Shown in pieces: positions 1 through 64,000 of a stretch of DNA of 64,000 bases. Position 1 is the first letter of the stretch. Every line of letters starts with the position of its first letter. The notes beneath the pieces were generated by a model that ran no database searches, was not told where the DNA came from, and saw nothing but the letters and a program-made list of their open reading frames with translations. Position numbers and translations under genes: made by a program. Origin of the DNA: Acidobacteria bacterium RIFCSPLOWO2_12_FULL_66_21 (GTDB lineage: Bacteria; Acidobacteriota; Vicinamibacteria; Vicinamibacterales; 2-12-FULL-66-21); contig MELC01000029.1 of NCBI GenBank assembly GCA_001767455.1, positions 38,318 through 102,317 on the forward strand, in the 5' to 3' direction.

Positions 1-1596
1 CATCGCCGCGTTGTAGGCGAAAACGGCGACGACGGTGGCCTGCTGGATCATGTCGTCGCGCTGGACGCGGTCGTAGAAATCCATGTTCGAGTGGTGCGTG
101 CGCGAGTTGTACTCGAGCCGATCGACCATGAACTGGAAGCCCGGCAGCCCCACGTTGTCGAACGACACGTGGTCGGTCGAGCTCACCGACCGGGGACCGA
201 GCGCGGCCACGCCCAGATCGCCGAGCGGCGCGATCCACTGCTCGAAGATCGGCTTTACGGCCAGGTTGCTCTGGAGCCACACGCCGCGCACGCGCCCCGT
301 CCCGTTGTCGGAGTTGAAGTACGCGGCCAGCTTCGCGTGCTCCGGCTTGAGCGTCATCGTCGCGGGATCGCCGTAGTGCGCGAGCACGTAGGCGCGCGAG
401 CCCAGCAGCCCTTCCTCCTCGCCGCCCCACAGCCCGACGCGGATCGTGCGGCGCGGCTTCACGCCGACCGTCTGCAGGATGCGCATCGCTTCCATCATCG
501 CGGCCGATCCGGTGGCGTTGTCCGTGGCGCCGGTGGCCGCCGCGACGGAATCGAAGTGCGCGCCGAGCAGCACGACCTCGTCCTTCAGCGCCGGGTCGGT
601 CCCGGGAATCTCCGCGATGGTGTTGAACCCGTTCGGCGTGGTCTCGTCGTAGAACTTCGTCTCGACGTTCAGCTCGACCTTCACCGGGAGGTTCTTCGCC
701 AGGATGCGCACCATGCGGTTGTAGTGCTCGACCGCGAGCGTGACGCTCGGCACGCCCGTGCCGGCGTCCGCGCCGCGCGAGCCGCCGCCGCCCGGGAAGA
801 TGGTGCCGCCGTCGGTGTGCTGCTGCTGCGCCGTCAGGTCGCTTCCGATGGAGGCCATCACGCTGTCGCCCCCGCGGTCGAACGTGGCCACGACGCCTTC
901 GGCCTTGTAGAACTGGGCGATGCGCGCGCGCAGTGACTGCGCGCCGCCGCGTCCGCCGCGGCCCTGCGCCGCTGTGTCGTCACTCGGATCGCCGCCCCGC
1001 CCTCTCCCCGGCCCGCCCGCGCGCGGCCTCGGGATGGGGGTCGTCAGGGCCTCCTCCAGATCCTTGCCTTTCATGCGATGCACGATCGTCCCTTCGATCA
1101 TCGTCACCGGGCGCTCCGGCTGGGTCAGCACGATCTTGCCCGCGAGCTTGCCCCGGTACTTGTCGAAGTCCGCGTCGGTGTCGATCTGGACGCGAACGAC
1201 TTCGGCGATGACCGGCCCCTTCGTCCCCGGGGTCCAGGATCCGGGGAAGCCGATGAGCGGCTGCACCTGCGGCTCGACCATGTGGGCGCTGAACCGCACG
1301 AGCGACCAGCCTTTCCCGAACGCCCACGTTTCCCGATGGGCGTTGACGAGGCCCCACTCGGTCATCTTCTTCATCGCCCAGTCGCTGGCTTGCAGGATCG
1401 CCGGGCTGCCGGTCAGGCGCGGCCCGTACACGTCGGCCAGCCAGCTGATGTGGTCCATCACCTGGGAACGGTTGAGCCCCTCGTCGCGGATCTGCGCGAG
1501 GGTGGCGTAGTCGAGCTTCTCGGTTGGCTGCTGCGCGACCGGCAGCGCGACAGCGCCGGCGGTCAGAAGGATGGCGACGGGAAGGCTGAATCGCAT
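1..1596 (-). CDS. M28 family metallopeptidase, secreted (C-terminus cut by window edge)
   Basis: Zinc aminopeptidase-like protein, 532 codons visible, open at the window edge. The ATG at 1596 opens a hydrophobic signal peptide (MRFSLPVAILLTAGAVALPV). The C-terminal half carries the M28 metal-binding pattern: GAHFDS (His at about residue 347), ATDNATGS, the catalytic Glu pair in GLWGGEEEGLLGS, NSDNG and SSTDHVSF. A PA-like insert with Gly/Arg-rich stretches lies between the N-terminal region and the peptidase core. Probably exported to digest peptides, like the other secreted peptidases of this window. It is divergent from the PadR gene that begins at 1675. The family is clear; the substrate is not. 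Confidence 0.88.
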   Translation of the reverse strand, partial: MRFSLPVAILLTAGAVALPVAQQPTEKLDYATLAQIRDEGLNRSQVMDHISWLADVYGPRLTGSPAILQASDWAMKKMTEWGLVNAHRETWAFGKGWSLVRFSAHMVEPQVQPLIGFPGSWTPGTKGPVIAEVVRVQIDTDADFDKYRGKLAGKIVLTQPERPVTMIEGTIVHRMKGKDLEEALTTPIPRPRAGGPGRGRGGDPSDDTAAQGRGGRGGAQSLRARIAQFYKAEGVVATFDRGGDSVMASIGSDLTAQQQHTDGGTIFPGGGGSRGADAGTGVPSVTLAVEHYNRMVRILAKNLPVKVELNVETKFYDETTPNGFNTIAEIPGTDPALKDEVVLLGAHFDSVAAATGATDNATGSAAMMEAMRILQTVGVKPRRTIRVGLWGGEEEGLLGSRAYVLAHYGDPATMTLKPEHAKLAAYFNSDNGTGRVRGVWLQSNLAVKPIFEQWIAPLGDLGVAALGPRSVSSTDHVSFDNVGLPGFQFMVDRLEYNSRTHHSNMDFYDRVQRDDMIQQATVVAVFAYNAAM

Positions 1597-1640
1597 GCCG
1601 GGATTCTACCCTCTCCCCGCAGGCCACGCGCGGATGGATG

Positions 1641-1668
1641 TTGACAATTACTACGCGAGGCGTATTAT
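1641..1668 (+). promoter_or_regulatory. Promoter and probable PadR operator before the PadR gene
   Basis: TTGACA at 1641-1646 and TATTAT at 1663-1668 are separated by 16 bp, a near-consensus sigma-70 promoter. Transcription would start at about the ATG at 1675, so the mRNA is probably leaderless. The spacer holds a dyad, ACGC-GAG-GCGT (1653-1663), whose flanks are partly symmetric (TTACTACGC against GCGTATTAT). A site between -35 and -10 fits autorepression by the PadR protein encoded downstream. The operator role is inferred. Confidence 0.6.
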
Positions 1669-1674
1669 TACGTC

Positions 1675-2031
1675 ATGCGTATTACTCGCAACGTAGCAAA
1701 GACCAGGGCCCAACTCGACCGTGACCTTGACGAGTTCGGCCGGTTCTCGGAACCGGCTCTTCTGATTCTGATCAGCATGGCCGACGGACCCAAGCATGGC
1801 TACGCCATGACGGAGGACATCGCCCAGCTTTCAGGAGAGCGGCTCGGGCCTGGCACGCTGTACGGCGCCATCGCGCGGCTGGAATCGCGCGGCTTCATCG
1901 AGCCGCTCGAAAGCGAGGACCGCAGGAATCCGTACCGCCTGACCGCGATCGGTGAGAAGGCGCTCCGGGCCCGTCTTGCCGCCCTCGAGGCGGTGACCAG
2001 GGCCGGGCAGCGCAGGCTGGCCCGCGCATGA
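1675..2031 (+). CDS. PadR family transcriptional regulator
   Basis: A 118-residue winged-helix regulator. The PadR core is clear: LLILISMADGPKHGYAMTEDI, then GPGTLYGAIARLESRGFIE and a wing of the form RRNPYRLTAIGEKAL. The short C-terminal helix (LAALEAVTRAGQRRLARA) is probably the dimerisation part. PadR proteins usually repress a neighbouring gene; here the only co-directional partner is the membrane protein, which overlaps it by ATGA. The promoter lies so close that translation probably starts on a leaderless message. Family assignment is firm; the ligand is unknown. Confidence 0.9.
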   Translation: MRITRNVAKTRAQLDRDLDEFGRFSEPALLILISMADGPKHGYAMTEDIAQLSGERLGPGTLYGAIARLESRGFIEPLESEDRRNPYRLTAIGEKALRARLAALEAVTRAGQRRLARA

Positions 2032-2522
2032 CCTGGTGGCTTCGGCTGTACCCGCGGCGGTGGCGCGAGCGGTACGGCGCGGAGATGGCCGCTCTGGTCG
2101 CGGCGCGCCCGCTGTCGCCGGCGGTCATCGTCGATCTCATCGCCGGGGCCATCGACGCCCGGGTGCACCCACAGCAGATTCGGCGTCACCAGAAACAACG
2201 AACGGAGGAGGATGTCATGCTTTCCAGGCTGATGCGTCGCTGCGCCGCTGGCCCGAACCTCTCGCCCAGTGAGCAGCGGCTCGCCAACGGTGTCCTGGTC
2301 GGATTCACGCTTGCCTTTGCGCTCCTCTACGTCGCCGCCGCCTGGCGCTTCAAGGGCAGCGAGCTCGTGGACGCACTCGGCATCATGGCCTTCCCGGCGG
2401 CCCTCGTGTGCGCGATGCCGTTCTCCTACCTGAAGGGGCACTCGCGGCTCAGCCAATTCGTTGTGGTCGGCGGTACGCTGGCGCTTCTCGCCGTCTGTTC
2501 GTGGCTTGCCGCATCCATCTGA
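2028..2522 (+). CDS. Small membrane protein coupled to PadR
   Basis: 164 residues. The start codon overlaps the PadR stop (ATGA at 2028-2031), so the two are translationally coupled. The N-terminal part is basic and begins MTWWLRLYPRRWRERYGAEM, which resembles the N-terminus of acidobacterial membrane proteins found beside PadR genes. Two or three hydrophobic segments follow (NGVLVGFTLAFALLYVAAAW; ALGIMAFPAALVCAMPFSYL; VVVGGTLALLAVCSWLAASI). No catalytic motif is visible. An internal ATG at 2218 with an upstream GGAGGA could give a shorter product holding only the membrane part. Function unknown; it is the likely target of the PadR regulator. Confidence 0.75.
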   Translation: MTWWLRLYPRRWRERYGAEMAALVAARPLSPAVIVDLIAGAIDARVHPQQIRRHQKQRTEEDVMLSRLMRRCAAGPNLSPSEQRLANGVLVGFTLAFALLYVAAAWRFKGSELVDALGIMAFPAALVCAMPFSYLKGHSRLSQFVVVGGTLALLAVCSWLAASI

Positions 2523-2635
2523 AACTGCGCCCGCACGCTCGAACGGGCAGATTGCCAAGAGGCGCTGTCGGACGCCTCTAACTTGTTGATACAGTTACAG
2601 TTGGGCTTAGACTTCACGCAAGAGGGTCGCGGGTC

Positions 2636-2644
2636 TGGTATACT
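2636..2644 (+). promoter_or_regulatory. Extended -10 promoter of rpmE
   Basis: TG at 2636-2637 followed by TATACT at 2639-2644 makes an extended -10 element. It is about 33 bp upstream of the rpmE start codon. No convincing -35 hexamer is seen at the normal distance, which is usual for extended -10 promoters. The upstream stretch 2523-2635 shows no ORF. Confidence 0.55.
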
Positions 2645-2676
2645 GTCGTTTTCCTGAGAGCCCCAAGGAGTTTGCC

Positions 2677-2943
2677 GTGAAGGAAGGGATCCACCCCAAG
2701 TATTTCAATATCGAGGCGCGATGCGCCTGCGGCGCGACCTGGAAGACCCGGTCGACGAAGCCGGAGCTCCACCTCGAGATCTGCAACAACTGCCACCCGT
2801 TCTTCACGGGCCGCCAGAAGCTGGTGGACACCGAGGGGCGCGTCGAGCGGTTCACGAAGCGGTTCGGCGCGCAGACGTCCGAGAGCCGCAAGACCGCCGC
2901 GAAGGCCAAGAAGGCCACCGAGACGGCGGCGGCTACGAAATAA
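2677..2943 (+). CDS. rpmE: 50S ribosomal protein L31, zinc-binding form
   Basis: 88 residues starting at GTG 2677, with AAGGAG at 2665-2670. The sequence opens [20 protein letters not shown] and carries four cysteines (16, 18, 36, 39) in the CxC...CxxC arrangement of the zinc-containing ('C+') L31 type. [18 protein letters not shown] is the usual central block. The tail is longer than in E. coli and rich in Ala and Lys ([17 protein letters not shown]). L31 sits on the central protuberance of the 50S subunit, and the C+ form is normally used when zinc is sufficient. Apparently monocistronic, with its own promoter and a strong terminator at 3071. Confidence 0.97.
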
Positions 2944-2944
2944 G

Positions 2945-3058
2945 CTGCCAGTCTCCAGCTTCCAGTTTCCAGCTTCCAGTTTCCAGCTTCCAGCTTCTGT
3001 CACGCTGTCCCGCTGATAGCTGATAGCTGATAGCTGATAGCTGATAGCTGATAGCTGA
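2945..3058. repeat. Two heptad tandem arrays after rpmE
   Basis: The first array (2951-2999) alternates GCTTCCA and GTTTCCA. The second (3014-3055) is six perfect copies of TGATAGC. They are separated by GTCACGCT-GTCCCGCT, two copies of an octamer. No ORF uses the region. This is one of more than a dozen period-7 arrays in the window. Confidence 0.95.
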
Positions 3059-3070
3059 AGGGTCCACGAG

Positions 3071-3107
3071 AACGCTCAGCTCGAGAAGAGCTGAGCGTTT
3101 GTTTTTT
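3071..3107 (+). terminator. Rho-independent terminator of rpmE
   Basis: A 12-bp perfect stem (AACGCTCAGCTC / GAGCTGAGCGTT) with a GAGAA loop is followed by TGTTTTTT. The hairpin overlaps the last codons and the stop of the convergent mrfB-like gene (stop at 3076-3078), so the same bases encode the C-terminal NAQLFSS of that protein. Confidence 0.9.
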
Positions 3108-4458
3108 GAAGCTTCCGATCCAGCCGCGCGAGCCGATAGCGCACCAGATCCGCGCGCGAGTCGTCGGCGTCCTCGAGCGCGAAGAGCGCCAGCTCGCGGG
3201 CCGTGACGAGGTCCCGGTCGCGGTGCTCGTGATGAATCGCGAGCGCTTCGACCGCGAACTGCCTCAGCGCCGCCAGATCGCGCTGTCGCCGCGCCGCCCG
3301 CGGTTCGGTCAACGCCATCACGTCGCGCCAGACCGACGCCGCTTCTTCGTGGCGCTTGTCGCGGCGCATCCGCAGACCCAGCCTGTATAGCGCTTCCGCC
3401 CTGACCTCGAGGCGCTCGGACAGGGCGCCACGCCGGTAGCAGCGCTCCGCGCGATCGGGCGAGCCGGCGCGTTCGTAGATGCGGCCGAGCGCGAGCGCTT
3501 CCGCGCCGTCCCGGCACGCCTCGTGGCCGCCGGCCGCGAGCGCGGCCGCACGCGCCATCACCGCCGCCAGCGACACGAGATCGATCCGGTTGTGCTCCAG
3601 CACGGGCTCCAGCGGACGGGGATCGCCGCTCCGGAGGAACTGAAAATATCGCCCGGGGATCTCCGACCCGGGCACGTCACCCACGCGTTCCACCCCGAAC
3701 AGCACGCGCTCGAGCGTCGACAGCCGGCAGCCCTCCTCGGACTGGTCGGCCATGCGGGAGTCCCGCGGCGCCACACGGTTTCTCCACAGCCGCCGCGCGG
3801 GATGCAGCATGTCGAAGTGCGGCACGCCCGCGGAGCTGAAGCCGGGGGCCTCCATCCGATGGAAGGACCACCGCGTCTCCATCACCGGAATGTCGAAGGT
3901 CTTGCCGTTGTACGTGACGAGCATGTCCGCGCCTTCGAAGAACCTGGCGACCGCCGACAGCAGCGCGCGCTCGCTCGCATAGCTCGTGAGGAGAAACTGC
4001 CGGACCTGGAACGCGCCGAGGTCGAAATACCCGCACCCGACGAGAAACGCCACCGTCCCCGCGCCACCGCTCAGGCCGGTGGTCTCGAGGTCGATGAAAA
4101 GTGTACGACCCGGGGCTCGCCTGGGCGCCGAAGCGCGAAGCGCGAAGGCGGCTGGCTCGGGGCTCGGCGCTCGGGGCTCGAAGAGATCGGGATCCAGCAG
4201 CGACAGACTCGCGCAGTCGGTCACCTCGCACTGCTCGATGCGGATGTTCCCGTGGAAGCGGTCGGATTCGTACCGGCGATCGATCGCCAGGCATCGGCCG
4301 AACGGCGTCTCGACCGGCTGGCCGCCGAGGATCTCGCCGACGCGGTCCAGATCCATGACGGCCTCGTAGCCGCCGGTGTCCGGCTCGTACGTCAGCTCCC
4401 GAACGGGCCTGGGAGGCCCGCCCCTGACGATCGCGCGCAGCCGCGACGAGAGATCCAC
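3076..4458 (-). CDS. MrfB/YprB-like DEDD exonuclease with TPR-like tail
   Basis: 460 residues, GTG start at 4458, directly abutting the stop of the helicase gene (4459-4461). An RNase H-fold exonuclease domain begins at about residue 119: LFIDLETTGLS gives the DxE pair (Asp123, Glu125), TYNGKTFDIP the second acidic residue (Asp189), and EHNRIDL the His289/Asp293 motif. The C-terminal third looks like TPR helices (ALGRIYERAGSPDRAERCYR). In Bacillus subtilis the YprA/YprB pair, renamed MrfA/MrfB, repairs mitomycin C damage; the adjacency and domain order here match. Residues 94-103 (EPRAPSPEPA) come from a heptad repeat inserted in frame. The role in DNA repair is inferred from the family. Confidence 0.85.
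   Translation of the reverse strand: MDLSSRLRAIVRGGPPRPVRELTYEPDTGGYEAVMDLDRVGEILGGQPVETPFGRCLAIDRRYESDRFHGNIRIEQCEVTDCASLSLLDPDLFEPRAPSPEPAAFALRASAPRRAPGRTLFIDLETTGLSGGAGTVAFLVGCGYFDLGAFQVRQFLLTSYASERALLSAVARFFEGADMLVTYNGKTFDIPVMETRWSFHRMEAPGFSSAGVPHFDMLHPARRLWRNRVAPRDSRMADQSEEGCRLSTLERVLFGVERVGDVPGSEIPGRYFQFLRSGDPRPLEPVLEHNRIDLVSLAAVMARAAALAAGGHEACRDGAEALALGRIYERAGSPDRAERCYRRGALSERLEVRAEALYRLGLRMRRDKRHEEAASVWRDVMALTEPRAARRQRDLAALRQFAVEALAIHHEHRDRDLVTARELALFALEDADDSRADLVRYRLARLDRKLQKTNAQLFSS
4152..4179. repeat. Heptad array inside the mrfB-like gene
   Basis: Four heptads of GGGGCTC type (CTGGCTC, GGGGCTC, GGCGCTC, GGGGCTC), in frame with the coding sequence and translated as EPRAPSPEPA on the minus strand. 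It lies just before the exonuclease domain. Confidence 0.85.
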
Positions 4459-7047
4459 CTAGACGGCCCCGCCCTGCGCCTGTACGTCGTCGAGCGGTCG
4501 AAGGGCCCCGGCGTCGAGCAACTGCTCGAGGATGCGGGAGGCCACCTGCTTGGCGTGGGGGCCCGTGTTCCCCTCGGGCCCGACACACGAGGGACAGCCG
4601 GATTCGCACGGGCACCCGACGATCAGGTCGCGCGTGCGCTCGAGCAGCAGGCCGTGCATCTCGTACAGCGGCCGGCTGAACCCGATGCCGCCCGGATAGT
4701 TGTCGTAGACGAAGACGTTCGGCGCGGACGCGAGCGCTTCGGGAATGCCGCCGATCCCGCCGGTCCGCGCGGACCGATCCAGCGTGCCGCCATCGACCGA
4801 CAGGCCGATGTCGTGCCCGTCGCACATCAGCAGCAACTGCGCGACGTTCTTCATCGCGAAGGCCAGGCCGACGACGCCGTCGCGCCGATCGTCGCCGGCA
4901 AACGGCAGCGACTGCATCACCGCCGGCGGGATCGTCAGCCAGTACGCCGACGTGTGCATCTGCTGCTCCGGCAGATCGAGCTCGCCGGATCCCACGTTCT
5001 CGTTCGTGTAGAACTTGATCTTCTTGAACCCCACGACACGGGAGACGACGTGGACCTCGCCATGCGACCGGCCGGCTGCGCCGGCCGCCTCCGCAGCTCG
5101 TGGCTCGTGGCTCGCAGCTCGCGCCTCACTGCTCGTGGCTCGGGGCTCGTGGCTCGTGGCTCGCGGCTCGTGGCTCGTGGCTCGTGGCTCGTGGCTCATT
5201 GCTCGTTCGGGGATGGTTACTGGCGACAGTCCGCTCTCAGCAACGCCTTCGCTGGCAAACGTATCGAGAATCGTCACCTTCGTGTAGGTGATGGCGTCGG
5301 TGTAGTAGTCGCAATCGACGGCGCGCAGGTAGGCCTTGCGGCCGTCGAAGTCGAGCCGCTCCACCTGGAAGAGCTGTCCTTCGAGCATGTAGATCGCCTT
5401 CTCGTGCAGCGTCGGGGGGCCGCTCGTGAAGTCGGTCTCGCCGATCACGCGTTCCCCGTTCGTCACGTCCACGATGACGAAATTGTCCGACGACACCGAC
5501 CGCAGGCTGACCGCGTCGGCGGGGTACGACTCGTTGGTCCAGTTCCACTGCCCGTCGGCCTGGTGGACGAAGCCCTCCTCGGCAAGCACGGCCAGGATCT
5601 CCTGCACGTCCTCCTGCCCGAACTGCTCGGCGGTCGCGAACGGCAGCTCGAACGCGGCGCATTTCACGTGGTCGAGCAGGATGTGCAGGTTGTCCGGGTT
5701 GATCAGCGCGTGCTCGGGCGACGCGTCGAAGAAGTACGAGGGGTTGCGGATGATGAACTGGTCGATCGGCGCGCTGCTCGCCACCAGCACGGCCGCGGAT
5801 CGCGTCGTGCGTCTGCCCGCCCGCCCCGCACGCTGCCAGGTCGAGGCGATGGTGCCGGGATAGCCGGCCATCACCGAGACGTCGAGCGCGCCGATATCGA
5901 TGCCCAGCTCCAGCGCGTTGGTCGCCACGACCGCGCGCACCTGTCCGTCGCGCAGCCCGCGCTCGATCTCGCGGCGGCGGTTCGGGAGGTACCCGCCTCG
6001 ATACCCGCGGATCACGTCCGCGGCTCCCGGCGGTCCCTGGTACGCGTCCTTCAGATACGTCGTGAGGATCTCGACCGCCAGACGGCTCTGGGCGAACAGG
6101 ATCAGCTGAAGATTGTGCTTGAGGAACTCCAGCGCGACACGCCGTGCCTCCGACAGGTACGACCGCCTGATGCCGAGCTCGGCGTTGACGACCGGCGGGT
6201 TCACGAACAGGAAGAACTTCTCTCCCCGAGGCGCGCCGTTCCTCTCGACGAGCTCGAACGGCCGCCCCGTCAGCCCTTCGGCCAGCTCGCGCGGATTCGC
6301 AATCGTCGCGGACGAGCAGATGAAGATCGGATCCGATCCGTAATGCCGGCACACGCGCTGGAGCCGCCGCAGGATGTTCGCCAGGTGGCTGCCGAACACG
6401 CCGCGATACGCGTGCAGCTCGTCGATCACGACGAAGCGCAGGTTCTCGAAGAGCTTCGCCCACCGCGGATGGTGTGGCAGGATCCCCGAGTGCAGCATGT
6501 CGGGGTTGCTGAGGACGACATGCGCCTTCCCGCGGATCGCGCGCCTGGCGTCGGCCGGCGTATCGCCGTCGTACGTGAAGACCCCGATTTGAAGGTCTGA
6601 ATCGCGGCTGACGAGCTGCGACAGCGCGTGCAGCTCCGCGAGCTGATCCTGCGCGAGCGCTTTCGTCGGAAACAGGTAGAGCGCGCGCGTCGCGGGGTCG
6701 TTCAGGATCGCATTCAGGACCGGCGCGTTGTAGCACAGCGTCTTGCCGGACGCGGTCGGCGTGATGGTGACCACGTTCCGCCCCGCGAGGACGTGCGCAA
6801 ACGCCTCCGCCTGGTGCGTGTAGAGCCGATCGACGCCGCGCGCCGCCAGCGCCGCCGCCAGGCGCTTGTCGGTCCCCTCGGGATACGGCGCAAACGAGGC
6901 GGTGATGGCCGCCATCCGGTGGGTGGCCGTGACAATCGGCTCCGCCTCCGCACCCAGCGGCGCCCGCGACGCCGTCAGCCGCCGCAGGACTTCCTGGAGC
7001 GATCGATCCTTGTCGCCTGACACAACCGGGAGGGTCTGTGATGCCAC
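4459..7047 (-). CDS. MrfA/YprA-like DEXH helicase with DUF1998-type zinc cluster
   Basis: 862 residues from a GTG at 7047. Superfamily 2 helicase motifs: THQ (Gln79, Q motif), PTASGKT at 97-103 (motif I), DELH at 209-212 (motif II), SSATI (motif III), and QRAGRAGRR (motif VI). The C-terminal region ends in a four-cysteine cluster, CPCESGCPSC (Cys 812, 814, 818, 821), as in the MrfA/YprA family. It probably unwinds or remodels damaged DNA with the exonuclease encoded next. Residues of about 614-652 are an alien insert, repeats of SHEPRAT, produced by a heptad DNA array lying between the helicase core and the C-terminal domain. It sits 4 bp after the PQQ-propeller gene, so the three genes form one operon. 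Confidence 0.9.
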   Translation of the reverse strand: MASQTLPVVSGDKDRSLQEVLRRLTASRAPLGAEAEPIVTATHRMAAITASFAPYPEGTDKRLAAALAARGVDRLYTHQAEAFAHVLAGRNVVTITPTASGKTLCYNAPVLNAILNDPATRALYLFPTKALAQDQLAELHALSQLVSRDSDLQIGVFTYDGDTPADARRAIRGKAHVVLSNPDMLHSGILPHHPRWAKLFENLRFVVIDELHAYRGVFGSHLANILRRLQRVCRHYGSDPIFICSSATIANPRELAEGLTGRPFELVERNGAPRGEKFFLFVNPPVVNAELGIRRSYLSEARRVALEFLKHNLQLILFAQSRLAVEILTTYLKDAYQGPPGAADVIRGYRGGYLPNRRREIERGLRDGQVRAVVATNALELGIDIGALDVSVMAGYPGTIASTWQRAGRAGRRTTRSAAVLVASSAPIDQFIIRNPSYFFDASPEHALINPDNLHILLDHVKCAAFELPFATAEQFGQEDVQEILAVLAEEGFVHQADGQWNWTNESYPADAVSLRSVSSDNFVIVDVTNGERVIGETDFTSGPPTLHEKAIYMLEGQLFQVERLDFDGRKAYLRAVDCDYYTDAITYTKVTILDTFASEGVAESGLSPVTIPERAMSHEPRATSHEPRATSHEPRATSSEARAASHEPRAAEAAGAAGRSHGEVHVVSRVVGFKKIKFYTNENVGSGELDLPEQQMHTSAYWLTIPPAVMQSLPFAGDDRRDGVVGLAFAMKNVAQLLLMCDGHDIGLSVDGGTLDRSARTGGIGGIPEALASAPNVFVYDNYPGGIGFSRPLYEMHGLLLERTRDLIVGCPCESGCPSCVGPEGNTGPHAKQVASRILEQLLDAGALRPLDDVQAQGGAV
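5094..5206. repeat. Heptad array inside the mrfA-like gene
   Basis: About sixteen heptads, mostly GGCTCGT with variants (GGCTCGC, GGCTCGG, AGCTCGC). Three heptads make 21 bp, i.e. seven codons, so the minus-strand protein shows a seven-residue repeat, SHEPRAT. The array keeps the reading frame open. Confidence 0.95.
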
Positions 7048-7051
7048 TCGC

Positions 7052-8410
7052 CTACGCTCCCCGAATGCAGTACAACCGCGTCTTGCTTCGCAGGAAGATC
7101 TCCCCGCCCGCGATCGCCGGGGTCGCGATGAAGGTCTGATCGATCATCGTGTTGGTCGCGAGCACTTCGTACTTCTCCCCCATCTTCAGCACGATCACGT
7201 CGTCGTTCTCGCTGGCCAGATAGAGCTTCCCCGCCGCACCGACCGGCGACGACTTGAAGCTGTACGCCTTCGGGAGGCGGACCTGCTGGTAGTACGGCTC
7301 GCCCGTGCGCGCGTTGTAGCAGCTGATCGTGCCGTTGTCGGTGAGCACGTACAGCTTGTTGTCGTGGATGACTGGCGACGGCGTATACGAGTTGCCCCTG
7401 GTCTGGGTCCAGACGACCGCGTCGGTGCCCGTCAGATTACCTTCACGACCGAGCTTGATGGCCATCAGCCGCGGATTCTGATAGCCGCTCATGACGAACA
7501 CCATGTCGTCCATCCGCACCGGTTGCGGAATCGTGTTCGCCCCGAGGCCGGAGCATTCCCAGATCAGCCTGCCGTCCTCGAGGTCGTAGCTGCGGACTCT
7601 GGAGGTCGCAGCGACCACCACCTGCGTGCGCCCCTGGAACGGCACCACGAGCGGCGCGGCCCAGTTGCTCCTTTCATCGCGCGCGATCCGCCAGATCTCC
7701 TTCCCCGTGGCCTTGTCGAGCACGGCGATGAACGATTCCCCCTCGTGATCGAAGACGAGGATGAGCCGGTTGCCCGCGATGACGGGCGCCATCCCCTCGC
7801 CGAATTGCATCTTCATGCGCATCTGGACGCCGAAGTCCTTCGACCAGATCAGCTTCCCATTCAGGTCGTACGCGTACATGCCGCGTGACCCGAAGAACGC
7901 AAAGACGTGCGTGCCGTCGGTGACGGGCGAGTTCGAGGCAAAGCTCCCATAGGTGTTGTGGCCGCCCTCGTGGGGGGTCGCGGTCGTCGCCGTGCGCTGC
8001 CACAGGATCTTGCCGGTCTTGCGATCGAAACACAGCACATCGAACTTGTGCTCGACCTGCTGGCCACCCCCGCCGCCGAAGCCCCCTCGCCGACGCGGGC
8101 CCTGATCTGTTGCTGCGGTGGAGGCCATCGTCCGAACCGCGCCGGTCGGGATCGCCGTAGTCAGGAAGATCTTGTCCCCCAACACCACCGGGCTCGAGTG
8201 CCCGAGGCCCGGGAGGTCTGTTGCCCATGCGACGTTCCGGGCGTCGCTCCAGGTGACCGGGGCGTCGCCAACCGCCATCCCATCGGCGGCAGGACCGCGC
8301 CAGTACGGCCAGTCGGTCCTGCCCGGACCCTGGCTCGCGCCGACGGCGTTGAGCGCCAGCAAGGTGCCGGCGACGGCCATCGGCAGTCGAGTGAAGAGAG
8401 CTACCCTCAT
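7052..8410 (-). CDS. Secreted PQQ-type beta-propeller protein
   Basis: 452 residues using the ATG at 8410, which begins a signal peptide (MRVALFTRLPMAVAGTLLAL); the open frame extends upstream without a better start. DWPYWRGPAADGM opens the mature protein, as in many PQQ-like propellers. Repeated blades follow, each with a W-strand and a GxLYxxxxxGxI pattern (for example NKLYVLTDNGTISCYNARTG). BamB and the quinoprotein dehydrogenases share this fold, but the metal and PQQ ligands of true dehydrogenases are not obvious, so a structural or scaffolding propeller is more likely. A glycine-rich loop (RRRGGFGGGGG) interrupts one blade. It is the first gene of the operon leading to the MrfA/MrfB-like pair; whether that is functional is unknown. 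Confidence 0.85.
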   Translation of the reverse strand: MRVALFTRLPMAVAGTLLALNAVGASQGPGRTDWPYWRGPAADGMAVGDAPVTWSDARNVAWATDLPGLGHSSPVVLGDKIFLTTAIPTGAVRTMASTAATDQGPRRRGGFGGGGGQQVEHKFDVLCFDRKTGKILWQRTATTATPHEGGHNTYGSFASNSPVTDGTHVFAFFGSRGMYAYDLNGKLIWSKDFGVQMRMKMQFGEGMAPVIAGNRLILVFDHEGESFIAVLDKATGKEIWRIARDERSNWAAPLVVPFQGRTQVVVAATSRVRSYDLEDGRLIWECSGLGANTIPQPVRMDDMVFVMSGYQNPRLMAIKLGREGNLTGTDAVVWTQTRGNSYTPSPVIHDNKLYVLTDNGTISCYNARTGEPYYQQVRLPKAYSFKSSPVGAAGKLYLASENDDVIVLKMGEKYEVLATNTMIDQTFIATPAIAGGEIFLRSKTRLYCIRGA

Positions 8411-8554
8411 GGCCGTGTCCTCTGTGTCCGCGTGGTTGCCGGCGCGATGCGAACCCGTTGAGCCCGTTGGAATTGCGCACCGATGGTAACAGGGGGCGGG
8501 ATGGCGATCAAGGGGCGAAAGGTGGGGCACGGGGGAGACGCCTCCGCTTCTCCG

Positions 8555-9895
8555 TCAAACCCGGCTTCTCCGGTGGGAGTCCGTCGCGGCGGCGGCGACA
8601 ATCCCGCTCAACCCGAGCACGCCAATCAGGTTCGGGAAGATCTGCAGCGCGTTCATCAGGTCGCCCCAGGCCCAGACAAGGTCCACCTTGGAAATCGCGC
8701 CCAATGGAATCAGCAGGCAGTAGGCCCAGCGGTACGGCAGGACCACCCGGCGGCCGAGCCAGTACTCGAGAAACTGTTCACCGTAGTAGGCCCAGCCGAT
8801 GAGCGTCGTGTAGCCGAAGAGGAACACGCAGAACGCGACGATGTAGCCGCCAACGACGGGGATGGCGCTGTTGAACGCCAGCGCAACCGCCGCGGTGCTC
8901 GTGGCGCGCTCGGCTGCGGGCGCGGCGAAGTCGATGACGCCGCTGAGGAGCACGGTCATCGCCGTGATCGTGGAGGTGACGAACGACACGATGAACACTT
9001 CCATCACCGCGTTCAGCCCCTGCTGCGACGGGCGATCGCTCTGCGCCGTGCCGTACGCGACCGCGGCGGTCCCGTAGCCCGCCTCGTTGGCGTACAAGCC
9101 GCGCGCCAGGCCGTAGCGCATCGCCACGAACGCCCCGAATCCCAGCGCCGAGTGCGTCGTGAACGCCTCGCGGAACACGGTCGCGAGGACGTCAGGGATG
9201 CGGCCCGCAAAGGATGCAATCACGAACAGGCCACCGGCGAGGTACAGGCCGACCTTCAGCGGCGTGAGCTTCGAGGCGGCGCGGCCGATGGACTTGATGC
9301 CGCCGATGATCACGAGCCATGTCAGCACCGCGACGACGGCGCCGGAGACCCAGGTGGGCACGCCGACCTGCGTCTTCCACACGAGTGCGATTGAGTTGGT
9401 TTGCGTGAACGGCGTCGTCGTCAGCGCCGCGACGCCGGCGACGACGGCGTACGTCATTGCCAGAAATGGGGATCGGAGGCCGTCTCGCAGGTAGTACATC
9501 GGTCCCGACTGCACGTCGTCGCCATGCGCCCGGCGGAACGTCAGGCCGAGGACCGCCTCGCTGAATTTGATCGAGGTGGCGAAGAAGCCGTAGCACCAGA
9601 TCCAGAACAGCACGCCCGGCCCGCCCGACGCGATGCCGACCGTAATGCCCGCGATGTTGCCGGTGCCGATCGTCGCCGCCAGCGCCGTCATGAACGCCTG
9701 GAACGGCGTGAGCGCGCCCGAGCCCGTGCGCGCCCGGCCGCCGAAGAACGCGCGGAGCGCCTCGCCGAACCGGCGCACCTGCACCGCGCGCAGCCGGATC
9801 GTGAGGAAGAGGCCGGTCCCGAAAAGGACGACAACCAGCACCGACTCGAACAGCAGGTCCGCGATGGAATGTACGAGACTCGCGAGTTCACTCAT
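8555..9895 (-). CDS. Sodium:alanine/glycine symporter, AGCS family
   Basis: 446 residues, the normal family size. About ten membrane segments are visible. Family landmarks are ALAATIGTGNIAGITVGIASGGPGVLFWIW near residue 70, the SGPMYYLRDGL motif, NEAGYGTAAVA in the middle, and a C-terminal GYTTLIGWAYYGEQ. These carriers import alanine or glycine with sodium across the inner membrane. The ATG at 9895 comes only a few bases after a GACTATC heptad array that would occupy its 5' leader. It lies downstream of an SDR gene on the same strand. The exact amino acid cannot be read from the sequence. Confidence 0.93.
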   Translation of the reverse strand: MSELASLVHSIADLLFESVLVVVLFGTGLFLTIRLRAVQVRRFGEALRAFFGGRARTGSGALTPFQAFMTALAATIGTGNIAGITVGIASGGPGVLFWIWCYGFFATSIKFSEAVLGLTFRRAHGDDVQSGPMYYLRDGLRSPFLAMTYAVVAGVAALTTTPFTQTNSIALVWKTQVGVPTWVSGAVVAVLTWLVIIGGIKSIGRAASKLTPLKVGLYLAGGLFVIASFAGRIPDVLATVFREAFTTHSALGFGAFVAMRYGLARGLYANEAGYGTAAVAYGTAQSDRPSQQGLNAVMEVFIVSFVTSTITAMTVLLSGVIDFAAPAAERATSTAAVALAFNSAIPVVGGYIVAFCVFLFGYTTLIGWAYYGEQFLEYWLGRRVVLPYRWAYCLLIPLGAISKVDLVWAWGDLMNALQIFPNLIGVLGLSGIVAAAATDSHRRSRV

Positions 9896-9897
9896 TT

Positions 9898-9953
9898 CAG
9901 TCGATAGTCGTTAGTCGATAGTCAAAGTCGATAGTCAAAGTCAAAGTCGAAGC
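9898..9953. repeat. Heptad array upstream of the AGCS symporter
   Basis: Plus-strand words GTCGATA and GTCGTTA alternate with six-base GTCAAA units. On the coding strand of the symporter this reads GACTATC/GACTTT, ending about three bases from the ATG. The octamer pair GTCACGCT-GTCACGGC follows at about 9959. Confidence 0.9.
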
Positions 9954-9987
9954 CAGAACGTCACGCTGTCACGGCCGCACGTGCAAC

Positions 9988-10767
9988 TCAGATATTCGAT
10001 CGTGATTGGCAGCCGTCGACGACGATGCTGGCGCCGCTGATCCAGCTGGCCTTGGAGGACGAGAGGAAGACGACGGCCGCGGCGACTTCGTCGGGGCGGC
10101 CGAAGCGGCCGAACGGCAGCTCGCGGCGGACGAACTCGGCGATGCCCTGCGGATCCGCCTGCTGCCGTTTTTGCCACGATCCGCCGGGAAACATGATCGA
10201 CCCGGGCGCGACGTTGTTGACGCGGATGTTGACCGGGGCGAGCTGCTGCGCGAGCGCCTTGGACAGGCTGATCTCCGCCGCCTTGACGGCGTTGTACGTC
10301 ATGCGGCCGCCGGTCTCGCGCCCGAAGATGGACGTGATCATCACGATGGCGCCGCCGCCGCGGGCGCGCATGTGCGGCACGGCGAGGCGCGAGGCGCGGA
10401 TGGCGGGAAACAGCGTCTCGTCGAAGGCCGCCTGCCATTCGGCGTCCGAGGTGTCGAGCAGGCCCTTGCCGCCGGCGCGGCCGACGTTGTTGACGAGAAT
10501 GTCGACCCCGCCGAACGTCTCCACCGTGCGGGCGATGACCAGCGCGACGCCGTCAGGCGTGGACACGTCCGCCTGGACGGTCGCGATCATGTTCGGCTTG
10601 CGCGCGGTGGCTTCGACCTCGAGGGCGGCTTCGGCGAGCCGCTCGGCGCCACGGGCGCAGATGCACACGCGGCAACCCTCCGCCACGAGCGCGCGCGCGC
10701 TGGCCAGGCCCAGGCCGCGGCTCGACCCGGTCACGATCGCAATCTTGTCGGTGAGTCCTAGATCCAT
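9988..10767 (-). CDS. Short-chain dehydrogenase/reductase
   Basis: 259 residues starting MDLGLTDK at ATG 10767; the open frame continues upstream through non-homologous sequence. Classical SDR features: VTGSSRGLGLA (nucleotide-binding TGxxxGxG), NNVGRAGG, Ser in MITSIFG and YNAVKAAE (catalytic Tyr/Lys), then PVNIRVNNVAPG. The N-terminus and length resemble FabG-like and 3-oxoacyl reductases. It uses NAD(P)H to reduce an unknown carbonyl. It lies between the DUF547 gene and the AGCS symporter on the same strand, but both flanks carry short tandem-repeat arrays, so a single operon is uncertain. Confidence 0.9.
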   Translation of the reverse strand: MDLGLTDKIAIVTGSSRGLGLASARALVAEGCRVCICARGAERLAEAALEVEATARKPNMIATVQADVSTPDGVALVIARTVETFGGVDILVNNVGRAGGKGLLDTSDAEWQAAFDETLFPAIRASRLAVPHMRARGGGAIVMITSIFGRETGGRMTYNAVKAAEISLSKALAQQLAPVNIRVNNVAPGSIMFPGGSWQKRQQADPQGIAEFVRRELPFGRFGRPDEVAAAVVFLSSSKASWISGASIVVDGCQSRSNI

Positions 10768-10793
10768 GCTGCGGCTGTGCGTCGCGCCCGCAT

Positions 10794-10868
10794 CCTTCCG
10801 TGTGCGTCCGTGTCTTTCCGTGTTTCCGTGTCTTTCCGTGTCCTTCCGTGTTGCCGTGTCCTTCCGTG
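10794..10868. repeat. CCGTGT-type tandem array
   Basis: Repeated TTCCGTGT / CTTTCCGTG words with spacing of 7 to 9 bp, running up to the stop codon of the DUF547 gene. The same CTCCGTG/CCGTGT words form the tail of the three cloverleaf elements (20877, 26724, 35345). Confidence 0.85.
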
Positions 10869-11723
10869 TTACCGGGGGCGGCCGCCCGTCAGATCGTTCA
10901 GCCGCCAGTCGAAGGGATGATACGTCAGCTTGAAGGCGTTCTTCTGCACGAATTCCTTCTCGAGCGGCAGGAGCCGCGGCGCGATGAACGCGACGAGCGC
11001 GCGCTCGATCGGAGAACGCGCGGCGAAGGTGCCGGTCGCGCCAGGATCGTAAGCGGCGACGAACTCCGCCTCGTGCCAGCTCACGATCGGCGTGACGGAC
11101 ATCTCTCCGGCCGCTCGATCGATCTTGAGCATCGTCTGTTCCGAGACGAACTCGGATTGGAGATCGCCGAGCTGCTGGAGGATGCGGTCGGCCGTGTAGG
11201 CCTCGCTGCGCAGGCGGCCGCTGCCGGCGGCGCCCCGGCCGAGCGCCAGGTACAGCCGTGGCTCCTTGAACTGCGGCAGGACCGTCTTCTCGATGTCGTC
11301 GAGGGTCAGGCTCTTCCCGGCCGCGCGGTGTTTCGTCTGGTCGAACGCTCCCGGGATCTGGCGGATGCTGTTCGGCGGGTAGTTCGCGCTGCGGCCGCGG
11401 ATGGGATAGCGATCGATCACCGTCTGGAGGACGAACGCGTTGTACGCGTTCACCCAAAAGGCCATCTTCTGCTCCCGCGTCCAGCGATCGTAGGTGGCCG
11501 CCGCGACGTTCAGCGATGCGGCGTAGCGATCCAGGCGTCCGCGATCGCCGTGCAGCGCGCGGTAGTAGACGAACCCGTCGCGCACGTTCAGATCGAGCAG
11601 CTGATCGAACGGGCGGTGGAACGGCTCGACGGTCGAGGGCGGCTGCTGGATGGCGCCCGCGAGCGGCACGGAGCAGAGAAGGAGGACGGCGAGCTTCAGG
11701 GCGGCGCGATGCGAACGGCTCAT
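10869..11723 (-). CDS. DUF547 domain protein, exported
   Basis: 284 residues with a signal peptide (ALKLAVLLLCSVPLAGA). The DUF547 core is recognisable: FWVNAYNAFVLQTVIDRYP, then IRQIPGAFDQ, LTLDDIEKTVL, and a C-terminal hydrophobic/basic part. The domain is common in secreted proteins of Acidobacteria and Bacteroidetes; its activity is unknown to me. One difference from many members is LGRGAAGSGRLRSEAY, where the usual Cys-containing segment seems altered. It follows the alpha/beta hydrolase gene by 15 bp and is probably co-transcribed with it. Confidence 0.85.
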   Translation of the reverse strand: MSRSHRAALKLAVLLLCSVPLAGAIQQPPSTVEPFHRPFDQLLDLNVRDGFVYYRALHGDRGRLDRYAASLNVAAATYDRWTREQKMAFWVNAYNAFVLQTVIDRYPIRGRSANYPPNSIRQIPGAFDQTKHRAAGKSLTLDDIEKTVLPQFKEPRLYLALGRGAAGSGRLRSEAYTADRILQQLGDLQSEFVSEQTMLKIDRAAGEMSVTPIVSWHEAEFVAAYDPGATGTFAARSPIERALVAFIAPRLLPLEKEFVQKNAFKLTYHPFDWRLNDLTGGRPR

Positions 11724-11738
11724 AGAGTCGATCCTAGG

Positions 11739-12518
11739 TCAGATCCGCGCGGTCAGGAAATCGGCGAGCGCTTTCGAGAACTCGTCTGGCGCCTCCAGGT
11801 TCGACAGGTGGCCCGCGCGAGGCAGGGTGACGCTCAGGGCGCGGGGAATGAGCCGGCTCATCGCCTCAGCGTCCGACGGCGGCGTGATGGCGTCTTCCTC
11901 GCCCGCGAGAACGAGCGCCGGACAGGTGACGCGCTGCAGATCGCGCGTCGAATCGGGCCGGTCGAGCATCGCCTGGATCGCCGCGGCGATGGATTTCGTG
12001 GAGCTCGCTTCGATGAGCCGGCGCACTTCGGCCACGACGTCAGGACGCTCGCGCCGGGTCGTGTCGCCAAGGAGCTTCGGCAGCATCTGATCGGCGACCG
12101 CGGCGGCGCCGCCGCGCCTCACCAGCTCCATCATCGCCAGGCGGCCGGCGCGCCCCTCGGCGGTGTCCGCCTGCGGCCGGGTATCCGCGAGCACCAGGCC
12201 GTCGAAGCGCTCGGGCGCCAGCCGGAACATCGCGAACGCGACATAGCCGCCCATCGACAGTCCCGCGATCGCCGCGCTGTCGATGCGGAGCTCGTCGAGC
12301 GCGCAACCGACGTCCCGCGCGATGGCGTCCATGGAGGTGTGCGGCCCGGCCAGATCGAGCGCGATGAAGCGGAATCCCTCCGGCACCGACGCGAGCTGCG
12401 GCCGCCACATGTCAGCGCTCAGCGGAAACGCATGCAGGAAGACGACGGGCCAGCCGGAGCCGGCCTCGAGATACCGCAGGGGTCCGCCGCTCACCGTCAC
12501 GCGTGCCTCGGCGATCAT
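11739..12518 (-). CDS. Alpha/beta hydrolase (PcaD-like)
   Basis: 259 residues; ATG at 12518 overlaps the VanZ-like stop codon (ATGA). Catalytic triad: Ser in GLSMGGYVAF, Asp in AGEEDAITPPSDA, His in PRAGHLSNLEAPDEF. HAFPLSADMW forms the oxyanion region. The overall pattern is that of 3-oxoadipate enol-lactonases and small esterases. No signal peptide, so cytoplasmic. The coupling to the VanZ-like gene does not reveal a substrate. Confidence 0.88.
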   Translation of the reverse strand: MIAEARVTVSGGPLRYLEAGSGWPVVFLHAFPLSADMWRPQLASVPEGFRFIALDLAGPHTSMDAIARDVGCALDELRIDSAAIAGLSMGGYVAFAMFRLAPERFDGLVLADTRPQADTAEGRAGRLAMMELVRRGGAAAVADQMLPKLLGDTTRRERPDVVAEVRRLIEASSTKSIAAAIQAMLDRPDSTRDLQRVTCPALVLAGEEDAITPPSDAEAMSRLIPRALSVTLPRAGHLSNLEAPDEFSKALADFLTARI

Positions 12519-13600
12519 GCCGTCATCATAATCGCGCCGGCGAGCATGGCGGCACCGATCCAGAACGCCAGCGCCGGCCAGGCATGGATGGGATAGGTGT
12601 TGGCCGTGCTGACGAACGTGCCGGTCGCCGGCGCCAGCGCCGCGACCCGCGCCGCGGCGTCGTTCCGCTGCTCGTCCGGCCAGCGATGGCCGGTCCTGGC
12701 TTCGTATGAGGGCGTGTCCAGCACCGGTGCGTAGTACTTCTCGAGGATTCGATTCTCGTTCCACGACGACACGTAATCGCCCGCGCTCCAGAAGTCGTTG
12801 CGCGCCCGCGCGTGCAGGACCCCCTCGGTCATGTACTGATCTTCGCGCGACACGCGGTGCAGCACGACGGGCGGCCGGAGGCGCCACTGTTCCGCGCGCT
12901 GCCGCGCCAGCTCACCGAGCCGCGCCTTCGAGTACCGCGACTTGAACGTGCCGACCTCGTCGTCCCTGATGTCGAACCCGAGATGGACGACATGGAAGAA
13001 GGCGGCGAAGACGAGGACCGTAGCGGCGGCGAATCGCGCGATCCGGGCGCGCGATCCCGGCCGGAGTCCGACGCCGAAGGACGGCGGGGGATCGACGCCG
13101 ACGCTGAACAGCAGGCCGCAGCCGATGGCGATGCCGTTCAGCAGCACGTCGCGCATCTCGCCGACGCGCACCGGGATGAACCATTGCAGCCATTCGTCCG
13201 CGGTCCCGACGATCAAGGCGGCCAGCACCGGCAGCACGAGGACGGCATCATCGCCAAGCGGACGCCAGGCCCGATAGAAGAGGAAGGTGATGAGGCCGTA
13301 CTCGACGAAGTGAAAGCGCTCCACAACGTCGACCTCGGGTTTGCCGGTCTGTTGCCAGAGGGAGTACGCCAGCGCGATGACGAGGGCGGTGGCGATCGAT
13401 CCGTACCGAAACAGCCTCCGGTCGCGAATACGGAGGAAGGCGGCCGCCAGTCCGGCAAGCACCAGCGCCGCGATGATGCCGCCGATGATCGTGACGAAGT
13501 GGCCCGGGAAATTCGTCCTGATCGCGCTGCGGATCTGGCTGATGAACGGGGCCGAAAGAACCAGCACCGCTGCTACGACCACCGCCAGGGCGACACGCAT
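12515..13600 (-). CDS. VanZ-like integral membrane protein
   Basis: 361 residues. The N-terminal half has about six membrane helices with the VanZ signature: RFHFVEYGLITFLFYRAW and DEWLQWFIPVRVGEMRDVLLNG. The C-terminal half contains a large non-membrane segment (about 210-335) and a last helix (PALAFWIGAAMLAGAIMM). VanZ itself gives low-level teicoplanin resistance, but most members are uncharacterised. It is the first gene of a minus-strand operon with the alpha/beta hydrolase. Confidence 0.82.
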   Translation of the reverse strand: MRVALAVVVAAVLVLSAPFISQIRSAIRTNFPGHFVTIIGGIIAALVLAGLAAAFLRIRDRRLFRYGSIATALVIALAYSLWQQTGKPEVDVVERFHFVEYGLITFLFYRAWRPLGDDAVLVLPVLAALIVGTADEWLQWFIPVRVGEMRDVLLNGIAIGCGLLFSVGVDPPPSFGVGLRPGSRARIARFAAATVLVFAAFFHVVHLGFDIRDDEVGTFKSRYSKARLGELARQRAEQWRLRPPVVLHRVSREDQYMTEGVLHARARNDFWSAGDYVSSWNENRILEKYYAPVLDTPSYEARTGHRWPDEQRNDAAARVAALAPATGTFVSTANTYPIHAWPALAFWIGAAMLAGAIMMTA

Positions 13601-13620
13601 CGGGGCGGATTATAGCGTGT

Positions 13621-13807
13621 AGCTGGCGGGAGGCGGTGGACAGCATGCAGCTGGCGGCAGGCAGCGAGCAGCAGACAGCAGGCAGTGGATCACACCACCA
13701 CGCTGACAGCGTGTCAGTTCGACGTTGGAGGTTGGGAGTTAGGAGTTGGGCGTTTGGAGTTGACAGGCTCGGCTGACTGCCCGCTGCCTGCTGCCTGCTG
13801 CCTGCGA
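13621..13807. repeat. Three heptad arrays between the VanZ-like gene and the esterase
   Basis: GCAGGCA-type words (13651-13685), a GTTGGAG/GTTGGGA/GTTAGGA series (13723-13762), and CTGCCTG repeats (13784-13804). CACGCTGACAGCGTG at 13699-13713 is a perfect palindrome around one base. The last array ends 13 bp before the esterase start. Confidence 0.9.
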
Positions 13808-13819
13808 TACCATCACCCT

Positions 13820-15439
13820 ATGAAACCACGTGTCATCGCAGCCGCGGCTGTTGCCATCCTCGTTGCCGTCGTTGGTGTCCAGGTCAGCGGCCAGCGGGCT
13901 CCCGCCGGACCGCGCATCGAGATATCCTTCGCGCCCGGGGCGCGGGGGGAACCGGTGACCGGCATGGTCTACGTGGCCGTCAGCCGCGAGAGCCCGCGCA
14001 GCCCGATCGAGCAGACCTCCCCCACCGGGGCACCGCTGTTCTCGAAGTACGTCGAGGGCCTGGCCCCTGGCGCGGCCGCGACCATCGGCGGCGCCGATCG
14101 CGGACACCCGATCAAAAGCCTGCGCGATCTGCCGGCGGGCGAGTACTGGATGCAGCCGTTCGTGAACGTCTACACGCGCTTCCCGCGCGCGGACGGAAAG
14201 ACCGTCTGGATGCACATGGACCAGTGGGAGGGACAGAACTGGAAACGGTCGCCGGGCAACATCGTGGGCGATCCGGTCAAGGTCCGGTTCGATCCCGGCT
14301 CCACGGAGCCGATCCGGCTCGTGGCCGGCAAGGTGATCCCGCCCATTCAGCCTCCGGCCGACACGGCGATGGTGAAGCGCTTCCGCATGCAGAGCGCACT
14401 CCTCACGAAGTGGTGGGGGCATCCGATCTACATCGGCGCGACCGTTCTCCTGCCGAAGGACTACGACGCGCATCCCGGCGTGAAGTACCCGGTCAACTAC
14501 ATCCAGGGGCACTTTTCGCTGGGCGCGCCGGGGCGCTTCGGCGGCGGCGGCGACTTCGACCGGCTGTGGCTTGCCGACGGCACGCCGCGGTTCCTTTACG
14601 TCACCTTGCAGCATCCGTCTCCGTACTACGACGACTCGTACGGCGTGAACTCCGAGAACAACGGCCCTTATGGCGATGCGCTGATCACGGAGCTCGTCCC
14701 CGAAATCGAAAAGCGGTTCCGCGCGATTCCCGAGCCGTGGGCGCGGATGCTGTCAGGCGGGTCCACTGGCGGCTGGATTGCCGCGGCGCATCAGGTGTTC
14801 TATCCGGATTTCTACGGCGGGTCGTTCGCAAGCTGTCCCGATTCGGTGGACTTCAACTATCACCAGATCGTCAACATCTACAAGGATCCGAACGCGTACG
14901 TCATCGACAAGGGCTGGATGAAGGTGGAGCGACCCGCCCAGCGGCTGCCCGACGGCAACATCCAGACGATGATGAAGGACGAGAACGCGTTCGAGCTGGT
15001 CGTCGGCGACAAGTCACGGTCGGGCGGCCAATGGGACATCTGGGAAGCCACCTATTCTCCCGTGGGCCCGGATGGCTACCCGATGCGCGTCTGGAACAAG
15101 GAGACGGGCGAGATCGACAAGGCCGTTGCCGAGCGATGGAAGCGCTACGACCTCCGCGACATCCTCGAGACCAACTGGGCGACGCTCGGTCCCAAGGTCG
15201 CGCACAAGCTGCACGTCTACGTGGGCGACATGGATTCGTACTATCTCAACGACGCAGTCGAGCGGCTGAACGAGTTCCTCACGAAGGCGGACAACCCGAA
15301 GTTCACCGGCGAGATCGCGTTTCAGCGCCGCGCGCCGCACTGCTGGGGCCCGCGGGCCGCCGATCTGCTGCAGAAGATGACGGCGCAGGTCGGGAAGATC
15401 GCGCCAGCCGGCGCGGATCTCAAGAGCTGGCGCTACTGA
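13820..15439 (+). CDS. Secreted esterase-like alpha/beta hydrolase
   Basis: 539 residues from ATG 13820, which opens a signal peptide (MKPRVIAAAAVAILVAVVGV). The mid part resembles enterochelin/S-formylglutathione-type esterases: FLYVTLQHPSPYYDDSYGVNSEN, then the nucleophile elbow MLSGGSTGGWIA, and a late His in RAPHCWGPRAAD. An N-terminal domain of about 180 residues with a beta-rich look precedes the hydrolase fold. Periplasmic or extracellular; the substrate is not readable. It is transcribed towards the YjbQ-like gene, with a REP-like inverted pair between the two ends. Confidence 0.82.
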   Translation: MKPRVIAAAAVAILVAVVGVQVSGQRAPAGPRIEISFAPGARGEPVTGMVYVAVSRESPRSPIEQTSPTGAPLFSKYVEGLAPGAAATIGGADRGHPIKSLRDLPAGEYWMQPFVNVYTRFPRADGKTVWMHMDQWEGQNWKRSPGNIVGDPVKVRFDPGSTEPIRLVAGKVIPPIQPPADTAMVKRFRMQSALLTKWWGHPIYIGATVLLPKDYDAHPGVKYPVNYIQGHFSLGAPGRFGGGGDFDRLWLADGTPRFLYVTLQHPSPYYDDSYGVNSENNGPYGDALITELVPEIEKRFRAIPEPWARMLSGGSTGGWIAAAHQVFYPDFYGGSFASCPDSVDFNYHQIVNIYKDPNAYVIDKGWMKVERPAQRLPDGNIQTMMKDENAFELVVGDKSRSGGQWDIWEATYSPVGPDGYPMRVWNKETGEIDKAVAERWKRYDLRDILETNWATLGPKVAHKLHVYVGDMDSYYLNDAVERLNEFLTKADNPKFTGEIAFQRRAPHCWGPRAADLLQKMTAQVGKIAPAGADLKSWRY

Positions 15440-15446
15440 CGACGAT

Positions 15447-15546
15447 GGCAGCCCTGAAGGGCTGCGCAACACGTCGGGCGTATGGGTAGTGGGTCATGAC
15501 CCACTACCGGCGTATGAGGCTTGTTGCGCAGGGCTTCAGCCCTGCC
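15447..15546. repeat. REP-like inverted pair with a 24-bp palindrome
   Basis: A hairpin GCAGCCCTGAAGGGCTGC followed by GCAAC (15448-15470) and its inverse, GTTGC then GCAGGGCTTCAGCCCTGC (15523-15545), face each other. Between them, 15485-15508 is a perfect 24-bp palindrome (GGTAGTGGGTCA and its complement), flanked on both sides by GGCGTATG. It sits between two convergent genes, so it may also end transcription in both directions. Confidence 0.92.
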
Positions 15547-15552
15547 TTCTGG

Positions 15553-16623
15553 TTACACGAAGCGCGTGAGCGTGACGTCGAGGGCGCGGGCCTGACGGCC
15601 GTGCCGGTGCCACTGCACGAGGATCGGGCTCTGGTAGGTCCCTTCGACGATGCGGCCGCGGCCGGTGGCGTCGCGGTCGGAGACGAGGAGGCTGACGGAG
15701 CGCTTCATGCGGAGGAAGCGCGACGCGGGCATCGCAATCGCGCGCGAGAGCACGTTCTCGAGCCGCGAGTCGCGCAGGCCGAGGGCGTCGACCAGCCGGT
15801 TGAACACGCGCACGAGGTCGTACTTGGCGTAGTCGAGCGTCTTGGCCGGGATCGCGCGCGGGTTGCCCAGCATGTGGCCGGCCTTCTCGGCCATGAACCG
15901 CAGCGGATCGCGCAGGACCTCCGAGAGATCGTGCCGCATCAGCAGCGTCTCGTATTCGTTGACCGTCAGCCCCGCGTGCTTCTCGCCCGGCGCCAGCGTC
16001 AGCCGTAGGCGTCCTTTCTCGACGCCGTGCCGGTCGAGGAGCTCCCTGAACTGGTCGTAGATGCCGAGCGATGGATCCTTCAGGTTGATGGATTCCACGC
16101 TGTGCCCCGAGACCGGCACGACGATCCGCGCCTGCGCGACACGCTGTTCCGACGTGTAGCCGAGGACGCTCGTTGTGCGGCGCCGCGAGCGGCCCGCGTG
16201 AACGCCATCAAGATCGATGAACGAGATCGGCACGTCCCGCCGGTTCGGGTAGGACACGCAGGTGCGCAGCGCCCCCGCCATGAAGGCGAGGTGGGAGTCG
16301 GCATTGAGCGGTTCGGCCGGTTTCTGGTCCTCGCTCAACTCGGTCCGCCGCTCCAGCTCGTCGTGCGCGTACCCCGCCCCCTCCGGAAACATCGTCCTGA
16401 ACACGTCGATGTACGGCATGACGCCGTCCGGACCCTGGTTCAGCCGGGCGGCCACGCCGCGATCGAGGTAGCCGGCGGTCGTGTGGAAGGAGCAGCAGAG
16501 CGCCCGGGGATACTGGTCCAGGCCGTCGCCAAAGCGGGCGGCGACGACGCGCCGCACGTCGATGACATCGACGCGATGGCGCGGCACCAGTTCGAGCGTG
16601 AATTCAGCAGGAACGGCAGACAT
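15553..16623 (-). CDS. YjbQ/UPF0047-like protein, extended form
   Basis: 356 residues from ATG 16623; a GTG at 16665 is rejected because the likely promoter at 16674 would leave it almost no leader. The N-terminal half resembles YjbQ/UPF0047: CCSFHTTAGYL and LNADSHLAFMAGALRTCVSYP correspond to the HTSAAL and NADAHL segments. A second stretch, HAGLTVNEYETLLMRHDLSEVL, also looks like the YjbQ LTINENED block, so the protein may contain a duplicated or split copy. YjbQ homologues have been linked to thiamine phosphate synthesis and metal binding. The protein is about 2.5 times the usual length of about 140, and its function is uncertain. Confidence 0.6.
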   Translation of the reverse strand: MSAVPAEFTLELVPRHRVDVIDVRRVVAARFGDGLDQYPRALCCSFHTTAGYLDRGVAARLNQGPDGVMPYIDVFRTMFPEGAGYAHDELERRTELSEDQKPAEPLNADSHLAFMAGALRTCVSYPNRRDVPISFIDLDGVHAGRSRRRTTSVLGYTSEQRVAQARIVVPVSGHSVESINLKDPSLGIYDQFRELLDRHGVEKGRLRLTLAPGEKHAGLTVNEYETLLMRHDLSEVLRDPLRFMAEKAGHMLGNPRAIPAKTLDYAKYDLVRVFNRLVDALGLRDSRLENVLSRAIAMPASRFLRMKRSVSLLVSDRDATGRGRIVEGTYQSPILVQWHRHGRQARALDVTLTRFV

Positions 16624-16673
16624 GTCAGCCGGCTTCCGGCGCCGAACCGCAGGCGCCGGACGCACAGTCTATA

Positions 16674-16682
16674 AGCATAACA
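16674..16682 (-). promoter_or_regulatory. Extended -10 promoter of the YjbQ-like gene
   Basis: On the minus strand TG-T-TATGCT gives an extended -10 (TATGCT at 16679-16674). It lies 51 bp before the ATG at 16623. No good -35 is seen. Confidence 0.45.
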
Positions 16683-16696
16683 CAGGCAGGGGTTTA

Positions 16697-16715
16697 GGCA
16701 GCCCTGAAGGGCTGC
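16697..16715. repeat. Single REP-like hairpin
   Basis: GGCAGCCCTGAAGGGCTGC followed by GC, one copy of the same hairpin as at 15448. It ends at the stop codon of the downstream minus-strand gene, in the same orientation as the left member of the 15447 pair. Confidence 0.85.
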
Positions 16716-16716
16716 G

Positions 16717-17493
16717 CTACATCTTCTTCTTTGCGCCCGTGAAGGTGCCCCCACCGAGATCGCCGAACGTCACGCTGCCCTTCATGGTGTCCTTGTCCAC
16801 GGTGCCGGCGTAGACGATGTGGATCGAGGTGCCCTCGGCCGACATGTCGAACTCGAACCGGACATCGGCGCCCTTGAGCGTTCCCGCGAAGGGCGACTGG
16901 CCGAACTGCCCCGAATACTGGCCGGTGAGCTTCTCGCCGTCCTGCTTGAAGGTGACGGTCGGCGATCCTGAGCCGGCGTCCGTGTTCACCTGGAGGACCC
17001 ACGCGCCCGTCACGTCGATGGCGCCCGGGGCGGCCGGCGCCGACGGTGCGCCGCCGGGGGCGGCCGGCGCGGCGGCGGGGGCGGCCGCGCGCTTCGCGCT
17101 CCACTCGAGTTGGCCCATCTGCCCGAGGTCGACGGTCCCCTTCATCGAGTCCGCATCCACCGTGCCGTAGAACGCGATGTTCACCGGCGTGTTGTTGATC
17201 GGCATCGTGAAGTAGATCCCGACGTCCTTGTCCTTCAACTCGGCTTCGACCGGCGCTTCGCCGATCTCGCTGGAGATATTGCCAACCAGCTTGTCTGCCT
17301 CTTTCTTCAGCGTCAGCTGGGACGCGACGACCCCCTGGGCCGTGACGACGGTCACGTCCCACTTGCCGGTGATGTCGACCGGCTTGGCAGAGGTCGCCGG
17401 CGCCGGCGGGGTCTGGGGCACGCCTTGCGCCGCCGAAGGGGCGGCAGCGGCCAGCGCAAGCGCGGCGCCCATCGCGAGTACTAGGTGCTTCAT
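16717..17493 (-). CDS. Secreted protein with two copies of a beta-rich domain
   Basis: 258 residues; ATG 17493 with AGGAGA upstream, signal peptide MKHLVLAMGAALALAAAAPS. Two homologous halves follow: (VDITGKWDVTVVTAQG... KLVGNISSEIGEAPVEAELKDKDVGIYF... YGTVDADSMKGTVDLG) and (IDVTGAWVLQVNTDAG... KLTGQYSGQFGQSPFAGTLKGADVRFEF... YAGTVDKDTMKGSVTFG). A proline/alanine linker separates them. The repeated G-W...L...G...G-T-V-D pattern suggests a small beta-barrel of lipocalin-like or calycin-like type. No enzyme motif. The duplication is plain; the function is unknown. Confidence 0.8.
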   Translation of the reverse strand: MKHLVLAMGAALALAAAAPSAAQGVPQTPPAPATSAKPVDITGKWDVTVVTAQGVVASQLTLKKEADKLVGNISSEIGEAPVEAELKDKDVGIYFTMPINNTPVNIAFYGTVDADSMKGTVDLGQMGQLEWSAKRAAAPAAAPAAPGGAPSAPAAPGAIDVTGAWVLQVNTDAGSGSPTVTFKQDGEKLTGQYSGQFGQSPFAGTLKGADVRFEFDMSAEGTSIHIVYAGTVDKDTMKGSVTFGDLGGGTFTGAKKKM

Positions 17494-17516
17494 GATGATG
17501 AGTCTCCTGAAATGAG

Positions 17517-17993
17517 CTACCACGGGTCGAATAACGCCTTCTCGGTGCCGGCCGTCCGGCTGTAGGCGCCGCGAATATACCTGATCTGAAACCGGTGTCC
17601 CGATAGATGCTGCGTGTGCGTGGTCAAAAGGTCAAGTACCGTGACGCGCTCGCGCCCGAAGAAGTCGATCTCGCGGGCGAGGTCCTCGCCGGTCAGCAGC
17701 GCGATGCGCGCGCGATACTCGCGCCGGGCGTTCTCGAAGCGCGCCCACAGGTCGTCGAACGGAGCGGGCGGACACGCCGACGCGCCCGTGTCGGTGAGAT
17801 ACCGGCCGCGTTGGTCGAGCGCGTCGCGCGCCCATTCCTCGAACCAGATCAGATGCGAGAGGATCCAGCGGACGGAATTGGCGGCCTCGATCGGCCGCCA
17901 GTCCATTTCCGTTTCGGAAATGCCCCCCAGATTGGCCCGGAGCGACCGGGTCGCGGATTCGTCCATGCCGTCGAGGAGGGTGACGGGGTTCAT
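17517..17993 (-). CDS. DinB family protein
   Basis: 158 residues, ATG 17993 overlapping the cystathionine beta-synthase stop by one base (TGATG), so it is coupled. DinB/YfiT-like four-helix bundle: a first His in RWILSHLIWFEEW and the HxxxH of TTHTQHLSGH make the metal site. Many family members are thiol-dependent transferases using bacillithiol or mycothiol, or are uncharacterised. The pairing with a cysteine-biosynthesis enzyme is suggestive of thiol chemistry, but that is inference. Confidence 0.82.
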   Translation of the reverse strand: MNPVTLLDGMDESATRSLRANLGGISETEMDWRPIEAANSVRWILSHLIWFEEWARDALDQRGRYLTDTGASACPPAPFDDLWARFENARREYRARIALLTGEDLAREIDFFGRERVTVLDLLTTHTQHLSGHRFQIRYIRGAYSRTAGTEKALFDPW

Positions 17994-19357
17994 CAGAGCA
18001 CCCGGATCACGTCCGACCGCGTGATGATGAACGTCTTGTCCGTCTTGAAGTCGCGCACGAGGACTGCGGGATTCTTCGGCGTGATCATCGTGGCGAGCAG
18101 CTCCACAGGCGTCGAGATGTCCGCGAACGGGAAGGCCGGCTGCATGATCGACACGACGGGCTCCGCCTTGATCGCGGGGTTCGCGACGAGCTGATCGTAC
18201 AGGTGGGTCTCGTTGAGCGAGCCGACGAGCCGTTTGTCCATCGTGATGGAAATCTGCGAGAAGTCGTGGTGGCTCATCAGCGCGAGCGCGCGCGCGACCG
18301 GCTCGCTCCCCTCGATCGCCAGGAGCTCGCCCGACAGGCCGGAGGCGACGAGGTCGCGCGCCGTCATGCCGGATTTCTCGATGAACCCCTTCTCGCGCAT
18401 CCACTCGTCGTTGAACATCTTGCCGAGATAGCGCGACCCGTGGTCGTGGAAGATGACGACGACGAGATCGCCGGCCTTGAAGTGGTCCTTCAACTGGAGC
18501 ACGCCCGCCATGGCGGAGCCGCCCGAGTTGCCCGCGAAGATGCCCTCCTCGCGCGCGATCCGCCGCGTCATCAGCGCGGCGTCCTTGTCGGTCACCTTCT
18601 CGAAGTGGTCGATGACGCTGAAGTCCACGTTCTTCGGCAGAAAATCCTCGCCGATGCCCTCGGTGATGTACGGGTAGATCTCGTTCTTGTCGAAGATGCC
18701 GGTCTCCTTGTACTTCTTGAAGACCGACCCGTACGTGTCGATGCCCCAGACCTTGACGGCGGGGTTCCGCTCCTTCAGATAGCGGCCGACCCCGGTCGCG
18801 GTGCCGCCGGTGCCGACGCCGACGACCAGATGCGTGACCGTGCCGTCGGTCTGGTCCCAGATCTCGGGACCCGTCCAGTGGTAGTGCGCGGCGGTGTTCG
18901 ACAGGTTGTCGTACTGGTTCGCCTTCCACGAGTTCGGGATCTCGCGCTCGAGGCGCGACGAGACGGAGTAATACGACCGCGGGTCCTCGGGATCGACGTT
19001 GGTCGGGCAGACAATCACCTCCGCGCCGAACGCTTTCAGCGCATCCACCTTCTCTTTCGACTGCTTGTCGGTGGTCGTGAAGACGCACTTGTATCCCTTC
19101 ACGACCGCGGCGATCGCCAGGCCCATGCCGGTGTTGCCGGAGGTGCCTTCGATGATGGTGCCGCCCGGCTTCAGCGCGCCGCTCTTCTCCGCGTCCTCGA
19201 TCATCCGCACCGCCATGCGGTCCTTGATCGAATTGCCGGGATTGAAGGTTTCGATCTTGGCGACAACCGTCGCCGGGATGTCGCGGGTGATGCTGTTGAT
19301 GCGCACCATCGGCGTGCCGCCGATCGTCTCGAGAATGTCGTCGTAGATCTTCTTCAC
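17993..19357 (-). CDS. Cystathionine beta-synthase
   Basis: 454 residues. PLP fold-type II enzyme: FNPGNSIKDR carries the PLP lysine (Lys45), EGTSGNTGMGLA binds the substrate carboxylate, GVGTGGTATG the phosphate. Two CBS domains follow in the last 120 residues (GSEPVARALALMSHHDFSQISI and FPFADISTPVELLATMI). It joins serine and homocysteine to make cystathionine, in the cytoplasm. The CBS domain pair distinguishes it from cysteine synthase, as in Pseudomonas and eukaryotic enzymes; there is no N-terminal haem domain. The DinB gene follows directly. Confidence 0.93.
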   Translation of the reverse strand: MKKIYDDILETIGGTPMVRINSITRDIPATVVAKIETFNPGNSIKDRMAVRMIEDAEKSGALKPGGTIIEGTSGNTGMGLAIAAVVKGYKCVFTTTDKQSKEKVDALKAFGAEVIVCPTNVDPEDPRSYYSVSSRLEREIPNSWKANQYDNLSNTAAHYHWTGPEIWDQTDGTVTHLVVGVGTGGTATGVGRYLKERNPAVKVWGIDTYGSVFKKYKETGIFDKNEIYPYITEGIGEDFLPKNVDFSVIDHFEKVTDKDAALMTRRIAREEGIFAGNSGGSAMAGVLQLKDHFKAGDLVVVIFHDHGSRYLGKMFNDEWMREKGFIEKSGMTARDLVASGLSGELLAIEGSEPVARALALMSHHDFSQISITMDKRLVGSLNETHLYDQLVANPAIKAEPVVSIMQPAFPFADISTPVELLATMITPKNPAVLVRDFKTDKTFIITRSDVIRVL

Positions 19358-19387
19358 TGTTCCTGAATTATAGACCGCAGCTCGCAG

Positions 19388-19486
19388 CTCCCGCCTCCGC
19401 TGAAGCTTCGGCGCGGCAGGCTCCCGCCTCCGCTGAAGCTTCGGCGCGGCAGGCTCCCGCCTCCGCTGAAGCTTCGGCGCGGCAGG
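19388..19486. repeat. Three tandem copies of a 33-bp unit
   Basis: Units at 19388-19420, 19421-19453 and 19454-19486 appear identical. Each holds the near-palindrome CGCTGAAGCTTCGGCG around a HindIII-like AAGCTT core. The array ends just before the stop of the MetX-like gene (19492) and follows the start of the CBS gene. Confidence 0.97.
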
Positions 19487-19491
19487 CTCGT

Positions 19492-20562
19492 CTAGCGCGA
19501 AGTCTCGCTGGCTTTGAGCAACTCCTGCAGGTAACCCTTCCAGATCGCCGCCTGTGTGTGGGTCCCGTGGCCGACGGTGCGGTCGCTCAGCGGCATGACC
19601 ATCGCGCGGCCGTTGGGGACCCGCGTGATTTCCTTCTCGAGGATCTGCAGCTCGGGCGGGTTGACCAGGTCGTCGGCGGAGTTCACGGCGAGGAGCGGCG
19701 CCGCGATCTTCTCGAGCGCCGGACCGGGGTCGTAGTCGCGTGACGCCTCGAGCGCGTACAGGATGTCGTTCGCGTCACCGGTCCGCATGTAGTTCGTCAC
19801 GTACTGATCGATCTGGCGGTCCGCCTCGGCCACGGTCGGCGCGGCCTTTTGGCGGAGGATCGGATTGCTCCCGACGAGCCACAGCATCTCGGCCGCGGTG
19901 CGCAGGCTCTGCGGCTGTATCGTGTACTCGCCGTTCTTCCACTCGGGATCGTGCCTGATCGCGTCGATGACGACGCGGCGCCAGACGCGGTTGCGGCCGG
20001 CAATCTGCGTGGGAAGGCTCGCGAGCGGCATGAGCGCGTCCATCATGTCCGGATAGCGCTCGCCCCAGAGCCACGTGTGCATCCCGCCCATCGACGTCCC
20101 CATCACGAGCCGCAGGTGATTCACGCCCAGGCCGTCCGCGACGAGCCGATGCTCGGCTGCCACCATGTCGACGTAGCCGTAGCGCGGGAACTTCGCGTGA
20201 AGACCGTCGCTCGGCTTGCTCGACTTTCCATGGCCGATGTCGTCGGGAAGGATGATGTAGAACTTCGCGGCGTCGAGCGGCTGTCCCGGTCCGAACAGCT
20301 CGCCGGCGAAGCCCCGGCCCGTGAACTGCCCGCCCGTGCCGCCCGTGCCGTGCATGACCAGCACGGCGTTGCGCACCACGCCTTGCGCGTCCTTGCGCGG
20401 CGTGCCGTACGTCCGGTAGTGCAGCCGCAGCTCGGGGAGCGTCTCGCCCGAGGTGAACTGGAAATCGCGGATGACGAAATCCGCTTCGGTGGGCGCGGGG
20501 GGTGCGGAGGGCGTCCCCTGAACGGCAGCCAGCAGCAGCGACGTCAGTATCGACAGCAACAT
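19492..20562 (-). CDS. Secreted MetX-like alpha/beta hydrolase
   Basis: 356 residues with an N-terminal signal (MLLSILTSLLLAAVQG). It resembles the homoserine O-acetyltransferase (MetX) fold: VMHGTGGTGGQF (oxyanion region), nucleophile Ser157 in VMGTSMGGMHTW, Asp in VNSADDLVNPP, and His in VGHGTHTQAA. True MetX enzymes are cytoplasmic, so this exported form probably hydrolyses an ester or amide outside the membrane. Only the fold is safe. One cloverleaf element lies 163 bp upstream. Confidence 0.82.
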   Translation of the reverse strand: MLLSILTSLLLAAVQGTPSAPPAPTEADFVIRDFQFTSGETLPELRLHYRTYGTPRKDAQGVVRNAVLVMHGTGGTGGQFTGRGFAGELFGPGQPLDAAKFYIILPDDIGHGKSSKPSDGLHAKFPRYGYVDMVAAEHRLVADGLGVNHLRLVMGTSMGGMHTWLWGERYPDMMDALMPLASLPTQIAGRNRVWRRVVIDAIRHDPEWKNGEYTIQPQSLRTAAEMLWLVGSNPILRQKAAPTVAEADRQIDQYVTNYMRTGDANDILYALEASRDYDPGPALEKIAAPLLAVNSADDLVNPPELQILEKEITRVPNGRAMVMPLSDRTVGHGTHTQAAIWKGYLQELLKASETSR

Positions 20563-20620
20563 GGAGGTCTCCTGCTCTCGTGCACGATACCACGGGCGCC
20601 GGAGGCCGCGGAGAGGACGG

Positions 20621-20920
20621 GGCGCGCGGAGACGACGATCACACGGAGACGACGATCACACGGAGACACGGAGGCCACGGAGGAGCGCGGAGAAGATCAG
20701 GCGCGACGGACATCCGGGTGGTGCGGTGCCGGTCTGGCCGCGCTGTGCGCGGTAAGACGGTCAGAGATCCACAGATGCAAACACGCGAAATCTCCGAGGC
20801 GTGCTTGCATCTGTGGATCTCTGACCGTCTGTTCCGCCGGCCGAGGTCCGCCGAGGCCGGCGACCAGACCGGCACCCTCCGTGCGTCTCCGTGTCCTCCG
20901 TGCCTCCGTGTCATGTCTTT
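20621..20920 (+). repeat. Cloverleaf element, copy 1, with flanking CGGAGAC/CTCCGTG arms
   Basis: Outer stem GGTGCCGGTCTGG (20725-20737) pairs with CCAGACCGGCACC (20864-20876). Inside are hairpin 1 (CCGCGC-TGT-GCGCGG, 20738-20752), a 32-bp stem (20755-20786 with 20799-20830, 12-nt loop, one mismatch), and hairpin 3 (GCCGGCC/GGCCGGC, 20837-20861). Beyond it, CACGGAGACACGGAGG-type repeats on the left (20640-20692) mirror CTCCGTG-type repeats on the right (20877-20912). There is no ORF. It occupies the space between a minus-strand hydrolase and the plus-strand hemerythrin gene. Confidence 0.9.
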
Positions 20921-20934
20921 CTTCGTGCCCTCCG

Positions 20935-20950
20935 TATGACGAGCGTCATA
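20935..20950. promoter_or_regulatory. 16-bp palindrome before the hemerythrin-PAS gene
   Basis: TATGACG-AG-CGTCATA is perfectly symmetric apart from its two central bases. It lies 34 bp before the chosen ATG (20984), a good place for an operator. The binding protein is not known; the spacing resembles sites of dimeric regulators. Confidence 0.5.
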
Positions 20951-20983
20951 GGGCTCCGCGTCCTCCGGGCCCACAATCGAAGG

Positions 20984-21946
20984 ATGCAGACCTCCCCGAC
21001 GTGGACCGAGATCCTGATGACCGATCACGAGACGACCGAGCGCGTCTTTGCCGCGTTCGAGCAGGCGCTCGCCGGTCCCACCCCGCCATCGACGTCCATC
21101 GTCGCCGACGCGCTGGAGTACTTCACGGGCTATGTCGAGCGCTGCCACAACCACAAGGAGGAGGATCACCTGTTCCCGCTGGCCGAACAGCTCGGCGTGC
21201 CGCGCGAGGGCGGGCCGCTCGCCATCATGATCATGGAGCACCGCCGCAGCGAGGAGGCGCTCGCCGCGCTGCGGACCTTCGCGGGGGAGTACATCGGCGG
21301 GCGCAACGACGCGCTGCCCGGCCTGCAGAAAGCGTTCGCGGAGTACTCGTCGATCCTGAAGGAGCATTTCTGGAAGGAGAACGACATCCTGTTCCCGATG
21401 GCGCGCCGCATCTTCGAGGACAAGGATGATGCGACAGTGCTGGCGGGGATTGCGGAAGTGGAGGGGCGGTTCGGCTCGGACACGCGCGAGCGGTTCTACG
21501 CGCTCGCGGCGCGGATCGTCGAGACCAGCCAGATGCGCGACCTGTCGGAGAACCTGCCGAAGGACGTGCTGGCCGCGATTCTCAACACGCTGCCGATCGA
21601 GCTGTCGTTCGTGGACGCCGACGATCGCGTGCGCTACTTCAGCCACGAGAACCACGCGAAGATCTTCGGCCGCACGCGCGGCGCGATCGGCCGGGTCGTC
21701 GAGCAGTGCCACCCGCCGCAGAGCGTGCACAAGGTGAAGAAGATCCTCCAGGCGTTCAAGAACGGCGAGCGCGGCGTCGCCGAGTTCTGGCTGGACTTCG
21801 GCGGCCGCAAGGTGCACGTGCGCTATTTTGCCGTGCGATCCGCGGAGGGACAGTACCTGGGCTGCCTGGAGACGGTGCAGGACATCACGCCCATCCAGGC
21901 GATTACGGGCGAACGTCGGCTGGTCGACGAGGCGCTGGCGATATAA
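20984..21946 (+). CDS. Hemerythrin-like (HHE) plus PAS domain protein
   Basis: 320 residues from ATG 20984; a longer frame begins at 20936 but would run through the palindrome. The N-terminal four-helix bundle (about 10-150) has the diiron ligands: TDHETTERV, CHNHKEEDHLFP, IMEHRRSEE, and LKEHFWKENDILFP. The C-terminal part (about 205-310) is a PAS domain of the kind attached to DUF438 proteins: LPIELSFVDADDRVRYFS and a closing GCLETVQDIT. Such proteins sense or handle oxygen or nitric oxide in the cytoplasm. Not in an operon with the next gene. Confidence 0.88.
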   Translation: MQTSPTWTEILMTDHETTERVFAAFEQALAGPTPPSTSIVADALEYFTGYVERCHNHKEEDHLFPLAEQLGVPREGGPLAIMIMEHRRSEEALAALRTFAGEYIGGRNDALPGLQKAFAEYSSILKEHFWKENDILFPMARRIFEDKDDATVLAGIAEVEGRFGSDTRERFYALAARIVETSQMRDLSENLPKDVLAAILNTLPIELSFVDADDRVRYFSHENHAKIFGRTRGAIGRVVEQCHPPQSVHKVKKILQAFKNGERGVAEFWLDFGGRKVHVRYFAVRSAEGQYLGCLETVQDITPIQAITGERRLVDEALAI

Positions 21947-21950
21947 CGGT

Positions 21951-22190
21951 GCTGGTGGCTGGGGGCTGGGCGCTGGCACCTGACACCGGTACTGTCACCT
22001 TGCGTCTGACGCGATGGCGATCGTGGCCTTCATGGAAACGATTATAGTGATAGCTGGCAGCAGGCGGCAGGCAGCTGGCAGCAGATCACACGGCCGGCTG
22101 CATGCTACCGGAATACGCACGAAGCCGCGTGGCAGCGTGACTCACTGCGCGCTGTCTGCTGCCAGCTGCATACTGCCTACTGCCTACTTC
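21951..22190. repeat. Heptad arrays between the hemerythrin gene and the oxidoreductase
   Basis: GCTGGTG-GCTGGGG-GCTGGGC-GCTGGCA (21952-21979), AGCTGGC/AGGCGGC words (22055-22083), and CTGCCAG/CTGCCTA words (22150-22185), the last ending a few bases before the next ATG. TATAGT at 22043-22048 could be a -10 for the downstream gene, without a clear -35. CAGCGTGACTCACTGC at 22132 is the linker motif seen beside other arrays. Confidence 0.85.
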
Positions 22191-22192
22191 TC

Positions 22193-22768
22193 ATGACTCA
22201 CATCGCCATCATCCAGGGACATCCGGATCCAGCGGGCAACCGCTTCGGGCACGCGCTCGCGGCGGCGTACGCCGACGGCGCGCGCGCGGCAGGACACATC
22301 GTCAGCCTGACGGACGCCGGCCGCCTCGAGTTTCCGCTGGTGCGCACGAAAGAGGATTTCGAGACGGGGCCCGTGCCCCCAGCCATCGTGGAGGCGCAAG
22401 CGGCAATCGAAGCGGCCGCCCACCTCGTCTTCTTCTATCCGCTCTGGTTCGGGACGATGCCCGCGCTGTTGAAGGGATTCATCGAACAGGTGTTCCGGCC
22501 TGTGTTCGTCAACGGCGCGGTGGGGAATTTCTCCAACCTTCGACTCAAAGGAAGGACGGCCAGGCTGGTCGTCACGATGGGGATGCCGGCACTGGCCTAT
22601 CGCTGGATGTTCGGTCGCTTCGGCTGGAACGGCATGGAGGCTGGCATGCTGAAGCTGTGCGGCATCGCTCCGGTCAGCACCACGCTCATCGGCCAGGTTG
22701 ATGCCTCCGCCGCGGCGCGCGCGGGCTGGCTCGCGAAGATGCGAATCCTCGGGCAGCGTGGGGCGTGA
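22193..22768 (+). CDS. NAD(P)H-dependent oxidoreductase, flavodoxin-like fold
   Basis: 191 residues. The N-terminus THIAIIQGHPDPAGNRFGHAL is the FMN/FAD phosphate-binding loop of the NQO1/MdaB/KefF group, LVFFYPLWFGTMPALLKGFIEQVF is the conserved YPLWW-like segment, and VVTMGMPA follows. Cytoplasmic quinone or nitro reductase using a bound flavin. The C-terminus is shorter and lacks the long loop of NQO1. A heptad array takes the place of a normal ribosome-binding site. Substrate not known. Confidence 0.87.
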   Translation: MTHIAIIQGHPDPAGNRFGHALAAAYADGARAAGHIVSLTDAGRLEFPLVRTKEDFETGPVPPAIVEAQAAIEAAAHLVFFYPLWFGTMPALLKGFIEQVFRPVFVNGAVGNFSNLRLKGRTARLVVTMGMPALAYRWMFGRFGWNGMEAGMLKLCGIAPVSTTLIGQVDASAAARAGWLAKMRILGQRGA

Positions 22769-22791
22769 GGCTGACAGTATTGGGCGGGCAG

Positions 22792-22876
22792 CGGGACTCA
22801 CTGCCAGCTGCCTGCTGCCTGCTGCCAGCTGCCTGCCGTCACACTGCCAGCTGCTTGCTGCCAGCTGCCAGCTGAC
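22792..22876. repeat. CTGCCAG/CTGCCTG heptad array
   Basis: About ten heptads (CTGCCAG, CTGCCTG, CTGCTTG) with GCCGTCACA interrupting, after a CAGCGGGACTCACTGCC linker. It lies between the oxidoreductase stop and the terminator of the mtrB-like gene. Confidence 0.9.
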
Positions 22877-22880
22877 TTGA

Positions 22881-22918
22881 TCAAAGAAGCCGGCCGCCCC
22901 TTGGGGGGGACGGCCGGC
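22881..22918 (-). terminator. Terminator of the cytochrome/porin operon
   Basis: Stem GCCGGCCG(T/G)CCCC with CGGCCGGC on the other arm (22889-22918), followed on the minus strand by TTCTTT. It lies 40 bp after the stop of the mtrB/pioB-like gene. Confidence 0.75.
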
Positions 22919-22959
22919 ACGAGGGAGGGAGGAGGTTAGGAGACTGAGAACCCCGGGGA

Positions 22960-25296
22960 TCAGAAGCGATAGAGCAGCCTGACGAACCCCGTGTTCCCCT
23001 TGTACGGCCGGTTTCCGTAACCGGTCGAGATCTCGCCGAGGTAGTCGATCCTCGGCGTGCCAGGCGTCAGGTCGATGGTGTTGAAGTCGCTCACGTCGAG
23101 CTTCTCGTACCACCAGCCGAGGCCGATGCCCACCTTGGGCTGGAAGAAGTACTTCACGTCGGCGCTCACCCGCCGCCACTTGTTGGTGACGTCCGGGAGC
23201 GCCAGGAACGTGCCCGCCGCGATCAGCGAGGAGATGCGCGAGCCGCCGTGAATGAACGCGTTGTCCGAATCGCTGAAGTCATAGTTCAGGCTGATGTCGG
23301 TGTTCTTGATGGCGCGGGACAGGTCCAGGTAGATGTCGAACGAGTTGACCGTCTCGTCGTTGTCGAGCGTCCAGTCGCGCGCCGGGTCGTTGAACTGCAC
23401 ATCCGGAAGCGGGTTGGCGTTGCGCGACTTCTGCATCGACTGGAACTTGTCGCGGCCGAAGTTGACGCCGAATGCGACCGTCTCCTTCGGCGCGATGTTC
23501 AGGCCGACGTTGATCGATGAGTTGTCGTTGCTCAGCAGCCCGAACTCGTGCCCTTCCCCGTTGTAGACGTCTTCGCCCTTGGCGAACGAGGTCGTCAGGT
23601 CCACCCCTGACATGGGCGTCAGGATCACCAGCACGGTCCCGCGATTGCGCTTGCTGTCCGCCTCGTCGTAGAACCGCAGGTTCGGCTGCCCGCCGCCGTG
23701 GACGATCGTGTCCTCCGAGAACCCGGACCCCTTGCGGATCGTGTGCGTGTAGATGCCGCGCAGCGTCACGTACTGGCTGCGCATGGTGTCGATCGACACC
23801 CGGAAGATGTCGTCGGTCATGTCGCTGAACGACCGGCCGGTGCGGTCGAACGAGTCGTTCCCGTAGCCCAGCCGCAGCGCGGTGTAGGGCGCGATGTTGA
23901 ACGTGGCGTTGACGTCGAGCGTCTTCCGCGTGATGTCGAACGCCTCGGTCTCGCCGCCGGTCTCCTCAGGGACCGCGTCGAACCGCACGTACTCGACCGC
24001 CTCGAACGCCGGCGTGCGGTTGTCGTGGTTGTTGTAGCGGTACCGCATGTTCAACGACACCCACCGGTTCGGCCGCGAGTTGAAGTTGACGAGCGCGTTC
24101 ACTCCGCGCACTTCGGCCTTGGCCGTGTTCCGCTCCAGGTGTGCCAGGTCGTGGAATACCGAGTAAACCGTCGGACTCGCGATGACCGGGTTGATCGTCC
24201 ACGGGATGAGCGCGTCGTTCTGCTTCATGCTCGAGAACGACAGCGTCGCGTTGACGCTGGTGTGCGCCGGCATCTTGTACAGGCCCGTGGCGCTCACCAC
24301 GTTCATGCTGCTGTCGGGCGGCATCGACATGCGGCCCTGCGCGGGACCGTTGCCGTTGCTGTAGCCGCTGCAGTCGTACGGCCCCATGGCGACCCCGCTC
24401 TGACACGGCGGGTTCGTGATGGCCAGGCCGTTGCTGAAGTCGGTCGCCCGGATCGGGTTGTCCCACACCAGGTCGTGGATCTTGTTGTCGAACCACGATC
24501 CGGTCCATCCCACGCGGACCATGCCCTTCTGAGTGGCCCATTCGGCGCCGACCGACACGTCGTTCGACCGGTTGTCGAGCGGCAGCGGCAGCTCGTTCGC
24601 GTTGTTGAACGCAAAGGCCCCCGCCCAGGGCATCGTCCCGCTCTTCTTCGTCGAGGCGAAGGTCAGGTGGATGTTCATGTCCGGCGTGGCGTTGTAGGTC
24701 AGCCCACCCCCGCCGACCGTGCGCAGCTGCTGCATCTCGAACTGCGTGGCGAGGCCGCGGTAGATCGACGGCGTGTTCAACTGCGCCGCCGACGTCGGGA
24801 TCCCGACGATGCCGGGTGTCTTGCTCTGGACGGCCAGCCGCGCGGACGGGTCGAGCGTGAACGTCGCGGTCGGACTCGTCCCGGCCTGCACCCACGGCGT
24901 GGCCGCCTGGTAGAAGTAGTTGAGCGGCGTCGAGTCGAACAGGCCGATCACCTTGATCCTGCCGCTGTTGTAATCGGCCACGTACGACTGGTCGCGGTAG
25001 CCGACGTTATACGCGCGCGCGGCGAAGGAGAACGTCTCGGTCTTCTTGCCGAACAGGATTTGCGAGACGGCGCCGTCCTTCAGATCGGAGTAGCGCTCGT
25101 AACGCGCCTTGTCGCCCGTCGTGGACGTGGCGCGGACGCCGAGATCGACGAGGCCGAGCTCGGGGGCGACCGGTGCGGTCACCGGCGCCTGCGGGGGAAC
25201 ATTCTGCTGTTGCTGCTGCGGCTGCCCCTGGGCGTTCGCCACGGTGGCGGAGGCCAGCAGCAGCGCGGCAATCCCTATGGTCACTGTGTTGCGCAT
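22960..25296 (-). CDS. MtrB/PioB family outer-membrane beta-barrel
   Basis: 778 residues. ATG 25296 is chosen because AGGAG sits 7 bases before it; the longer frame starts inside this site. A signal peptide (MRNTVTIGIAALLLASATVANA) is followed by a Gln-rich stretch, then a long beta-barrel with alternating strands and aromatic turns, ending in FVRLLYRF as outer-membrane proteins do. The blocks RYSDLKDGAVSQ, YNVGYRDQSYVADYN and the spacing of barrel strands fit the MtrB/PioB decaheme-associated porins. These barrels insulate a decaheme cytochrome through the outer membrane. The decaheme gene lies 15 bp upstream. A loop with one Cys pair (PCQSG...YDCSG) is present. Confidence 0.88.
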   Translation of the reverse strand: MRNTVTIGIAALLLASATVANAQGQPQQQQQNVPPQAPVTAPVAPELGLVDLGVRATSTTGDKARYERYSDLKDGAVSQILFGKKTETFSFAARAYNVGYRDQSYVADYNSGRIKVIGLFDSTPLNYFYQAATPWVQAGTSPTATFTLDPSARLAVQSKTPGIVGIPTSAAQLNTPSIYRGLATQFEMQQLRTVGGGGLTYNATPDMNIHLTFASTKKSGTMPWAGAFAFNNANELPLPLDNRSNDVSVGAEWATQKGMVRVGWTGSWFDNKIHDLVWDNPIRATDFSNGLAITNPPCQSGVAMGPYDCSGYSNGNGPAQGRMSMPPDSSMNVVSATGLYKMPAHTSVNATLSFSSMKQNDALIPWTINPVIASPTVYSVFHDLAHLERNTAKAEVRGVNALVNFNSRPNRWVSLNMRYRYNNHDNRTPAFEAVEYVRFDAVPEETGGETEAFDITRKTLDVNATFNIAPYTALRLGYGNDSFDRTGRSFSDMTDDIFRVSIDTMRSQYVTLRGIYTHTIRKGSGFSEDTIVHGGGQPNLRFYDEADSKRNRGTVLVILTPMSGVDLTTSFAKGEDVYNGEGHEFGLLSNDNSSINVGLNIAPKETVAFGVNFGRDKFQSMQKSRNANPLPDVQFNDPARDWTLDNDETVNSFDIYLDLSRAIKNTDISLNYDFSDSDNAFIHGGSRISSLIAAGTFLALPDVTNKWRRVSADVKYFFQPKVGIGLGWWYEKLDVSDFNTIDLTPGTPRIDYLGEISTGYGNRPYKGNTGFVRLLYRF

Positions 25297-25311
25297 CTGC
25301 ATTCTCCTCAC

Positions 25312-26259
25312 CTAGCGTAGGAAAGCCTTGCCCGACGGGGCGTTCGAGCCGTGGATCTGCTGGTGGCACGACACGCACGCCTTGCCGAAGATCTTGTTCG
25401 CGTTGGTCGAGTTCTTCAGCACGAAGCCTTCGTACACCGTGGGGGGATGCCGCGACGTGACGTGGCAGCGCTGGCAGAGGTACGGCTGCTTGGCCACGAG
25501 CATGCGGTCGTTGTTCGACCCGTGCGGATCGTGGCAGGTCGTGCAGCTGTCGGCCACGGGCGCGTGCTCCCAGAGATACGGGCCGCGCTTCTCCTGGTGG
25601 CAGCTCGTGCAGCTCTCGTCCACCGTCGTGCCCGCCTTGAGCAGCTTGACGTTGGTGGAGCCATGCACGTTGTGGCACGACGAGCACTGCAGCTTGTCTT
25701 CGCGGACCGGCATGTGATTGAACCGGTGCTGCTTGTTGGTGATGTTCTTGTGGCAGCTCGCGCAGATCTGAGCCTCGTTCGTGGCGTTGAGCTGCTTCTC
25801 CCCCTTGGAGCTGTGGACGCTGTGGCAGCTCAGGCAGCCGACCTTGCGCTGGTCGTGCTGGCTGCCGTCCCAGAGCGCGTGCGCCGAGCGGTTGTGGCAC
25901 GACGTGCACGTGTCGCTCGCCGCGCTGGCGTCCAGGGTCTTGGGGTTGACGATCTTGGCCTTGTCGCCGCCGCCTTCGACGTGGTCCTTGCCACCGCCGT
26001 GGCAGCTCTCGCAGCCGTGCATGGCCGCCGGAGTCTTCGCGTTCGACTTCAGCGCGTGCGCGGTGCCTTTGTAGGCCTGTCCTTCGTGACAGGTCAGGCA
26101 GGTCTCTTCACCGACGTAGTTCGCGGCAACGCTCTGTTGCGGCGCCCCCGCCTTCGCGGCCTGGGGTCTGGCGGCCGTCGGATGGGCCGTTCCGATGAGA
26201 CCGACGACCGCAACGAGACCTGCGATGGCCAGTCCTGCTCGCATGACGATTGATCGCAT
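25312..26259 (-). CDS. Decaheme c-type cytochrome, MtrA/PioA/DmsE type
   Basis: 315 residues from ATG 26259 with GGGAG upstream, and a signal anchor (MRAGLAIAGLVAVVGLIG). Ten CxxCH haem motifs are present, from CLTCH at about residue 54 through CESCH, CTSCH, CLSCH, CASCH, CSSCH, CTSCH, CTTCH, CQRCH to CVSCH, with distal histidines such as HALKSN and HMPV between. The length and spacing match MtrA/PioA/DmsE periplasmic decahemes. It would pass electrons through the MtrB-like barrel encoded next, either out to minerals or in from Fe(II). No MtrC-type outer cytochrome, high-potential iron protein or CymA follows. Confidence 0.95.
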   Translation of the reverse strand: MRSIVMRAGLAIAGLVAVVGLIGTAHPTAARPQAAKAGAPQQSVAANYVGEETCLTCHEGQAYKGTAHALKSNAKTPAAMHGCESCHGGGKDHVEGGGDKAKIVNPKTLDASAASDTCTSCHNRSAHALWDGSQHDQRKVGCLSCHSVHSSKGEKQLNATNEAQICASCHKNITNKQHRFNHMPVREDKLQCSSCHNVHGSTNVKLLKAGTTVDESCTSCHQEKRGPYLWEHAPVADSCTTCHDPHGSNNDRMLVAKQPYLCQRCHVTSRHPPTVYEGFVLKNSTNANKIFGKACVSCHQQIHGSNAPSGKAFLR

Positions 26260-26362
26260 ATAAGCGCACTCCCGCACTTTATGAAGGAGGGAGCCGCGGA
26301 CGTTGCCGCTCCCGGCTCGTCCAGAGAGCAAGCCACAGACCACGCGTGTGGAGCATGCGATC

Positions 26363-26385
26363 GTTGAATTCCCGAACGATTCAAC
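26363..26385. promoter_or_regulatory. Inverted repeat upstream of the decaheme operon
   Basis: GTTGAAT and ATTCAAC are separated by 9 bp. The site is about 105 bp before the decaheme start codon and could be an operator. The half site recurs as ATTCAACG near 26472. No clear promoter hexamers could be assigned. Confidence 0.4.
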
Positions 26386-26577
26386 AGGATGACGGGAGAT
26401 CGTCGGTGAGATCGCTGCCGGTTTTCTGAGAGAGTGACGGAAAGCCGATGAGGAGAAACGGTGCTGCGAAATTCAACGATGAGATTTGCAGCAGCAACAA
26501 GCTACAACGTAGACGGTAGACAACATGCGACAGGAGGAAGAGAGGAAAGGGAGGCTTGCACGCAGCATGCGCGAGCA

Positions 26578-26765
26578 GCCGGTCTGGCAGCGCGTCGCGC
26601 GCTGAGAGGATCTGAGATCCACAGATGCAAGCACGCCTGAGCGTTCCGCGTGTTTGCATCTGCGGATCTCAGATCCTCTCTATGCCGGCCTGGAGAATGA
26701 CCGCAGGCCGGCGCCAGACCGGCGTCCACTCCGCGCGTCTCCGTGATCTCCGTGCCTCCGTGTGA
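26578..26765 (+). repeat. Cloverleaf element, copy 2
   Basis: Outer stem GCCGGTCTGGC (26578-26588) with GCCAGACCGGC (26713-26723). Hairpin 1 CAGCGCG-TCG-CGCGCTG (26588-26604), a 32-bp stem (26605-26636 with 26648-26679, 11-nt loop), hairpin 3 GCCGGCCT/AGGCCGGC (26684-26712). The CTCCGTG tail runs from 26730. It lies in the 578-bp gene-free stretch 26260-26837 between the decaheme start and the end of the ABC permease; the rest of that stretch shows no ORF or known motif beyond the inverted repeat at 26363. Confidence 0.9.
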
Positions 26766-26837
26766 AGGTCGACACGCCTTCCCTCCTCCCCTGCTCCTGC
26801 CGATTCCTGGTCGCCCGGCCAGCGGGAGAGACGCCGA

Positions 26838-28658
26838 TCATTGATGCGTGTCCGGAACTGTGTGGACGAGATCCCTGTACCTCCGCTCGTGCGGGAAGGA
26901 AATCGACAGGAAGTAGTACCGTTGGCCCTTGGAGTCTCCTCCTCCGCGCGTGGCAACGATGCGCGTGTTGCTCAGCCAGCGCTTCGTCCGGGGCGACAGC
27001 GCACCCGTAGCGTCGAGCTCGCTCAGGGCGATGCTGCGTTCATAGCGGCGAGGCCGGTCCGGTTCCGCCTGGAGCACCGCCTGCGCGGCGGCTCGCACCT
27101 CTTTGACAGGAGGGGAAACGAACTGCCGGGTCCACGCGAACAGGAAAGTGCCCCAGCACAGCGCAATGAGTCCCATCGCGCCGAGCAACTGGCCCGCGTA
27201 CCGCCGTATCGTGCGCGCATCCGTCTGCACGCCCCTGAACGCCACGAAACTCTGGTGAAGCGCGAGGCCCGTGCCGACGGCCGCGATGGTCACCGCAATC
27301 GTGGTGGGCATCGTCCGAAGATACGGGTAGAGGTACGGATAATCAGGCGGTAGCTGAAATCGAACCATGACGGCGGTCCATAGATTCCCCGCGAACCGCC
27401 CCAGAACCTCGCTTCCCCAGAACGCAATCCAGCCGGTCGCGACGAGGGCGGGAAGGAACAGCCCCACGGCAACGGCCGCTCGGATCGTGTGGCCGACGAG
27501 TGTGGCCGCCCAGAAGCTGAGCACGATCGCCAGGCCGACGGTCACCCACACCCTCGGCTGTGACACCGCATCGAAGATATCCCGTTGCATGTCCGGCGCC
27601 GCCCAGGCGATCGTGGCGAGCGCGGACGGTAGCGCAATCACGAGGACGGCTCCGAGCAGCAGTGAGACCGCGAGCTTCACCCCCCACTGCACACGGGCGG
27701 ACACCGGCAGCGTCATATGCCACTGGCGAACGCCGACGGTGGCCTCCTCCCCCACCCCTACCGCGCCGGCGAGCATGATCGCGAGCGGGACGTAAAACAT
27801 GAGCAGAAAAAAGAACACGTTAAGGGCGATGCGCGGCCGCGGCGGCATCAGCGGCTGCAATCCAAAGAACGCGACGGCAATGAGCCAGCACCCGGAAAAG
27901 AGCGCCGCGACGAGAATCGTCGGCCGATGCAACAAGAGTTCCTTGCACACCAGATTTCGAATGGCGCCGGCCGGGCGTGCACGCAGAACCGACCACGTCG
28001 CGCCGCCAACAGACGACGACTGATCGCCGTACGCGGCGTCGGTGACCTGGAAGCGCGTGAACATCCGCCAACCGAGCCAGAACGTGACGGCGGCATACGC
28101 GAGCTGGATGGCGATCGTCGGCGGCGTCGCGGCGAAGGGGTCGATCGGCCGTCCTTGCAGTTGTGAGAGCGCAAACCCCTGCGCCAGCATGAGCAGGAAC
28201 AGCGCGGCCATGCTGAACGCCAGGCCGCCGATCGTCGATCGCGCGACCAGCGTCCACAACGGCGCCGAGCAGAGGATCGCGATCAGATACAACAGCTCCG
28301 GGCCCATCGGCTGCTCGCCGATCGCCAGAGGCCCGAGGCGGACGACCGCGTACTGGAACGCCACGACCGCGCAGGCGACCGAGACGAGCGCCGCCCACTT
28401 CTCGAACCAGACGCGCGTGCGCGCGATCGGCTGGCTGAGGAGCAGCACCAGCGTGCGCTGCTGGAACTCGCTGCCGAACGAGGTGGCCGCCAGCATGGCC
28501 ATGCCCACGAAGAAGGACAGCAGCAGCACGCGCACCGCCAGACCGAAGATCGCGCGCGTGTGCGAGTGGCCGCCCACCATCGCCAGGATCGCGGCTCCCA
28601 CGATCAGCCCCGCCGGGGGCATCAGCACGCGAAGTTCTTTCAGGGCGCGTGTCAGCAT
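26838..28658 (-). CDS. ABC transporter permease (ABC-2 type)
   Basis: 606 residues from ATG 28658; a GTG three bases earlier is possible. About twelve hydrophobic helices in two blocks, with the N-terminal pattern of ABC-2 permeases (SFGSEFQQRTLVLLLSQPIARTRVWFEKW). The second block starts near IRNLVCKELLLHRPTILVAAL, so two permease units are probably fused in one chain. A soluble C-terminal segment of about 110 residues (residues 500-606) ends the protein. With the adjacent ATPase it would export or translocate an unknown substrate. Confidence 0.82.
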   Translation of the reverse strand: MLTRALKELRVLMPPAGLIVGAAILAMVGGHSHTRAIFGLAVRVLLLSFFVGMAMLAATSFGSEFQQRTLVLLLSQPIARTRVWFEKWAALVSVACAVVAFQYAVVRLGPLAIGEQPMGPELLYLIAILCSAPLWTLVARSTIGGLAFSMAALFLLMLAQGFALSQLQGRPIDPFAATPPTIAIQLAYAAVTFWLGWRMFTRFQVTDAAYGDQSSSVGGATWSVLRARPAGAIRNLVCKELLLHRPTILVAALFSGCWLIAVAFFGLQPLMPPRPRIALNVFFFLLMFYVPLAIMLAGAVGVGEEATVGVRQWHMTLPVSARVQWGVKLAVSLLLGAVLVIALPSALATIAWAAPDMQRDIFDAVSQPRVWVTVGLAIVLSFWAATLVGHTIRAAVAVGLFLPALVATGWIAFWGSEVLGRFAGNLWTAVMVRFQLPPDYPYLYPYLRTMPTTIAVTIAAVGTGLALHQSFVAFRGVQTDARTIRRYAGQLLGAMGLIALCWGTFLFAWTRQFVSPPVKEVRAAAQAVLQAEPDRPRRYERSIALSELDATGALSPRTKRWLSNTRIVATRGGGDSKGQRYYFLSISFPHERRYRDLVHTVPDTHQ

Positions 28659-28671
28659 CACCTGTTCCCTG

Positions 28672-28785
28672 TCAGCGGGCAGCTGGCAGCTGGCGGCTGG
28701 CAGTGTGTCTCGCTGCCTGCTGCCTGCTGCCTGCTGCCCGCTGCCCGCTGCCCGCCGCCTGCTGCCTGCTGCCAGCCGTCATTGC
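28672..28785. repeat. CTGCCTG/CTGCCCG/AGCTGGC heptad array in the ABC operon
   Basis: More than ten heptads fill the whole interval between the permease start and the ATPase stop (28779), running into the last codons of the ATPase gene (its C-terminus ...VAALQ). On the operon's coding strand, the part nearest the permease start reads CTGCCAG. Confidence 0.9.
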
Positions 28786-29675
28786 AGCGCCGCCACGAAC
28801 ACTTCCTCGAGCGACAACGACTCGGTCGAACAGGACTCTGGCGACGAGCCCCGGATCTCGTCGAGCAGCCGCGCGGTGTCACTCGAAGCGAGGACATCCA
28901 GCTCGCGCTCGTGCCGCCGCACGCGAAGCGCCCCGGCGAGGGCGAGCTCCGGCGCCGGGCCCGCAAAGCGCGCACGGATGCGCTGGTACCGCTCCCGCGC
29001 CCGGTCCGCTTCGAGCGACAGCACCGCGCGCCCCTCGTCCATGATCGTGAACTCGTCGATCAGCCCCTCGAACTCCGCGATGAGATGCGTCGAGACGAAG
29101 ATCGTGCGGTTGGCCGGATCCGCGTCCTGGTACGCGCCGATCACCGTCTCGATGAACTCGCGGCGGACGATGGGATCGAGCCCCGACGTGGGCTCGTCGA
29201 GCAGCAGCAGCTCGGGCTCCGGACAGATTGCCGCGATGAGCGCCACCTGCGTGCGCTGCCCGCGCGAGAGCGCGCCGGTCTTCTGCGACTCGTCGAGCCT
29301 GAACCGCTTCAGGAGGTCGCGCTCGGTGTCACGGTTCCAGCGCGATCGGAACGACGCGACGTAGTCCAGCGTCTCGCGTACCGTCATCCACGGGTAGAAC
29401 GCGACCGCGTCGGGCACGAACGCGATCCGCCGCTTGACCTCCACTTCGTGCTGCGCCGGATCGAGGCCGAACATCCGCACGCGGCCCCCGCGCGGCCGCA
29501 GCAGGTTCAGCAGGCACCGCATCGTCGTCGTCTTGCCCGCCCCGTTCCTGCCGAACAGCCCGTAGCAGCGCCCGGGGGCCACCGAGAGGCTGAGATCGTG
29601 GACCGCGTCCTTCCGGCCGTACGCGTAACTCAGGTTCGCGATGTCGATCACGGGCGCGGCGGTCGTGTCGCTCAT
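28779..29675 (-). CDS. ABC transporter ATP-binding protein
   Basis: 298 residues; ATG 29675 overlaps the GntR stop (ATGA). Walker A GRNGAGKT at 42-49, signature LSRGQRTQ, Walker B LLLDEPTSGLDP, and the switch His in VSTHLIAEFEGL. The C-terminal 80 residues are an extra domain after the ATPase, usual for the YtrB-like group. Energises the permease encoded next. Regulated by the GntR protein through the operator at 30098. Confidence 0.94.
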   Translation of the reverse strand: MSDTTAAPVIDIANLSYAYGRKDAVHDLSLSVAPGRCYGLFGRNGAGKTTTMRCLLNLLRPRGGRVRMFGLDPAQHEVEVKRRIAFVPDAVAFYPWMTVRETLDYVASFRSRWNRDTERDLLKRFRLDESQKTGALSRGQRTQVALIAAICPEPELLLLDEPTSGLDPIVRREFIETVIGAYQDADPANRTIFVSTHLIAEFEGLIDEFTIMDEGRAVLSLEADRARERYQRIRARFAGPAPELALAGALRVRRHERELDVLASSDTARLLDEIRGSSPESCSTESLSLEEVFVAALQ

Positions 29676-30091
29676 GAAGCCCCCTGCCTCTGCGCGTCGT
29701 TCGCCTTCTGGCGGACGGCGAGCGCGTCGAAACGCTCCGTGACGAGATCCAGGAACTCCGCGCGGGACACCTGGAGATGATGCGCCTCGACGATCGCCTC
29801 GTCGATCCGATCGACGACGAGCCGGCGGCGCGCGTCCTTCTTCAATGGCGACTGCGCGGTTTTGACGAAACAGCCGCGGCCCGCCTGCGTCTCGATGATC
29901 CCCTCGGACTCGAGCTGCGTGTAGGCCTTCGCGACCGTGTTGCGGTTGACCCGGAGCTCCTCGGAGAGCGGCCGGATGCCGGGGAGCGACTCACCGGTCC
30001 GCAGGACGCCGGACGCGGTCGCCGCCTTCACCTGATCGACGAGCTGCAGGTAGACGGGCTTCGCGGACTTGAAGTTGAGTTGAAACAGCAC
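29672..30091 (-). CDS. GntR family regulator, YtrA-type
   Basis: 139 residues from GTG 30091. The winged helix is clear (GESLPGIRPLSEELRVNRNTVAKAYTQLESEGIIETQAGRGCFV), followed by a short effector-less C-terminal helix pair, the mark of the small YtrA subfamily. YtrA-type proteins repress ABC operons in Gram-positive bacteria and sit at the operon head, as here. Autoregulation by the dyad at 30098 is likely. Confidence 0.92.
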   Translation of the reverse strand: MLFQLNFKSAKPVYLQLVDQVKAATASGVLRTGESLPGIRPLSEELRVNRNTVAKAYTQLESEGIIETQAGRGCFVKTAQSPLKKDARRRLVVDRIDEAIVEAHHLQVSRAEFLDLVTERFDALAVRQKANDAQRQGAS

Positions 30092-30097
30092 TGCGGC

Positions 30098-30117
30098 CTA
30101 CTGTCATATTACAGTAG
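30098..30117 (-). promoter_or_regulatory. GntR/YtrA operator with -10 region
   Basis: CTACTGT-CATATT-ACAGTAG, seven-base arms around six bases, lies 7 bp before the GTG start. The minus strand reads TAATAT across the centre, a possible -10. TTGACA (30140-30135, minus) is 23 bp away, too far for a normal spacer. If TAATAT is the -10, the mRNA has almost no leader. Confidence 0.7.
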
Positions 30118-30204
30118 GACAGTACGGCCGCAGATGTCAAGGGAGTGCAGCGTGACAGCGGGACACTATTCGCCCGACACCTCCGTACGCTAGACAAAGA
30201 CCTG

Positions 30205-30236
30205 CATTCTACGTTCTACATTCCAGTTTCGACATT
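30205..30236. repeat. Short heptad array (CATTCTA / CGTTCTA)
   Basis: CATTCTA-CGTTCTA-CATTCCA-GTTTCGA, then CATTTCA overlapping the stop codon of the next gene. A fourth vocabulary of the period-7 repeats. Confidence 0.7.
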
Positions 30237-32933
30237 TCACCGGCGCGGATCCCCTTTCACAACGAGCGCCTGCGTATAGGTGTTGCCGTCGACCGTCAAT
30301 CTGACCGTGTATGAGCCCGGTTGCGCTGCGGGTGCTCCGCCCCGCCCGCCGCCGCCACCGCCGCGGCCGCCCGGCGCCGGTGTCGGACGGAAATCCCACA
30401 CCCACCGGTGCATGCCGGCACTCGTCGGCATCGCGACAGGCGACGGCGCCCACAGCATCGACACGGTCAGCGTATCGGGGTTGACCGGCGTGCGCGGATC
30501 GTCGCTCGCATAGCGGCGCACCGTCACGCCGGAGGCATCGAGGATCTCGATGACGACCGGACCGGTGGCGCCGGATTTCAGGTAGTAATCAATGATGGCG
30601 CCGTTCGGCGGGTTTTCCGCCTGCGCCTCGTCCTTCTGCGTCGGCGTGCCGTTGTCGCTGCCGGGCGGCAACTGCACGGCCTCGGACGGCTTGAACAGGA
30701 ACGCGTTCGCGCCCGCCACCGTCGCGTCCGCCTGGCGCAAGGCGCTGATGTCGTCGATCACCCAGAACCCGCGCCCGTGCGTGGCGACGATGAGATCGTT
30801 GTCCTTGATCGCGATGTCGCGCACCGACACCGGCGGCAGGTTCAACTGCAGCGACTGCCAGTCGTCGCCGTCGTTGAACGACACGAACACACCCAGCTCC
30901 GTGCCCGCGAACAGCAGGCCGCGGCGCTTCGGATCCTCCTTCACCGTCTGCATGTAGACGCCGGCCGGCAGTCCCTTGACGATCTGCTGCCAGCTCTTGC
31001 CGCCATCCTTCGTGCGATAGACGTGCGGCTCGTTGTCGGTCAGGCGATGCCGATCGATCGCCGCGTAGGCCTCGTTCGCGTCGAAGTGCGACGCGTCCAT
31101 CATCACCACCTTGCTCCACGGCGTCAGCTCGGGCGGCGTCACGTTCCGCCACGTCTTCCCGTCATCCTCCGTCACGTGGATCAGTCCGTCGTCTGTTCCG
31201 ACCCAGAGGAGCGGCGCGCCGAGCGGCGACGGCGCGATGGTATAGATGACACCGCGGCGCTTGCCCTGCGGCGCATCGGCGGCCGTCGCCTCGTCCAGGT
31301 TGGGCGGCACGCCGGGATCCTCGCGCGTGAGGTCCTGGCTGATCTGTGTCCAGTGCTCGCCGCTGTCGGTCGTCTTGAAGAGGAACTGGTTGCCGAAATA
31401 CAGAGCGTGCGGGTCCGCCGCGGAGAACACGAGCGGCAGCGTCCAGGTATGGCGGGCCGGCTCGGACATGCCGCGCTCGGGCGACACATTCTTCGACTGG
31501 CCGGTCGGGACGTTGCACCAGCTCACGGTGCCGCCGAAGAGAATCTCCGGATGGAGCGGATCGGGCGCCGTGTAGCCGGCCTCCCCGCCCGCGCACGCCG
31601 GTGCCCAGTCGCGCATCGAGATGCCCGCGAACTTCGCGCGCGAGGCGACCGCGACCGCGCCGCTGTCCTGCTGCGCGCCGGTGGCCCAATAGGGGAAGCG
31701 ATAATCCGGAGCTACGTGATAGAGCTGCGCGGTCGGCTGGTTCAGCCAGGAGCTCCACGTGGGAATGTCCGCCGTGCCGTCGAGGCTGACGATCGCGCCC
31801 TGGTCGCTCGCAAGGATCATCAGGTTCGAGTCGGCGGGGTTGATCCACAGGCCCATGTAGTCGTCGCCGCCCGGCGATCCCTTGATGGGCGCGCCCCACG
31901 TCTTCCCTCCGTCGCGCGATCGATAGAGCGCGGTGTTGGGCACGTAGACGAGGTCGGGGTTTTTCGGATCGACGGAGATCTTGCAGAAGTACCAGCCGCG
32001 CCCCCAGAGACGCTGCTCGCCGGAGATCTTCGCCCACGTCGCGCCGGCGTCTTCCGAGCGATACAGTCCACCTGCCTTCGCGTCGACGATCGCGTAGACA
32101 CGCGCGGGCCTGCTCGCCGCGATCGCGATGCCGATGCGGCCGACACCTTCGGCGGGCAGCCCTGCCGTCAACTGTTTCCACGTCGTGCCGCCGTCAATCG
32201 ACTTGTAAAGGCCGCTCCCGGGTCCGTAGGACGGCGGGTAGATGCTCCACGGCGGACGCCGGGTGCTCCACAGACTCGCATAGACAACCTGCGGGTTCCT
32301 CGGATCGACTGCCACGTCGGCCGCGCCGACGTTCTCGTTCTTGAAAAGGACCTTCTGCCACGTCGCCCCGCCGTCGCGCGAGCGGAACACGCCGCGATCC
32401 GGGTTCGGTCCGTACACGTGACCGAGCGCGGCCACGAACACGACGTTCGCGTTCCTCGGATCGACCGCCACGCGCGCGATCTGCCGCGTGTCGTCCAGGC
32501 CGATATGCGTCCACGTCTTCCCCGCATCCGACGATTTGTACATCCCGTTGCCGTAGCTGATCTGCGATCGCATGTCGGCTTCGCCCGTGCCAACGTAGAC
32601 GACGGACGGATTCGACGGGGCGACGGTGACGGCGCCGATGGAGGCAATCGGCTGCGAGTCGAAAATCGGCAGCCACGTGCGTCCCGCGTTCGTCGTCTTC
32701 CACAGCCCTCCGCCCACCGATCCGAAGTAGAACGTGTGCGGCTGGCCCGGCACGCCGGTCACCCCGTTCACGCGCCCGCCGCGGAACGGCCCGATGAGAC
32801 GCCAGTGCAGACCGGAGTACAGGCTCGGCGCGATGGACGCCTGCGCCTGCCCCGCAATCGGTGCGGCACGCCCGAGGACAATCGCTCCGGCGACGACAAC
32901 GACGAAGATGGCGAGGCGGCGAACCAATCGCAT
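30237..32933 (-). CDS. Secreted Asp-box (VPS10/sialidase-like) beta-propeller protein
   Basis: 898 residues from ATG 32933 with AGGAGA upstream; the open frame extends further back but through repeat sequence. Signal peptide RRLAIFVVVVAGAIVLGRAA. At least six Asp-box motifs of the S-x-D-x-G-x-T-W type are visible (KSSDAGKTW, RSRDGGATW, KSIDGGTTW, RSEDAGATW, RSRDGGKTW, RTKDGGKSW), giving a ten-bladed VPS10-like or two seven-bladed propellers. The C-terminus has a Gly-rich hinge and a beta domain (GSYTVRLTVDGNTYTQAL). Such proteins are common in Acidobacteria as glycosyl hydrolases or uncharacterised surface proteins. No catalytic set was identified. Confidence 0.82.
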   Translation of the reverse strand: MRLVRRLAIFVVVVAGAIVLGRAAPIAGQAQASIAPSLYSGLHWRLIGPFRGGRVNGVTGVPGQPHTFYFGSVGGGLWKTTNAGRTWLPIFDSQPIASIGAVTVAPSNPSVVYVGTGEADMRSQISYGNGMYKSSDAGKTWTHIGLDDTRQIARVAVDPRNANVVFVAALGHVYGPNPDRGVFRSRDGGATWQKVLFKNENVGAADVAVDPRNPQVVYASLWSTRRPPWSIYPPSYGPGSGLYKSIDGGTTWKQLTAGLPAEGVGRIGIAIAASRPARVYAIVDAKAGGLYRSEDAGATWAKISGEQRLWGRGWYFCKISVDPKNPDLVYVPNTALYRSRDGGKTWGAPIKGSPGGDDYMGLWINPADSNLMILASDQGAIVSLDGTADIPTWSSWLNQPTAQLYHVAPDYRFPYWATGAQQDSGAVAVASRAKFAGISMRDWAPACAGGEAGYTAPDPLHPEILFGGTVSWCNVPTGQSKNVSPERGMSEPARHTWTLPLVFSAADPHALYFGNQFLFKTTDSGEHWTQISQDLTREDPGVPPNLDEATAADAPQGKRRGVIYTIAPSPLGAPLLWVGTDDGLIHVTEDDGKTWRNVTPPELTPWSKVVMMDASHFDANEAYAAIDRHRLTDNEPHVYRTKDGGKSWQQIVKGLPAGVYMQTVKEDPKRRGLLFAGTELGVFVSFNDGDDWQSLQLNLPPVSVRDIAIKDNDLIVATHGRGFWVIDDISALRQADATVAGANAFLFKPSEAVQLPPGSDNGTPTQKDEAQAENPPNGAIIDYYLKSGATGPVVIEILDASGVTVRRYASDDPRTPVNPDTLTVSMLWAPSPVAMPTSAGMHRWVWDFRPTPAPGGRGGGGGGRGGAPAAQPGSYTVRLTVDGNTYTQALVVKGDPRR

Positions 32934-32949
32934 TGGACGTTCTCCTGAT

Positions 32950-33046
32950 CTACAGCTTCCAGTTTCCAGCTTCCAGCTCCCAGCTCCCAGCTTCCAGCTA
33001 CGAGCCCCGAGCCCCGAGCCCCGAGCCCCGGGCCCCGAGCCCCGAT
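32950..33046. repeat. Two heptad arrays before the propeller gene
   Basis: GCTTCCA/GTTTCCA/GCTCCCA words (32953-32999), then GCCCCGA copies (33003-33043). The second block ends directly at the CocE-family stop codon. Confidence 0.9.
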
Positions 33047-35041
33047 CTACTTTATTCGTGCGCCCTCGTCTACCAGCACGGTAATGGACGATCCATGGAA
33101 CACGCGCTCGGTCGCTCTCTGGAAGTCCGCGGCCGAAGCTCTTGGGATCTCCATGAACTTCTGCGGATTGCGATCGACGAGCGGAAACCACGAGCTCTGG
33201 ATCTGCACCATGACGCGGTGTCCCTTGCGGAACGCATGGTAGACGTCCGGCAGCTCGTAACGGATCGACGTCGCCTGGCCGGGCACGAACGGCTCCGGCT
33301 TCTCGAAGCTGTTGCGGTATTTCCCGCGAAACGGCTCGCCGCGCACGAGCTGCTGGTACCCGCCCATCTTCACCGCATTCGACGGCGGCCGCTGCCCTTG
33401 CGGCGGGAGCGGCGTCGGGTAGTCGCCGGGGTACACATCTATGAGCTTGACGACGAAGTCCGAGTCGGTGCCTGAGGTGGACACGGTGAGATCGACCTTC
33501 ACCGGCCCGGCGATCACGAGATCGGCGTCGAGCGGCCCGGTCTGATAGACCAGCACGTCCGGCCTCTGCGAGGCAAATCGCTGATCCTCGGTCATGTAGT
33601 CGCCTGTTATCCCCGGGACGATGTATCCGACGTACGGCACCGGATGATTCGGATCGCTCACGTACTCGTCGTACGTTGTGGGGTTGGGAGTTGGGCGTTG
33701 GGAGTTGGGAGTCTGAAGTTTGGAGTTGGCAGTTTGAGAGCTCGGGAGTTGGGAGTTGGAAGTTGGGAGTTGGGCGTTGTCTGCGAGCCGTCCGTCAAGG
33801 GCGAAGCTCAGTGTGAGCGGCTTTGCGTCCTTCGGCGGCCACTCGGTGTGCCGCCGCCACTCGTTGATGCCGGTCAGAAACATCCAGGCTTCCGGCAGAT
33901 CGACTGTCTTGTCCTTCAGGTACTTCACGAAGAACGGGAATTGAATGCGCTCGCGGAAGAACTCGCCGGTCTTCACCGAGAAGTTCAGGTTGCCGAGCCG
34001 GTCGCCCGGACCGCGGCCCCACCCGCCGTGCGACCACGGGCCCATGACGAGCATGTTCGGCGTGGCGGGGTTCTTCCGCTCCACGGATCGATACACGCGG
34101 AGCGGCCCGAGCGGATCCTCGGCGTCGAACCATCCGCCGACGTTCAGGACCGCGCACTTCACGTTGTCCATGAACTTCCAGACGGAGCGTTTCTTCCAGA
34201 AGTCGTCGTAGGTCGTGTGATCGACGATTTCCTGCCAGTACGCGGCAGCTCCCCCGAACAGCTCCTGGTTCATGCGCGAGAGCGGCGGCGCGTGCAGCAG
34301 AAAGTCGTACGCGTCCGGCGTGCCGGGATCGAAGCGGATTGCAGGCTTTGGCGGCGTGGGCCCATCGGGGCGCGGCACGAATCCCGAGTAGAACCCGAAG
34401 TTCGCCCCCAGCATGAACGCGCCGTTGTGATACACGTCGTCGCCCATGTAGTAGTCGGCGGTGGGCGCCTGCGGCGAGGCGGCCTTCAGCGCCGGGTGCG
34501 AGTCGATGATGCTGGCAGCCACGTGGAAGCCGGGCTGCGACACGCCGACCATCCCGACGCGGCCGTTGTTGTTCGGCACGTTCTTCAGCAGCCACTCGAT
34601 CGTGTCGGAGGCGTCGCTGCTCTCGTCCACGTCCTTCGACGTCTTCTTGACGGGGATGTATGGGCGAACCTGCTGGAACTCCCCCTCTGACATGTAGCGG
34701 CCGCGCGCGTCCTGGTAGACGAAGATGAAGCGCTCCTTCTGGAAGTGCTCGGAGGGCCCGAGCGACGCGCGGTACTGATCGACGCCGTATGGCGCGACGT
34801 TGTACGGCGTCCTCGTCAAGAGGAACGGGTACTTCTCGGACGTGTCCTTCGGCGCATATATAGAGGTGAAGAGGCGCACGCCGTCCCGCATCGGGACCCT
34901 GTACTCGTACTTGGTGTACTGCGCCCGGACCTCATCGGCCCCGGCCGGGGCCTGCTGCGCACCCGGCCGGCCCGCAAGCAGGAGAATGCCCACTGCAAAG
35001 GCGACCGAGCCATGACTCTTCAGTTGAGGTGTCCTGAGCAT
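33047..35041 (-). CDS. CocE/NonD-family hydrolase (X-Pro dipeptidyl peptidase type)
   Basis: 664 residues from ATG 35041, signal peptide MLRTPQLKSHGSVAFAVGI. Alpha/beta domain with RTPYN and YQDARGRYMSEG, the usual N-terminal blocks, then the nucleophile elbow VGVSQPGFHVA; the family usually has GxSYxG, so the Tyr is replaced by Gln. A GPWSHGGWG segment gives the His. A C-terminal jelly-roll follows (DLTVSTSGTDSDFVVKLIDVYPGD). Residues of about 420-455 (LPTSNSQLPSSQTANSKLQ-like) are a heptad-repeat insert between the catalytic and jelly-roll parts. Exported peptidase or ester hydrolase. Confidence 0.87.
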   Translation of the reverse strand: MLRTPQLKSHGSVAFAVGILLLAGRPGAQQAPAGADEVRAQYTKYEYRVPMRDGVRLFTSIYAPKDTSEKYPFLLTRTPYNVAPYGVDQYRASLGPSEHFQKERFIFVYQDARGRYMSEGEFQQVRPYIPVKKTSKDVDESSDASDTIEWLLKNVPNNNGRVGMVGVSQPGFHVAASIIDSHPALKAASPQAPTADYYMGDDVYHNGAFMLGANFGFYSGFVPRPDGPTPPKPAIRFDPGTPDAYDFLLHAPPLSRMNQELFGGAAAYWQEIVDHTTYDDFWKKRSVWKFMDNVKCAVLNVGGWFDAEDPLGPLRVYRSVERKNPATPNMLVMGPWSHGGWGRGPGDRLGNLNFSVKTGEFFRERIQFPFFVKYLKDKTVDLPEAWMFLTGINEWRRHTEWPPKDAKPLTLSFALDGRLADNAQLPTSNSQLPSSQTANSKLQTPNSQRPTPNPTTYDEYVSDPNHPVPYVGYIVPGITGDYMTEDQRFASQRPDVLVYQTGPLDADLVIAGPVKVDLTVSTSGTDSDFVVKLIDVYPGDYPTPLPPQGQRPPSNAVKMGGYQQLVRGEPFRGKYRNSFEKPEPFVPGQATSIRYELPDVYHAFRKGHRVMVQIQSSWFPLVDRNPQKFMEIPRASAADFQRATERVFHGSSITVLVDEGARIK
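33677..33780. repeat. Heptad array inside the CocE-family gene
   Basis: GTTGGGA, GTTGGGC, GTTGGAA, GTTTGGA words in about 14 units, in frame. The minus-strand translation is rich in Gln, Asn, Pro, Ser and Thr. It lies where the catalytic and jelly-roll domains meet. Confidence 0.93.
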
Positions 35042-35186
35042 GCGGCATTCTACCCGGAACTCGAAGACTGTCACGCTGCACGCGCCGAGGGCATCGCTGC
35101 ACGAAGGGCGCCGAAGACTGTCACGCTGAACGCGCCGACGGCTTTCATTGCACGAAGGGCACGAAGACCGCCATTCTCATTGGTGC

Positions 35187-35385
35187 TGCCGGTCTGGCCG
35201 CGCTTCGCGCGGTGAGGGGGTCTGAGATCCGCAAACACAAACACGCCCGCGGTTGTCGCGTGCTTGTGTTTGTGGATCTCAGGCCCCCTCTAACGCACCT
35301 CTAACGCCGGCCCGAGGCTGCCGAGGGCCGGCGCCAGACCGGCATCAGCTCCGTGCGTCTCCGTGCCCGCCGTGCCTCCGTGTGA
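35187..35385 (+). repeat. Cloverleaf element, copy 3
   Basis: Outer stem TGCCGGTCTGG (35187-35197) with CCAGACCGGCA (35334-35344). Hairpin 1 CCGCGC-TTC-GCGCGG (35198-35212), a 33-bp stem (35214-35246 with 35258-35290, 11-nt loop), hairpin 3 GCCGGCCC/GGGCCGGC (35306-35332). A 15-bp extra segment (TAACGCACCTC and a second TAACGCC) separates the stem from hairpin 3. The CTCCGTG tail runs from 35350. It lies in the 433-bp divergent region 35042-35474, whose left part (35068-35170) repeats TGTCACGCTG and CACGAAGGGC. Confidence 0.9.
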
Positions 35386-35412
35386 CCGCCTCTCTTCCTC
35401 CCCTGCTCTTGT

Positions 35413-35441
35413 TTCTGGGGACCCGGCCTGCGGGATAGAAT
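35413..35441 (+). promoter_or_regulatory. Possible promoter of the S9 peptidase gene
   Basis: TAGAAT at 35436-35441 is a fair -10; TTCTGG at 35413-35418 is a weak -35 at 17 bp. The ATG is 33 bp further on, after GGAGG. Confidence 0.4.
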
Positions 35442-35474
35442 GCAGCGTTCAGCCATTGCCTGGAGGATCTACGC

Positions 35475-37790
35475 ATGGTTTCTTTTGTCGCCCGACACCG
35501 CACCGGCCTGCTGGCCGCCATTTGCGTTGCCGAATTCGCGGTTGCCGTCGGCTCCGCGCAGCAGCGAAGCGGCCGGCCCGGCCAGCCGGCCGCCTCGCGT
35601 GACCGCGCCGTCGCACCGGCGGCGCTGACCGCCGCCGACTACGCGCGCGCCGAGAAGTTCATGGGCTACAACACCACGCCCCTTGTGTATCGCAGCGGCG
35701 TCCGCCCGACGTGGCTGCCCGACGATCGGTTCTGGTATGCGGTCACGACGGCAGCCGGCCCCGAGACGGTGCTCGTCGACGCGTCGAAAGGCACGAAGTC
35801 GGCGTGCGACCTGCCCGCGTGCGCCGAGGCGCGCAGGACGGCGGGGCGCGGAGGGCGCGGCGGCCAGGGCGGCGGGCGTGGCGCGGCCGCGCCGCGCAAC
35901 GACGTCGTCTCGCCCGACGGCAAGCGCGCCGTCTTCATCCGTGACTGGAACCTGTGGGTGCGCGATGTCGCGACGCGCAAGGAAACACCGCTGACCTCGG
36001 ACGGCGTCAAGGACTTCGGATACGCGACCGACAACGCGGGATGGACGAAGAGCGACCGGCCCATCGTCATGTGGTCGCCCGACTCGAAGAAGGTCGCCAC
36101 GTTCCAGCAGGATCAGCGCAACGTCGGCGAGTGGTACCTGGTCACGACGAAGGTCGGCCACCCCGAGCTCCAGGCGTGGAAGTACCCGCTGCCCGGCGAC
36201 CGGGTCGTCTCGATGATCCACCGCGTCGTCATCGACGTGGACGCGCCGAAGGTCGTTCGGTTCAAGATGGACCCGGACCAGCACCGCTCCACGCTCTGCG
36301 ACAACCTGGCGTGCCGCGGCAATCAATGGGAAGACGTGCAGTGGAACCCCGATTCATCGAACCTGGCGTTCGCCTCGACCTCGCGCGATCACAAGAAGAC
36401 GTGGCTTCGCGTGGCCGATGCGGCAACGGGCGCCGTGCGCGACGTGCTCGAGGAAACCGTCCCGACGTTCTTCGAGTCCGGCAACGGCCGCATCAACTGG
36501 CGCTACCTCCCGGCGTCGAACGAGGTGATCTGGTTCTCCGAGCGCGACAACTGGGGGCAGCTCTATCTCCACGATCTCCAGACCGGCAAACTCAAGCAGC
36601 AGATCACGGCCGGTGAAGGCAACGTCACGCAGCTCCTGCGCGTGGACGAAAAGAACCGCGTGCTCTTCTTCCAGGGCGTCGGCAAGGAAAAGGGGCGCGA
36701 TCCGTACTTCACGCACTTCTACAGGATTGGCATGGACGGCCGAAACCTGGCGCTGCTGACGCCGGAGGATGCGAACCACGACATCTCGCTGGCGGAGTCC
36801 GGCAAGTACTTCGTCGACAGCTACTCGAAGCCCGACGTGCCCGCGGTCGCCGTCCTGCGCGACGCCGGCGGCACGCTGATCCTCGATCTCGAGAAGGCGG
36901 ACATCACGAAGCTCGTCGCCACCGGCTGGAAGCCGCCGACGCCGATCACCGTCAAGGCACGCGACGGCCAGACCGATCTTCACGGGTTGATGTATCGGCC
37001 GACGACGCTCGAGCCGGGGCGCAAGTATCCGATCGTCAATCACATCTATCCGGGCCCGCAGACCGGCAGCGTCGGGGGCCGCAGCTTCTCTGCGGCGCGC
37101 GGCGATTCGCAGGCGCTCGCCGAGCTCGGCTTCATCGTCGTCGAGATCGACGGCATGGGCACGCCGTGGCGATCGAAGAAATTCCACGAGGCGTATTACG
37201 GCGACATGGCCGACAACACGCTGCCGGACCAGGTCACCGGCATGAAGCAGCTCGCGGCCAAGCACCCGTACATCGATATCGATCGGGCGGGCATCTGGGG
37301 ACATTCGGGCGGCGGCTTCGCGACGGGCTCCGCGATGTTCCACTACCCCGACTTCTTCAAGGTGGGCATCTCGGAATCAGGGAATCACGACAACCGCGTG
37401 TACGAGGACGACTGGGCGGAGAAGTGGGTGGGCCTGCTCGAGAAGAAGCCGGACGGCACGAGCAACTACGACAGCCAGGCGAACCAGAACTTCGCGAAGA
37501 ACCTGAAGGGGCACCTCCTGCTCGCGCACGGCACGATCGACAGCAACGTGCCGCCCGAGAACACCCTGCTCGTCGTCGAAGCCCTGATCAAGGCGAACAG
37601 GGACTTCGATCTGATCATGATGCCGAACCAGGCGCACGGCTACGGCCCGTTCAGCAACTACATGACGCGGCGGCGGTGGGATTATTTCGTCAGATATCTG
37701 ATGGGCGCGGAGCCGCCCAAGGAGTACGAGCTCACGCCTCCGGACGCACCCGGTCCAGGGCGTTCCGGAGGCGCTGGTCTGCTTCGTTGA
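35475..37790 (+). CDS. DPP-IV-like S9 family peptidase, secreted
   Basis: 771 residues, ATG 35475 with GGAGG at about -11. Signal peptide up to about residue 30 (VGSAQQ). The N-terminal half is a beta-propeller (WSPDSKKVATFQQDQRNVGEWY; WNPDSSNLAFASTSRDHKK). The C-terminal half is the alpha/beta catalytic domain: nucleophile Ser611 in GIWGHSGGGFATG, Asp in HGTIDSNVPPENT, His in MPNQAHGYGP. It cuts dipeptides, usually after Pro or Ala, from peptide N-termini. A Gly-rich loop (RGGRGGQGGGRGA) follows the first blade. The last 19 codons overlap the convergent DUF302 gene. Confidence 0.92.
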   Translation: MVSFVARHRTGLLAAICVAEFAVAVGSAQQRSGRPGQPAASRDRAVAPAALTAADYARAEKFMGYNTTPLVYRSGVRPTWLPDDRFWYAVTTAAGPETVLVDASKGTKSACDLPACAEARRTAGRGGRGGQGGGRGAAAPRNDVVSPDGKRAVFIRDWNLWVRDVATRKETPLTSDGVKDFGYATDNAGWTKSDRPIVMWSPDSKKVATFQQDQRNVGEWYLVTTKVGHPELQAWKYPLPGDRVVSMIHRVVIDVDAPKVVRFKMDPDQHRSTLCDNLACRGNQWEDVQWNPDSSNLAFASTSRDHKKTWLRVADAATGAVRDVLEETVPTFFESGNGRINWRYLPASNEVIWFSERDNWGQLYLHDLQTGKLKQQITAGEGNVTQLLRVDEKNRVLFFQGVGKEKGRDPYFTHFYRIGMDGRNLALLTPEDANHDISLAESGKYFVDSYSKPDVPAVAVLRDAGGTLILDLEKADITKLVATGWKPPTPITVKARDGQTDLHGLMYRPTTLEPGRKYPIVNHIYPGPQTGSVGGRSFSAARGDSQALAELGFIVVEIDGMGTPWRSKKFHEAYYGDMADNTLPDQVTGMKQLAAKHPYIDIDRAGIWGHSGGGFATGSAMFHYPDFFKVGISESGNHDNRVYEDDWAEKWVGLLEKKPDGTSNYDSQANQNFAKNLKGHLLLAHGTIDSNVPPENTLLVVEALIKANRDFDLIMMPNQAHGYGPFSNYMTRRRWDYFVRYLMGAEPPKEYELTPPDAPGPGRSGGAGLLR

Positions 37791-38139
37791 CGACCGGCTC
37801 GAGGCCCGGCGTCTTCACGACGCTGAACATCGCGTCCGGACGAATCACCGACACGACGCTGCCGCCCTCGTCTTCCCACACGCAGACGTTGCACGGCAGG
37901 AGCAGGCCGATGCCGATGTCCGCGGTGAGCGCCTTGTGCGCGAGGGTCGGGTTGCAGGCGCCGAGGATGACGTAGCGCCGGAAATCGGCGTCGAGCTTGG
38001 CCTTCATCGTGGCCTTGACGTCAATCTCGGTGAGCACGCCGAAGCCTTGCTCCTTCAGCGCGTCGGTGATCCGCTGGCGTGCGGTGTCGAACGGAACGCC
38101 CGGCAGATGGACGGTGTGGCCGTACGTCGGGTCTTGCAT
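37732..38139 (-). CDS. DUF302 domain protein
   Basis: 135 residues. The DUF302 pattern is complete: VPFDTARQRITDALKEQGFGVLTEIDV, ILGACNPTLAHKAL, IGLLLPCNVCVWED. The family is small and soluble, with conserved cysteines; its role is unknown, though it is often beside sulfur or copper genes. Its 3' end overlaps the S9 gene by 59 bp tail to tail. The tiny membrane ORF lies 93 bp upstream on the same strand. Confidence 0.9.
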   Translation of the reverse strand: MQDPTYGHTVHLPGVPFDTARQRITDALKEQGFGVLTEIDVKATMKAKLDADFRRYVILGACNPTLAHKALTADIGIGLLLPCNVCVWEDEGGSVVSVIRPDAMFSVVKTPGLEPVVNEADQRLRNALDRVRPEA

Positions 38140-38232
38140 GGCGGAGCTTCTTTCGTGAACGGATCAGCAGTGCGGGTCGTTCGGTGCGACGTCGCTTTCG
38201 GACCGCGCCGACCGGCGCGGGTGGGGCACCGA

Positions 38233-38322
38233 TCAGGTAGGCACGCCCATTTTCGGCAGCAGCCACACCTGCAGCGCGTACCAGACGACGAGGAACACCG
38301 CGAAGGTGAGGACAGATTCCAT
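38233..38322 (-). CDS. Tiny membrane protein, possibly ending in a recoded UGA
   Basis: 29 residues, MESVLTFAVFLVVWYALQVW followed by LLPKMGVPT: one membrane helix and a short basic tail. A perfect -10 hexamer, TACAAT (minus 38335-38330), lies 7 bp before the ATG, so the mRNA would be leaderless. After the UGA at 38235-38233 the frame stays open for 22 codons to CAC-TGC-TGA (38164). A GC hairpin CCGCGCC-GGTC-GGCGCGG begins 12 nt after the UGA, in the range where bacterial SECIS loops lie. Gene reality is moderately likely; Sec insertion is only a hypothesis. Probably co-transcribed with DUF302. Confidence 0.5.
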   Translation of the reverse strand: MESVLTFAVFLVVWYALQVWLLPKMGVPT

Positions 38323-38353
38323 TGAGTTGATTGTACAAGAGGTCGGGCTCGTC

Positions 38354-38550
38354 GGGGTAATCTTCACGAAACCTGTTGCGCAGGGCTTCAGCCCTGCCTG
38401 ACCCCTTCGCCGGAGACGACTCGGAGTAATCTTCACGAAACCTGTTGCGCAGGGCTTCAGCCCTGCCTGACCCCTTCGCCCGGAGACGACTCGGAGTAAT
38501 CTTCACGAAACCTGTTGCGCAGGGCTTCAGCCCTGCCTGACCCCTTCGCC
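38354..38550. repeat. Three tandem copies of a 69-70 bp unit with REP-like hairpins
   Basis: Copies at 38354-38422, 38423-38492 and (truncated) 38493-38550. Each contains GTTGC and GCAGGGCTTCAGCCCTGC followed by CTGACCCCTTCGCC; the first two also end CGGAGACGACTC. The third copy ends in GAGG, which serves as the ribosome-binding site of the ADOP gene. Confidence 0.95.
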
Positions 38551-38559
38551 TGAGGCGAC

Positions 38560-40920
38560 ATGGAAACGCTCGTCCGGGATCTCCGGCTCGGTTGCCGGCT
38601 GCTGCTGCGGCAGCCAGGCTTCTCGCTCGTCGCCGTCCTCACGCTTGCGCTGGGGATCGGCGGCTCGACGGCCATCTTCAGCGTCGTCGATGCCGCTCTG
38701 CTGCGGCCGCTGCCCTATCCCAATCCCGATCGCCTCGTTGACATCGACATCGAGGTTCGCCGGTCGAACGGCCACCTGTCGCGAATGGGTCCGGGCATGG
38801 AGGACGTGCGCGACTGGCAGGAGGATGGCCGGATCTTCTCGCACGTGGCCGTCTGGCGGAACGCGATCCGGCCAGCCGTCCTGGACGGTCCCCAACCCGA
38901 GCGCGTCAGGGTGCTCCACATCTCGGACGGTTACCTGAGTCTGCATGGCGTGCAGCCGTTTCTCGGCAGGGGCTTCGGCCCGGAGGACATGCATCGCGGC
39001 GCGCCGCCGGTCGTCATCCTCGGCTACGACTTCTGGCGCAGCCGATTCGGCGGAGATCGCGCGATCGTCGGCACGACCGTCCGTCTCGACAACCAACCGG
39101 CGACGATTGTCGGGGTCCTGCCCCAGGGGTTCTACGCCAAGTCAAAGGTCTGGCGGCCCCTGCAGCCCCCGGACTCCGTATTCACGCAGCGTGGATCGGG
39201 TGCGTCGACCTATGGACGGATGCGGCCGGGGATCGACATCGAAGAGGCCCAGCGGACGCTTGCCGAACTGACGGCGCGGCTCGACCGCGAACAGGGGCGC
39301 GAGGCAGGGACGGTGCGCCTCGAGTCGCTCTATGAGTCGACGACGGCGGGATACTTCACCACGACGAAGATCCTGACGGCGGCGGTGGGGTTCATCCTGC
39401 TGATCGCGTGCATCAACGTCGCCGGACTTCTCCTTGCGAGGGGGGCGGCGCGCCGGCCGGAGCTGGCGATCCGCGCGTCCATCGGCGCCGGACGCGCGCG
39501 GCTCTTCCGTCAACTGCTGACCGAGAGCGTCGTCCTCTCGGTGGCAGGCGGAGCGGTTGGACTTCTGCTGGCCTGGATCTCGCTCGATGTGCTGGTCGCG
39601 AACATTCCGCTGTCGTTGCCCTCGAACTCACCAGTCACGCTCAATCTGCGCGTGCTCGCGTTTGCCGCCGGACTCTCGCTCGCGACCGGGACGTGCTTTG
39701 GGCTCGTGCCCGCGATCCGCCTGTCGGGCGTCCGCGTGACCGACGCGCTTTCACACGCGGGGCGTCGTCAGGGTTCCGCGCTGTCGCGCCGCGGCGGACA
39801 GGCGCTGATCGCGATCGAGGTGGCGCTCGCGCTCGTGCTCCTGGCCGGCGCCGGGCTGATGATTCGCAGCTTCAGCCACCTGACCGCGATCGATGTCGGA
39901 TTCGACCCCGAGTCGTTCCTGACCATGGAGGTCGTCCCGGTGAACCCGGACGACGCGACGTTGAAGCAGTACTACCCGGCGCTCGTTGAATCGCTGCGGA
40001 ACGTGCCGGGCGTCGAGGCCGCTGGGGCCAGCGACCACGTGCCGCTCGCCGGCGGATCGACGATGACCCGCGCGATCGTCGAAGGCCAGCGGATGTCGGT
40101 CAACATCAGGCGCTTCGTGCCCGGCTACTTCGAGGCGGTCGGGTTTCGTCTGAAGCAGGGGCGCTTTCCGGCGGCGTCGGATCGGGGCGCGCCGGCGCCG
40201 TCGATGCTCAACGAGAAGGCCGCCGCGGAGATGTTCCCGCGCGGCTCCGCCATCGGACGCCGCTTCGAAGTCGCCAAGGCCGAATACGTGGTGCTCGGCA
40301 TCGTGGGCAACGTCCGTCATTCGGGACCGCTCTGGCCGGCGGAGCCCGAGGTGTATCTCGCGTTCGGCATCGGAGAGGCACGTCCGATGATGATTACCGT
40401 GCGGTCGCGCGAGGGAGCGCCGGCGCTCGGGAGTGCCGTGCGTCAGGCCGCACGGGGCGTCGGCCCCCGGGTTGTCGTCGATCGCATCAGGCGCGGCTCC
40501 GACTGGTTCGACGATCGGGTCGTCACGCCTCGCCGCCGCACGGTGCTGCTCGGCCTGCTCGGCGGACTCGGGCTGCTGCTTTCGCTCGTCGGGATCTTCG
40601 GCATGACCGCGTATGCGGTCGCGCGTCGCACACAGGAGATCGGCGTCCGGATGGCGTTCGGCGCGCGTCCCGCGCAGGTCGTGCGCACGATGGTCCGGGA
40701 TTCGCTTTGGCCGGTTGGGATCGGGATTGTTTCCGGCCTTGGCGGCGCCGCGCTCGCGACGCGCGTCATTGCGACGTTTCTGTTCGACACGCGGCCGACC
40801 GAGCCGGCGACGTTTGCCGCTGTGGCCCTCCTGCTCGGCGTCGCGGCGTGCCTCGCCGCGTGGATCCCGGCGCGCCGGGCGTCGCGCGTGGATCCTGTGG
40901 CGGCGCTGCGCGCGGAGTGA
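38560..40920 (+). CDS. ADOP-type ABC permease (FtsX/MacB family)
   Basis: 786 residues, ATG 38560. Two MacB_PCD-FtsX units: the first begins LLRQPGFSLVAVLTLALGIGGSTAIFSVVDA, and the second near RRGGQALIAIEVALALVLLAGA; the final FtsX segment ends PARRASRVDPVAALRAE. Unlike the ADOP genes at 41248 and 48839 it lacks the N-terminal 60-80 residue helical region and starts directly with the permease, and no PadR gene accompanies it. ADOPs are 'acidobacterial duplicated orphan permeases' without a linked ATPase; substrate unknown. The triplicated REP unit supplies its leader. Confidence 0.9.
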   Translation: METLVRDLRLGCRLLLRQPGFSLVAVLTLALGIGGSTAIFSVVDAALLRPLPYPNPDRLVDIDIEVRRSNGHLSRMGPGMEDVRDWQEDGRIFSHVAVWRNAIRPAVLDGPQPERVRVLHISDGYLSLHGVQPFLGRGFGPEDMHRGAPPVVILGYDFWRSRFGGDRAIVGTTVRLDNQPATIVGVLPQGFYAKSKVWRPLQPPDSVFTQRGSGASTYGRMRPGIDIEEAQRTLAELTARLDREQGREAGTVRLESLYESTTAGYFTTTKILTAAVGFILLIACINVAGLLLARGAARRPELAIRASIGAGRARLFRQLLTESVVLSVAGGAVGLLLAWISLDVLVANIPLSLPSNSPVTLNLRVLAFAAGLSLATGTCFGLVPAIRLSGVRVTDALSHAGRRQGSALSRRGGQALIAIEVALALVLLAGAGLMIRSFSHLTAIDVGFDPESFLTMEVVPVNPDDATLKQYYPALVESLRNVPGVEAAGASDHVPLAGGSTMTRAIVEGQRMSVNIRRFVPGYFEAVGFRLKQGRFPAASDRGAPAPSMLNEKAAAEMFPRGSAIGRRFEVAKAEYVVLGIVGNVRHSGPLWPAEPEVYLAFGIGEARPMMITVRSREGAPALGSAVRQAARGVGPRVVVDRIRRGSDWFDDRVVTPRRRTVLLGLLGGLGLLLSLVGIFGMTAYAVARRTQEIGVRMAFGARPAQVVRTMVRDSLWPVGIGIVSGLGGAALATRVIATFLFDTRPTEPATFAAVALLLGVAACLAAWIPARRASRVDPVAALRAE

Positions 40921-41247
40921 GGTTCCCGGCGTTGAGTGGTCTGGTTCGCTTGCTCTTGTGGCGCGCGGCGTCAAGAACCTCGAGATGATTCTCCACAGTC
41001 AGGTGCGCCGTCACGAGTCAAGCGTTTTCTCGCGTGCCGTGATCTTTCTTCGCGTCAAGCGTTTGAAGGATGGCCGCACGCCGTTGGCGGTCTCATCTTC
41101 CTTGCGGCGGCGCCGCGCTCGGCACGCGTGTCAGTCTCTCGCACGCTCCGCTCGCTCGACCGAGTCCATCGCCTCGTCAACGGCGGCAGTGATCCGTGTT
41201 CGGTGCGTGTCATCCATGGCCCCCGGCCTTTCTCCGCACGCGCGTCG
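40921..41247. other. Gene-free interval between two convergent ADOP genes
   Basis: No convincing ORF. GTCAAGCGTTT occurs twice (41018-41028 and 41050-41060). No heptad array, REP hairpin or terminator was recognised here. Confidence 0.6.
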
Positions 41248-43941
41248 TCACTCTCCCCTCAGGACGTCCACCGGATCCAATGCGGACGCCCGCCGGGCTG
41301 AGAGGTAGCTGGCCAGGGCGGCAGCCGCCAGCAGAACCAGCGCTACGGACAGGTGGGTCCACGGATCGAGGGGACTCACGCCGAACAGCTGTGACTTCAT
41401 CAGGCGCGTCAGCCCCGCGGCGGCGCCCAGGCCGATGGCGACGCCGGCGCCGACCAGGGCCAATGCCTGGCGGACGAACATCCGCCGGACTTCCCCGTGT
41501 CGCGCGCCGAGCGCGAGGCGGATCCCGATCTCGCGGCGGCGCTGCGAAATCGCGTAGCTCACGATGCCGTACACGCCGATCAGGCCCAGGACGAGTGCCA
41601 TCGTGCCGGTGATCGCGAGCAACTGCAGCGTCATGGACGTCCGTGCCATCGAACGGTGATAGAGGTCGCCCAGAGTCTGGACACCGGCCGGCGACAGGCT
41701 CGCGTTCACCGACCAGACGGCATTCCGGAGATCGTCCAGAAAGCCCGTCGTGCCGACGCGGTCGCTGCGGATCACGAACGATGCTGTGTCACTCGGGACG
41801 ACGGGAAAGATCGCCGTCTCCGGCGCGGGCAGGTTCAACCCGTGGTGATGAACGTCCTCCATGACGCCCACCACTTCGGACCAGGGGTCCGTTCGGCCAG
41901 GACCGATCCGCTTTCCCAATGCGGCGCCGGCCGATCCCCACTCCGCCCGGGCCAGGTTCTCCGACACCAACGCAACGCGGCGGCTCTGATACACGTCGGT
42001 CCAATCGAAGGTCCGGCCAGCTATCAGCCGCGTGCGCAGCGTTTCGAAGAAATGCGGCGAGACGAACTGGAGCTCGCGCGGCGACGCGACACCGTCGGCC
42101 GCGGCCGTGCCCTCGGCGTAGACGTAGCTGGACCGCCCGTCCCCATCGAGAGGCAGGCCATCGTTGAATCCGGAAAACCCGGCCGACTCCACGCCGGGAA
42201 CAGCAGCGAGCCGTTCCAGGATCGACTGCCTCATTCGCAGCGCCTGTTCTGGTGTCGGCAGCCCGGTTCGCCCGGCTTCCGGTGCGGCCGCTGTGGGAAT
42301 CGCGAGCTGAAACGTCAAGACTTGATCGGGATCCCGGAAACCGGCATCCACGTGGCGCAGCGTCACGAACGTCCGGATCATCAGCCCGGAACCGATGAGC
42401 AGCACCAGCGCCAGCGCCACCTGCGCGACGAGCAGAAGATGCCGTGCCCGGTTGCCGTGCTGTCCGCCAGCGATCCATCGCCCGCCCCGGGGCAGTGCGT
42501 CCGCAAGTTGAAGGCGCGACAACCCGAAGTGCAGGACCGGGATCAGCGCGAACACAAGGGTGGCAAGCACAGACGTGCCCAGCGTCACCAGCAGGACGGT
42601 GCGATCGATCGCCACCGTCATGATCTGAGGCAAGTCGCGTCCGCCGAGTGAGAGCAGAAGCGGCAGGCAGAGATAGGCGACGGCCACGCCAGCCACGCCG
42701 CCGGCGAGTCCCAGGAGCGCGCTTTCCGTGAACACCACCCGCGCGATGGCGGTCGATCCGGCGCCGAGCGCGCTTCGGATGGCCAGTTCCGGCCGCCGCG
42801 CCTGCGTGCGCACCAGCACCAGATTCGACACGTTGGCGCACGCGATCGCCAGCAGCAGGCCGATCGTGCCCATCAGGAGCCACAGCGTGTCGCCGAGGTT
42901 GCCGACGACGCTGTCTTTCAGCCACCTGAGATTCGGCCCGAACTGGGCATCCCCCCAGCGCGCTCCGGGCTGGCCGAATTCCTCCATCAGAAGCGGGATC
43001 ATCCGGGCCACATCCGCGTTCGCGTCACGGAGCGTGACACCCGGCTTCACGCGCGCAATCCCGCGTCCGTCGAAAGACGGAAACGCGGCGGTGGCCCGAA
43101 CCGGCTGCCGGGGATAGAAGATGTCGGCGGGGTAATCGAAGAACCTGAACGCCTGCGGCAGCACGCCGATCACCTGGCGCGCAATGCCGTCCACGACCAG
43201 CGTCTGTGTGAGGGGATCGACGCCGCCGAAATGGCGCTGCCAGTAGCCATAGGAAATGATCGCGGTCGGCACGCTTCCCGGGAGGTCGTCGGCCTCCGTG
43301 AAGCCGCGTCCGGCGATCGGGTCGCCTCCCAGGATCGGCAGAACCTCGTGCGTCACCTCGACACTCGGGACGGCCTCCGGCTCTCCCGATCCGGTCACCG
43401 TCACGGGCGAGCTGTCCCAATCCCACAGGCCGACTGATTCGAACGCGCGGCTATGGTCGCGATAGGCAAAATAGATGGCCGGCGAGGCGAGCAGCCGCGG
43501 AATGCCCAGGCCGGGGGCCTCGTGCACCAGCTCGACCAGGCGGTCCTGGTCCGGATAGGGCAGCGGCCGCAGGAGGATGGCGTTCACGACGCTGAACATC
43601 GCGGTCGTCGCGCCGATGCCCAGTGCGAGCGTCAGGGTGGCGACGACGGCAAAACCCGGAGCGCGCAGGAGCGCGCGGCCTCCATACCGAAGATCGCGAA
43701 CGAAGTCTTCGATGGAGCCGAGCCGGAACTCGTCGCGCGTGCTCTCCCGGGCACGGGCCACCCCGCCGAACTTGATCAGCGCCTGCCGGCGCGCCTCGAC
43801 GGGTTCCATGCCGGCCCGCACGTTCTTCTCGGTCTGGCGATCGATGTGGAACCGAATCTCCACGTCGAGCCCGCTCTCCAGTTCGTTGCGCCGGCGGAGA
43901 GACCGCAAGCGGCGCCAGCCCTCGATCAGGCGGCCCATCAC
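41248..43941 (-). CDS. ADOP-type ABC permease with N-terminal helical domain
   Basis: 897 residues; the start overlaps the PadR stop (ATGA at 43938-43941). The N-terminal segment (about 1-85, LRRRNELESGLDVEIRFHID... ARRQALIKFGG) is the helical region shared with many PadR-linked ADOPs. The first MacB core begins LRAPGFAVVATLTLALGIGATTAMFSVVNA, and the second near RARHLLLVAQVALALVLLIGSG. It ends SARRASALDPVDVLRGE. Membrane protein; no ATPase nearby. Controlled with its PadR partner from the promoter at 44318. Confidence 0.93.
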   Translation of the reverse strand: MMGRLIEGWRRLRSLRRRNELESGLDVEIRFHIDRQTEKNVRAGMEPVEARRQALIKFGGVARARESTRDEFRLGSIEDFVRDLRYGGRALLRAPGFAVVATLTLALGIGATTAMFSVVNAILLRPLPYPDQDRLVELVHEAPGLGIPRLLASPAIYFAYRDHSRAFESVGLWDWDSSPVTVTGSGEPEAVPSVEVTHEVLPILGGDPIAGRGFTEADDLPGSVPTAIISYGYWQRHFGGVDPLTQTLVVDGIARQVIGVLPQAFRFFDYPADIFYPRQPVRATAAFPSFDGRGIARVKPGVTLRDANADVARMIPLLMEEFGQPGARWGDAQFGPNLRWLKDSVVGNLGDTLWLLMGTIGLLLAIACANVSNLVLVRTQARRPELAIRSALGAGSTAIARVVFTESALLGLAGGVAGVAVAYLCLPLLLSLGGRDLPQIMTVAIDRTVLLVTLGTSVLATLVFALIPVLHFGLSRLQLADALPRGGRWIAGGQHGNRARHLLLVAQVALALVLLIGSGLMIRTFVTLRHVDAGFRDPDQVLTFQLAIPTAAAPEAGRTGLPTPEQALRMRQSILERLAAVPGVESAGFSGFNDGLPLDGDGRSSYVYAEGTAAADGVASPRELQFVSPHFFETLRTRLIAGRTFDWTDVYQSRRVALVSENLARAEWGSAGAALGKRIGPGRTDPWSEVVGVMEDVHHHGLNLPAPETAIFPVVPSDTASFVIRSDRVGTTGFLDDLRNAVWSVNASLSPAGVQTLGDLYHRSMARTSMTLQLLAITGTMALVLGLIGVYGIVSYAISQRRREIGIRLALGARHGEVRRMFVRQALALVGAGVAIGLGAAAGLTRLMKSQLFGVSPLDPWTHLSVALVLLAAAALASYLSARRASALDPVDVLRGE

Positions 43942-44288
43942 GCACCCCCGCCATCGAGCGTGGCCCCGAGCACGAGGTTAATCGCGCGCGACATGCGGCG
44001 CCACTCGGCGAGCTCCTGGTTCAGGTGGCGGCGCCCCGGTGGCGTGAGCGAGTAGTACCGGGCGCGGCGGCTGTTCTCGGTCACGCGCCAATCGGACCGG
44101 ATGAGCCCCTGGCGCTCGAGGCGGTAGAGCGCCGGATACAGCGTGCCCTGCCCGAGCTGCAGCACGCTTTCCGACCATTGCTCGATGCGTTCGGTGATGC
44201 CCCAGCCGTGCATGGGCTCGAGCTGCAACGCTCTGAGCACCAGCATGTCCAGCGTCCCCTGCAGCACGTCACTCTTGTCCCTGGCCAC
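43938..44288 (-). CDS. PadR family regulator of the ADOP gene
   Basis: 116 residues: MLVLRALQLEPMHGWGITERI, then LQLGQGTLYPALYRLERQGLI, wing RRARYYSLTPPGRRHL. Typical PadR-s length. It overlaps the ADOP it probably represses. The operator at 44311 covers its promoter. Confidence 0.94.
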   Translation of the reverse strand: MARDKSDVLQGTLDMLVLRALQLEPMHGWGITERIEQWSESVLQLGQGTLYPALYRLERQGLIRSDWRVTENSRRARYYSLTPPGRRHLNQELAEWRRMSRAINLVLGATLDGGGA

Positions 44289-44310
44289 GCACGCCCTCCC
44301 TTCCGACCGC

Positions 44311-44346
44311 CGAAAGGAGAGTAGCAGGGCTCCTTTCGAGCGTCAA
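44311..44346 (-). promoter_or_regulatory. Promoter and overlapping dyad of the PadR-ADOP operon
   Basis: On the minus strand TTGACG (44346-44341) and TACTCT (44323-44318) are 17 bp apart, the -10 being preceded by TGC. A perfect dyad, CGAAAGGAG (44311-44319) and CTCCTTTCG (44330-44338), overlaps the spacer and -10. This is the best-supported operator in the window; PadR binding is inferred. Confidence 0.75.
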
Positions 44347-44477
44347 GGGGAACATGAGTCCATCCAGTTTGTGAAGACGGCGCGCCGGCGCGCGCGCGAG
44401 AGCATCAGGCGGACCGAACTCACCGCGACCTACACGATTCAGGTTCGAGTGGACGAGACCGGCGTAACACCCTTAAC

Positions 44478-46394
44478 ATGCGTGCCATGTCGCTGCCTGG
44501 TCGCCCGCATCGACTTGCTCCACTCGTGTTCGTGCTCGCCCTGACGATTCAGCTCGCGGCGTCGCCGCCGCAGATCGGCATCCAGGGAGCGCCGCCGGGC
44601 CCGCGCACGGGCCTGATTGTCGGCCAGGTGGTGGAGGCAGCCACCGGCGCACCTGTTCCCGAAGCCATCGTCTCGCTGACGCTGCCGAAGTACCTTCAGG
44701 ACCTGCCCACGACCCCCAAGGGTCGGGTGATGGCCGACAGCGAGGGGCGCTACTTCTTCTCCGACCTTCCCGCCGGAGACTACTACCTTCGGGCGAGCAA
44801 AAAGGGATACGCCGGCGGAATCTACGGACAGCGGCGGGCTTCGGGCGAAACGCAGCTCTTCACTCTGGGCGAGGCCGAACGCCGCACCGACGCCAGGCTC
44901 ATGCTGTGGAAATACGCCGCGATCGGCGGCACCGTCGTCGACGAAGTTGGCGAGCCTGTCGTTGACGTGGCGGTGTACGCGCTGAGCCGGGACTTCATCG
45001 CCGGGCGTCCGCGGTTCGGCAAGATGATCACGCAGCCGTGGGCTGCGCCGACCACAACGACCGACGATCGCGGCATGTTCCGCATTTCGCAGTTGCCGCC
45101 GGGCAGTTACGTCATCGTCGTGCCCTCGACGCAGACGACGGTCCCTGTCACGGTGCTGGGCACGTACGCCGGGAACTCGAGTCTTCTCAACGAGGTCGTG
45201 TCCGCCACCATGCCGAATGGCGGCTACTGGAGGGCGGAAATGGAGGAAACACCGCTCGGCCGGTCTCGCACGCAGCAGGTCGGCGACTTCGCGATGCTGA
45301 CGATGAATCGTGTGCTGATTCCTCCGCCGGCGACGCCGTCCGGCCGTATGGCGGTGTACAAGACGACGTACTATCCGGCCGCGACGACGGCGCGCGCGGC
45401 GGCTGTGATCACGGTGAAAAGCGGGGAGGAGCGCGCGGACGTGAACGTCAGCCTCCGGCCGGTCCCTGCCGTTCGGGTGTCCGGCCGACTCGTCACGCCG
45501 TCGGGAACCCCGCCGGCACCGACATCGATTCGTCTCGTCGGCGAGTCGGCGACGGACGTCGCCGACGCGGGGTTCGAGACCGTGACCGGCATCAGCGACC
45601 CGAGTGGCCGATTCACCCTGCTCGGCGTGCCGGCCGGCGAGTACGTCCTGAAGCACGCAAACACGCGGCTCGCGATCGCCGCGCGACAGGGTTTGCCCGC
45701 TCTGTGGCTGAACCAGCGGGTGACGGTCGGTTCACGCGATATCGACGATCTGAGCGTCGAGTTGCGGCCCGTCCTTCGGGTCGAGGGCCGGGTCGAGTTC
45801 CGAGGGCAATCGCCGCCCGGTCGCGCGTCGGCTCCGCGGGGTATCTCGTTCGAGCCGCCGTTCGGCGATCAGTCGTCACCGGCTGCCGAATACATCGACG
45901 GCAGCTTCGCGACCGTTGCGACTCCTGGGCAGTACATCGCCAGGCCCTGGGAGCTCTCTGGCTGGTCCGTGCAGTCCGTGACGCTCGACGGCAAGAACAT
46001 CACCGACAGCGTGATCGACCTGCAAGGGGACGCCACGTCTTTCGTCGTCGTGTACACGGATCGACGTGCGATCCTGTCGGGGACGGTGAACGACGCGCGC
46101 GGTGAGCTGAGCACCGATGCGGTGGCGCTCGCGTTTCCCGCCGATCGTGAGCGATGGGCCGGCTACGGAACGAACCCGCGGACGTTCAAGAGCAAATCAG
46201 TGTCCCGCGCTGGTGTCTATGCATTCGAGAATCTACCCGCCGGCGAGTACTTCCTCGTCGCGATCGACGGCGCGGATGCCGACGGCTGGACCGATCCGGA
46301 GACGCTCGCGCTGCTTGCGGCCTGGGCGACACGAGTGACCGTCGCCGCCGAGGAATCGAAGACGCTCGATCTCACGTTGAAGGCGATCCGATGA
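44478..46394 (+). CDS. Secreted protein with carboxypeptidase-regulatory-like domains (copy 1)
   Basis: 638 residues, ATG 44478 (MRAMSLPGRPHRLAPLVFVL...), with a signal peptide. CarboxypepD_reg-like beta-sandwich modules recur: GLIVGQVVEAATGAPVPEAIVSL...DSEGRYFFSDLPAGDYYLRA, then GGTVVDEVGEPVVDVAVYAL...DDRGMFRISQLPPGSYVIVV, and VSGRLVTPSGTPPAPTSIRLV...DPSGRFTLLGVPAGEYVL. No peptidase domain. A wall-less surface or periplasmic adhesin-like protein is likely. It is coupled to a paralogue by an ATGA overlap and is divergent from the PadR-ADOP operon. Confidence 0.83.
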   Translation: MRAMSLPGRPHRLAPLVFVLALTIQLAASPPQIGIQGAPPGPRTGLIVGQVVEAATGAPVPEAIVSLTLPKYLQDLPTTPKGRVMADSEGRYFFSDLPAGDYYLRASKKGYAGGIYGQRRASGETQLFTLGEAERRTDARLMLWKYAAIGGTVVDEVGEPVVDVAVYALSRDFIAGRPRFGKMITQPWAAPTTTTDDRGMFRISQLPPGSYVIVVPSTQTTVPVTVLGTYAGNSSLLNEVVSATMPNGGYWRAEMEETPLGRSRTQQVGDFAMLTMNRVLIPPPATPSGRMAVYKTTYYPAATTARAAAVITVKSGEERADVNVSLRPVPAVRVSGRLVTPSGTPPAPTSIRLVGESATDVADAGFETVTGISDPSGRFTLLGVPAGEYVLKHANTRLAIAARQGLPALWLNQRVTVGSRDIDDLSVELRPVLRVEGRVEFRGQSPPGRASAPRGISFEPPFGDQSSPAAEYIDGSFATVATPGQYIARPWELSGWSVQSVTLDGKNITDSVIDLQGDATSFVVVYTDRRAILSGTVNDARGELSTDAVALAFPADRERWAGYGTNPRTFKSKSVSRAGVYAFENLPAGEYFLVAIDGADADGWTDPETLALLAAWATRVTVAAEESKTLDLTLKAIR

Positions 46395-48199
46395 TCGTGC
46401 GTCCGCACGTCGCGATCGTTGTTGCCATTGCGTGCGGTGCGGCCGCCGCGGCGCAGCAACCCGTGCGCGACAACGCGCCGGTGCCGAACGGAACGGCGAC
46501 CATCGCCGGCAACATCCTCGTGAGCGGTGAGACGAAGCAGCCCGCACGTCGCGTGCGCGTGACGCTCAACGACGTCACCGGCGCGATTCCCGGACGCACC
46601 ACGACAACCGACGATGCCGGAGCCTTTGCGTTTCGCGGTCTGCCGGCCGGCCGCTACCAGTTGAAAGCGATCAAGAAGGCGTATCTCACCGCCAGCTTTG
46701 GTGCGCCGCGGCCCGAGCGCCCGGGCACGCCCATCGTCGTGAAAGACGGCGAGCAGATCACCGATGTGGCGATGGCGATCGCGCGTGGAGGCGTCATTTC
46801 GGGTTCGGTGAGAGATGAGCGCGGCCGGCCGGTTCCAGGCGTCACCGTGCGCGTTCTGCGGTTCGCCTACAACGCCACCACAGGAGAGCGGACGCTCGTC
46901 GCGCCGAGCAGCGGAAGCACCAATACGACGGACGATCGCGGCGACTACCGCGCCTACGGTCTGCCGCCGGGCGGCTATGTGGTGCTCGCGAATCCGCTTC
47001 CGACGTCCGGTCGTTCGGACACTCCCGACATCCGTCCCCTGACACCGGCCGAAGTGCAGCAGGCGTTGCAGGCCGCGCGCACCGGCAGCAGCGTGCCAGG
47101 CGCGCCGGCGACGGTCGCGGTTCCGACAACAAACGTGCGCGTGAACTACGCGCCGGTGTTTCACCCCGGCGTGACCGACATCAGTGCCGCCACGCCCATC
47201 GCACTCGGGTTGAGCGAGGAGCGCGCCGGCGTGGACCTCACGATTCAGTACGTCGCCACGGCCACCGTATCCGGCACGATCGGCGTCCCTGACGGCATTC
47301 TTCCTCAGATCGTGCGGCTGACGCTGGTGCCAGCAGGAGGGCAGACCGAGCTGCTCGCGGGCGCCGGGCTGCGCGGCGCAACGGCCCAGGCCGGCTCCGA
47401 TGGCTCGTACATGTTTTCAGGGGTGGCGCCTGGACTCTACACGCTCAAAGCGATCACCACCGGCGGCGGACGCGGCGGCGCACCCACCCCGCCCGCGCTG
47501 TGGGCGGACGCGGACGTCACCGTGAGCGGGCAGAACGTCACGGCGCCGCTGACCCTGCAGCCTGGCGTCAACATCACCGGGCACGCCGTCTTCGAAGGAT
47601 CGCAGCCGGCGCCCGCCGAGCTGAAGACGTTGTCGTTCGCGATCGTGCAGCCGGGATCGGGCGGCCTGAGGAAGACGAGCACCGCGGTGGACCCGGAGGG
47701 ACGATTCACGATCACGGGCGTCACACCGGACACATATCAATTCGAGGCGGCGTGGACCAGTCCGGTCGCGAGCGCCCGGTGGCTCGTCAAATCCTCCACG
47801 GCCAACGGCCGCGACGCCTTCGACGTGCCGCTGCGCGTGAACCCAGGCGAGCCGCTCGACTGGACGATTACCTTCACGGACAAGCCGACGGGCGTCGGCG
47901 GCGTACTGCAGGACCGCGCGGGCCGCGCCGCAACGGACTACTTCATTCTCGTGTTCTCGACCGACCGCAGATACTGGACGCCCGGGTCGCGCCGGATCCG
48001 CATGATGCGGCCCGCGACCGATGGCGCCTTCAGCGCCAAGGGGCTGCCCGCCGGCGACTACTTCCTCGCGGCGCTGACCGATCTCGAACCGGGCGAGTGG
48101 AACGATCCGACGCTGCTCGAGCGGATCGCCGGATCGGCGATCAAAGTGACGCTGCGCGATGGCGAGATGACGACGCAGGATCTGCGGATTGGGGGATAG
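46391..48199 (+). CDS. Secreted protein with carboxypeptidase-regulatory-like domains (copy 2)
   Basis: 602 residues; ATG 46391 overlaps the previous stop by four bases. Signal peptide MIVRPHVAIVVAIACGAAAA. Modules: ATIAGNILVSGETKQPARRVRVTL...DDAGAFAFRGLPAGRYQLKA, then GGVISGSVRDERGRPVPGVTVRVL, DDRGDYRAYGLPPGGYVVLA, and later GSDGSYMFSGVAPGLYTLKA. The last 100 residues end in a domain shared with copy 1 (DRRYWTPGSRR...GLPAGDYFLAAL). Tandem paralogue of the gene before it. Function unknown. Confidence 0.83.
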   Translation: MIVRPHVAIVVAIACGAAAAAQQPVRDNAPVPNGTATIAGNILVSGETKQPARRVRVTLNDVTGAIPGRTTTTDDAGAFAFRGLPAGRYQLKAIKKAYLTASFGAPRPERPGTPIVVKDGEQITDVAMAIARGGVISGSVRDERGRPVPGVTVRVLRFAYNATTGERTLVAPSSGSTNTTDDRGDYRAYGLPPGGYVVLANPLPTSGRSDTPDIRPLTPAEVQQALQAARTGSSVPGAPATVAVPTTNVRVNYAPVFHPGVTDISAATPIALGLSEERAGVDLTIQYVATATVSGTIGVPDGILPQIVRLTLVPAGGQTELLAGAGLRGATAQAGSDGSYMFSGVAPGLYTLKAITTGGGRGGAPTPPALWADADVTVSGQNVTAPLTLQPGVNITGHAVFEGSQPAPAELKTLSFAIVQPGSGGLRKTSTAVDPEGRFTITGVTPDTYQFEAAWTSPVASARWLVKSSTANGRDAFDVPLRVNPGEPLDWTITFTDKPTGVGGVLQDRAGRAATDYFILVFSTDRRYWTPGSRRIRMMRPATDGAFSAKGLPAGDYFLAALTDLEPGEWNDPTLLERIAGSAIKVTLRDGEMTTQDLRIGG

Positions 48200-48227
48200 C
48201 CTCTACCGACCTCCAGGAAATCGCACG

Positions 48228-48787
48228 ATGTCCGAACTGCGCTACGCGTTGCGATCGCTCCGCCGCACGCCTTGGTATGCCTTGACCGTTATCGGGGAAT
48301 TCGAAGCGGGATCCCCGGTCATCGCCGTCAGTCAGCGAGCTGCGAAGCGATATTGGCCCGGCCAGCCTGCAGTCGGCCAGACGTTGACGATGGGCGGCCG
48401 GCCGTTCGCGGTCGTCGGTGTCGTGCCCGACGTGCGCTTCCGCTCGCTCGACGCGGAGCCCGAGGGAGAGGTCTACTGACGACGGCTCGCCGCACGCGCG
48501 AGATCGGGATTCGCCTCTCGCTCGGTGCGACGCGCCATGGCGTCGTGCAGCTCCTGCTCCGCGAGCAGCTCGTCTCGCTGGCCGCCGGCCTCGCCATTGG
48601 CGGCGTGGCGGCCGCGTGGGCCGTGCGGTTCGTGCGGGCGTCTCTCTACCACCTCACCGGTTACGACACAGGCGTGTGGGTCGTCGCGGTGACGGTGCTG
48701 ATCCTGACCGCCGCGGCAGGCACGCTCATGCCCGCTCTCCGCGCCAGCCGGACGGACCCGGCGAAGGCCCTGCGGGCGGAGGATTAG
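48228..48787 (+). pseudogene. Collapsed ADOP permease remnant
   Basis: Three pieces of an ADOP remain. An N-terminal piece (MSELRYALRSLRRTPWYALT) runs straight into the second periplasmic domain (AVSQRAAKRYWPGQPAVGQTLTMGG...VVGVVPDVRF), and this stops at 48477-48479 after EGEVY. In another frame the FtsX C-terminus follows (RRTREIGIRLSLGATRHGVVQLLLREQ...ASRTDPAKALRAED). Compared with the intact gene at 38560, about 500 residues before the second domain and about 80 after it are missing. Junctions are near 48298 and 48480. It follows the copy-2 secreted gene by 28 bp. Confidence 0.9.
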
Positions 48788-48838
48788 GCATGGCGGCACT
48801 GGCGGCCAGTGGCACCCTGCCCGCCGCGTTCACACGAA

Positions 48839-51574
48839 TCACTCGCACCGCAGCACGACGGTCGGGTCCACCGCAATTGCACGTCGAACGGGCCCCAGGC
48901 ATGCCAGCAGCGAGACGAGCGCGAGCACGACCGACACGGCGGCGTAGGTCGCCGGCTCGGTCGGGGACACACCCCATAACTGATTGGCGATGAGGCCGGA
49001 GAGCGCCGCCGCGGCCGCAAGTCCGAGCGCGAGCCCGACGGCAATCAACGGCACAACCCGTCGCCCGACGAGCGTCACGATCTCGCGACGGCCGGCGCCC
49101 ACCGTTCTCCGGATCCCGATCTCACGAGTGCGCTCGTTGACCGCGTGGGCGGTGACCCCGTAGGTGCCGATCGCCGAGAGCAGCATCGCCGTCAGCGCGA
49201 ACGCCGCGAGGGCGAGCACGTAGTTCCTGGATTCGCTGCGCCGCGCGTACAGATGCTGCTGGACGGTGCCCACGCGCACGAGCGGCCGGTCAGGGTCCAC
49301 CTCGGACACGGCGCGTCGCGCGGCAGAGAGGACGCTCGCCATGTCGCCGCGACGGCGTACCAGGAACGTCATCTGGCCAAACATGCCAATCCAGCGCCCC
49401 GCGTAGCTGGACGGCTGCTGGCGATATGACGCGTAAATAACGGGCGCCGCGTCAATCTGATTCAGCCGCGTCGGGATGTCCGCGACGATGCCGGCCACCT
49501 CGCGATCGCGTTCGTCCGGTCCGTTGCCCAGCGTGACGTGCTTGCCGAGCGCGTCTTCGCCGGGCCAGAAGCTGCGGGCCATCGCCTCGTTGACGATGGC
49601 CACCCATGGAGACGAGTCAGTATCGCGGGCATCGAAGTCGCGCCCGCGGATAATCGGCGTGCGTGCGGTGGCGAAGAAGCCCGGCGTCACGAGGAAATAC
49701 GGAACCTCCCGCACGTCGCGAGTCCCGTTCTTTTCAAGGGCAACGATCGTCGTGGGAAGCACGAGGCTGTTCACCGGCGGATAGGAAATCCCGGCGACCG
49801 ACTCCGTCCCGGGGAGCTGGCGCAGGCGCTCGTACAGCCGATCGATCGTCCGAGCGGGCGGCACGTTCAACTCGAAATGCGGCAGCCCGTTGATGTATCC
49901 CACCTGCTTCGCATAGGCGGCAGGCACGACCCCGTACTCGAACGTCAACAGGCCGTCCGGATCCATGTTGATGTTCCGGCCCGAGAGGCGAAGAAAGCTG
50001 TGCGCCAGCAGTCCCGCGAGTACGAGCAGCACGAGCGCAAACGCGAGCTGGGCGATCACGAGCATGCCGCGCTGGCGATGGCCGCTCGGATGCTTGCCGG
50101 CCGCCGCGCCCGAGGCGTTGAGCGCACTCGACAGATCCATCCGGCCGCTGGCGAGCGCCGAGGGAAGACCGAGCGCAAACGCACTCAACACCGACAGCAG
50201 GACCGCGACAGCGACGACGCCCCCGTCCAGGTCCAGTCCGGCCAGATGCGGCGCTGAAGCCGGCGGACCGAGGGCCGTCGTGACCACGCGGAGCCCGACC
50301 GCCGCCACGACCAGCCCCAGAACGCCCCCTGCTCCGGACAGGAGAGCGCTTTCGGCCAGCAGCTGCCGGACGATCCGGGCGCGGCCCGCTCCAAGCGCGG
50401 CGCGGAGGGCGATCTCGCGACGGCGGACCGTCGTCCTCGCGATCGACAGGCCCGCGATGTTCGTGCAGGTGATCAGCAGCACCAGCGCGACGGCGGCCTG
50501 GAGCGTGAACAGCGGCGCCTTCGTCCACCCGTACATCGCCTGACGCAGCGGTTGCACGCGCGCGCCCCACCCCTTGTGCCGCTCGGGCGACACGTTCGCG
50601 AGATCGGCGGCAATGGCATCGAAGTCAGCCTGCGCCTGTGCGATCGTCACCCCGGGCTTCAGCCGCCCGAGCACGACGAATGGCCGTCCTGCCCCGGGAC
50701 GGCGCGCGGCGTCGGGACCGAGGATCATCGGCATCCAGCAGTCGACGTTGTCGGCAAGATACCGGAAGTCAGCCGGCATCACGCCGATGATCCGCCGCGA
50801 CACGCCGTTGATCCGCACGCGCCTGCCGATGATGTCTGGGGCGCCGCCGAAGCGCTGGCGCCAGAGGCGGTGGCTGATCACGACCACGCGGGCGGCGTCG
50901 CTGGCCGCGTCCCGTGTGGTGTCAGGCCATCGCCCGTGCAACGGCGCGACGCCGAGCAATTCGAACCACCCCGGCGTGACCGACAATCCGGGGATGCTCT
51001 CGGCCGGCGTTCCATCGGGCTCCGCGGCGAACTGGCGCGGTCCGGAAAGCGAGACGGCAATCGCGTCCAGCGTCCGCGAGCGATCCCTCCAGGCCACGTA
51101 ATCGAGAATCGACGCGCCGCTGGCCTGCCGCGGCTGGTCGATCGCGAACGTTTGCACGATCACCAGGCGTTCGGCGTGCGCGAACGGGAGCTTCGTCATG
51201 AGCACACCGTGGAGCGCGCCCATGACCGCGGCATTGCCGCCGATTCCCAGCGCGAGCGACAGCAGGGCGACCGTGGTGAACCCGGGACTGCGACGGAGCA
51301 TGCGGAGACCGAAGACGACATCCTGGCGGAGATCGTCAATCCAGCGCACGCGACGCTGATCGCGGCTGCGTTCGGCGAATAGCGCCGGGTTGCCGAACTC
51401 GCGGCGCGCCGTCAGACGCGCCTCGACGGGCGTCAGGCCTTCCGCGATTTTCTCTGTCGTGAGTTGCTCGAGATGGAACGCCAGCTCGCGCTCGAGCTCC
51501 GCGTCCAGATCAGCCGGCCGCAGCAGCGATCGCGCACGGAGGTGGGCCACCCGCAGCAGTCGCACAATGCGCAC
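48839..51574 (-). CDS. ADOP-type ABC permease with N-terminal helical domain
   Basis: 911 residues from GTG 51574 with GGGGAGG upstream. N-terminal helical segment (PADLDAELERELAFHLEQLTTEKIAEGLTPVEARLTARREFG), then MacB core LRRSPGFTTVALLSLALGIGGNAAVMGALHG, second core GHRQRGMLVIAQLAFALVLLVLAGL, and end GPVRRAIAVDPTVVLRCE. It is the largest ADOP here. The PadR gene ends 15 bp before its start, so the pair is one operon. Substrate unknown. Confidence 0.93.
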   Translation of the reverse strand: MRIVRLLRVAHLRARSLLRPADLDAELERELAFHLEQLTTEKIAEGLTPVEARLTARREFGNPALFAERSRDQRRVRWIDDLRQDVVFGLRMLRRSPGFTTVALLSLALGIGGNAAVMGALHGVLMTKLPFAHAERLVIVQTFAIDQPRQASGASILDYVAWRDRSRTLDAIAVSLSGPRQFAAEPDGTPAESIPGLSVTPGWFELLGVAPLHGRWPDTTRDAASDAARVVVISHRLWRQRFGGAPDIIGRRVRINGVSRRIIGVMPADFRYLADNVDCWMPMILGPDAARRPGAGRPFVVLGRLKPGVTIAQAQADFDAIAADLANVSPERHKGWGARVQPLRQAMYGWTKAPLFTLQAAVALVLLITCTNIAGLSIARTTVRRREIALRAALGAGRARIVRQLLAESALLSGAGGVLGLVVAAVGLRVVTTALGPPASAPHLAGLDLDGGVVAVAVLLSVLSAFALGLPSALASGRMDLSSALNASGAAAGKHPSGHRQRGMLVIAQLAFALVLLVLAGLLAHSFLRLSGRNINMDPDGLLTFEYGVVPAAYAKQVGYINGLPHFELNVPPARTIDRLYERLRQLPGTESVAGISYPPVNSLVLPTTIVALEKNGTRDVREVPYFLVTPGFFATARTPIIRGRDFDARDTDSSPWVAIVNEAMARSFWPGEDALGKHVTLGNGPDERDREVAGIVADIPTRLNQIDAAPVIYASYRQQPSSYAGRWIGMFGQMTFLVRRRGDMASVLSAARRAVSEVDPDRPLVRVGTVQQHLYARRSESRNYVLALAAFALTAMLLSAIGTYGVTAHAVNERTREIGIRRTVGAGRREIVTLVGRRVVPLIAVGLALGLAAAAALSGLIANQLWGVSPTEPATYAAVSVVLALVSLLACLGPVRRAIAVDPTVVLRCE

Positions 51575-51589
51575 GGACCCTCCCCGGAT

Positions 51590-51919
51590 TCAGGCCCGCT
51601 TCAGGAGCAGGCCCACTGCGCCCGACAGGCGCTTCCAGCTTTCCATCTCCCGCTCCAGTTGCTGCTTGCCTTCGCGCGTCAGCGAGTAGAACTTCGCGTT
51701 GCGCCCCAGCTCGGTGTTCTTCCAGCCGGCGGTGATCCACCCCTGCTGCTCCAGCCGGTGGAGCGCCGGGTACAGCGATCCCTGCCCAACCGACAGCTCG
51801 TCGTCGGTCAACCACTGAATCTTCTTCGCGATCCCCCATCCGTGGAGCGGCTCTCGGGCCAGCGTCTTCAGGATCAGCAGATCGAGCGTGCCTTGCAGGA
51901 GATCGGACGGCTTGGGCAT
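51590..51919 (-). CDS. PadR family regulator of the second ADOP
   Basis: 109 residues from ATG 51919, chosen over a longer frame that would cross the direct repeats. PSDLLQGTLDLLILKTLAREPLHGWGIAKKI, then LSVGQGSLYPALHRLEQQGWI and wing GRNAKFYSLTREGKQQL. A close homologue of the PadR at 43938. It is divergent from the TIGR03435 operon and could control both directions. Confidence 0.94.
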   Translation of the reverse strand: MPKPSDLLQGTLDLLILKTLAREPLHGWGIAKKIQWLTDDELSVGQGSLYPALHRLEQQGWITAGWKNTELGRNAKFYSLTREGKQQLEREMESWKRLSGAVGLLLKRA

Positions 51920-51922
51920 GAC

Positions 51923-51979
51923 TTGACAATGATACCTCGAACGTCGACAATTCTCACATGCCTCGACTATCGACAATTC
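51923..51979 (+). promoter_or_regulatory. Divergent promoter region with two direct repeats
   Basis: For the plus strand, TTGACA (51923-51928) and GACAAT (51946-51951) are 17 bp apart. A 19-bp sequence, CCTCGA-NNN-TCGACAATTC, occurs at 51935-51953 and again at 51961-51979, a 26-bp period that overlaps the promoter. On the minus strand TATCAT (51934-51929) may be the PadR -10. The repeats are likely PadR sites. Confidence 0.65.
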
Positions 51980-51996
51980 ACCGCAGGAGGATCCCC

Positions 51997-52869
51997 ATGC
52001 GACAGGTGCCCCTTCCCGGTCTCATCCTGGTGGCCTGTGTGCTCGCCGTCACGAGTCCGGGCGCAGCTCCGCAGGATGCACAGTCTTCGGCGGCGCCGGC
52101 CCGCGTGGCGTTCGAGGCCGCGACGGTGCGGCAGAACAAGGGCGGAACCGGCCAGAACCAGCGGCGACTTCCCGGCGGCCGTTACACGGCAACGAACATG
52201 ACGCTCCGTGCGCTGATCAGACTTGCCTACGGCAATGCGTCGCTGTTTCGGCCCGAGGAGCAGATCGTTGGCGGCCCCGGATGGATCGACTCGGACCGGT
52301 TCGACATCGACGCGAAGGCCGCCGCGGAGTTCGTGCCGGATGCCGACGGCGTGACGCGCCAGCACCTGGCCATGCTGCGAACGCTCCTGGAAGACCGGTT
52401 TCAGCTGAGGGCGCGGATGGAGAAGCGGGAGCTGCCAATCTACGAGCTGGTGCGGGCAAGAAAAGATGGAGCGCTCGGTCCGGACCTGAAGGTCTCGACG
52501 CTCGATTGCCGGCCTGGTGCGCCGCCACCGCCCGCTGGCGTCAAGTGCGGGGTCAGCAGTGACGGTCCCGCGCTCGTCGGCCGCGGAATGCCGATTTCGG
52601 CGCTCGTCGCGTTCCTGACGATTTCCCCCGCGGTGGGCCGGCTCGTCCAGGACCACACGGGGCTGACCGGCGTGTACGACGCGCGCCTGAACTTCGTGCG
52701 GCCGTTCGTCCTCGGACCCGGCGGGGCGGTTCCCAACCCTGACACCGATTCGGGACCGACCATCTTCACGGCACTCCAGGAGCAGCTCGGCCTGAAGCTC
52801 GAATCCAGGAAGGCTCCTGTCGACGTCCTTGTCATCGAACACATCGAGCGACTCGTCGAGGAGAAATGA
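51997..52869 (+). CDS. Soli_TIGR03435-type secreted protein
   Basis: 290 residues; ATG 51997 after AGGAGG (51985-51990). Signal peptide MRQVPLPGLILVACVLAVTS. The family hallmarks are clear: FEAATVRQNKG, NMTLRALIRLAYG, VGGPGWIDSDRFDIDAKA, LLEDRFQLRARMEKRELPIYELV, DHTGLTGVYDARLNF and ALQEQLGLKLESRKAPVDVLVIEHIER. This family (DUF3738) occurs almost only in Acidobacteria, in large paralogous sets; its activity is unknown. It is coupled by ATGA to the receptor gene downstream. Confidence 0.93.
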   Translation: MRQVPLPGLILVACVLAVTSPGAAPQDAQSSAAPARVAFEAATVRQNKGGTGQNQRRLPGGRYTATNMTLRALIRLAYGNASLFRPEEQIVGGPGWIDSDRFDIDAKAAAEFVPDADGVTRQHLAMLRTLLEDRFQLRARMEKRELPIYELVRARKDGALGPDLKVSTLDCRPGAPPPPAGVKCGVSSDGPALVGRGMPISALVAFLTISPAVGRLVQDHTGLTGVYDARLNFVRPFVLGPGGAVPNPDTDSGPTIFTALQEQLGLKLESRKAPVDVLVIEHIERLVEEK

Positions 52870-55835
52870 TGATCGGCGGCTGGCTGTGCACGATCGCGTC
52901 CGCGATCGCCTGCAGCGTGCCTCAGGCGCCGAGCGCGGCCGGATACTCCGGGATCGTCACGTTCCGCGGGCAGGCCGTGCCCGGCGCGACAGTCACGGCG
53001 AAGCAGGGCGGAAAGATCATCGTCAGCGTGACGGATGCGGATGGCGTGTATCTGCTGGCCGACCTCGGCGATGGCCTCTGGACGATCGACGTGGAAATGC
53101 AGGGGTTTGTCACACTGCGACGCCAGGTCGCGATCCCTGCCACTCCCGGGGCGTCAACACCGGCCTGGGAGCTCACCATGAAATCCCTCGGCGAGATGAC
53201 CGGCGGGCCCTCACCGCCAGTTCCGCTTGCGGGAGTGCGGACACCCATCCCTCCGGCCAACCCGCCGGCGCAATCCGACGAGCCGCAGGCCGACGCCGCC
53301 GCGGACGGGTTCGTGATCAACGGCAGCGTCAACAATGCAGCCGCTTCCCCCTTCGCGCAGCCGCGCGCGTTCGGCAACAACCGTCCGCGCGCCGGAGCGC
53401 GGTACTCCGGCAGCCTCGCCTTTGTCGGAGGCAGCTCGAGATTCGACGCGCGGCCGTTCTCGTTCGGCGATCGACCCTCGGCGAAGCCGGCTTACAGCGA
53501 CCTGCGCGTTCTGGCGGCCTTCGGCGGCCCGATCAAGCTCCCGCGCCTCAATCCAGACAGCGCGAGGTTCTTCATCGGGTATCAGACCAGCGACGATCAC
53601 ACCGCCAGCACCGAATCCACCGTCATGCCGACGGAGCTCGAGCGCCGCGGCGACTTCTCGCGCAGCGTTGACGCGGCTGGTCACCCCGTGCAGGTTCGAG
53701 ACCCGCGCACCGGTGATCTGTTCGATGTCATCCCGCCGGAGTTCATCAGCCCCCAGGCCGCCGCGCTCCTGCGGTACTTCCCGCTGCCGAATCTCGAGGC
53801 TGGCGGCCGATACAATTATCAGGCGCCCGTGTTGCAAGGCACTCGCCGGCAGAACGTGCAGTTCCGCTGGACGCAGACGATCGGACCGAATCTCTTCTCT
53901 GCCGTGGTGGCTTATCAACGGACCGGCACGGACACGACCTCCATGTGGGGATTCAGGGACGGCCGCAGCGATTCAGCATTGGACAGCGCCGTCACGTGGA
54001 ACCGGCGCCTCAACCGGACCGCGGCGATCCGGCTTCGGTATCAGTACACGCGCGTGTCGGACCGCGTGACGCCCTACTTCGCGAGGCGCGCCAACGTGTC
54101 GGGGGAGGCAGGGATCGCCGGCAACGATCAGGACCCCGCGAACTGGGGCCCGCCGAGGCTTCTGTTCCCGAACCTCGCCAGTCTCGCGGACGCGCAGTTC
54201 GAGTCCTCGCGCGCGCCGACGCACGCGGGTGGCGTCGAGATGTATCTGAATCGGCGCCGACACAACATCACGATCGGTGGAAACATACGCCGGCACCACA
54301 CCGACCTCGTGTCACAACAGGATCCGCGGGGAACGCTGGCCTTCACGGGCGCGGTCACGGGTGTCCCGCTCGCCGACTTCCTGGTGGGGATCCCGACGGT
54401 CATCTCAATCGGGGCCGGCAACGCCGACAAGTACTTTCGCTCTTCATCATTCGACGCGTATGTGAACGACGATGCGCGGCTGACGCCGGTCGTCACGGTG
54501 ACCTTCGGCGTACGCTGGGAGTACGAGGCGCCTTTCACCGAGGCGAACGGCGGCCTTGTCAACCTGGACATCGCGCCTGGTTTCACCGCCGTCAGCCCTG
54601 TCGCCGCGAGCCGTCCGGCAGGCGCCCTGACGAACCGGAGGCTGCCGGCCTCGCTGGTGCATTCCGACAAGATGGGATTTCAGCCGCGCGCGGCGCTCGC
54701 GTGGAGACCGGTACCGGCCTCGTCGCTCGTGATCCGCGCCGGATACGGCATCTATCGGAACACGGCCGTGTACTTGCCCATCGCGACGTTGCTCTCTCAA
54801 CAGCCGCCACTTTCGAAGACGTTCCGGATGTTGAACGGTGCATCCGATCTGCGCGATCTCGCGAACGCGTTCGTGCTGCCACCGGCGGGCACGCCGAATA
54901 CGTTCGCCGTGGACCCGCGCTTCCGGGTCGGGTACGCACACAACTGGCAGGTGTCCGTGCAACGCGATCTGCCCGCGTCGCTGCTCGTGATCGCGAGCTA
55001 TCTCGGCTCCAGAGGCAGCCGTTTGCCGCAGCAGATCCTGCCGAACACATACCCGCCCGGCGTCGTCGATCCCTGCCCGTCGTGTCCGGCAGGGTTCACG
55101 TATCTCACGTCTGCGGGCAGCTCGTCGCGCCATGCCGCGCGCCTCTTGCTCCGGCGGCGCCTCCGGAACGGTCTCGCCGCCAGTGCGCAGTACACGCTCG
55201 CCAGGGCGACAGACGATGCATCGAGCTTCAGCAGCGTGATCCTCTCTGGCGCGGCGGTCGCACAGGACTGGCTCCATCCCGATGCGGAACGGGCACCCTC
55301 CAGCTTCGACCAGCGCCATCAGCTGGCAGTGCAGTTCGAGTACTCGACGGGCGTCGGCCGGTCCGCGATCGCGTCGATGAACGGCTGGAAGGGGTCTCTC
55401 CTGAAGGGCTGGACGCTGGCGAGCCAGCTCACCACGGGCAGTGGGCTGCCCGTCACGCCGCTGTATCTCGCGCCGGTACCGGGCACCGGCGTCGTCGGAG
55501 TGCGCCCTGACTTGACGGGCGCCCCGGTTGACGACCGACCGCCGGGCTCTTACGCGAATCCTGCCGCGTATGAGCCGCCCGCGCCTGGGCGATGGGGAAC
55601 CGCGGGACGCCATTCGATCAGGGGACCGGCGCAGTTCACGTGCGACGCGAGCCTTGCTCGATCCTTTCCACTCGGCGAGCGGTTCACGCTCGAATGGCGC
55701 GCCGATGTCTCGAATCTCCTGAACCGTGTGACGTACGCGGCGATCAACACGCTCGTCGCGAATCCGCAGTTCGGTTTGCCCACGGTGACAAATCCCATGC
55801 GCAAGGTTCAGACAAGCGTCCGATTGAGGTTCTGA
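52866..55835 (+). CDS. TonB-dependent receptor-like outer-membrane protein
   Basis: 989 residues; ATG 52866 overlaps the stop before it. An N-terminal CarboxypepD_reg module (YSGIVTFRGQAVPGATVTAKQGGKIIVSVTDADGVYLLADLGDG) is followed by a long beta-barrel with receptor-type strands and RLNPDSARFFIGYQTS, PVVTVTFGVRWEYEAPFTEANGG, LVASYLGSRGSRLPQ-like strands near 715, and a C-terminal strand ending in QTSVRLRF. The usual TonB box and plug are not clear, typical of the acidobacterial Oar-like group. Probably an outer-membrane transporter or surface barrel. Forms an operon with TIGR03435 and VWFA genes. Confidence 0.87.
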   Translation: MMIGGWLCTIASAIACSVPQAPSAAGYSGIVTFRGQAVPGATVTAKQGGKIIVSVTDADGVYLLADLGDGLWTIDVEMQGFVTLRRQVAIPATPGASTPAWELTMKSLGEMTGGPSPPVPLAGVRTPIPPANPPAQSDEPQADAAADGFVINGSVNNAAASPFAQPRAFGNNRPRAGARYSGSLAFVGGSSRFDARPFSFGDRPSAKPAYSDLRVLAAFGGPIKLPRLNPDSARFFIGYQTSDDHTASTESTVMPTELERRGDFSRSVDAAGHPVQVRDPRTGDLFDVIPPEFISPQAAALLRYFPLPNLEAGGRYNYQAPVLQGTRRQNVQFRWTQTIGPNLFSAVVAYQRTGTDTTSMWGFRDGRSDSALDSAVTWNRRLNRTAAIRLRYQYTRVSDRVTPYFARRANVSGEAGIAGNDQDPANWGPPRLLFPNLASLADAQFESSRAPTHAGGVEMYLNRRRHNITIGGNIRRHHTDLVSQQDPRGTLAFTGAVTGVPLADFLVGIPTVISIGAGNADKYFRSSSFDAYVNDDARLTPVVTVTFGVRWEYEAPFTEANGGLVNLDIAPGFTAVSPVAASRPAGALTNRRLPASLVHSDKMGFQPRAALAWRPVPASSLVIRAGYGIYRNTAVYLPIATLLSQQPPLSKTFRMLNGASDLRDLANAFVLPPAGTPNTFAVDPRFRVGYAHNWQVSVQRDLPASLLVIASYLGSRGSRLPQQILPNTYPPGVVDPCPSCPAGFTYLTSAGSSSRHAARLLLRRRLRNGLAASAQYTLARATDDASSFSSVILSGAAVAQDWLHPDAERAPSSFDQRHQLAVQFEYSTGVGRSAIASMNGWKGSLLKGWTLASQLTTGSGLPVTPLYLAPVPGTGVVGVRPDLTGAPVDDRPPGSYANPAAYEPPAPGRWGTAGRHSIRGPAQFTCDASLARSFPLGERFTLEWRADVSNLLNRVTYAAINTLVANPQFGLPTVTNPMRKVQTSVRLRF

Positions 55836-57937
55836 TGCGGAGTTCACACGCGGCCCAGTGGCTTCGCCGCGCCGCGGTGCTCGCCATGACGTGTGCCTGT
55901 ACCGGGGCCGCCGCACAGGCGCCGCTGCCGGGGCAGGATCGACCACGGGCGGTGTTCCGCACCACGACACGTCTGGTCACACAGACGGTGGTGGTGAAGG
56001 ACAAGCAGGGCAGGCCGATCACGGGGCTGACCGCGGCCGACTTCGTGGTCACGGAAGACGGGCAGAGACAGGACGTCGCATTCGCGGAGTTCCAGTCGGT
56101 GGGCGGCACAGCCGACGAGACGGCAGCCGCGGCCGCTCCCGTGCCGATACCCGCGCGCGCCGGCGGGCCGGCGCGCGCGCCGATCAGCATCCCCTCTCCC
56201 GGAACGATCGGTTATCGCAATCATCGCCTGCTCGTTCTGTACTTCGACCTGTCGTCGATGTCGCCCTCCGACCAGGCGCGCGCCTGCAGCGGCGCCCGCA
56301 CGTACATCGACACACAGATGGCGCCTTCCGATCTGCTGGCGATCATGGCGTTCGACGGCGGAGCGGTCCGTGTGCCGCAGGACTTCACCTCCGACCGTGA
56401 CGCCCTCCGGCATGTCGTCCAGTCGCTGCAGTCGGGGAACGACCAGAACGGCGACGGGGTCGCCGACGACCCCGAGCAGGGCTCGGCGTTCGGCGAGAAC
56501 GACGCGGAGTTCAATCTGTTCAACACCGATCGCCAGCTCGCCGCACTGCAGACCGCGGCCGCGATGCTTCGCCCGCTGCCGGAGCAGAAGTCGCTGATCT
56601 ACTTCAGCGGCGGCGTCAGGATGCGCGGGACCGACAACCGCGCCCAGCTGCGGGCGACGGTCAACGCGGCCGTGCGGGCGAACGTCACGCTGAACCCGGT
56701 TGACGCCAGAGGACTCGTTGCGCTTCCGCCGCTCGGGGATGCCACGCGCGCATCGCCAGGGGGCATCGGCATGTTCGCCGGGACGCTGGCGGACGCCCTG
56801 CAGCGAAGATTCGAACGATCGCAGGACACGCTGTATGCGCTCGCCAGGGACACCGGCGGCACGGCGCTACTCGACCAGAACGATCTGTCGCTCGGGATCG
56901 CCCAGGCGGCGCGCGCGGTCACGAGCTACTACATTCTCGGGTACTACAGCACGCACACCGGCGCCGACGGACGGTTCAGACGAGTGCGGGTCGCGCTGAG
57001 GCGCGGGCTGTCTGCCGACCTGTCGTACCGGGATGGGTACTTCGCCGACAGGGCGTTTGCGAAGTTCACGGCGGCCGACAAGGAGCGCCAGCTGGAGGAC
57101 GCGTTGAGAGACGGCAACCCGATTACCGAGATTCGCATCGCGACGGAAGTGAACTACTTTCAATTGAACCGCAACGAGTATTTCGTGCCGGTGTCGGTCA
57201 GGCTCCCGGCGAGCGAGCTGGCGCTCGCGCGACGCCGCGGCGCCGTGCGGACGGTGATCGACATCATCGGCGAAGTGCGCGATGACCACGGCGTGGCGCA
57301 CCGGAACGTTCGCGACAAGCTGGACATCAAGGTCGACGAGGGGACGGCGGCCAGCCTCTCGATCCGGCCGCTGTATTACGAGACGGGGTTCACGCTGTTG
57401 CCGGGACAGTACGTGCTCAAGATCCTGGCGCGCGATGCCACCACCGGGCGCATCGGCACCTTTGAAACGCCGTTCGAGATTCCGAATCTCGCGCGCGCGG
57501 ACGCGCGCCTCGCCATCAGCAGTGTCGTGCTGAGCTCCCAGCGCGTGGGCGTGGGTGACGCGCTCTACCGCGTGCGACAGAAGGGCGCGGACGAGCGCGC
57601 GAACCCGCTCGTCCACGACGGCCAGAGGCTGGTTCCGAGCGTCACCCGGGCGTTCCGGGCGGACCGCGAGCTCTACGTGTTTCTCCAGGCGTATCCGTCC
57701 ACCCCGGCCAGCCTCGCCGCATTTGTGACGTTCTATTCAGGCGACGCAAAGGTGTTGCAAACGGCGCCCGCAGTCGTCACTCAGCCCTCGCGTCCCGGTG
57801 CCACGGTGACGGATATTCGCTTGAGCATCCCGCCCGGCGCCCTGGCGGCCGGATCGTACGACTGCCAGGTGACGGTGCTGGACCCGGACAACGCGAAGGC
57901 CGCATTCTGGCGGGCCCCCATCGCGCTGGTCCGATAA
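55835..57937 (+). CDS. VWFA-related acidobacterial protein (TIGR03436-like)
   Basis: 700 residues; ATG 55835 shares one base with the stop of the receptor (TGATG). Signal peptide MRSSHAAQWLRRAAVLAMTC. A leading beta segment (TTRLVTQTVVVKDKQGRPITGLTAADFVVTEDGQRQ) is the family's usual N-terminal hallmark. The von Willebrand A domain follows, with RLLVLYFDLSSM as a degenerate MIDAS (the third Ser of DxSxS is Met), then LIYFSGGV and a Thr-containing loop. The C-terminus has two beta-sandwich parts. Secreted adhesion-type protein, last in the operon. Confidence 0.88.
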   Translation: MRSSHAAQWLRRAAVLAMTCACTGAAAQAPLPGQDRPRAVFRTTTRLVTQTVVVKDKQGRPITGLTAADFVVTEDGQRQDVAFAEFQSVGGTADETAAAAAPVPIPARAGGPARAPISIPSPGTIGYRNHRLLVLYFDLSSMSPSDQARACSGARTYIDTQMAPSDLLAIMAFDGGAVRVPQDFTSDRDALRHVVQSLQSGNDQNGDGVADDPEQGSAFGENDAEFNLFNTDRQLAALQTAAAMLRPLPEQKSLIYFSGGVRMRGTDNRAQLRATVNAAVRANVTLNPVDARGLVALPPLGDATRASPGGIGMFAGTLADALQRRFERSQDTLYALARDTGGTALLDQNDLSLGIAQAARAVTSYYILGYYSTHTGADGRFRRVRVALRRGLSADLSYRDGYFADRAFAKFTAADKERQLEDALRDGNPITEIRIATEVNYFQLNRNEYFVPVSVRLPASELALARRRGAVRTVIDIIGEVRDDHGVAHRNVRDKLDIKVDEGTAASLSIRPLYYETGFTLLPGQYVLKILARDATTGRIGTFETPFEIPNLARADARLAISSVVLSSQRVGVGDALYRVRQKGADERANPLVHDGQRLVPSVTRAFRADRELYVFLQAYPSTPASLAAFVTFYSGDAKVLQTAPAVVTQPSRPGATVTDIRLSIPPGALAAGSYDCQVTVLDPDNAKAAFWRAPIALVR

Positions 57938-58040
57938 AGAGGATGGGTGGATCTCGTGCTCACAGCTACGAAATCCAGCTCGCCGGGACGCAGATGAAGA
58001 TCCACCGGCGGCGCCGACGTCGCGGAAAAACGCGCGATCC

Positions 58041-58571
58041 TCAGGGCCGCGTCATCCGCACGAATTCGATAGCCGTCCCGTCCGGTAACGTGTCGATCAC
58101 CCGCTCGACTTCCCGGAACCCGTGCCTCTCATAGAACGGAACGCCAGGAAGCGTGGACATCAACTCGAGCCGGGAGAATCCGCTGGACCGCGCCGCCTCC
58201 GCGCACGCCGCCAGGATCAGCGCCCCGATACCCTGCCGCGCGTGGCGGCCGGACACGAAGAAGGCCCGGATGCGGGCCCCGTCAACTGACGGATCGAGAA
58301 GTGCGCCGGCTCCCATGGGCCGCTGGTCGCCGCCATACAGCGTTCGCCGCCGGCTCCATCCTCCACAGCCGACCACCCGGTCGTCCTCGAGAGCGACGTA
58401 GTACGTGCCATCCGCGATCAACTGCGAGTCCACTCCGAAGACGTAGCGGATCGCCGCCTCGATTTGCGCGTGCGTATAGTAGGGCCAGCTCAGCTCCCGC
58501 GCCGAACGCGGGATCAGCTCTTCGAGGGCGGGGACGTCGTCAGCCTTCGCCAGGCGGATCGTGATCGTCAT
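58041..58571 (-). CDS. GNAT family N-acetyltransferase
   Basis: 176 residues from ATG 58571, overlapping the decarboxylase stop by four bases. TIRLAKADDVPALEELI at the start, then AFFVSGRHARQGIGALIL with the acetyl-CoA binding RxxGxG pattern and FYERHGFREVERV at the end. A cytoplasmic acetyltransferase. Its coupling to an aromatic-amino-acid-type decarboxylase suggests it may acetylate the amine product, but the sequence does not show that. Confidence 0.9.
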   Translation of the reverse strand: MTITIRLAKADDVPALEELIPRSARELSWPYYTHAQIEAAIRYVFGVDSQLIADGTYYVALEDDRVVGCGGWSRRRTLYGGDQRPMGAGALLDPSVDGARIRAFFVSGRHARQGIGALILAACAEAARSSGFSRLELMSTLPGVPFYERHGFREVERVIDTLPDGTAIEFVRMTRP

Positions 58572-59923
58572 CCTCGTCGGCACTCGTCCACCGCGCGCAC
58601 GATCGCGGCGATGCTCAGCTCCACGTCTTCGTCGGTCGTCGCCCACGACGACACGCTGATCCGCATGGCGGTGTGTCCCTGCCACTCGGTGCCGCCGCAC
58701 CAGCAGGTCCCCTCGTCCTGGAGTCTGCGGATGACCGCCGTGGTCACGTCGGGAGGGCCAAACGACACGAGCACCTGATTGATGACGACCTCGTTGACGA
58801 TCGCGTACCCGTGCTCGCGCAGCCGCCGCGCGAATGTCTGCGCGTGCCCGCATGTCCGCTCGACGAGGTCGGCGAGGCCGCGGCGCCCGAGCGAGCGGAG
58901 CGCGGCCCACAGCTCGATGCCTCGCGCGCGGCGCGACATTTCAGGCGTGAACTGCGACGGCTCGCGCAGCCCGCCGGGCGTGAAGTACGCGGCGGTCGCC
59001 GTCATCGCGGCGTGCAGGTGAGCGGCGTCTCGAACGAGCGCGACCCCGCAGTCGTAGCCGGCGTTCGGCCACTTGTGCGCGTCGGTCGCCCAGGAATCGG
59101 CCTGCTCGAACCCTTCGGTCAAGTGACGGTACCGGGGTGACGCCGCGGCCCAGAGGCCGAACGCGCCATCGACGTGCATCCAGGCGCCGGCCTCCCGTGC
59201 CCGCTCGATGATCTCGCGCGCCGGATCGAACGCTCCCGTGTTTACGTTGCCTGCCTGCACGCAGACGATGGTCCGATCGTCGAGCACCGGGAGTGCGCCG
59301 GCGCGCATCCGGCCCTGATCGTCGGCGGGGACGCGGGTCACGCGGTCGCGGCCGAGCCCGAGCAGGCCGAGCGCTTTGAGCAGCGACACGTGGACTTCGT
59401 CGCCGACGACGACGGTCAAGGGCGGGGCGCCGAACAGACCTTGACGCTCGACGTCCCATCCCGCCCGGTGGAGAAGCGCATGACGGGCCGCGGCAAGTCC
59501 TGAGAGATTCGCCATCGTGGCGCCCGTCAGCACGGCCCCGCCACATCCGGCCGGCAGCCCCAGGACGTCAGACACCCACTCGAGAGCGATCTGTTCGAGC
59601 GCTGCACCAACCGGTGACATCACGTGCAGCGCGGCGTTCTGGTTCCAGGCAGTCGCCAGGCAGCCCGCGGCGAGCGACGCCGGAAGGATGCCTCCGTTCA
59701 CGAACCCGTAGTAGCGCCCTCCCGACGCGGCCACGGTCGCCGGCGAGCCGACCCGGTCGACCAGTTCGAGGACCTCTGGCGCCGGCGTCGGCAGTTCGGG
59801 CAGCGGACCGCCCAGTTGATCGAGCGCGGCGAGCGACGCGGGCCCGGGAGCGACACGTCGCGATCCGGCCTCACGCACGTATCGGGCGGCCCGGTTCGCG
59901 GCGTCCGTGAGAAGTTCGTGCAA
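58568..59923 (-). CDS. PLP-dependent aromatic L-amino acid/glutamate-type decarboxylase
   Basis: About 451 residues from a TTG at 59923 preceded by AGGTGA; the frame stays open to 60343 but overlaps the divergent kinase. Group II decarboxylase landmarks: GGRYYGFVNGG, GAVLTGATMANLSGLAAARH, HVDGAFGLWAA (PLP Asp), DAHKWPNAGYDCG (PLP Lys), and VSSWATTDEDVELSI. It removes CO2 from an aromatic or acidic amino acid. The GNAT gene follows it. The start codon is less certain than the family. Confidence 0.87.
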   Translation of the reverse strand: MHELLTDAANRAARYVREAGSRRVAPGPASLAALDQLGGPLPELPTPAPEVLELVDRVGSPATVAASGGRYYGFVNGGILPASLAAGCLATAWNQNAALHVMSPVGAALEQIALEWVSDVLGLPAGCGGAVLTGATMANLSGLAAARHALLHRAGWDVERQGLFGAPPLTVVVGDEVHVSLLKALGLLGLGRDRVTRVPADDQGRMRAGALPVLDDRTIVCVQAGNVNTGAFDPAREIIERAREAGAWMHVDGAFGLWAAASPRYRHLTEGFEQADSWATDAHKWPNAGYDCGVALVRDAAHLHAAMTATAAYFTPGGLREPSQFTPEMSRRARGIELWAALRSLGRRGLADLVERTCGHAQTFARRLREHGYAIVNEVVINQVLVSFGPPDVTTAVIRRLQDEGTCWCGGTEWQGHTAMRISVSSWATTDEDVELSIAAIVRAVDECRRG

Positions 59924-59967
59924 GGTTTCACCTGTTGGCCAACGGTTGAGGCGCCGGTCGAGACTGC

Positions 59968-59996
59968 TTGGCGGCCGGCCGATATCAGGCGATACT
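59968..59996 (+). promoter_or_regulatory. Promoter of the histidine kinase gene
   Basis: TTGGCG (59968-59973) and GATACT (59991-59996) are 17 bp apart. Transcription would begin near 60003, only a few bases before the TTG at 60009. Confidence 0.55.
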
Positions 59997-60008
59997 ACAC
60001 GGCACCCC

Positions 60009-61574
60009 TTGCCCAATCCACCGAGCCCCGCCGCGCCTCGATCCACGACGCTGACCGGCAGCGCTGTCCGCGCGTACGGGCTCGCCGTGCTCCTTACGAC
60101 GGCGGCGGTGGCGCTGACGCGGTTCACCTGGCCGCTGTTCGCGGGCACGCCCTTCGCCCTGTTGTTCGCCGCCGTTGCGTTCACGACGCACTGGGGATCA
60201 TGGCCGGCGGGCCTCCTTGCGGTACTTCTGTCGGCGGGCGGCGCCAGATTCGCGTTCCCGGCGGGAGGCGCGGGAGACGCCCGCGCGCTGACCATGTTCA
60301 TCCTGGTGGCCGTGTTCGCAAGCCGCGTCATCGCGGGCCGCAACCGGACCGCCGCCGCTCTTCGAGCGAGCGAGGCAGAGCTGCGGGCGGCGTCGGAATA
60401 CGCCAGGGAGTCCGAGCAGAAGCTCCGGCGGGCGCAGAAGATGGAAGCCGTGGGTCAACTGGTCGCCGGCGTGGCGCACAACTTCAACAACCTGCTGACG
60501 GTGACCATGGGGTACACCGACATCCTGCTGGAACGTCACGTCGGCGATTCGGACCGGAACGATCTCCGGGAGATTCGCAAGGCCACCGAACGGGGAGCGG
60601 CTCTCACCCGCCAGCTGCTGGCCTTCGGCCACAAGCACGACGCCAGGCTGGCTCGAGTCGATCTCAATGGTGCCGTCGCCAGTCTCCTCGGGATGCTGAC
60701 GCGCGTGATTCGCGAGGACATCCAGCTCACGATCGCCGCCGAGCCCGCACCCGGGGCCATCCTGATCGATCCGCACGACCTCGAGCAGGTGCTCGTCAAC
60801 CTGGTGATCAACGCGCGCGACGCGTTGCCGGATGGCGGCGCGATACGCATCGACACCGCTCGAGAACGGATCGACGCGACGAACGGCCCGCCCGACCTGG
60901 CGGTCGCGCCGGGCGAGTATGTGCGTCTGCGCGGCGGCGACAACGGGATCGGCATGACGCCGGAAGTGCAGTCCCACCTGTTCGAGCCGTTCTTCACGAC
61001 GAAGGAAGTAGGGGAAGGCACCGGCCTGGGCCTGGCCTTCGTGGACGGGATCGCACGCCATTGCGGGGGATTCGTCGCGGTCGAGACGGCACCGGCCAAA
61101 GGCACGACCGTCTCCGTGTACTTCCCACCGGCGCCGGAGGCCGCGATGGAAGCTGCGCCTGAACCACCGACCCCCCAGACGGGCGCCCGGCCGCGTGGAG
61201 CAACCATCCTGCTGGTCGAGGACGAAGCAGCCGTCCGAGACTTGACCGAGCGGATGCTGAGGGCCGCCGGGCATCGCGTTCTGGCCGCGGCGACGCCCAG
61301 TCAGGCCGTCGCGCTATTCGCCGAGCATGCCGGCGACATCGATCTGCTGTTGACCGACATCGTGATGCCGGAAATGCACGGTCCCGTGCTCGCGCAACGG
61401 CTCGTCGCCGAGCGGCCCGGCCTCCCCGTGCTGTTCATGTCGGGCTACAGCGCCGCGATGCCGGCAAGCGAGATCGCCACCGGCACAGTGGCCTTCCTCG
61501 CAAAGCCGTTCTCTTCCTCCCGTCTCATCGCGGCCGTCGGCGACCTGCTCGCCGCACGCACCCGCTCAGCGTAG
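60009..61574 (+). CDS. Hybrid sensor histidine kinase with receiver domain
   Basis: 521 residues if it starts at TTG 60009; the longer frame from 59907 precedes the promoter. Three or four N-terminal membrane helices (AVRAYGLAVLLTTAAVALTRF; WPAGLLAVLLSAGG; LTMFILVAVFAS) are followed by a coiled coil. HisKA: QLVAGVAHNFNNLLTV, where the usual HDFNN is HNFNN. The ATP-binding domain has NLVINARDAL (N box), GGDNGIGM (G1) and TGLGLA (G2). A C-terminal receiver has phospho-acceptor Asp in LLLTDIVMPEMHG and Lys in AKPF. No cognate output regulator is beside it. Confidence 0.92.
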   Translation: MPNPPSPAAPRSTTLTGSAVRAYGLAVLLTTAAVALTRFTWPLFAGTPFALLFAAVAFTTHWGSWPAGLLAVLLSAGGARFAFPAGGAGDARALTMFILVAVFASRVIAGRNRTAAALRASEAELRAASEYARESEQKLRRAQKMEAVGQLVAGVAHNFNNLLTVTMGYTDILLERHVGDSDRNDLREIRKATERGAALTRQLLAFGHKHDARLARVDLNGAVASLLGMLTRVIREDIQLTIAAEPAPGAILIDPHDLEQVLVNLVINARDALPDGGAIRIDTARERIDATNGPPDLAVAPGEYVRLRGGDNGIGMTPEVQSHLFEPFFTTKEVGEGTGLGLAFVDGIARHCGGFVAVETAPAKGTTVSVYFPPAPEAAMEAAPEPPTPQTGARPRGATILLVEDEAAVRDLTERMLRAAGHRVLAAATPSQAVALFAEHAGDIDLLLTDIVMPEMHGPVLAQRLVAERPGLPVLFMSGYSAAMPASEIATGTVAFLAKPFSSSRLIAAVGDLLAARTRSA

Positions 61575-61600
61575 AAGAGAGCCGGCCTACCGCCCGCTGT

Positions 61601-61645
61601 GACTTCGACTGTGACTTTGACTATCGACTATCGACTATCGACTCT
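61601..61645. repeat. GACTATC heptad array before glmS
   Basis: GACTTC/GACTGTG/GACTTTG, then three GACTATC and GACTCTG. It ends 17 bp before the glmS ATG. The same word in the same orientation lies before the AGCS symporter start (9898-9953). Confidence 0.92.
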
Positions 61646-61662
61646 GTGGTACGCTTTCGCGC

Positions 61663-63453
61663 ATGTGTGGCATCTTCGGCTTCGTGACCCGCGGGGATCG
61701 CGCCCTGGGTGACATTCTCCTCGGCGCGGCGCGCCGGCTGTCCTATCGCGGCTACGACTCGGTCGGCATGGCCACCATCGACGGCGCGGGCCGCATCGAT
61801 CTCCGCAAGGACGTCGGCAAGGTGGACGACGTCGCGGGGCGTCTTCACTTCGAGAACATGAGCGGCCAGCGGGGTCTGCTCCAGCTCCGATGGGCCACCT
61901 TCGGCGCCCCGTCGCAGGTCAACGCCCAGCCCCATCTCGACAGCGACGGCGATCTCGTCGGCGCGCACAACGGCAACGTCGTGAACAACGTCGAGCTTCG
62001 CGAGCGGTTCATAGCCGAGGGCCTGACCGTGCGCTCGACCAACGACGGCGAGTCGTGCGTACACGCCGTCGAGCTGTTCATGAAACGCGGCGCCGGCATG
62101 ATCGACGCCATCCGGCAGGCGCACGACATCCTCGAAGGGGACTACGCATTCGTCATCGGCGCGGCGGACGGCGACACGCTCTACGCGTTCAAGAAGGGCT
62201 CGGGACTGGTGGCGGCGATCGGCGACGGCTTCACGTGCTGCTCGTCGGACCTGCCCTCGATCCTGCCGCTGACCGACCGGATCCTGCGGATGGAGGACGG
62301 CGAGATCGCCATCCTCACCGCCGATTCGATCGAGCTGCGGCGCGTCGGCGACCTCAGCCGCATCGACCGCCGGCCGCAGGTCTTCACGGGGGGCATGGAG
62401 GCCGCCGTCAAGGGCGGCTACCCGCACTTCATGCTGAAGGAGATCCACGAGCAGCCGAAGGCCGTCGCGGAGCTGACGCGGCTGCTGGATGCCTCGCCTC
62501 ACGTGGGTCGCATGGTCGCGAAGATGCAGGCCGCGCGACACCTGTACTACGTCGGCTGCGGCACGAGCTATCACGCGTGCCTCATCGGCGCAGTGTACGC
62601 GGCGCGCATCGCGGGGCGGCCGGTCGTCCCGATCCTGGCCCCGCAGTTCGTCGCGCAGTATGGGCCGACGCTCGGCAAGGAGGACGTCGCGCTGTTCGTC
62701 AGCCAGAGCGGCGAGACGAAGGACGTGCTGAACGCGCTGGAGCTGGCGGAGCGCCGTGGCGCGACGGCGCTCGGACTGCTGAACGTCATCGGCTCGACGC
62801 TCATGCACAAGAGCCGCACGTATCTTCCCCTGGCGTGCGGCTACGAAATCAGCGTTCCGGCGACCAAGACCTTTCTCAACCAGGTCGCGGTCTTCCTGTA
62901 CCTGGCGCTGCGGATGGGCGGCCAGCCCACCGACCTGCTGCGCCGCCTGCCGGACCTGCTCAGCGAGACGCTCGACACGTCGGAGCGCGAAGTCGGGCGC
63001 CTCCTGGCCGCGTTCGACGGCCGGACGGATTTCTATCAGCTCGGGTACGGGTTGACGTACGGCGTCGCGCTCGAAGGGGCGCTGAAGCTGAAGGAGATCA
63101 CGTACGCGCACTGCGAGGGGATGCTCAGCACCGAGTTCAAGCACGGGCCGCTCAGCGCCGTGGACGACGGCTATCCCGTCATCTTCGTCGTCGGACCCGA
63201 CGACGTGCCGGTGCTGATCAGCGCGGTGAACGAGGTCACGTCGCGCGGCGGCCGGGCCATCGCGGTGGCCGAGCCCGATCCGCGCCTGGTCGGCAACGTC
63301 GACGATCTGCTGCCGCTGCCGAAGGCCGGCGCGCTCCTCAACCCGATCCTGGCGACCATCCCGCTGCAGTTGCTCTCGTACAGGCTCAGCCTCGCGCGCG
63401 GACTGGATCCGGATTTTCCAAGGGATTTGAGCAAGACGCTGACGGTGGACTAG
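61663..63453 (+). CDS. glmS: Glutamine-fructose-6-phosphate aminotransferase
   Basis: 596 residues. MCGIFGFV gives the N-terminal catalytic Cys after Met removal; the glutaminase domain has LRWATFGAPSQVNAQPH and SCVHAVELFMKRGAGM. Two SIS domains follow: CGTSYHACLIGAV and FVSQSGETKDVLNAL in the first, LEGALKLKEITYAHCEGMLSTEFKHGPL in the second. The C-terminus DLSKTLTVD is the usual end. It makes glucosamine-6-phosphate for cell-wall precursors in the cytoplasm. A monocistronic gene with a heptad array as leader and a REP-like pair after it. No glmS riboswitch is seen upstream. Confidence 0.95.
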   Translation: MCGIFGFVTRGDRALGDILLGAARRLSYRGYDSVGMATIDGAGRIDLRKDVGKVDDVAGRLHFENMSGQRGLLQLRWATFGAPSQVNAQPHLDSDGDLVGAHNGNVVNNVELRERFIAEGLTVRSTNDGESCVHAVELFMKRGAGMIDAIRQAHDILEGDYAFVIGAADGDTLYAFKKGSGLVAAIGDGFTCCSSDLPSILPLTDRILRMEDGEIAILTADSIELRRVGDLSRIDRRPQVFTGGMEAAVKGGYPHFMLKEIHEQPKAVAELTRLLDASPHVGRMVAKMQAARHLYYVGCGTSYHACLIGAVYAARIAGRPVVPILAPQFVAQYGPTLGKEDVALFVSQSGETKDVLNALELAERRGATALGLLNVIGSTLMHKSRTYLPLACGYEISVPATKTFLNQVAVFLYLALRMGGQPTDLLRRLPDLLSETLDTSEREVGRLLAAFDGRTDFYQLGYGLTYGVALEGALKLKEITYAHCEGMLSTEFKHGPLSAVDDGYPVIFVVGPDDVPVLISAVNEVTSRGGRAIAVAEPDPRLVGNVDDLLPLPKAGALLNPILATIPLQLLSYRLSLARGLDPDFPRDLSKTLTVD

Positions 63454-63477
63454 CGCGCTGGGCGGCAGGCGCGCTCG

Positions 63478-63563
63478 GCAGGCCTAAAGGCCTGCGCAAC
63501 AAAGCGCGAGATTCGCGCGGCGCCGTAAGCCAGACTCCCTGTTGCGCAGCCCTTCAGGGCTGC
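63478..63563. repeat. REP-like inverted pair after glmS
   Basis: GCAGGCCTAAAGGCCTGC followed by GCAAC (63478-63500) faces GTTGC and GCAGCCCTTCAGGGCTGC (63541-63563). Architecture and flanks match the pair at 15447: both lie between convergent genes and have GCAAC/GTTGC directed inward. The inner palindrome is absent here. Confidence 0.9.
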
Positions 63564-63941
63564 CTAATGCAGCGTCGGCGTGTCCCGCAGGACGCGCACC
63601 TCGCGGATGCGGGTCGTGCGCACGCCGTTGTCGAACTCGAGGCACATGCCGACGGCGGCAATGATTCCCGTGAGGATCGCGTGGCCGCCCCACGTGCAGC
63701 CGGCGACGCCGACGCGGGTCCACGACGCCCCCTGCGCCGCGAACCACCCGCCGGCCACGACAAACGTGCCGTCGTCGCCGGCGAACAGCGAATAGACCGA
63801 GTTCCTCGTCCGCACGAGGAGCCGATCCCCCGCGCAGACGTCACGCGCCCACACGCCATCGACGTCCGACGCCGCGCTCACGAGCGTCTCGAGCGTCGCG
63901 GCGCGCACACCCTTCGGTCCGCAGCCGGTGGTCGTGTGCAT
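63564..63941 (-). CDS. Hypothetical protein
   Basis: 125 residues from ATG 63941. No family recognised. VWARDVCAGDRLLVRTRNSVYSLFAGDDGTFVVAGGWFAAQG is beta-rich, as is TRVGVAGCTWGGHAILTGIIAAVG. Four cysteines (about residues 7, 36, 82 and 99), no signal peptide. Compact, hydrophobic-core pattern suggests a small beta-barrel. No partner gene is inside the window. Confidence 0.6.
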   Translation of the reverse strand: MHTTTGCGPKGVRAATLETLVSAASDVDGVWARDVCAGDRLLVRTRNSVYSLFAGDDGTFVVAGGWFAAQGASWTRVGVAGCTWGGHAILTGIIAAVGMCLEFDNGVRTTRIREVRVLRDTPTLH

Positions 63942-64000
63942 GCCCTCGTGACCAGAATAACGCAATCAGACAGGAGAAGGGGAGCAACGTGATTCTAGCA

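Follow-up and report, generated by a model that had tools for sequence, protein, structure and literature searches.

Cloverleaf-forming palindromic repeats in a genome of the Vicinamibacterales: probable gene-less mobile elements and their association with GxxExxY genes

Three copies of a cloverleaf core within heptamer arms

The window, i.e., the whole 64-kb stretch of DNA that was analysed, contains three copies of a palindromic element whose neighbours are ordinary metabolic genes. A sequence-only reading had described a three-copy element that can fold into a cloverleaf, with no transposase nearby; the absence of a transposase holds within the window, and the cores were located at 20728–20873, 26578–26723 and 35188–35343, at most 3 bases away from the limits proposed there. 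The common plan of the copies was also borne out, each consisting of an outer stem (GCCGGTCTGG/CCAGACCGGC), a small CGCGC hairpin, a hairpin of 32–33 bp and a second, GCCGGC hairpin. The long stems of copies 1, 2 and 3 measure 32, 33 and 33 bp, with loops of 12, 11 and 11 nt and a complementarity of 97, 94 and 91%, respectively.

All three cores are read on the forward strand. Copy 1, which scores 135 bits with the covariance model (CM) and is included in the 22-copy alignment A1, has an outer stem at 20728–20737/20864–20873 that extends to 20725–20741/20860–20876. Its first GC hairpin (CCGCGC-TGT-GCGCGG, 20738–20752) and its second (GCCGGCC ... GGCCGGC, 20836–20861) were placed by the consensus fold, and the long hairpin at 20755–20830 is formed by arms at 20755–20786 and 20799–20830, with an A-C mismatch at 20781/20804 that corresponds to the A1 column pair 57/80. 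Copy 2 (CM score of 142 bits) contains its long stem at 26604–26636/26648–26680 and GC hairpins at 26588–26604 and 26684–26712. Copy 3 (139 bits) has the corresponding long stem at 35214–35246/35258–35290 and GC hairpins at 35198–35212 and 35306–35332.

The unit is larger than had been recognized from the sequence alone, with the core lying within concentric inverted arrays of heptamers at a spacing of 8–10 bases and the whole unit comprising ~300–370 bp of concentric inverted arms. The heptamers are CACGGAG or CACGAAG in the window's genome, and CACAGAG, CACAGAT or AACGGAG in its relatives. The entire copy 1 spans 20599–20968, with outer arms at 20599–20613/20954–20968 and inner arms composed of CACGGAG units on the left (20642–20692) and inverted CTCCGTG units on the right (20877–20927). 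In copy 2, CTCCGTG units form the right array (26729–26765), while the left arm at 26531–26554 is of a different, AGGAGG type and, from a reading of the sequence, resembles in inverted form a CTCCTG-type sequence at 26777–26799. Copy 3 is likewise chimeric, with a left array of the CACGAAG type (35151–35166) and a right array of the unlike CTCCGTG type (35349–35385). The presence of two arm types on the two sides of copies 2 and 3 (26531–26799 and 35151–35385) suggests that copies may have recombined with each other at the core.

Bare heptamer arrays are spread over the genomes of many bacterial phyla and frequently have an inverted counterpart less than 500 bp away. Loci L136–L253, from many phyla, carry inverted CACRRAG arrays with 9-base spacing, and arrays of different motifs are sometimes nested (e.g., L169). 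At L377 (9436–9536) the array extends into coding sequence and encodes the C-terminus of comEC (NTKNTKSTK), and at L418 an array encodes the N-terminus of a GxxExxY frame. Literal array sequences retrieved nothing relevant from open-access papers, to which the search was confined.

Conservation of the fold and its action as DNA or RNA

The proposal that the stems are kept while the loops differ agrees with strong covariation across copies, which supports conserved pairing. In A1, an ordinary MAFFT alignment of 22 copies, the core measures 134–156 nt and contains four helices with no conserved end tag; 22 of its 53 base pairs have changed on both sides with pairing kept, a number reached by none of 500 shuffles. 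Among 41 more diverged copies from several genera, double compensatory changes were observed for 45 of the 53 pairs, in an alignment that is biased towards the model, having been fitted to it; 95% of its cells are paired, in comparison to 30–44% when the partner is slid. Of 93 full-length copies taken from several genomes, 90 form a four-way junction on both strands when folded with DNA parameters, versus 14 of 930 dinucleotide shuffles (1.5%). Sequence drift is thus almost complete while pairing stays.

In a functional RNA, G·U pairs are expected to be much better tolerated than A·C mismatches. The numbers of G·T and A·C cells were 24 and 36 in A1, and 37 and 30 in alignment A3; because G·T is no more common than A·C, the structure appears to act as DNA rather than RNA. 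The pair beside the loop of the long hairpin (A1 columns 57/80) is almost never Watson–Crick in the window's genome. It is A·C or G·T in 50 of the 63 copies of A1 and A3, and A-T only once (p = 2e-7, with the copies treated as unrelated). Since A·C on one strand becomes G·T on the other, a mismatch marks this position whichever strand folds. The loop-side A-C/G-T mismatch is kept whichever way it is oriented with respect to the flanking hairpins; a small number of copies from other families, inspected by eye, did not show it.

A structured non-coding RNA, or an RNA processing or termination element, transcribed from intergenic regions would also be expected to show very strong compensatory changes, and the cloverleaf shape is tRNA-like. 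We identified copies almost exclusively in intergenic regions, which fits such a transcript as well. However, the two strands fold equally, A·C mismatches are as frequent as G·T, and the gene settings, according to gene calls made in this analysis, are mixed (45 tandem, 20 convergent and 12 divergent). The genes flanking the copies are mostly non-orthologous between genera, with few exceptions, so that the positions vary and a conserved regulatory position was rejected. No Rfam family reached its gathering threshold, and the matches below it were almost all eukaryotic microRNA hairpins; a known structured RNA is ruled out by this result together with the G·T/A·C counts. Based on these observations, we regard an RNA as highly improbable. 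Among the readings offered from the sequence alone, i.e., an RNA, a mobile DNA element acting as a cruciform, or a site of DNA processing, our analysis favors mobile DNA with a cruciform or hairpin form and disfavors RNA.

Family range, dispersal and the GxxExxY gene

The window's genome (6.48 Mb) contains ~40 full-length copies, identified by BLAST and a covariance model built from 22 copies, and ~10 further copies with a shortened or deleted central hairpin. A covariance-model search of related genomes recovered more copies, and the absence of both further copies and covariation, which would have left three chance GC palindromes, was not observed; such chance palindromes are excluded by the copy number and the shuffles. 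In the short copies L086 and L088–L094, the outer stem and GC hairpins persist and the long hairpin has shrunk or disappeared, as deletion within a palindrome would predict. Throughout the family the plan is an outer stem, a small GC hairpin, a hairpin of 30–37 bp and a second GC hairpin. With covariance model R2, the core is present in 23 of 193 genomes of the class, distributed patchily over 21 of 104 genera, and beyond the window's genus copies occur in ~20 further genera of the same order. R2 detected no core outside the order in a sample of the phylum, which is weak evidence of absence because nine candidates were scored per genome. The cloverleaf gave five weak matches, of at most 31 bits, at 100 array-bearing loci that come mostly from other phyla.

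Several pairs of copies within one genome (L079/L085, L053/L077 and L104/L106) have cores that are 94–97% identical and flanks that are unrelated, the similarity ending ~75 bp to the left and 70–150 bp to the right of the core. Near-identical units in unrelated surroundings indicate that the units disperse as such. At one syntenic gene boundary, genome G036 carries two cores and an intervening GxxExxY gene over 941 bp where its congener G130 has 149 bp, and the wider interval measures 1375 bp in G036 versus 241 bp in G131 and 67 bp in G026. In another genus, one copy of G004 is absent from its congener G009. Together, the unrelated flanks of nearly identical copies and their absence from syntenic congeners reveal that the elements behave as mobile units. 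Structured mobile DNA, as one of the readings proposed for the element, is therefore supported by the covariation, the many dispersed copies, the similar copies in unrelated flanks, and the syntenic presence and absence. A search for target-site duplications, which had been suggested as a check, gave no clear duplication; at the syntenic junctions no clean one was seen, with host flanks that have diverged.

The boundary occupied in G036 (L376, 9320–10180) was compared with L404, L405 and L406, and the four congeners carry arrays of differing motif at it (CACAGAT, CAGGAG, CAGGAG and GCAGAGGACAC). Given the small inverted arrays in the three congeners, this boundary may be a hot spot, or the element may have been replaced in place. 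Where comEC ends, arms and a GxxExxY gene are present in G130 (C21:44358-44873, L455), and G026 has only a short hairpin (C6:99747-99785, L456), which may be a remnant or an unoccupied target.

Both sites would also be accounted for by old, immobile chromosomal palindromes, kept perfect through quasi-palindrome correction (template switching) or a role in organising the chromosome, into which GxxExxY genes have landed: all four congeners have some inverted array at the one boundary, with mostly different motifs, and a short hairpin stands where G130 has arms and gene. Template switching yields compensatory changes without selection. Nevertheless, the nearly identical copies in unrelated flanks and the congener sites without a cloverleaf argue for movement, and correction of one arm by the other would erase the loop-side mismatch that is kept in 50 of 63 copies. 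We consider immobile palindromes unlikely, and we are fairly confident that the window's copies belong, as members without a gene, to a family of mobile palindromic DNA elements.

The gene between the two cores of G036 encodes a GxxExxY protein (TIGR04256, E = 7.5e-37; PF13366, E = 4.5e-34) and is located inside the inverted arrays; its frame may be truncated at the start. The clean form of the arrangement is found on contig C4 of G036, where a CACGAAG array is followed by the GxxExxY gene (9526–9924), a cloverleaf (9948–10082) and the inverted array. In G108 (L126), the cloverleaf directly follows the GxxExxY gene. A cloverleaf occurs within ~250 bp of the gene match at 6 of the 30 GxxExxY loci of the class, in two cases on both sides. 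Strict heptamer arrays within 250 bp were detected at 11 of 22 full-length GxxExxY loci in contrast to none of 21 Y1_Tnp loci (p = 1.8e-4). GxxExxY was found in 75 of 193 genomes of the class, comprising 18 of the 23 with a cloverleaf and 57 of the 170 without it (p = 6e-5, with genomes counted as independent).

The association extends beyond the class. GxxExxY genes lie inside or beside similar inverted arms in plasmid records of Bacteroides finegoldii, Gemmatirosa, Bernardetia and Sphingomonas, so that such arms are seen around GxxExxY in Bacteroidota, Gemmatimonadota and Sphingomonas. The gene of Bacteroides finegoldii is located between radA and a gene for a FAD-dependent protein, and that of Sphingomonas between fabD and fabG. 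Little or no arms were present at the GxxExxY loci of Treponema, Fusobacteria and Persicobacter. Inverted heptamer arms around GxxExxY, the defining trait of the class of elements proposed below, thus occur in relatives within the bacterial class and in other phyla; the copies in the window have the arms and the core and lack the gene.

GxxExxY belongs to the PD-(D/E)XK family (TIGR04256/PF13366, PDDEXK_3), and its E, D, E and K residues are invariant (ExK). As a test of kinship to Holliday-junction resolvases or Cas4-like nucleases, the fold was modelled; a structure model of moderate quality (pLDDT 65, pTM 0.60) had PD-(D/E)XK nucleases as its best matches among solved structures, led by Cas4 SSO0001 with a weak score (E = 0.016). 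Profile matches to Cas4 and UPF0102 were also weak, and a PDB sequence search with the profile returned nothing. To our knowledge, the family is otherwise uncharacterised and is named by its motif alone. GxxExxY is named in two of 5.39 million open-access papers; in one of them it stands solely as the annotation of a gene next to a reverse transcriptase, which a second program had called cas4. No link between the family and inverted heptamer arms or mobile elements was found in the open-access literature, which bounded the search. A phage origin of the gene was rejected, as GxxExxY is absent from 50,697 phage records, has one relative in IMG/VR by pattern search and no PHROG match.

Neither the window's genome (G000), which is 100% complete by its quality score, nor G002 contains a PF13366 gene, and both have many copies of the element. 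GxxExxY is consequently not their present mobiliser, unless it was recently lost. At best, the copies of the window's genome are relics, or another agent has moved them; the enzyme step is weakest on this point. GxxExxY may instead be a passenger that prefers these mobile elements, with another protein as the mobilising enzyme. The low identity of the GxxExxY paralogues compared within G036 (~42–53%), which does not point to any recent burst of gene-bearing units, is in line with such a role. A passenger would not readily account for like arms around GxxExxY in several phyla or for the co-occurrence at the genome level, and no other gene family stood out in the flanks that were compared, a non-systematic set. 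We consider a passenger role less likely than not, and GxxExxY as the mover of the elements is, on the sequence evidence, a plausible lead.

Proposed mechanism and comparison with known systems

In our assessment, the best explanation, with a probability of roughly 0.6, is that the copies are gene-less (non-autonomous), small, palindromic mobile elements whose core is cut by a structure-directed nuclease, for which GxxExxY is the leading candidate. When a strand is unpaired during replication or by supercoiling, or when the site is extruded as a cruciform, the core would be recognized as a four-way or hairpin structure and cut by the nuclease. The excised or copied unit would then be inserted at another site, perhaps within a palindrome already present. 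The heptamer arrays are putative binding sites for a GxxExxY-type protein or a partner, and gene-less copies may be moved in trans or may be deletion derivatives of gene-bearing ones. More tentatively, the elements could represent a phylum-spanning mobile class, defined by heptamer arrays enclosing a lone PD-(D/E)XK gene (GxxExxY) and supplemented by the four-way core in this order. Its members would spread by nuclease cleavage of DNA secondary structure, with no transposase or recombinase of their own, and gene-less copies would litter intergenic regions across bacteria.

A four-way junction that is kept by compensatory change and bears a recurrent loop-side mismatch would be a natural substrate for structure-specific enzymes, and the proposal offers a testable role for GxxExxY. 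It would also account for the inverted CACAGAG/CACGAAG arrays that stand between genes in many bacterial phyla, and of which the open-access papers searched gave no description.

Among known systems, the elements can be compared with REP/RAYT (TnpA-REP), in which the GTAG and CGTC families are single hairpins of 20–40 bp with an unpaired tetranucleotide tag, associated with a Y1 HUH transposase (PMC3733652, PMC3116915, PMC8266576). The cloverleaf family resembles REP, BIME and REPIN sequences in being composed of short, palindromic, intergenic, multi-copy repeats that are thought to be moved in trans and recognized as hairpins, and in the importance of hairpin mispairs, as REP hairpins, too, depend for their cleavage on mispaired residues at the loop edge (PMC3733652). 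It differs in having concentric arms of 300–370 bp, a four-way core, no tag, and a PD-(D/E)XK gene in relatives. TIRtrons (TIRYT), i.e., Y1 genes flanked by terminal inverted repeats that have been described in Acidobacteria (PMC3733652), share the arrangement of inverted repeats around a small gene and the dispersed copies consisting of repeats alone; their gene is a Y1 transposase, in contrast to GxxExxY.

A REP/BIME- or TIR-type element moved by a RAYT/TIRYT (Y1 HUH tyrosine transposase) would fit these likenesses, and the window's genome encodes two intact Y1_Tnp genes (L134 and L135). However, both genes are flanked by a different, GTAG REP-like repeat (GTAGCGCAGCCCTTTAGGGCTGCC-like), the Y1 loci of this genome yielded one weak cloverleaf-like CM score of 28.7 bits, and the heptamer arms are missing from all 21 Y1 loci noted above. 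Y1_Tnp is present in 18 of 23 cloverleaf genomes versus 102 of 170 others, which is not significant (p = 0.11), and the size and architecture of the elements are unlike those of REPs. The Y1_Tnp loci of the genome itself and of the class thus do not support mobilisation by RAYT, which we consider very unlikely. A similar GCAGCCCT...AGGGCTGC array is located downstream of the truncated copy L022.

No insertion sequence or transposase-bearing element sharing these ends was found, the arms being shared with GxxExxY-bearing units. Bacterial MITE-like repeats such as ERIC (RU-1) and RU-2 are likewise palindromic, gene-less mobile sequences, of 100–200 bp (PMC2759123, PMC2229807), but the present family has a conserved cloverleaf rather than one long hairpin, and no clear target duplication was seen in it. 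REP/RAYT is the nearest known kind, from which the elements depart in tag, size and Y1 association. With no description of the arms in the open-access literature that was searched, these comparisons point to an undescribed type of small mobile DNA.

Follow-up and report, generated by a model that had tools for sequence, protein, structure and literature searches.

A dispersed three-hairpin palindrome of the Vicinamibacterales whose compensatory changes probably reflect folding of DNA rather than RNA

Introduction

The 64,000-nucleotide stretch of DNA analysed here (the window), from Acidobacteria bacterium RIFCSPLOWO2_12_FULL_66_21, holds three copies of a long hairpin, and the third of them, at 35214-35290, raises the question of what keeps the two arms of a stem complementary while their sequence changes. 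Covariation of this kind usually ranks as the strongest computational sign that an RNA is functional. We propose instead, with a probability of roughly 0.7 and judging from sequence comparison, that the hairpin belongs to a non-autonomous mobile DNA palindrome resembling REPINs and MITEs, the arms of which would be kept complementary by folding of the DNA strand, with a putative enzyme acting in trans.

Results and Discussion

Architecture of the element

The long stem at 35214-35290 is the central hairpin of an intergenic element of about 300 bp. Tandem outer arms, with units of the CACGGAG or CACGAAG type, surround a closing stem of 11-12 bp, which carries a short hairpin (hairpin 1, CCGCGC..GCGCGG), a stem of approximately 33 bp, and a second short hairpin (hairpin 3, CGCCGGCC..GGCCGGCG). 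The outer arms are arrays that are ACACGGAGGCACGGAGCACACGGAGACGCACGGAG-like to the left of the core and the inverse of these to the right; such mutually inverted CACGGAG/CACGAAG arrays constitute terminal inverted repeats, as in MITEs. In other subfamilies the outer-arm unit is CACGAAG, AACGAAG, CGCAGAG or CACAGAT, with the matching inverse on the opposite side.

In copy 3, read like the other two on the plus strand, the 5' strand of the closing stem (TGCCGGTCTGG, 35187-35197) pairs with its 3' strand (CCAGACCGGCA, 35334-35344); both are identified by the fold and by a structural descriptor, and the 5' strand also by covariation. Within this stem the fold places hairpin 1 (CCGCGC-TTC-GCGCGG, 35198-35212) and hairpin 3 (CGCCGGCCC ... 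GGGCCGGCG, 35305-35333), which correspond to helices 2 and 4 of an alignment of 44 copies. Between them lies the long stem, an inverted repeat with 33-nt arms (35214-35246 and 35258-35290, both recovered by fold and alignment as well), a complementarity of 91%, and an unconserved 11-nt loop (35247-35257) delimited by the inverted-repeat call. The 159-nt core has a folding energy of -119.6 kcal/mol, whereas dinucleotide-shuffled sequences reach -67.7 +/- 4.5 (z = -11.6). On the left, sequence comparison reveals a remnant of an outer arm with CACGAAG-type units (35149-35170), similar to units left of L079/L104-type copies, while the right outer arm (35349-35385) consists of CTCCGTG units (CTCCGTGCGTCTCCGTGCCCGCCGTGCCTCCGTGTGA) that are common to all three window copies. 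Because the unit types of its left and right arms differ, copy 3 looks chimeric.

In copy 1 (hairpin 20755-20830), a left outer arm of ACGGAG units (20660-20692) precedes a core of closing stem and three hairpins (20725-20876; long stem 20755-20786 / 20799-20830), which is followed by a right arm of CTCCGTG units (20877-20909). Copy 2 (hairpin 26604-26680) has a core at 26578-26723 (long stem 26604-26636 / 26648-26680) and a right outer arm at 26729-26761, and its left arm is not recognisable. Both cores were recovered by the descriptor.

Covariation of the stems

The first-pass annotation of this DNA had claimed that the long stem changes in a compensatory manner between copies. Copies 1 and 2 carry CAGATGCAA opposite TTGCATCTG, and copy 3 carries CAAACACAA opposite TTGTGTTTG, which amounts to three double changes with pairing kept; the compensation stands, although the letters quoted for the 5' arm of copy 3 (CAAACACAAG) have to be corrected to CAAACACAAA.

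The check that had been proposed, a covariation analysis of a larger alignment, bears this out, and independent variation of the two arms did not occur. Among 25 copies of one subfamily, 24 of the 45 predicted pairs undergo double changes. Across 44 divergent copies with a mean column identity of 55%, 91.4% of stem cells pair, against 71.6% after shuffling and 33-40% (maximum 39.6%) with slid partners; double changes are present in 48 of the 57 pairs, covariation is found in all 11 pairs of the closing stem (helix 1), and double-change cells number 509 where 163 are expected, far above single-side changes. We also applied a tree-based null in the manner of R-scape, in which substitutions are randomly redistributed over a FastTree tree and column pairs are scored with a G-test and average-product correction. 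The significant column pairs all fall inside the structure for 25 copies (3 of 3) and inside predicted stems for 73 copies (17 of 17), with coarse E-values from 10-20 simulations and with alignment and structure derived from the same sequences, many of them paralogues.

The best-conserved part of the long stem lies near its tip, where the 5' arm carries the motif RCRARC (ACAAAC in copy 3). This motif or its T-ended form occurs in 72 of 74 stems, counted with a short pattern that was accepted anywhere within the arm. Within the motif, columns 62/87 of the 44-copy alignment (A4) form a conserved mismatch site, which is G-C in 15 copies, G·T in 13, A·C in 15 and A-T in one, and the pairs flanking it are fully paired. 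A-T is thus almost absent from these columns despite both letters being common there.

Double changes need not imply selection. Template switching between the arms of an inverted repeat creates and repairs hairpins and gives double changes without selection (PMC8794818), so that one arm may be copied onto the other in replication, several bases may change on both sides in one step, and a functionless fold may persist in old insertions. The mechanism is established for hairpins, and the single-step, multi-base changes described for it (PMC8794818) resemble the three linked double changes that occupy a single block of copy 3. One-sided intermediates are likewise few at many pairs (for example, pair 52/92 of alignment A2 is GC in 13 copies, AU in 11, CG in one and GU in none), and the mismatches are symmetric between strands (see below). 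However, those template-switch hairpins were described for RNA genes, and copying of arm onto arm explains only that arms match: alone, it fails to account for the conservation across families of both short hairpins (1 and 3), of the closing stem, of the branch order and of the near-tip motif, or for the spread of the element. Moreover, the A-C/G-T site at columns 62/87 stays uncorrected beside positions that are almost fully paired. We therefore consider it unlikely, though deserving of serious weight, that template switching is the whole explanation.

Dispersal and insertion between genes

By BLAST, the home genome has the element at dozens of sites. A 25-copy covariance model identifies approximately 45 distinct copies there, matches on both strands being counted once; the family has further copies in other genomes, G004 and G002 among them. 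A second model, built from the 44 divergent copies, recognises the fold in 6 of 12 genomes belonging to the family and, at the level of the order, in 20 of 120, which represent several families. When the new matches from across the order were folded, most shared almost no sequence and yet retained the three-branch layout (two loci that were cut short were left out, and the closing of L185 is less regular). The descriptor relies on no model and specifies a closing stem on which a long hairpin stands between two short ones. It retrieves all three copies of the window as well as known copies elsewhere; one match, in G010 (-67 kcal/mol, A+T-rich), looks false, and G004 copies were missed, probably because the descriptor allows no bulges. 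A phylum-wide scan with the first model scored 7 candidates per genome at low sensitivity and offers no basis for statements of absence. Blastn of plasmid and phage collections returned no match to the element, viral contigs gave no pattern match, and the single hit of an exact-pattern contig scan, on a Lachnospiraceae contig, was taken as chance.

The copies are mostly old and divergent. A group of short copies (L038-L046) lacks the long stem or its centre, a loss that is expected for deletion within DNA palindromes. At one locus (L137; G000:C86, 195677-199040) the element is halved by approximately 3.1 kb containing a remnant of a MacB/FtsX-like permease, with the two halves of the core, left at 195.7 kb and right at 198.9 kb, sharing one orientation.

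All 47 loci inspected are intergenic, lying between tandem (27), divergent (11) and convergent (9) gene pairs, as called by a simple codon-usage script rather than by annotation. Within tandem pairs there is a mild bias in orientation (19 vs 8, p = 0.05). Two loci are filled in the home genome and empty in relatives, as in MITEs, and the element therefore inserts. At sucD-korA, where the home genome carries the element, the distance from the sucD stop to the korA motif is 514 bp; in 28 relatives in which these two genes are likewise paired, it ranges from 58 to 401 bp and the element was not seen. A gain is favoured as the more economical account, since the alternative would require 28 losses. 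The TATAAT-like box that precedes korA persists downstream of the insert. Another copy in the home genome separates a VWFA-like gene from argG, two genes that G010 also has as a pair, but with no element between them; upstream of argG in G002 there is an apparent decayed copy of that genome's own type. The ends of the element are not sharp enough to delimit a target-site duplication.

DNA or RNA folding

As the first-pass annotation implied, the stem could belong to a structured non-coding RNA or an RNA regulatory element. The very strong fold and the covariation agree with this, and the orientation bias within tandem gene pairs could hint at an effect at the transcript level. An RNA under selection should tolerate G·U and not A·C, and a comparison of the two mismatches is hence a simple discriminator of DNA from RNA folding. 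The residual mismatches had been described, rightly, as mostly wobble or A-C pairs, and the two kinds prove equally common: the structural alignment contains 66 G·T and 62 A·C mismatches (p = 0.79), one special site being left out of this count. On the transcribed strand, the long stems of the 27 copies between tandem genes contain 28 G·U against 36 A·C (p = 0.38), and all long stems together contain 99 G·T against 77 A·C (p = 0.11). When both strands are folded, the counts agree (144 vs 151 for G·U and 69 vs 73 for A·C). G-U is thus not in excess of A-C on either the normalised or the transcribed strand, and copies are found between divergent, convergent and tandem genes alike. The window has no match to Rfam at the gathering score, and the matches below it are solely to microRNA models, which fit any long hairpin. 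An RNA is, in our judgement, very improbable.

The symmetry of the mismatches and the occurrence of the element in all gene arrangements favour folding at the level of DNA, and the pattern of change in these sequences likewise appears to point to DNA rather than RNA. What had been called selection on structure thus survives in part: pairing is indeed maintained, whereas selection in the sense of an RNA does not fit the lack of strand preference among the mismatches or the nature of the copies as dispersed, inserted repeats, and has template switching as an alternative. A transcription terminator was rejected by reasoning because divergent settings (11 loci) are as frequent as convergent ones (9) and a T-run 3' of the stem is absent from the copies read.

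Comparison with known mobile elements

The nearest known kind of element is the REPIN. Compensatory changes across the mobile hairpin are common in REPINs (PMC3116915), which, like the element described here, are dispersed, intergenic, palindromic and non-autonomous, and the intermediate proposed for them is a hairpin in single-stranded DNA. Mobilization as a REP/REPIN element by a Y1 (RAYT/TIRYT) transposase would accord with these features and with the presence of three Y1 transposase matches in the home genome. Nevertheless, no credible copy of the element lies in the flanks of any of 32 Y1 loci from 10 genomes (the home genome and nine others), and the lone weak match there (L217, 22.6 bits) lacks the element fold and was taken as chance. 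The Y1 genes L050 and L051 instead have palindromes of another kind on their flanks (GCAGCCCTTCAGGGCTGC type), L049 is bordered by repeats of the GGGGTCAGACCCC type, and G002 bears the element and has no Y1 match. Architecture and size differ as well, since a REPIN is a short doublet built from a conserved REP, in contrast to an element of about 300 bp that has three hairpins on a closing stem, a central stem of 33 bp and tandem outer arms, and that is hardly conserved in sequence. Nor does alignment A4 contain a conserved REP end tag (GTAG/CGTC); CGTC occurs in the closing stem of some copies and not of others. Movement by a Y1 enzyme therefore seems highly unlikely.

A retron-like msr-msd or another reverse-transcribed element would resemble ours in superficial layout only, with short hairpins and one long one inside a closing stem. 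An RVT_1 domain (E <= 0.001) is absent from G000, G002 and G433 and occurs once in G004, so that three of four element-bearing genomes have no reverse transcriptase match, and we regard this possibility as negligible. Searches of the Y1 and reverse transcriptase families yielded no mobilising enzyme or autonomous relative.

ERIC, RUP, BOX and Correia/NEMIS repeats are families recognised by sequence and have a narrow host range. They share with the element its size range, inverted repeats, intergenic insertion, and modular copies that miss parts; however, the element keeps its fold while its sequence turns over across an order, and we identified no parental transposon or target duplication for it. 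Palindromic selfish repeats, including double-hairpin elements, are also described for organelle DNA (PMC2670323; Paquin et al. 2000, cited therein); such repeats are recognised by structural features more than by sequence, although they are simple hairpins of 10-100 nt in organelle genomes.

Other repeats in the window

Several further repeats accompany the element. Adjoining copy 3 (35062-35142) is a pair of 31-bp direct repeats spaced 50 bp apart (CGAAGACTGTCACGCTG.ACGCGCCGA.GGC), which resembles the module at the outer flank in the CACGAAG subfamily. Three tandem 70-bp copies at 38341-38549 contain the hairpin GCAGGGCTTCAGCCCTGC after CCTGTTGCG; as similar palindromes flank the Y1 transposase genes L051 and L050 in the same genome, these copies seem to represent a REP family and its RAYT, separate from the three-hairpin element. 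A heptamer-type array (GGGAGTT units, 33676-33784) lies in frame within a gene for an X-Pro dipeptidyl-peptidase (33047-34993, minus strand), to which it adds a low-complexity stretch (QLPTSNSQLPSS...). Tandem arrays with 7-bp units are found at 2938-3011, 5096-5207, 9899-9960, 13773-13805, 22052-22872, 28675-28769, 32935-33029 and 61595-61643, with units such as CAGCTTC, GCTCGTG, GCTGCCT, CGAGCCC and AGTCGAT; the unit length is constant, the sequence varies, and some arrays form inverted pairs. Finally, three perfect tandem copies with 33-bp spacing (GCTCCCGCCTCCGCTGAAGCTTCGGCGCGGCAG, 19387-19489) lie just past the end of an abhydrolase gene (19492-20562, minus strand).

A model for the element and its implications

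In the mobile palindrome that we propose, copies would insert between genes in either orientation, and the DNA strand would fold as a single-stranded hairpin or a cruciform, equally on both strands. The complementarity of the arms would be kept because DNA folding is what matters or what is repaired, and template switching between arms probably helps to keep them matched. A putative enzyme in trans would recognise the folded DNA and then move or copy the element; the near-tip motif (RCRARC / GYTYGY) probably aids this recognition, and one might guess that a protein reads the motif or its mismatch site. The literature searched (open-licence papers) contains no description of this repeat. Tentatively, and with a confidence well short of even, we suggest that it represents an undescribed mobile family, spread across the order, whose defining feature is the shape of the folded DNA, a closing stem with three hairpins, and not the sequence, its enzyme reading a DNA cloverleaf or cruciform together with a short tip motif and its conserved mismatch.

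Covariation on the scale found here accompanies strand symmetry and transposon-like behaviour, and would accordingly mark DNA and not RNA. The family supplies, per genome, dozens of long palindromes that vary naturally, with both filled and empty sites, and may allow a direct test of the long-standing question whether compensatory evolution is due to selection or to template-switch repair.
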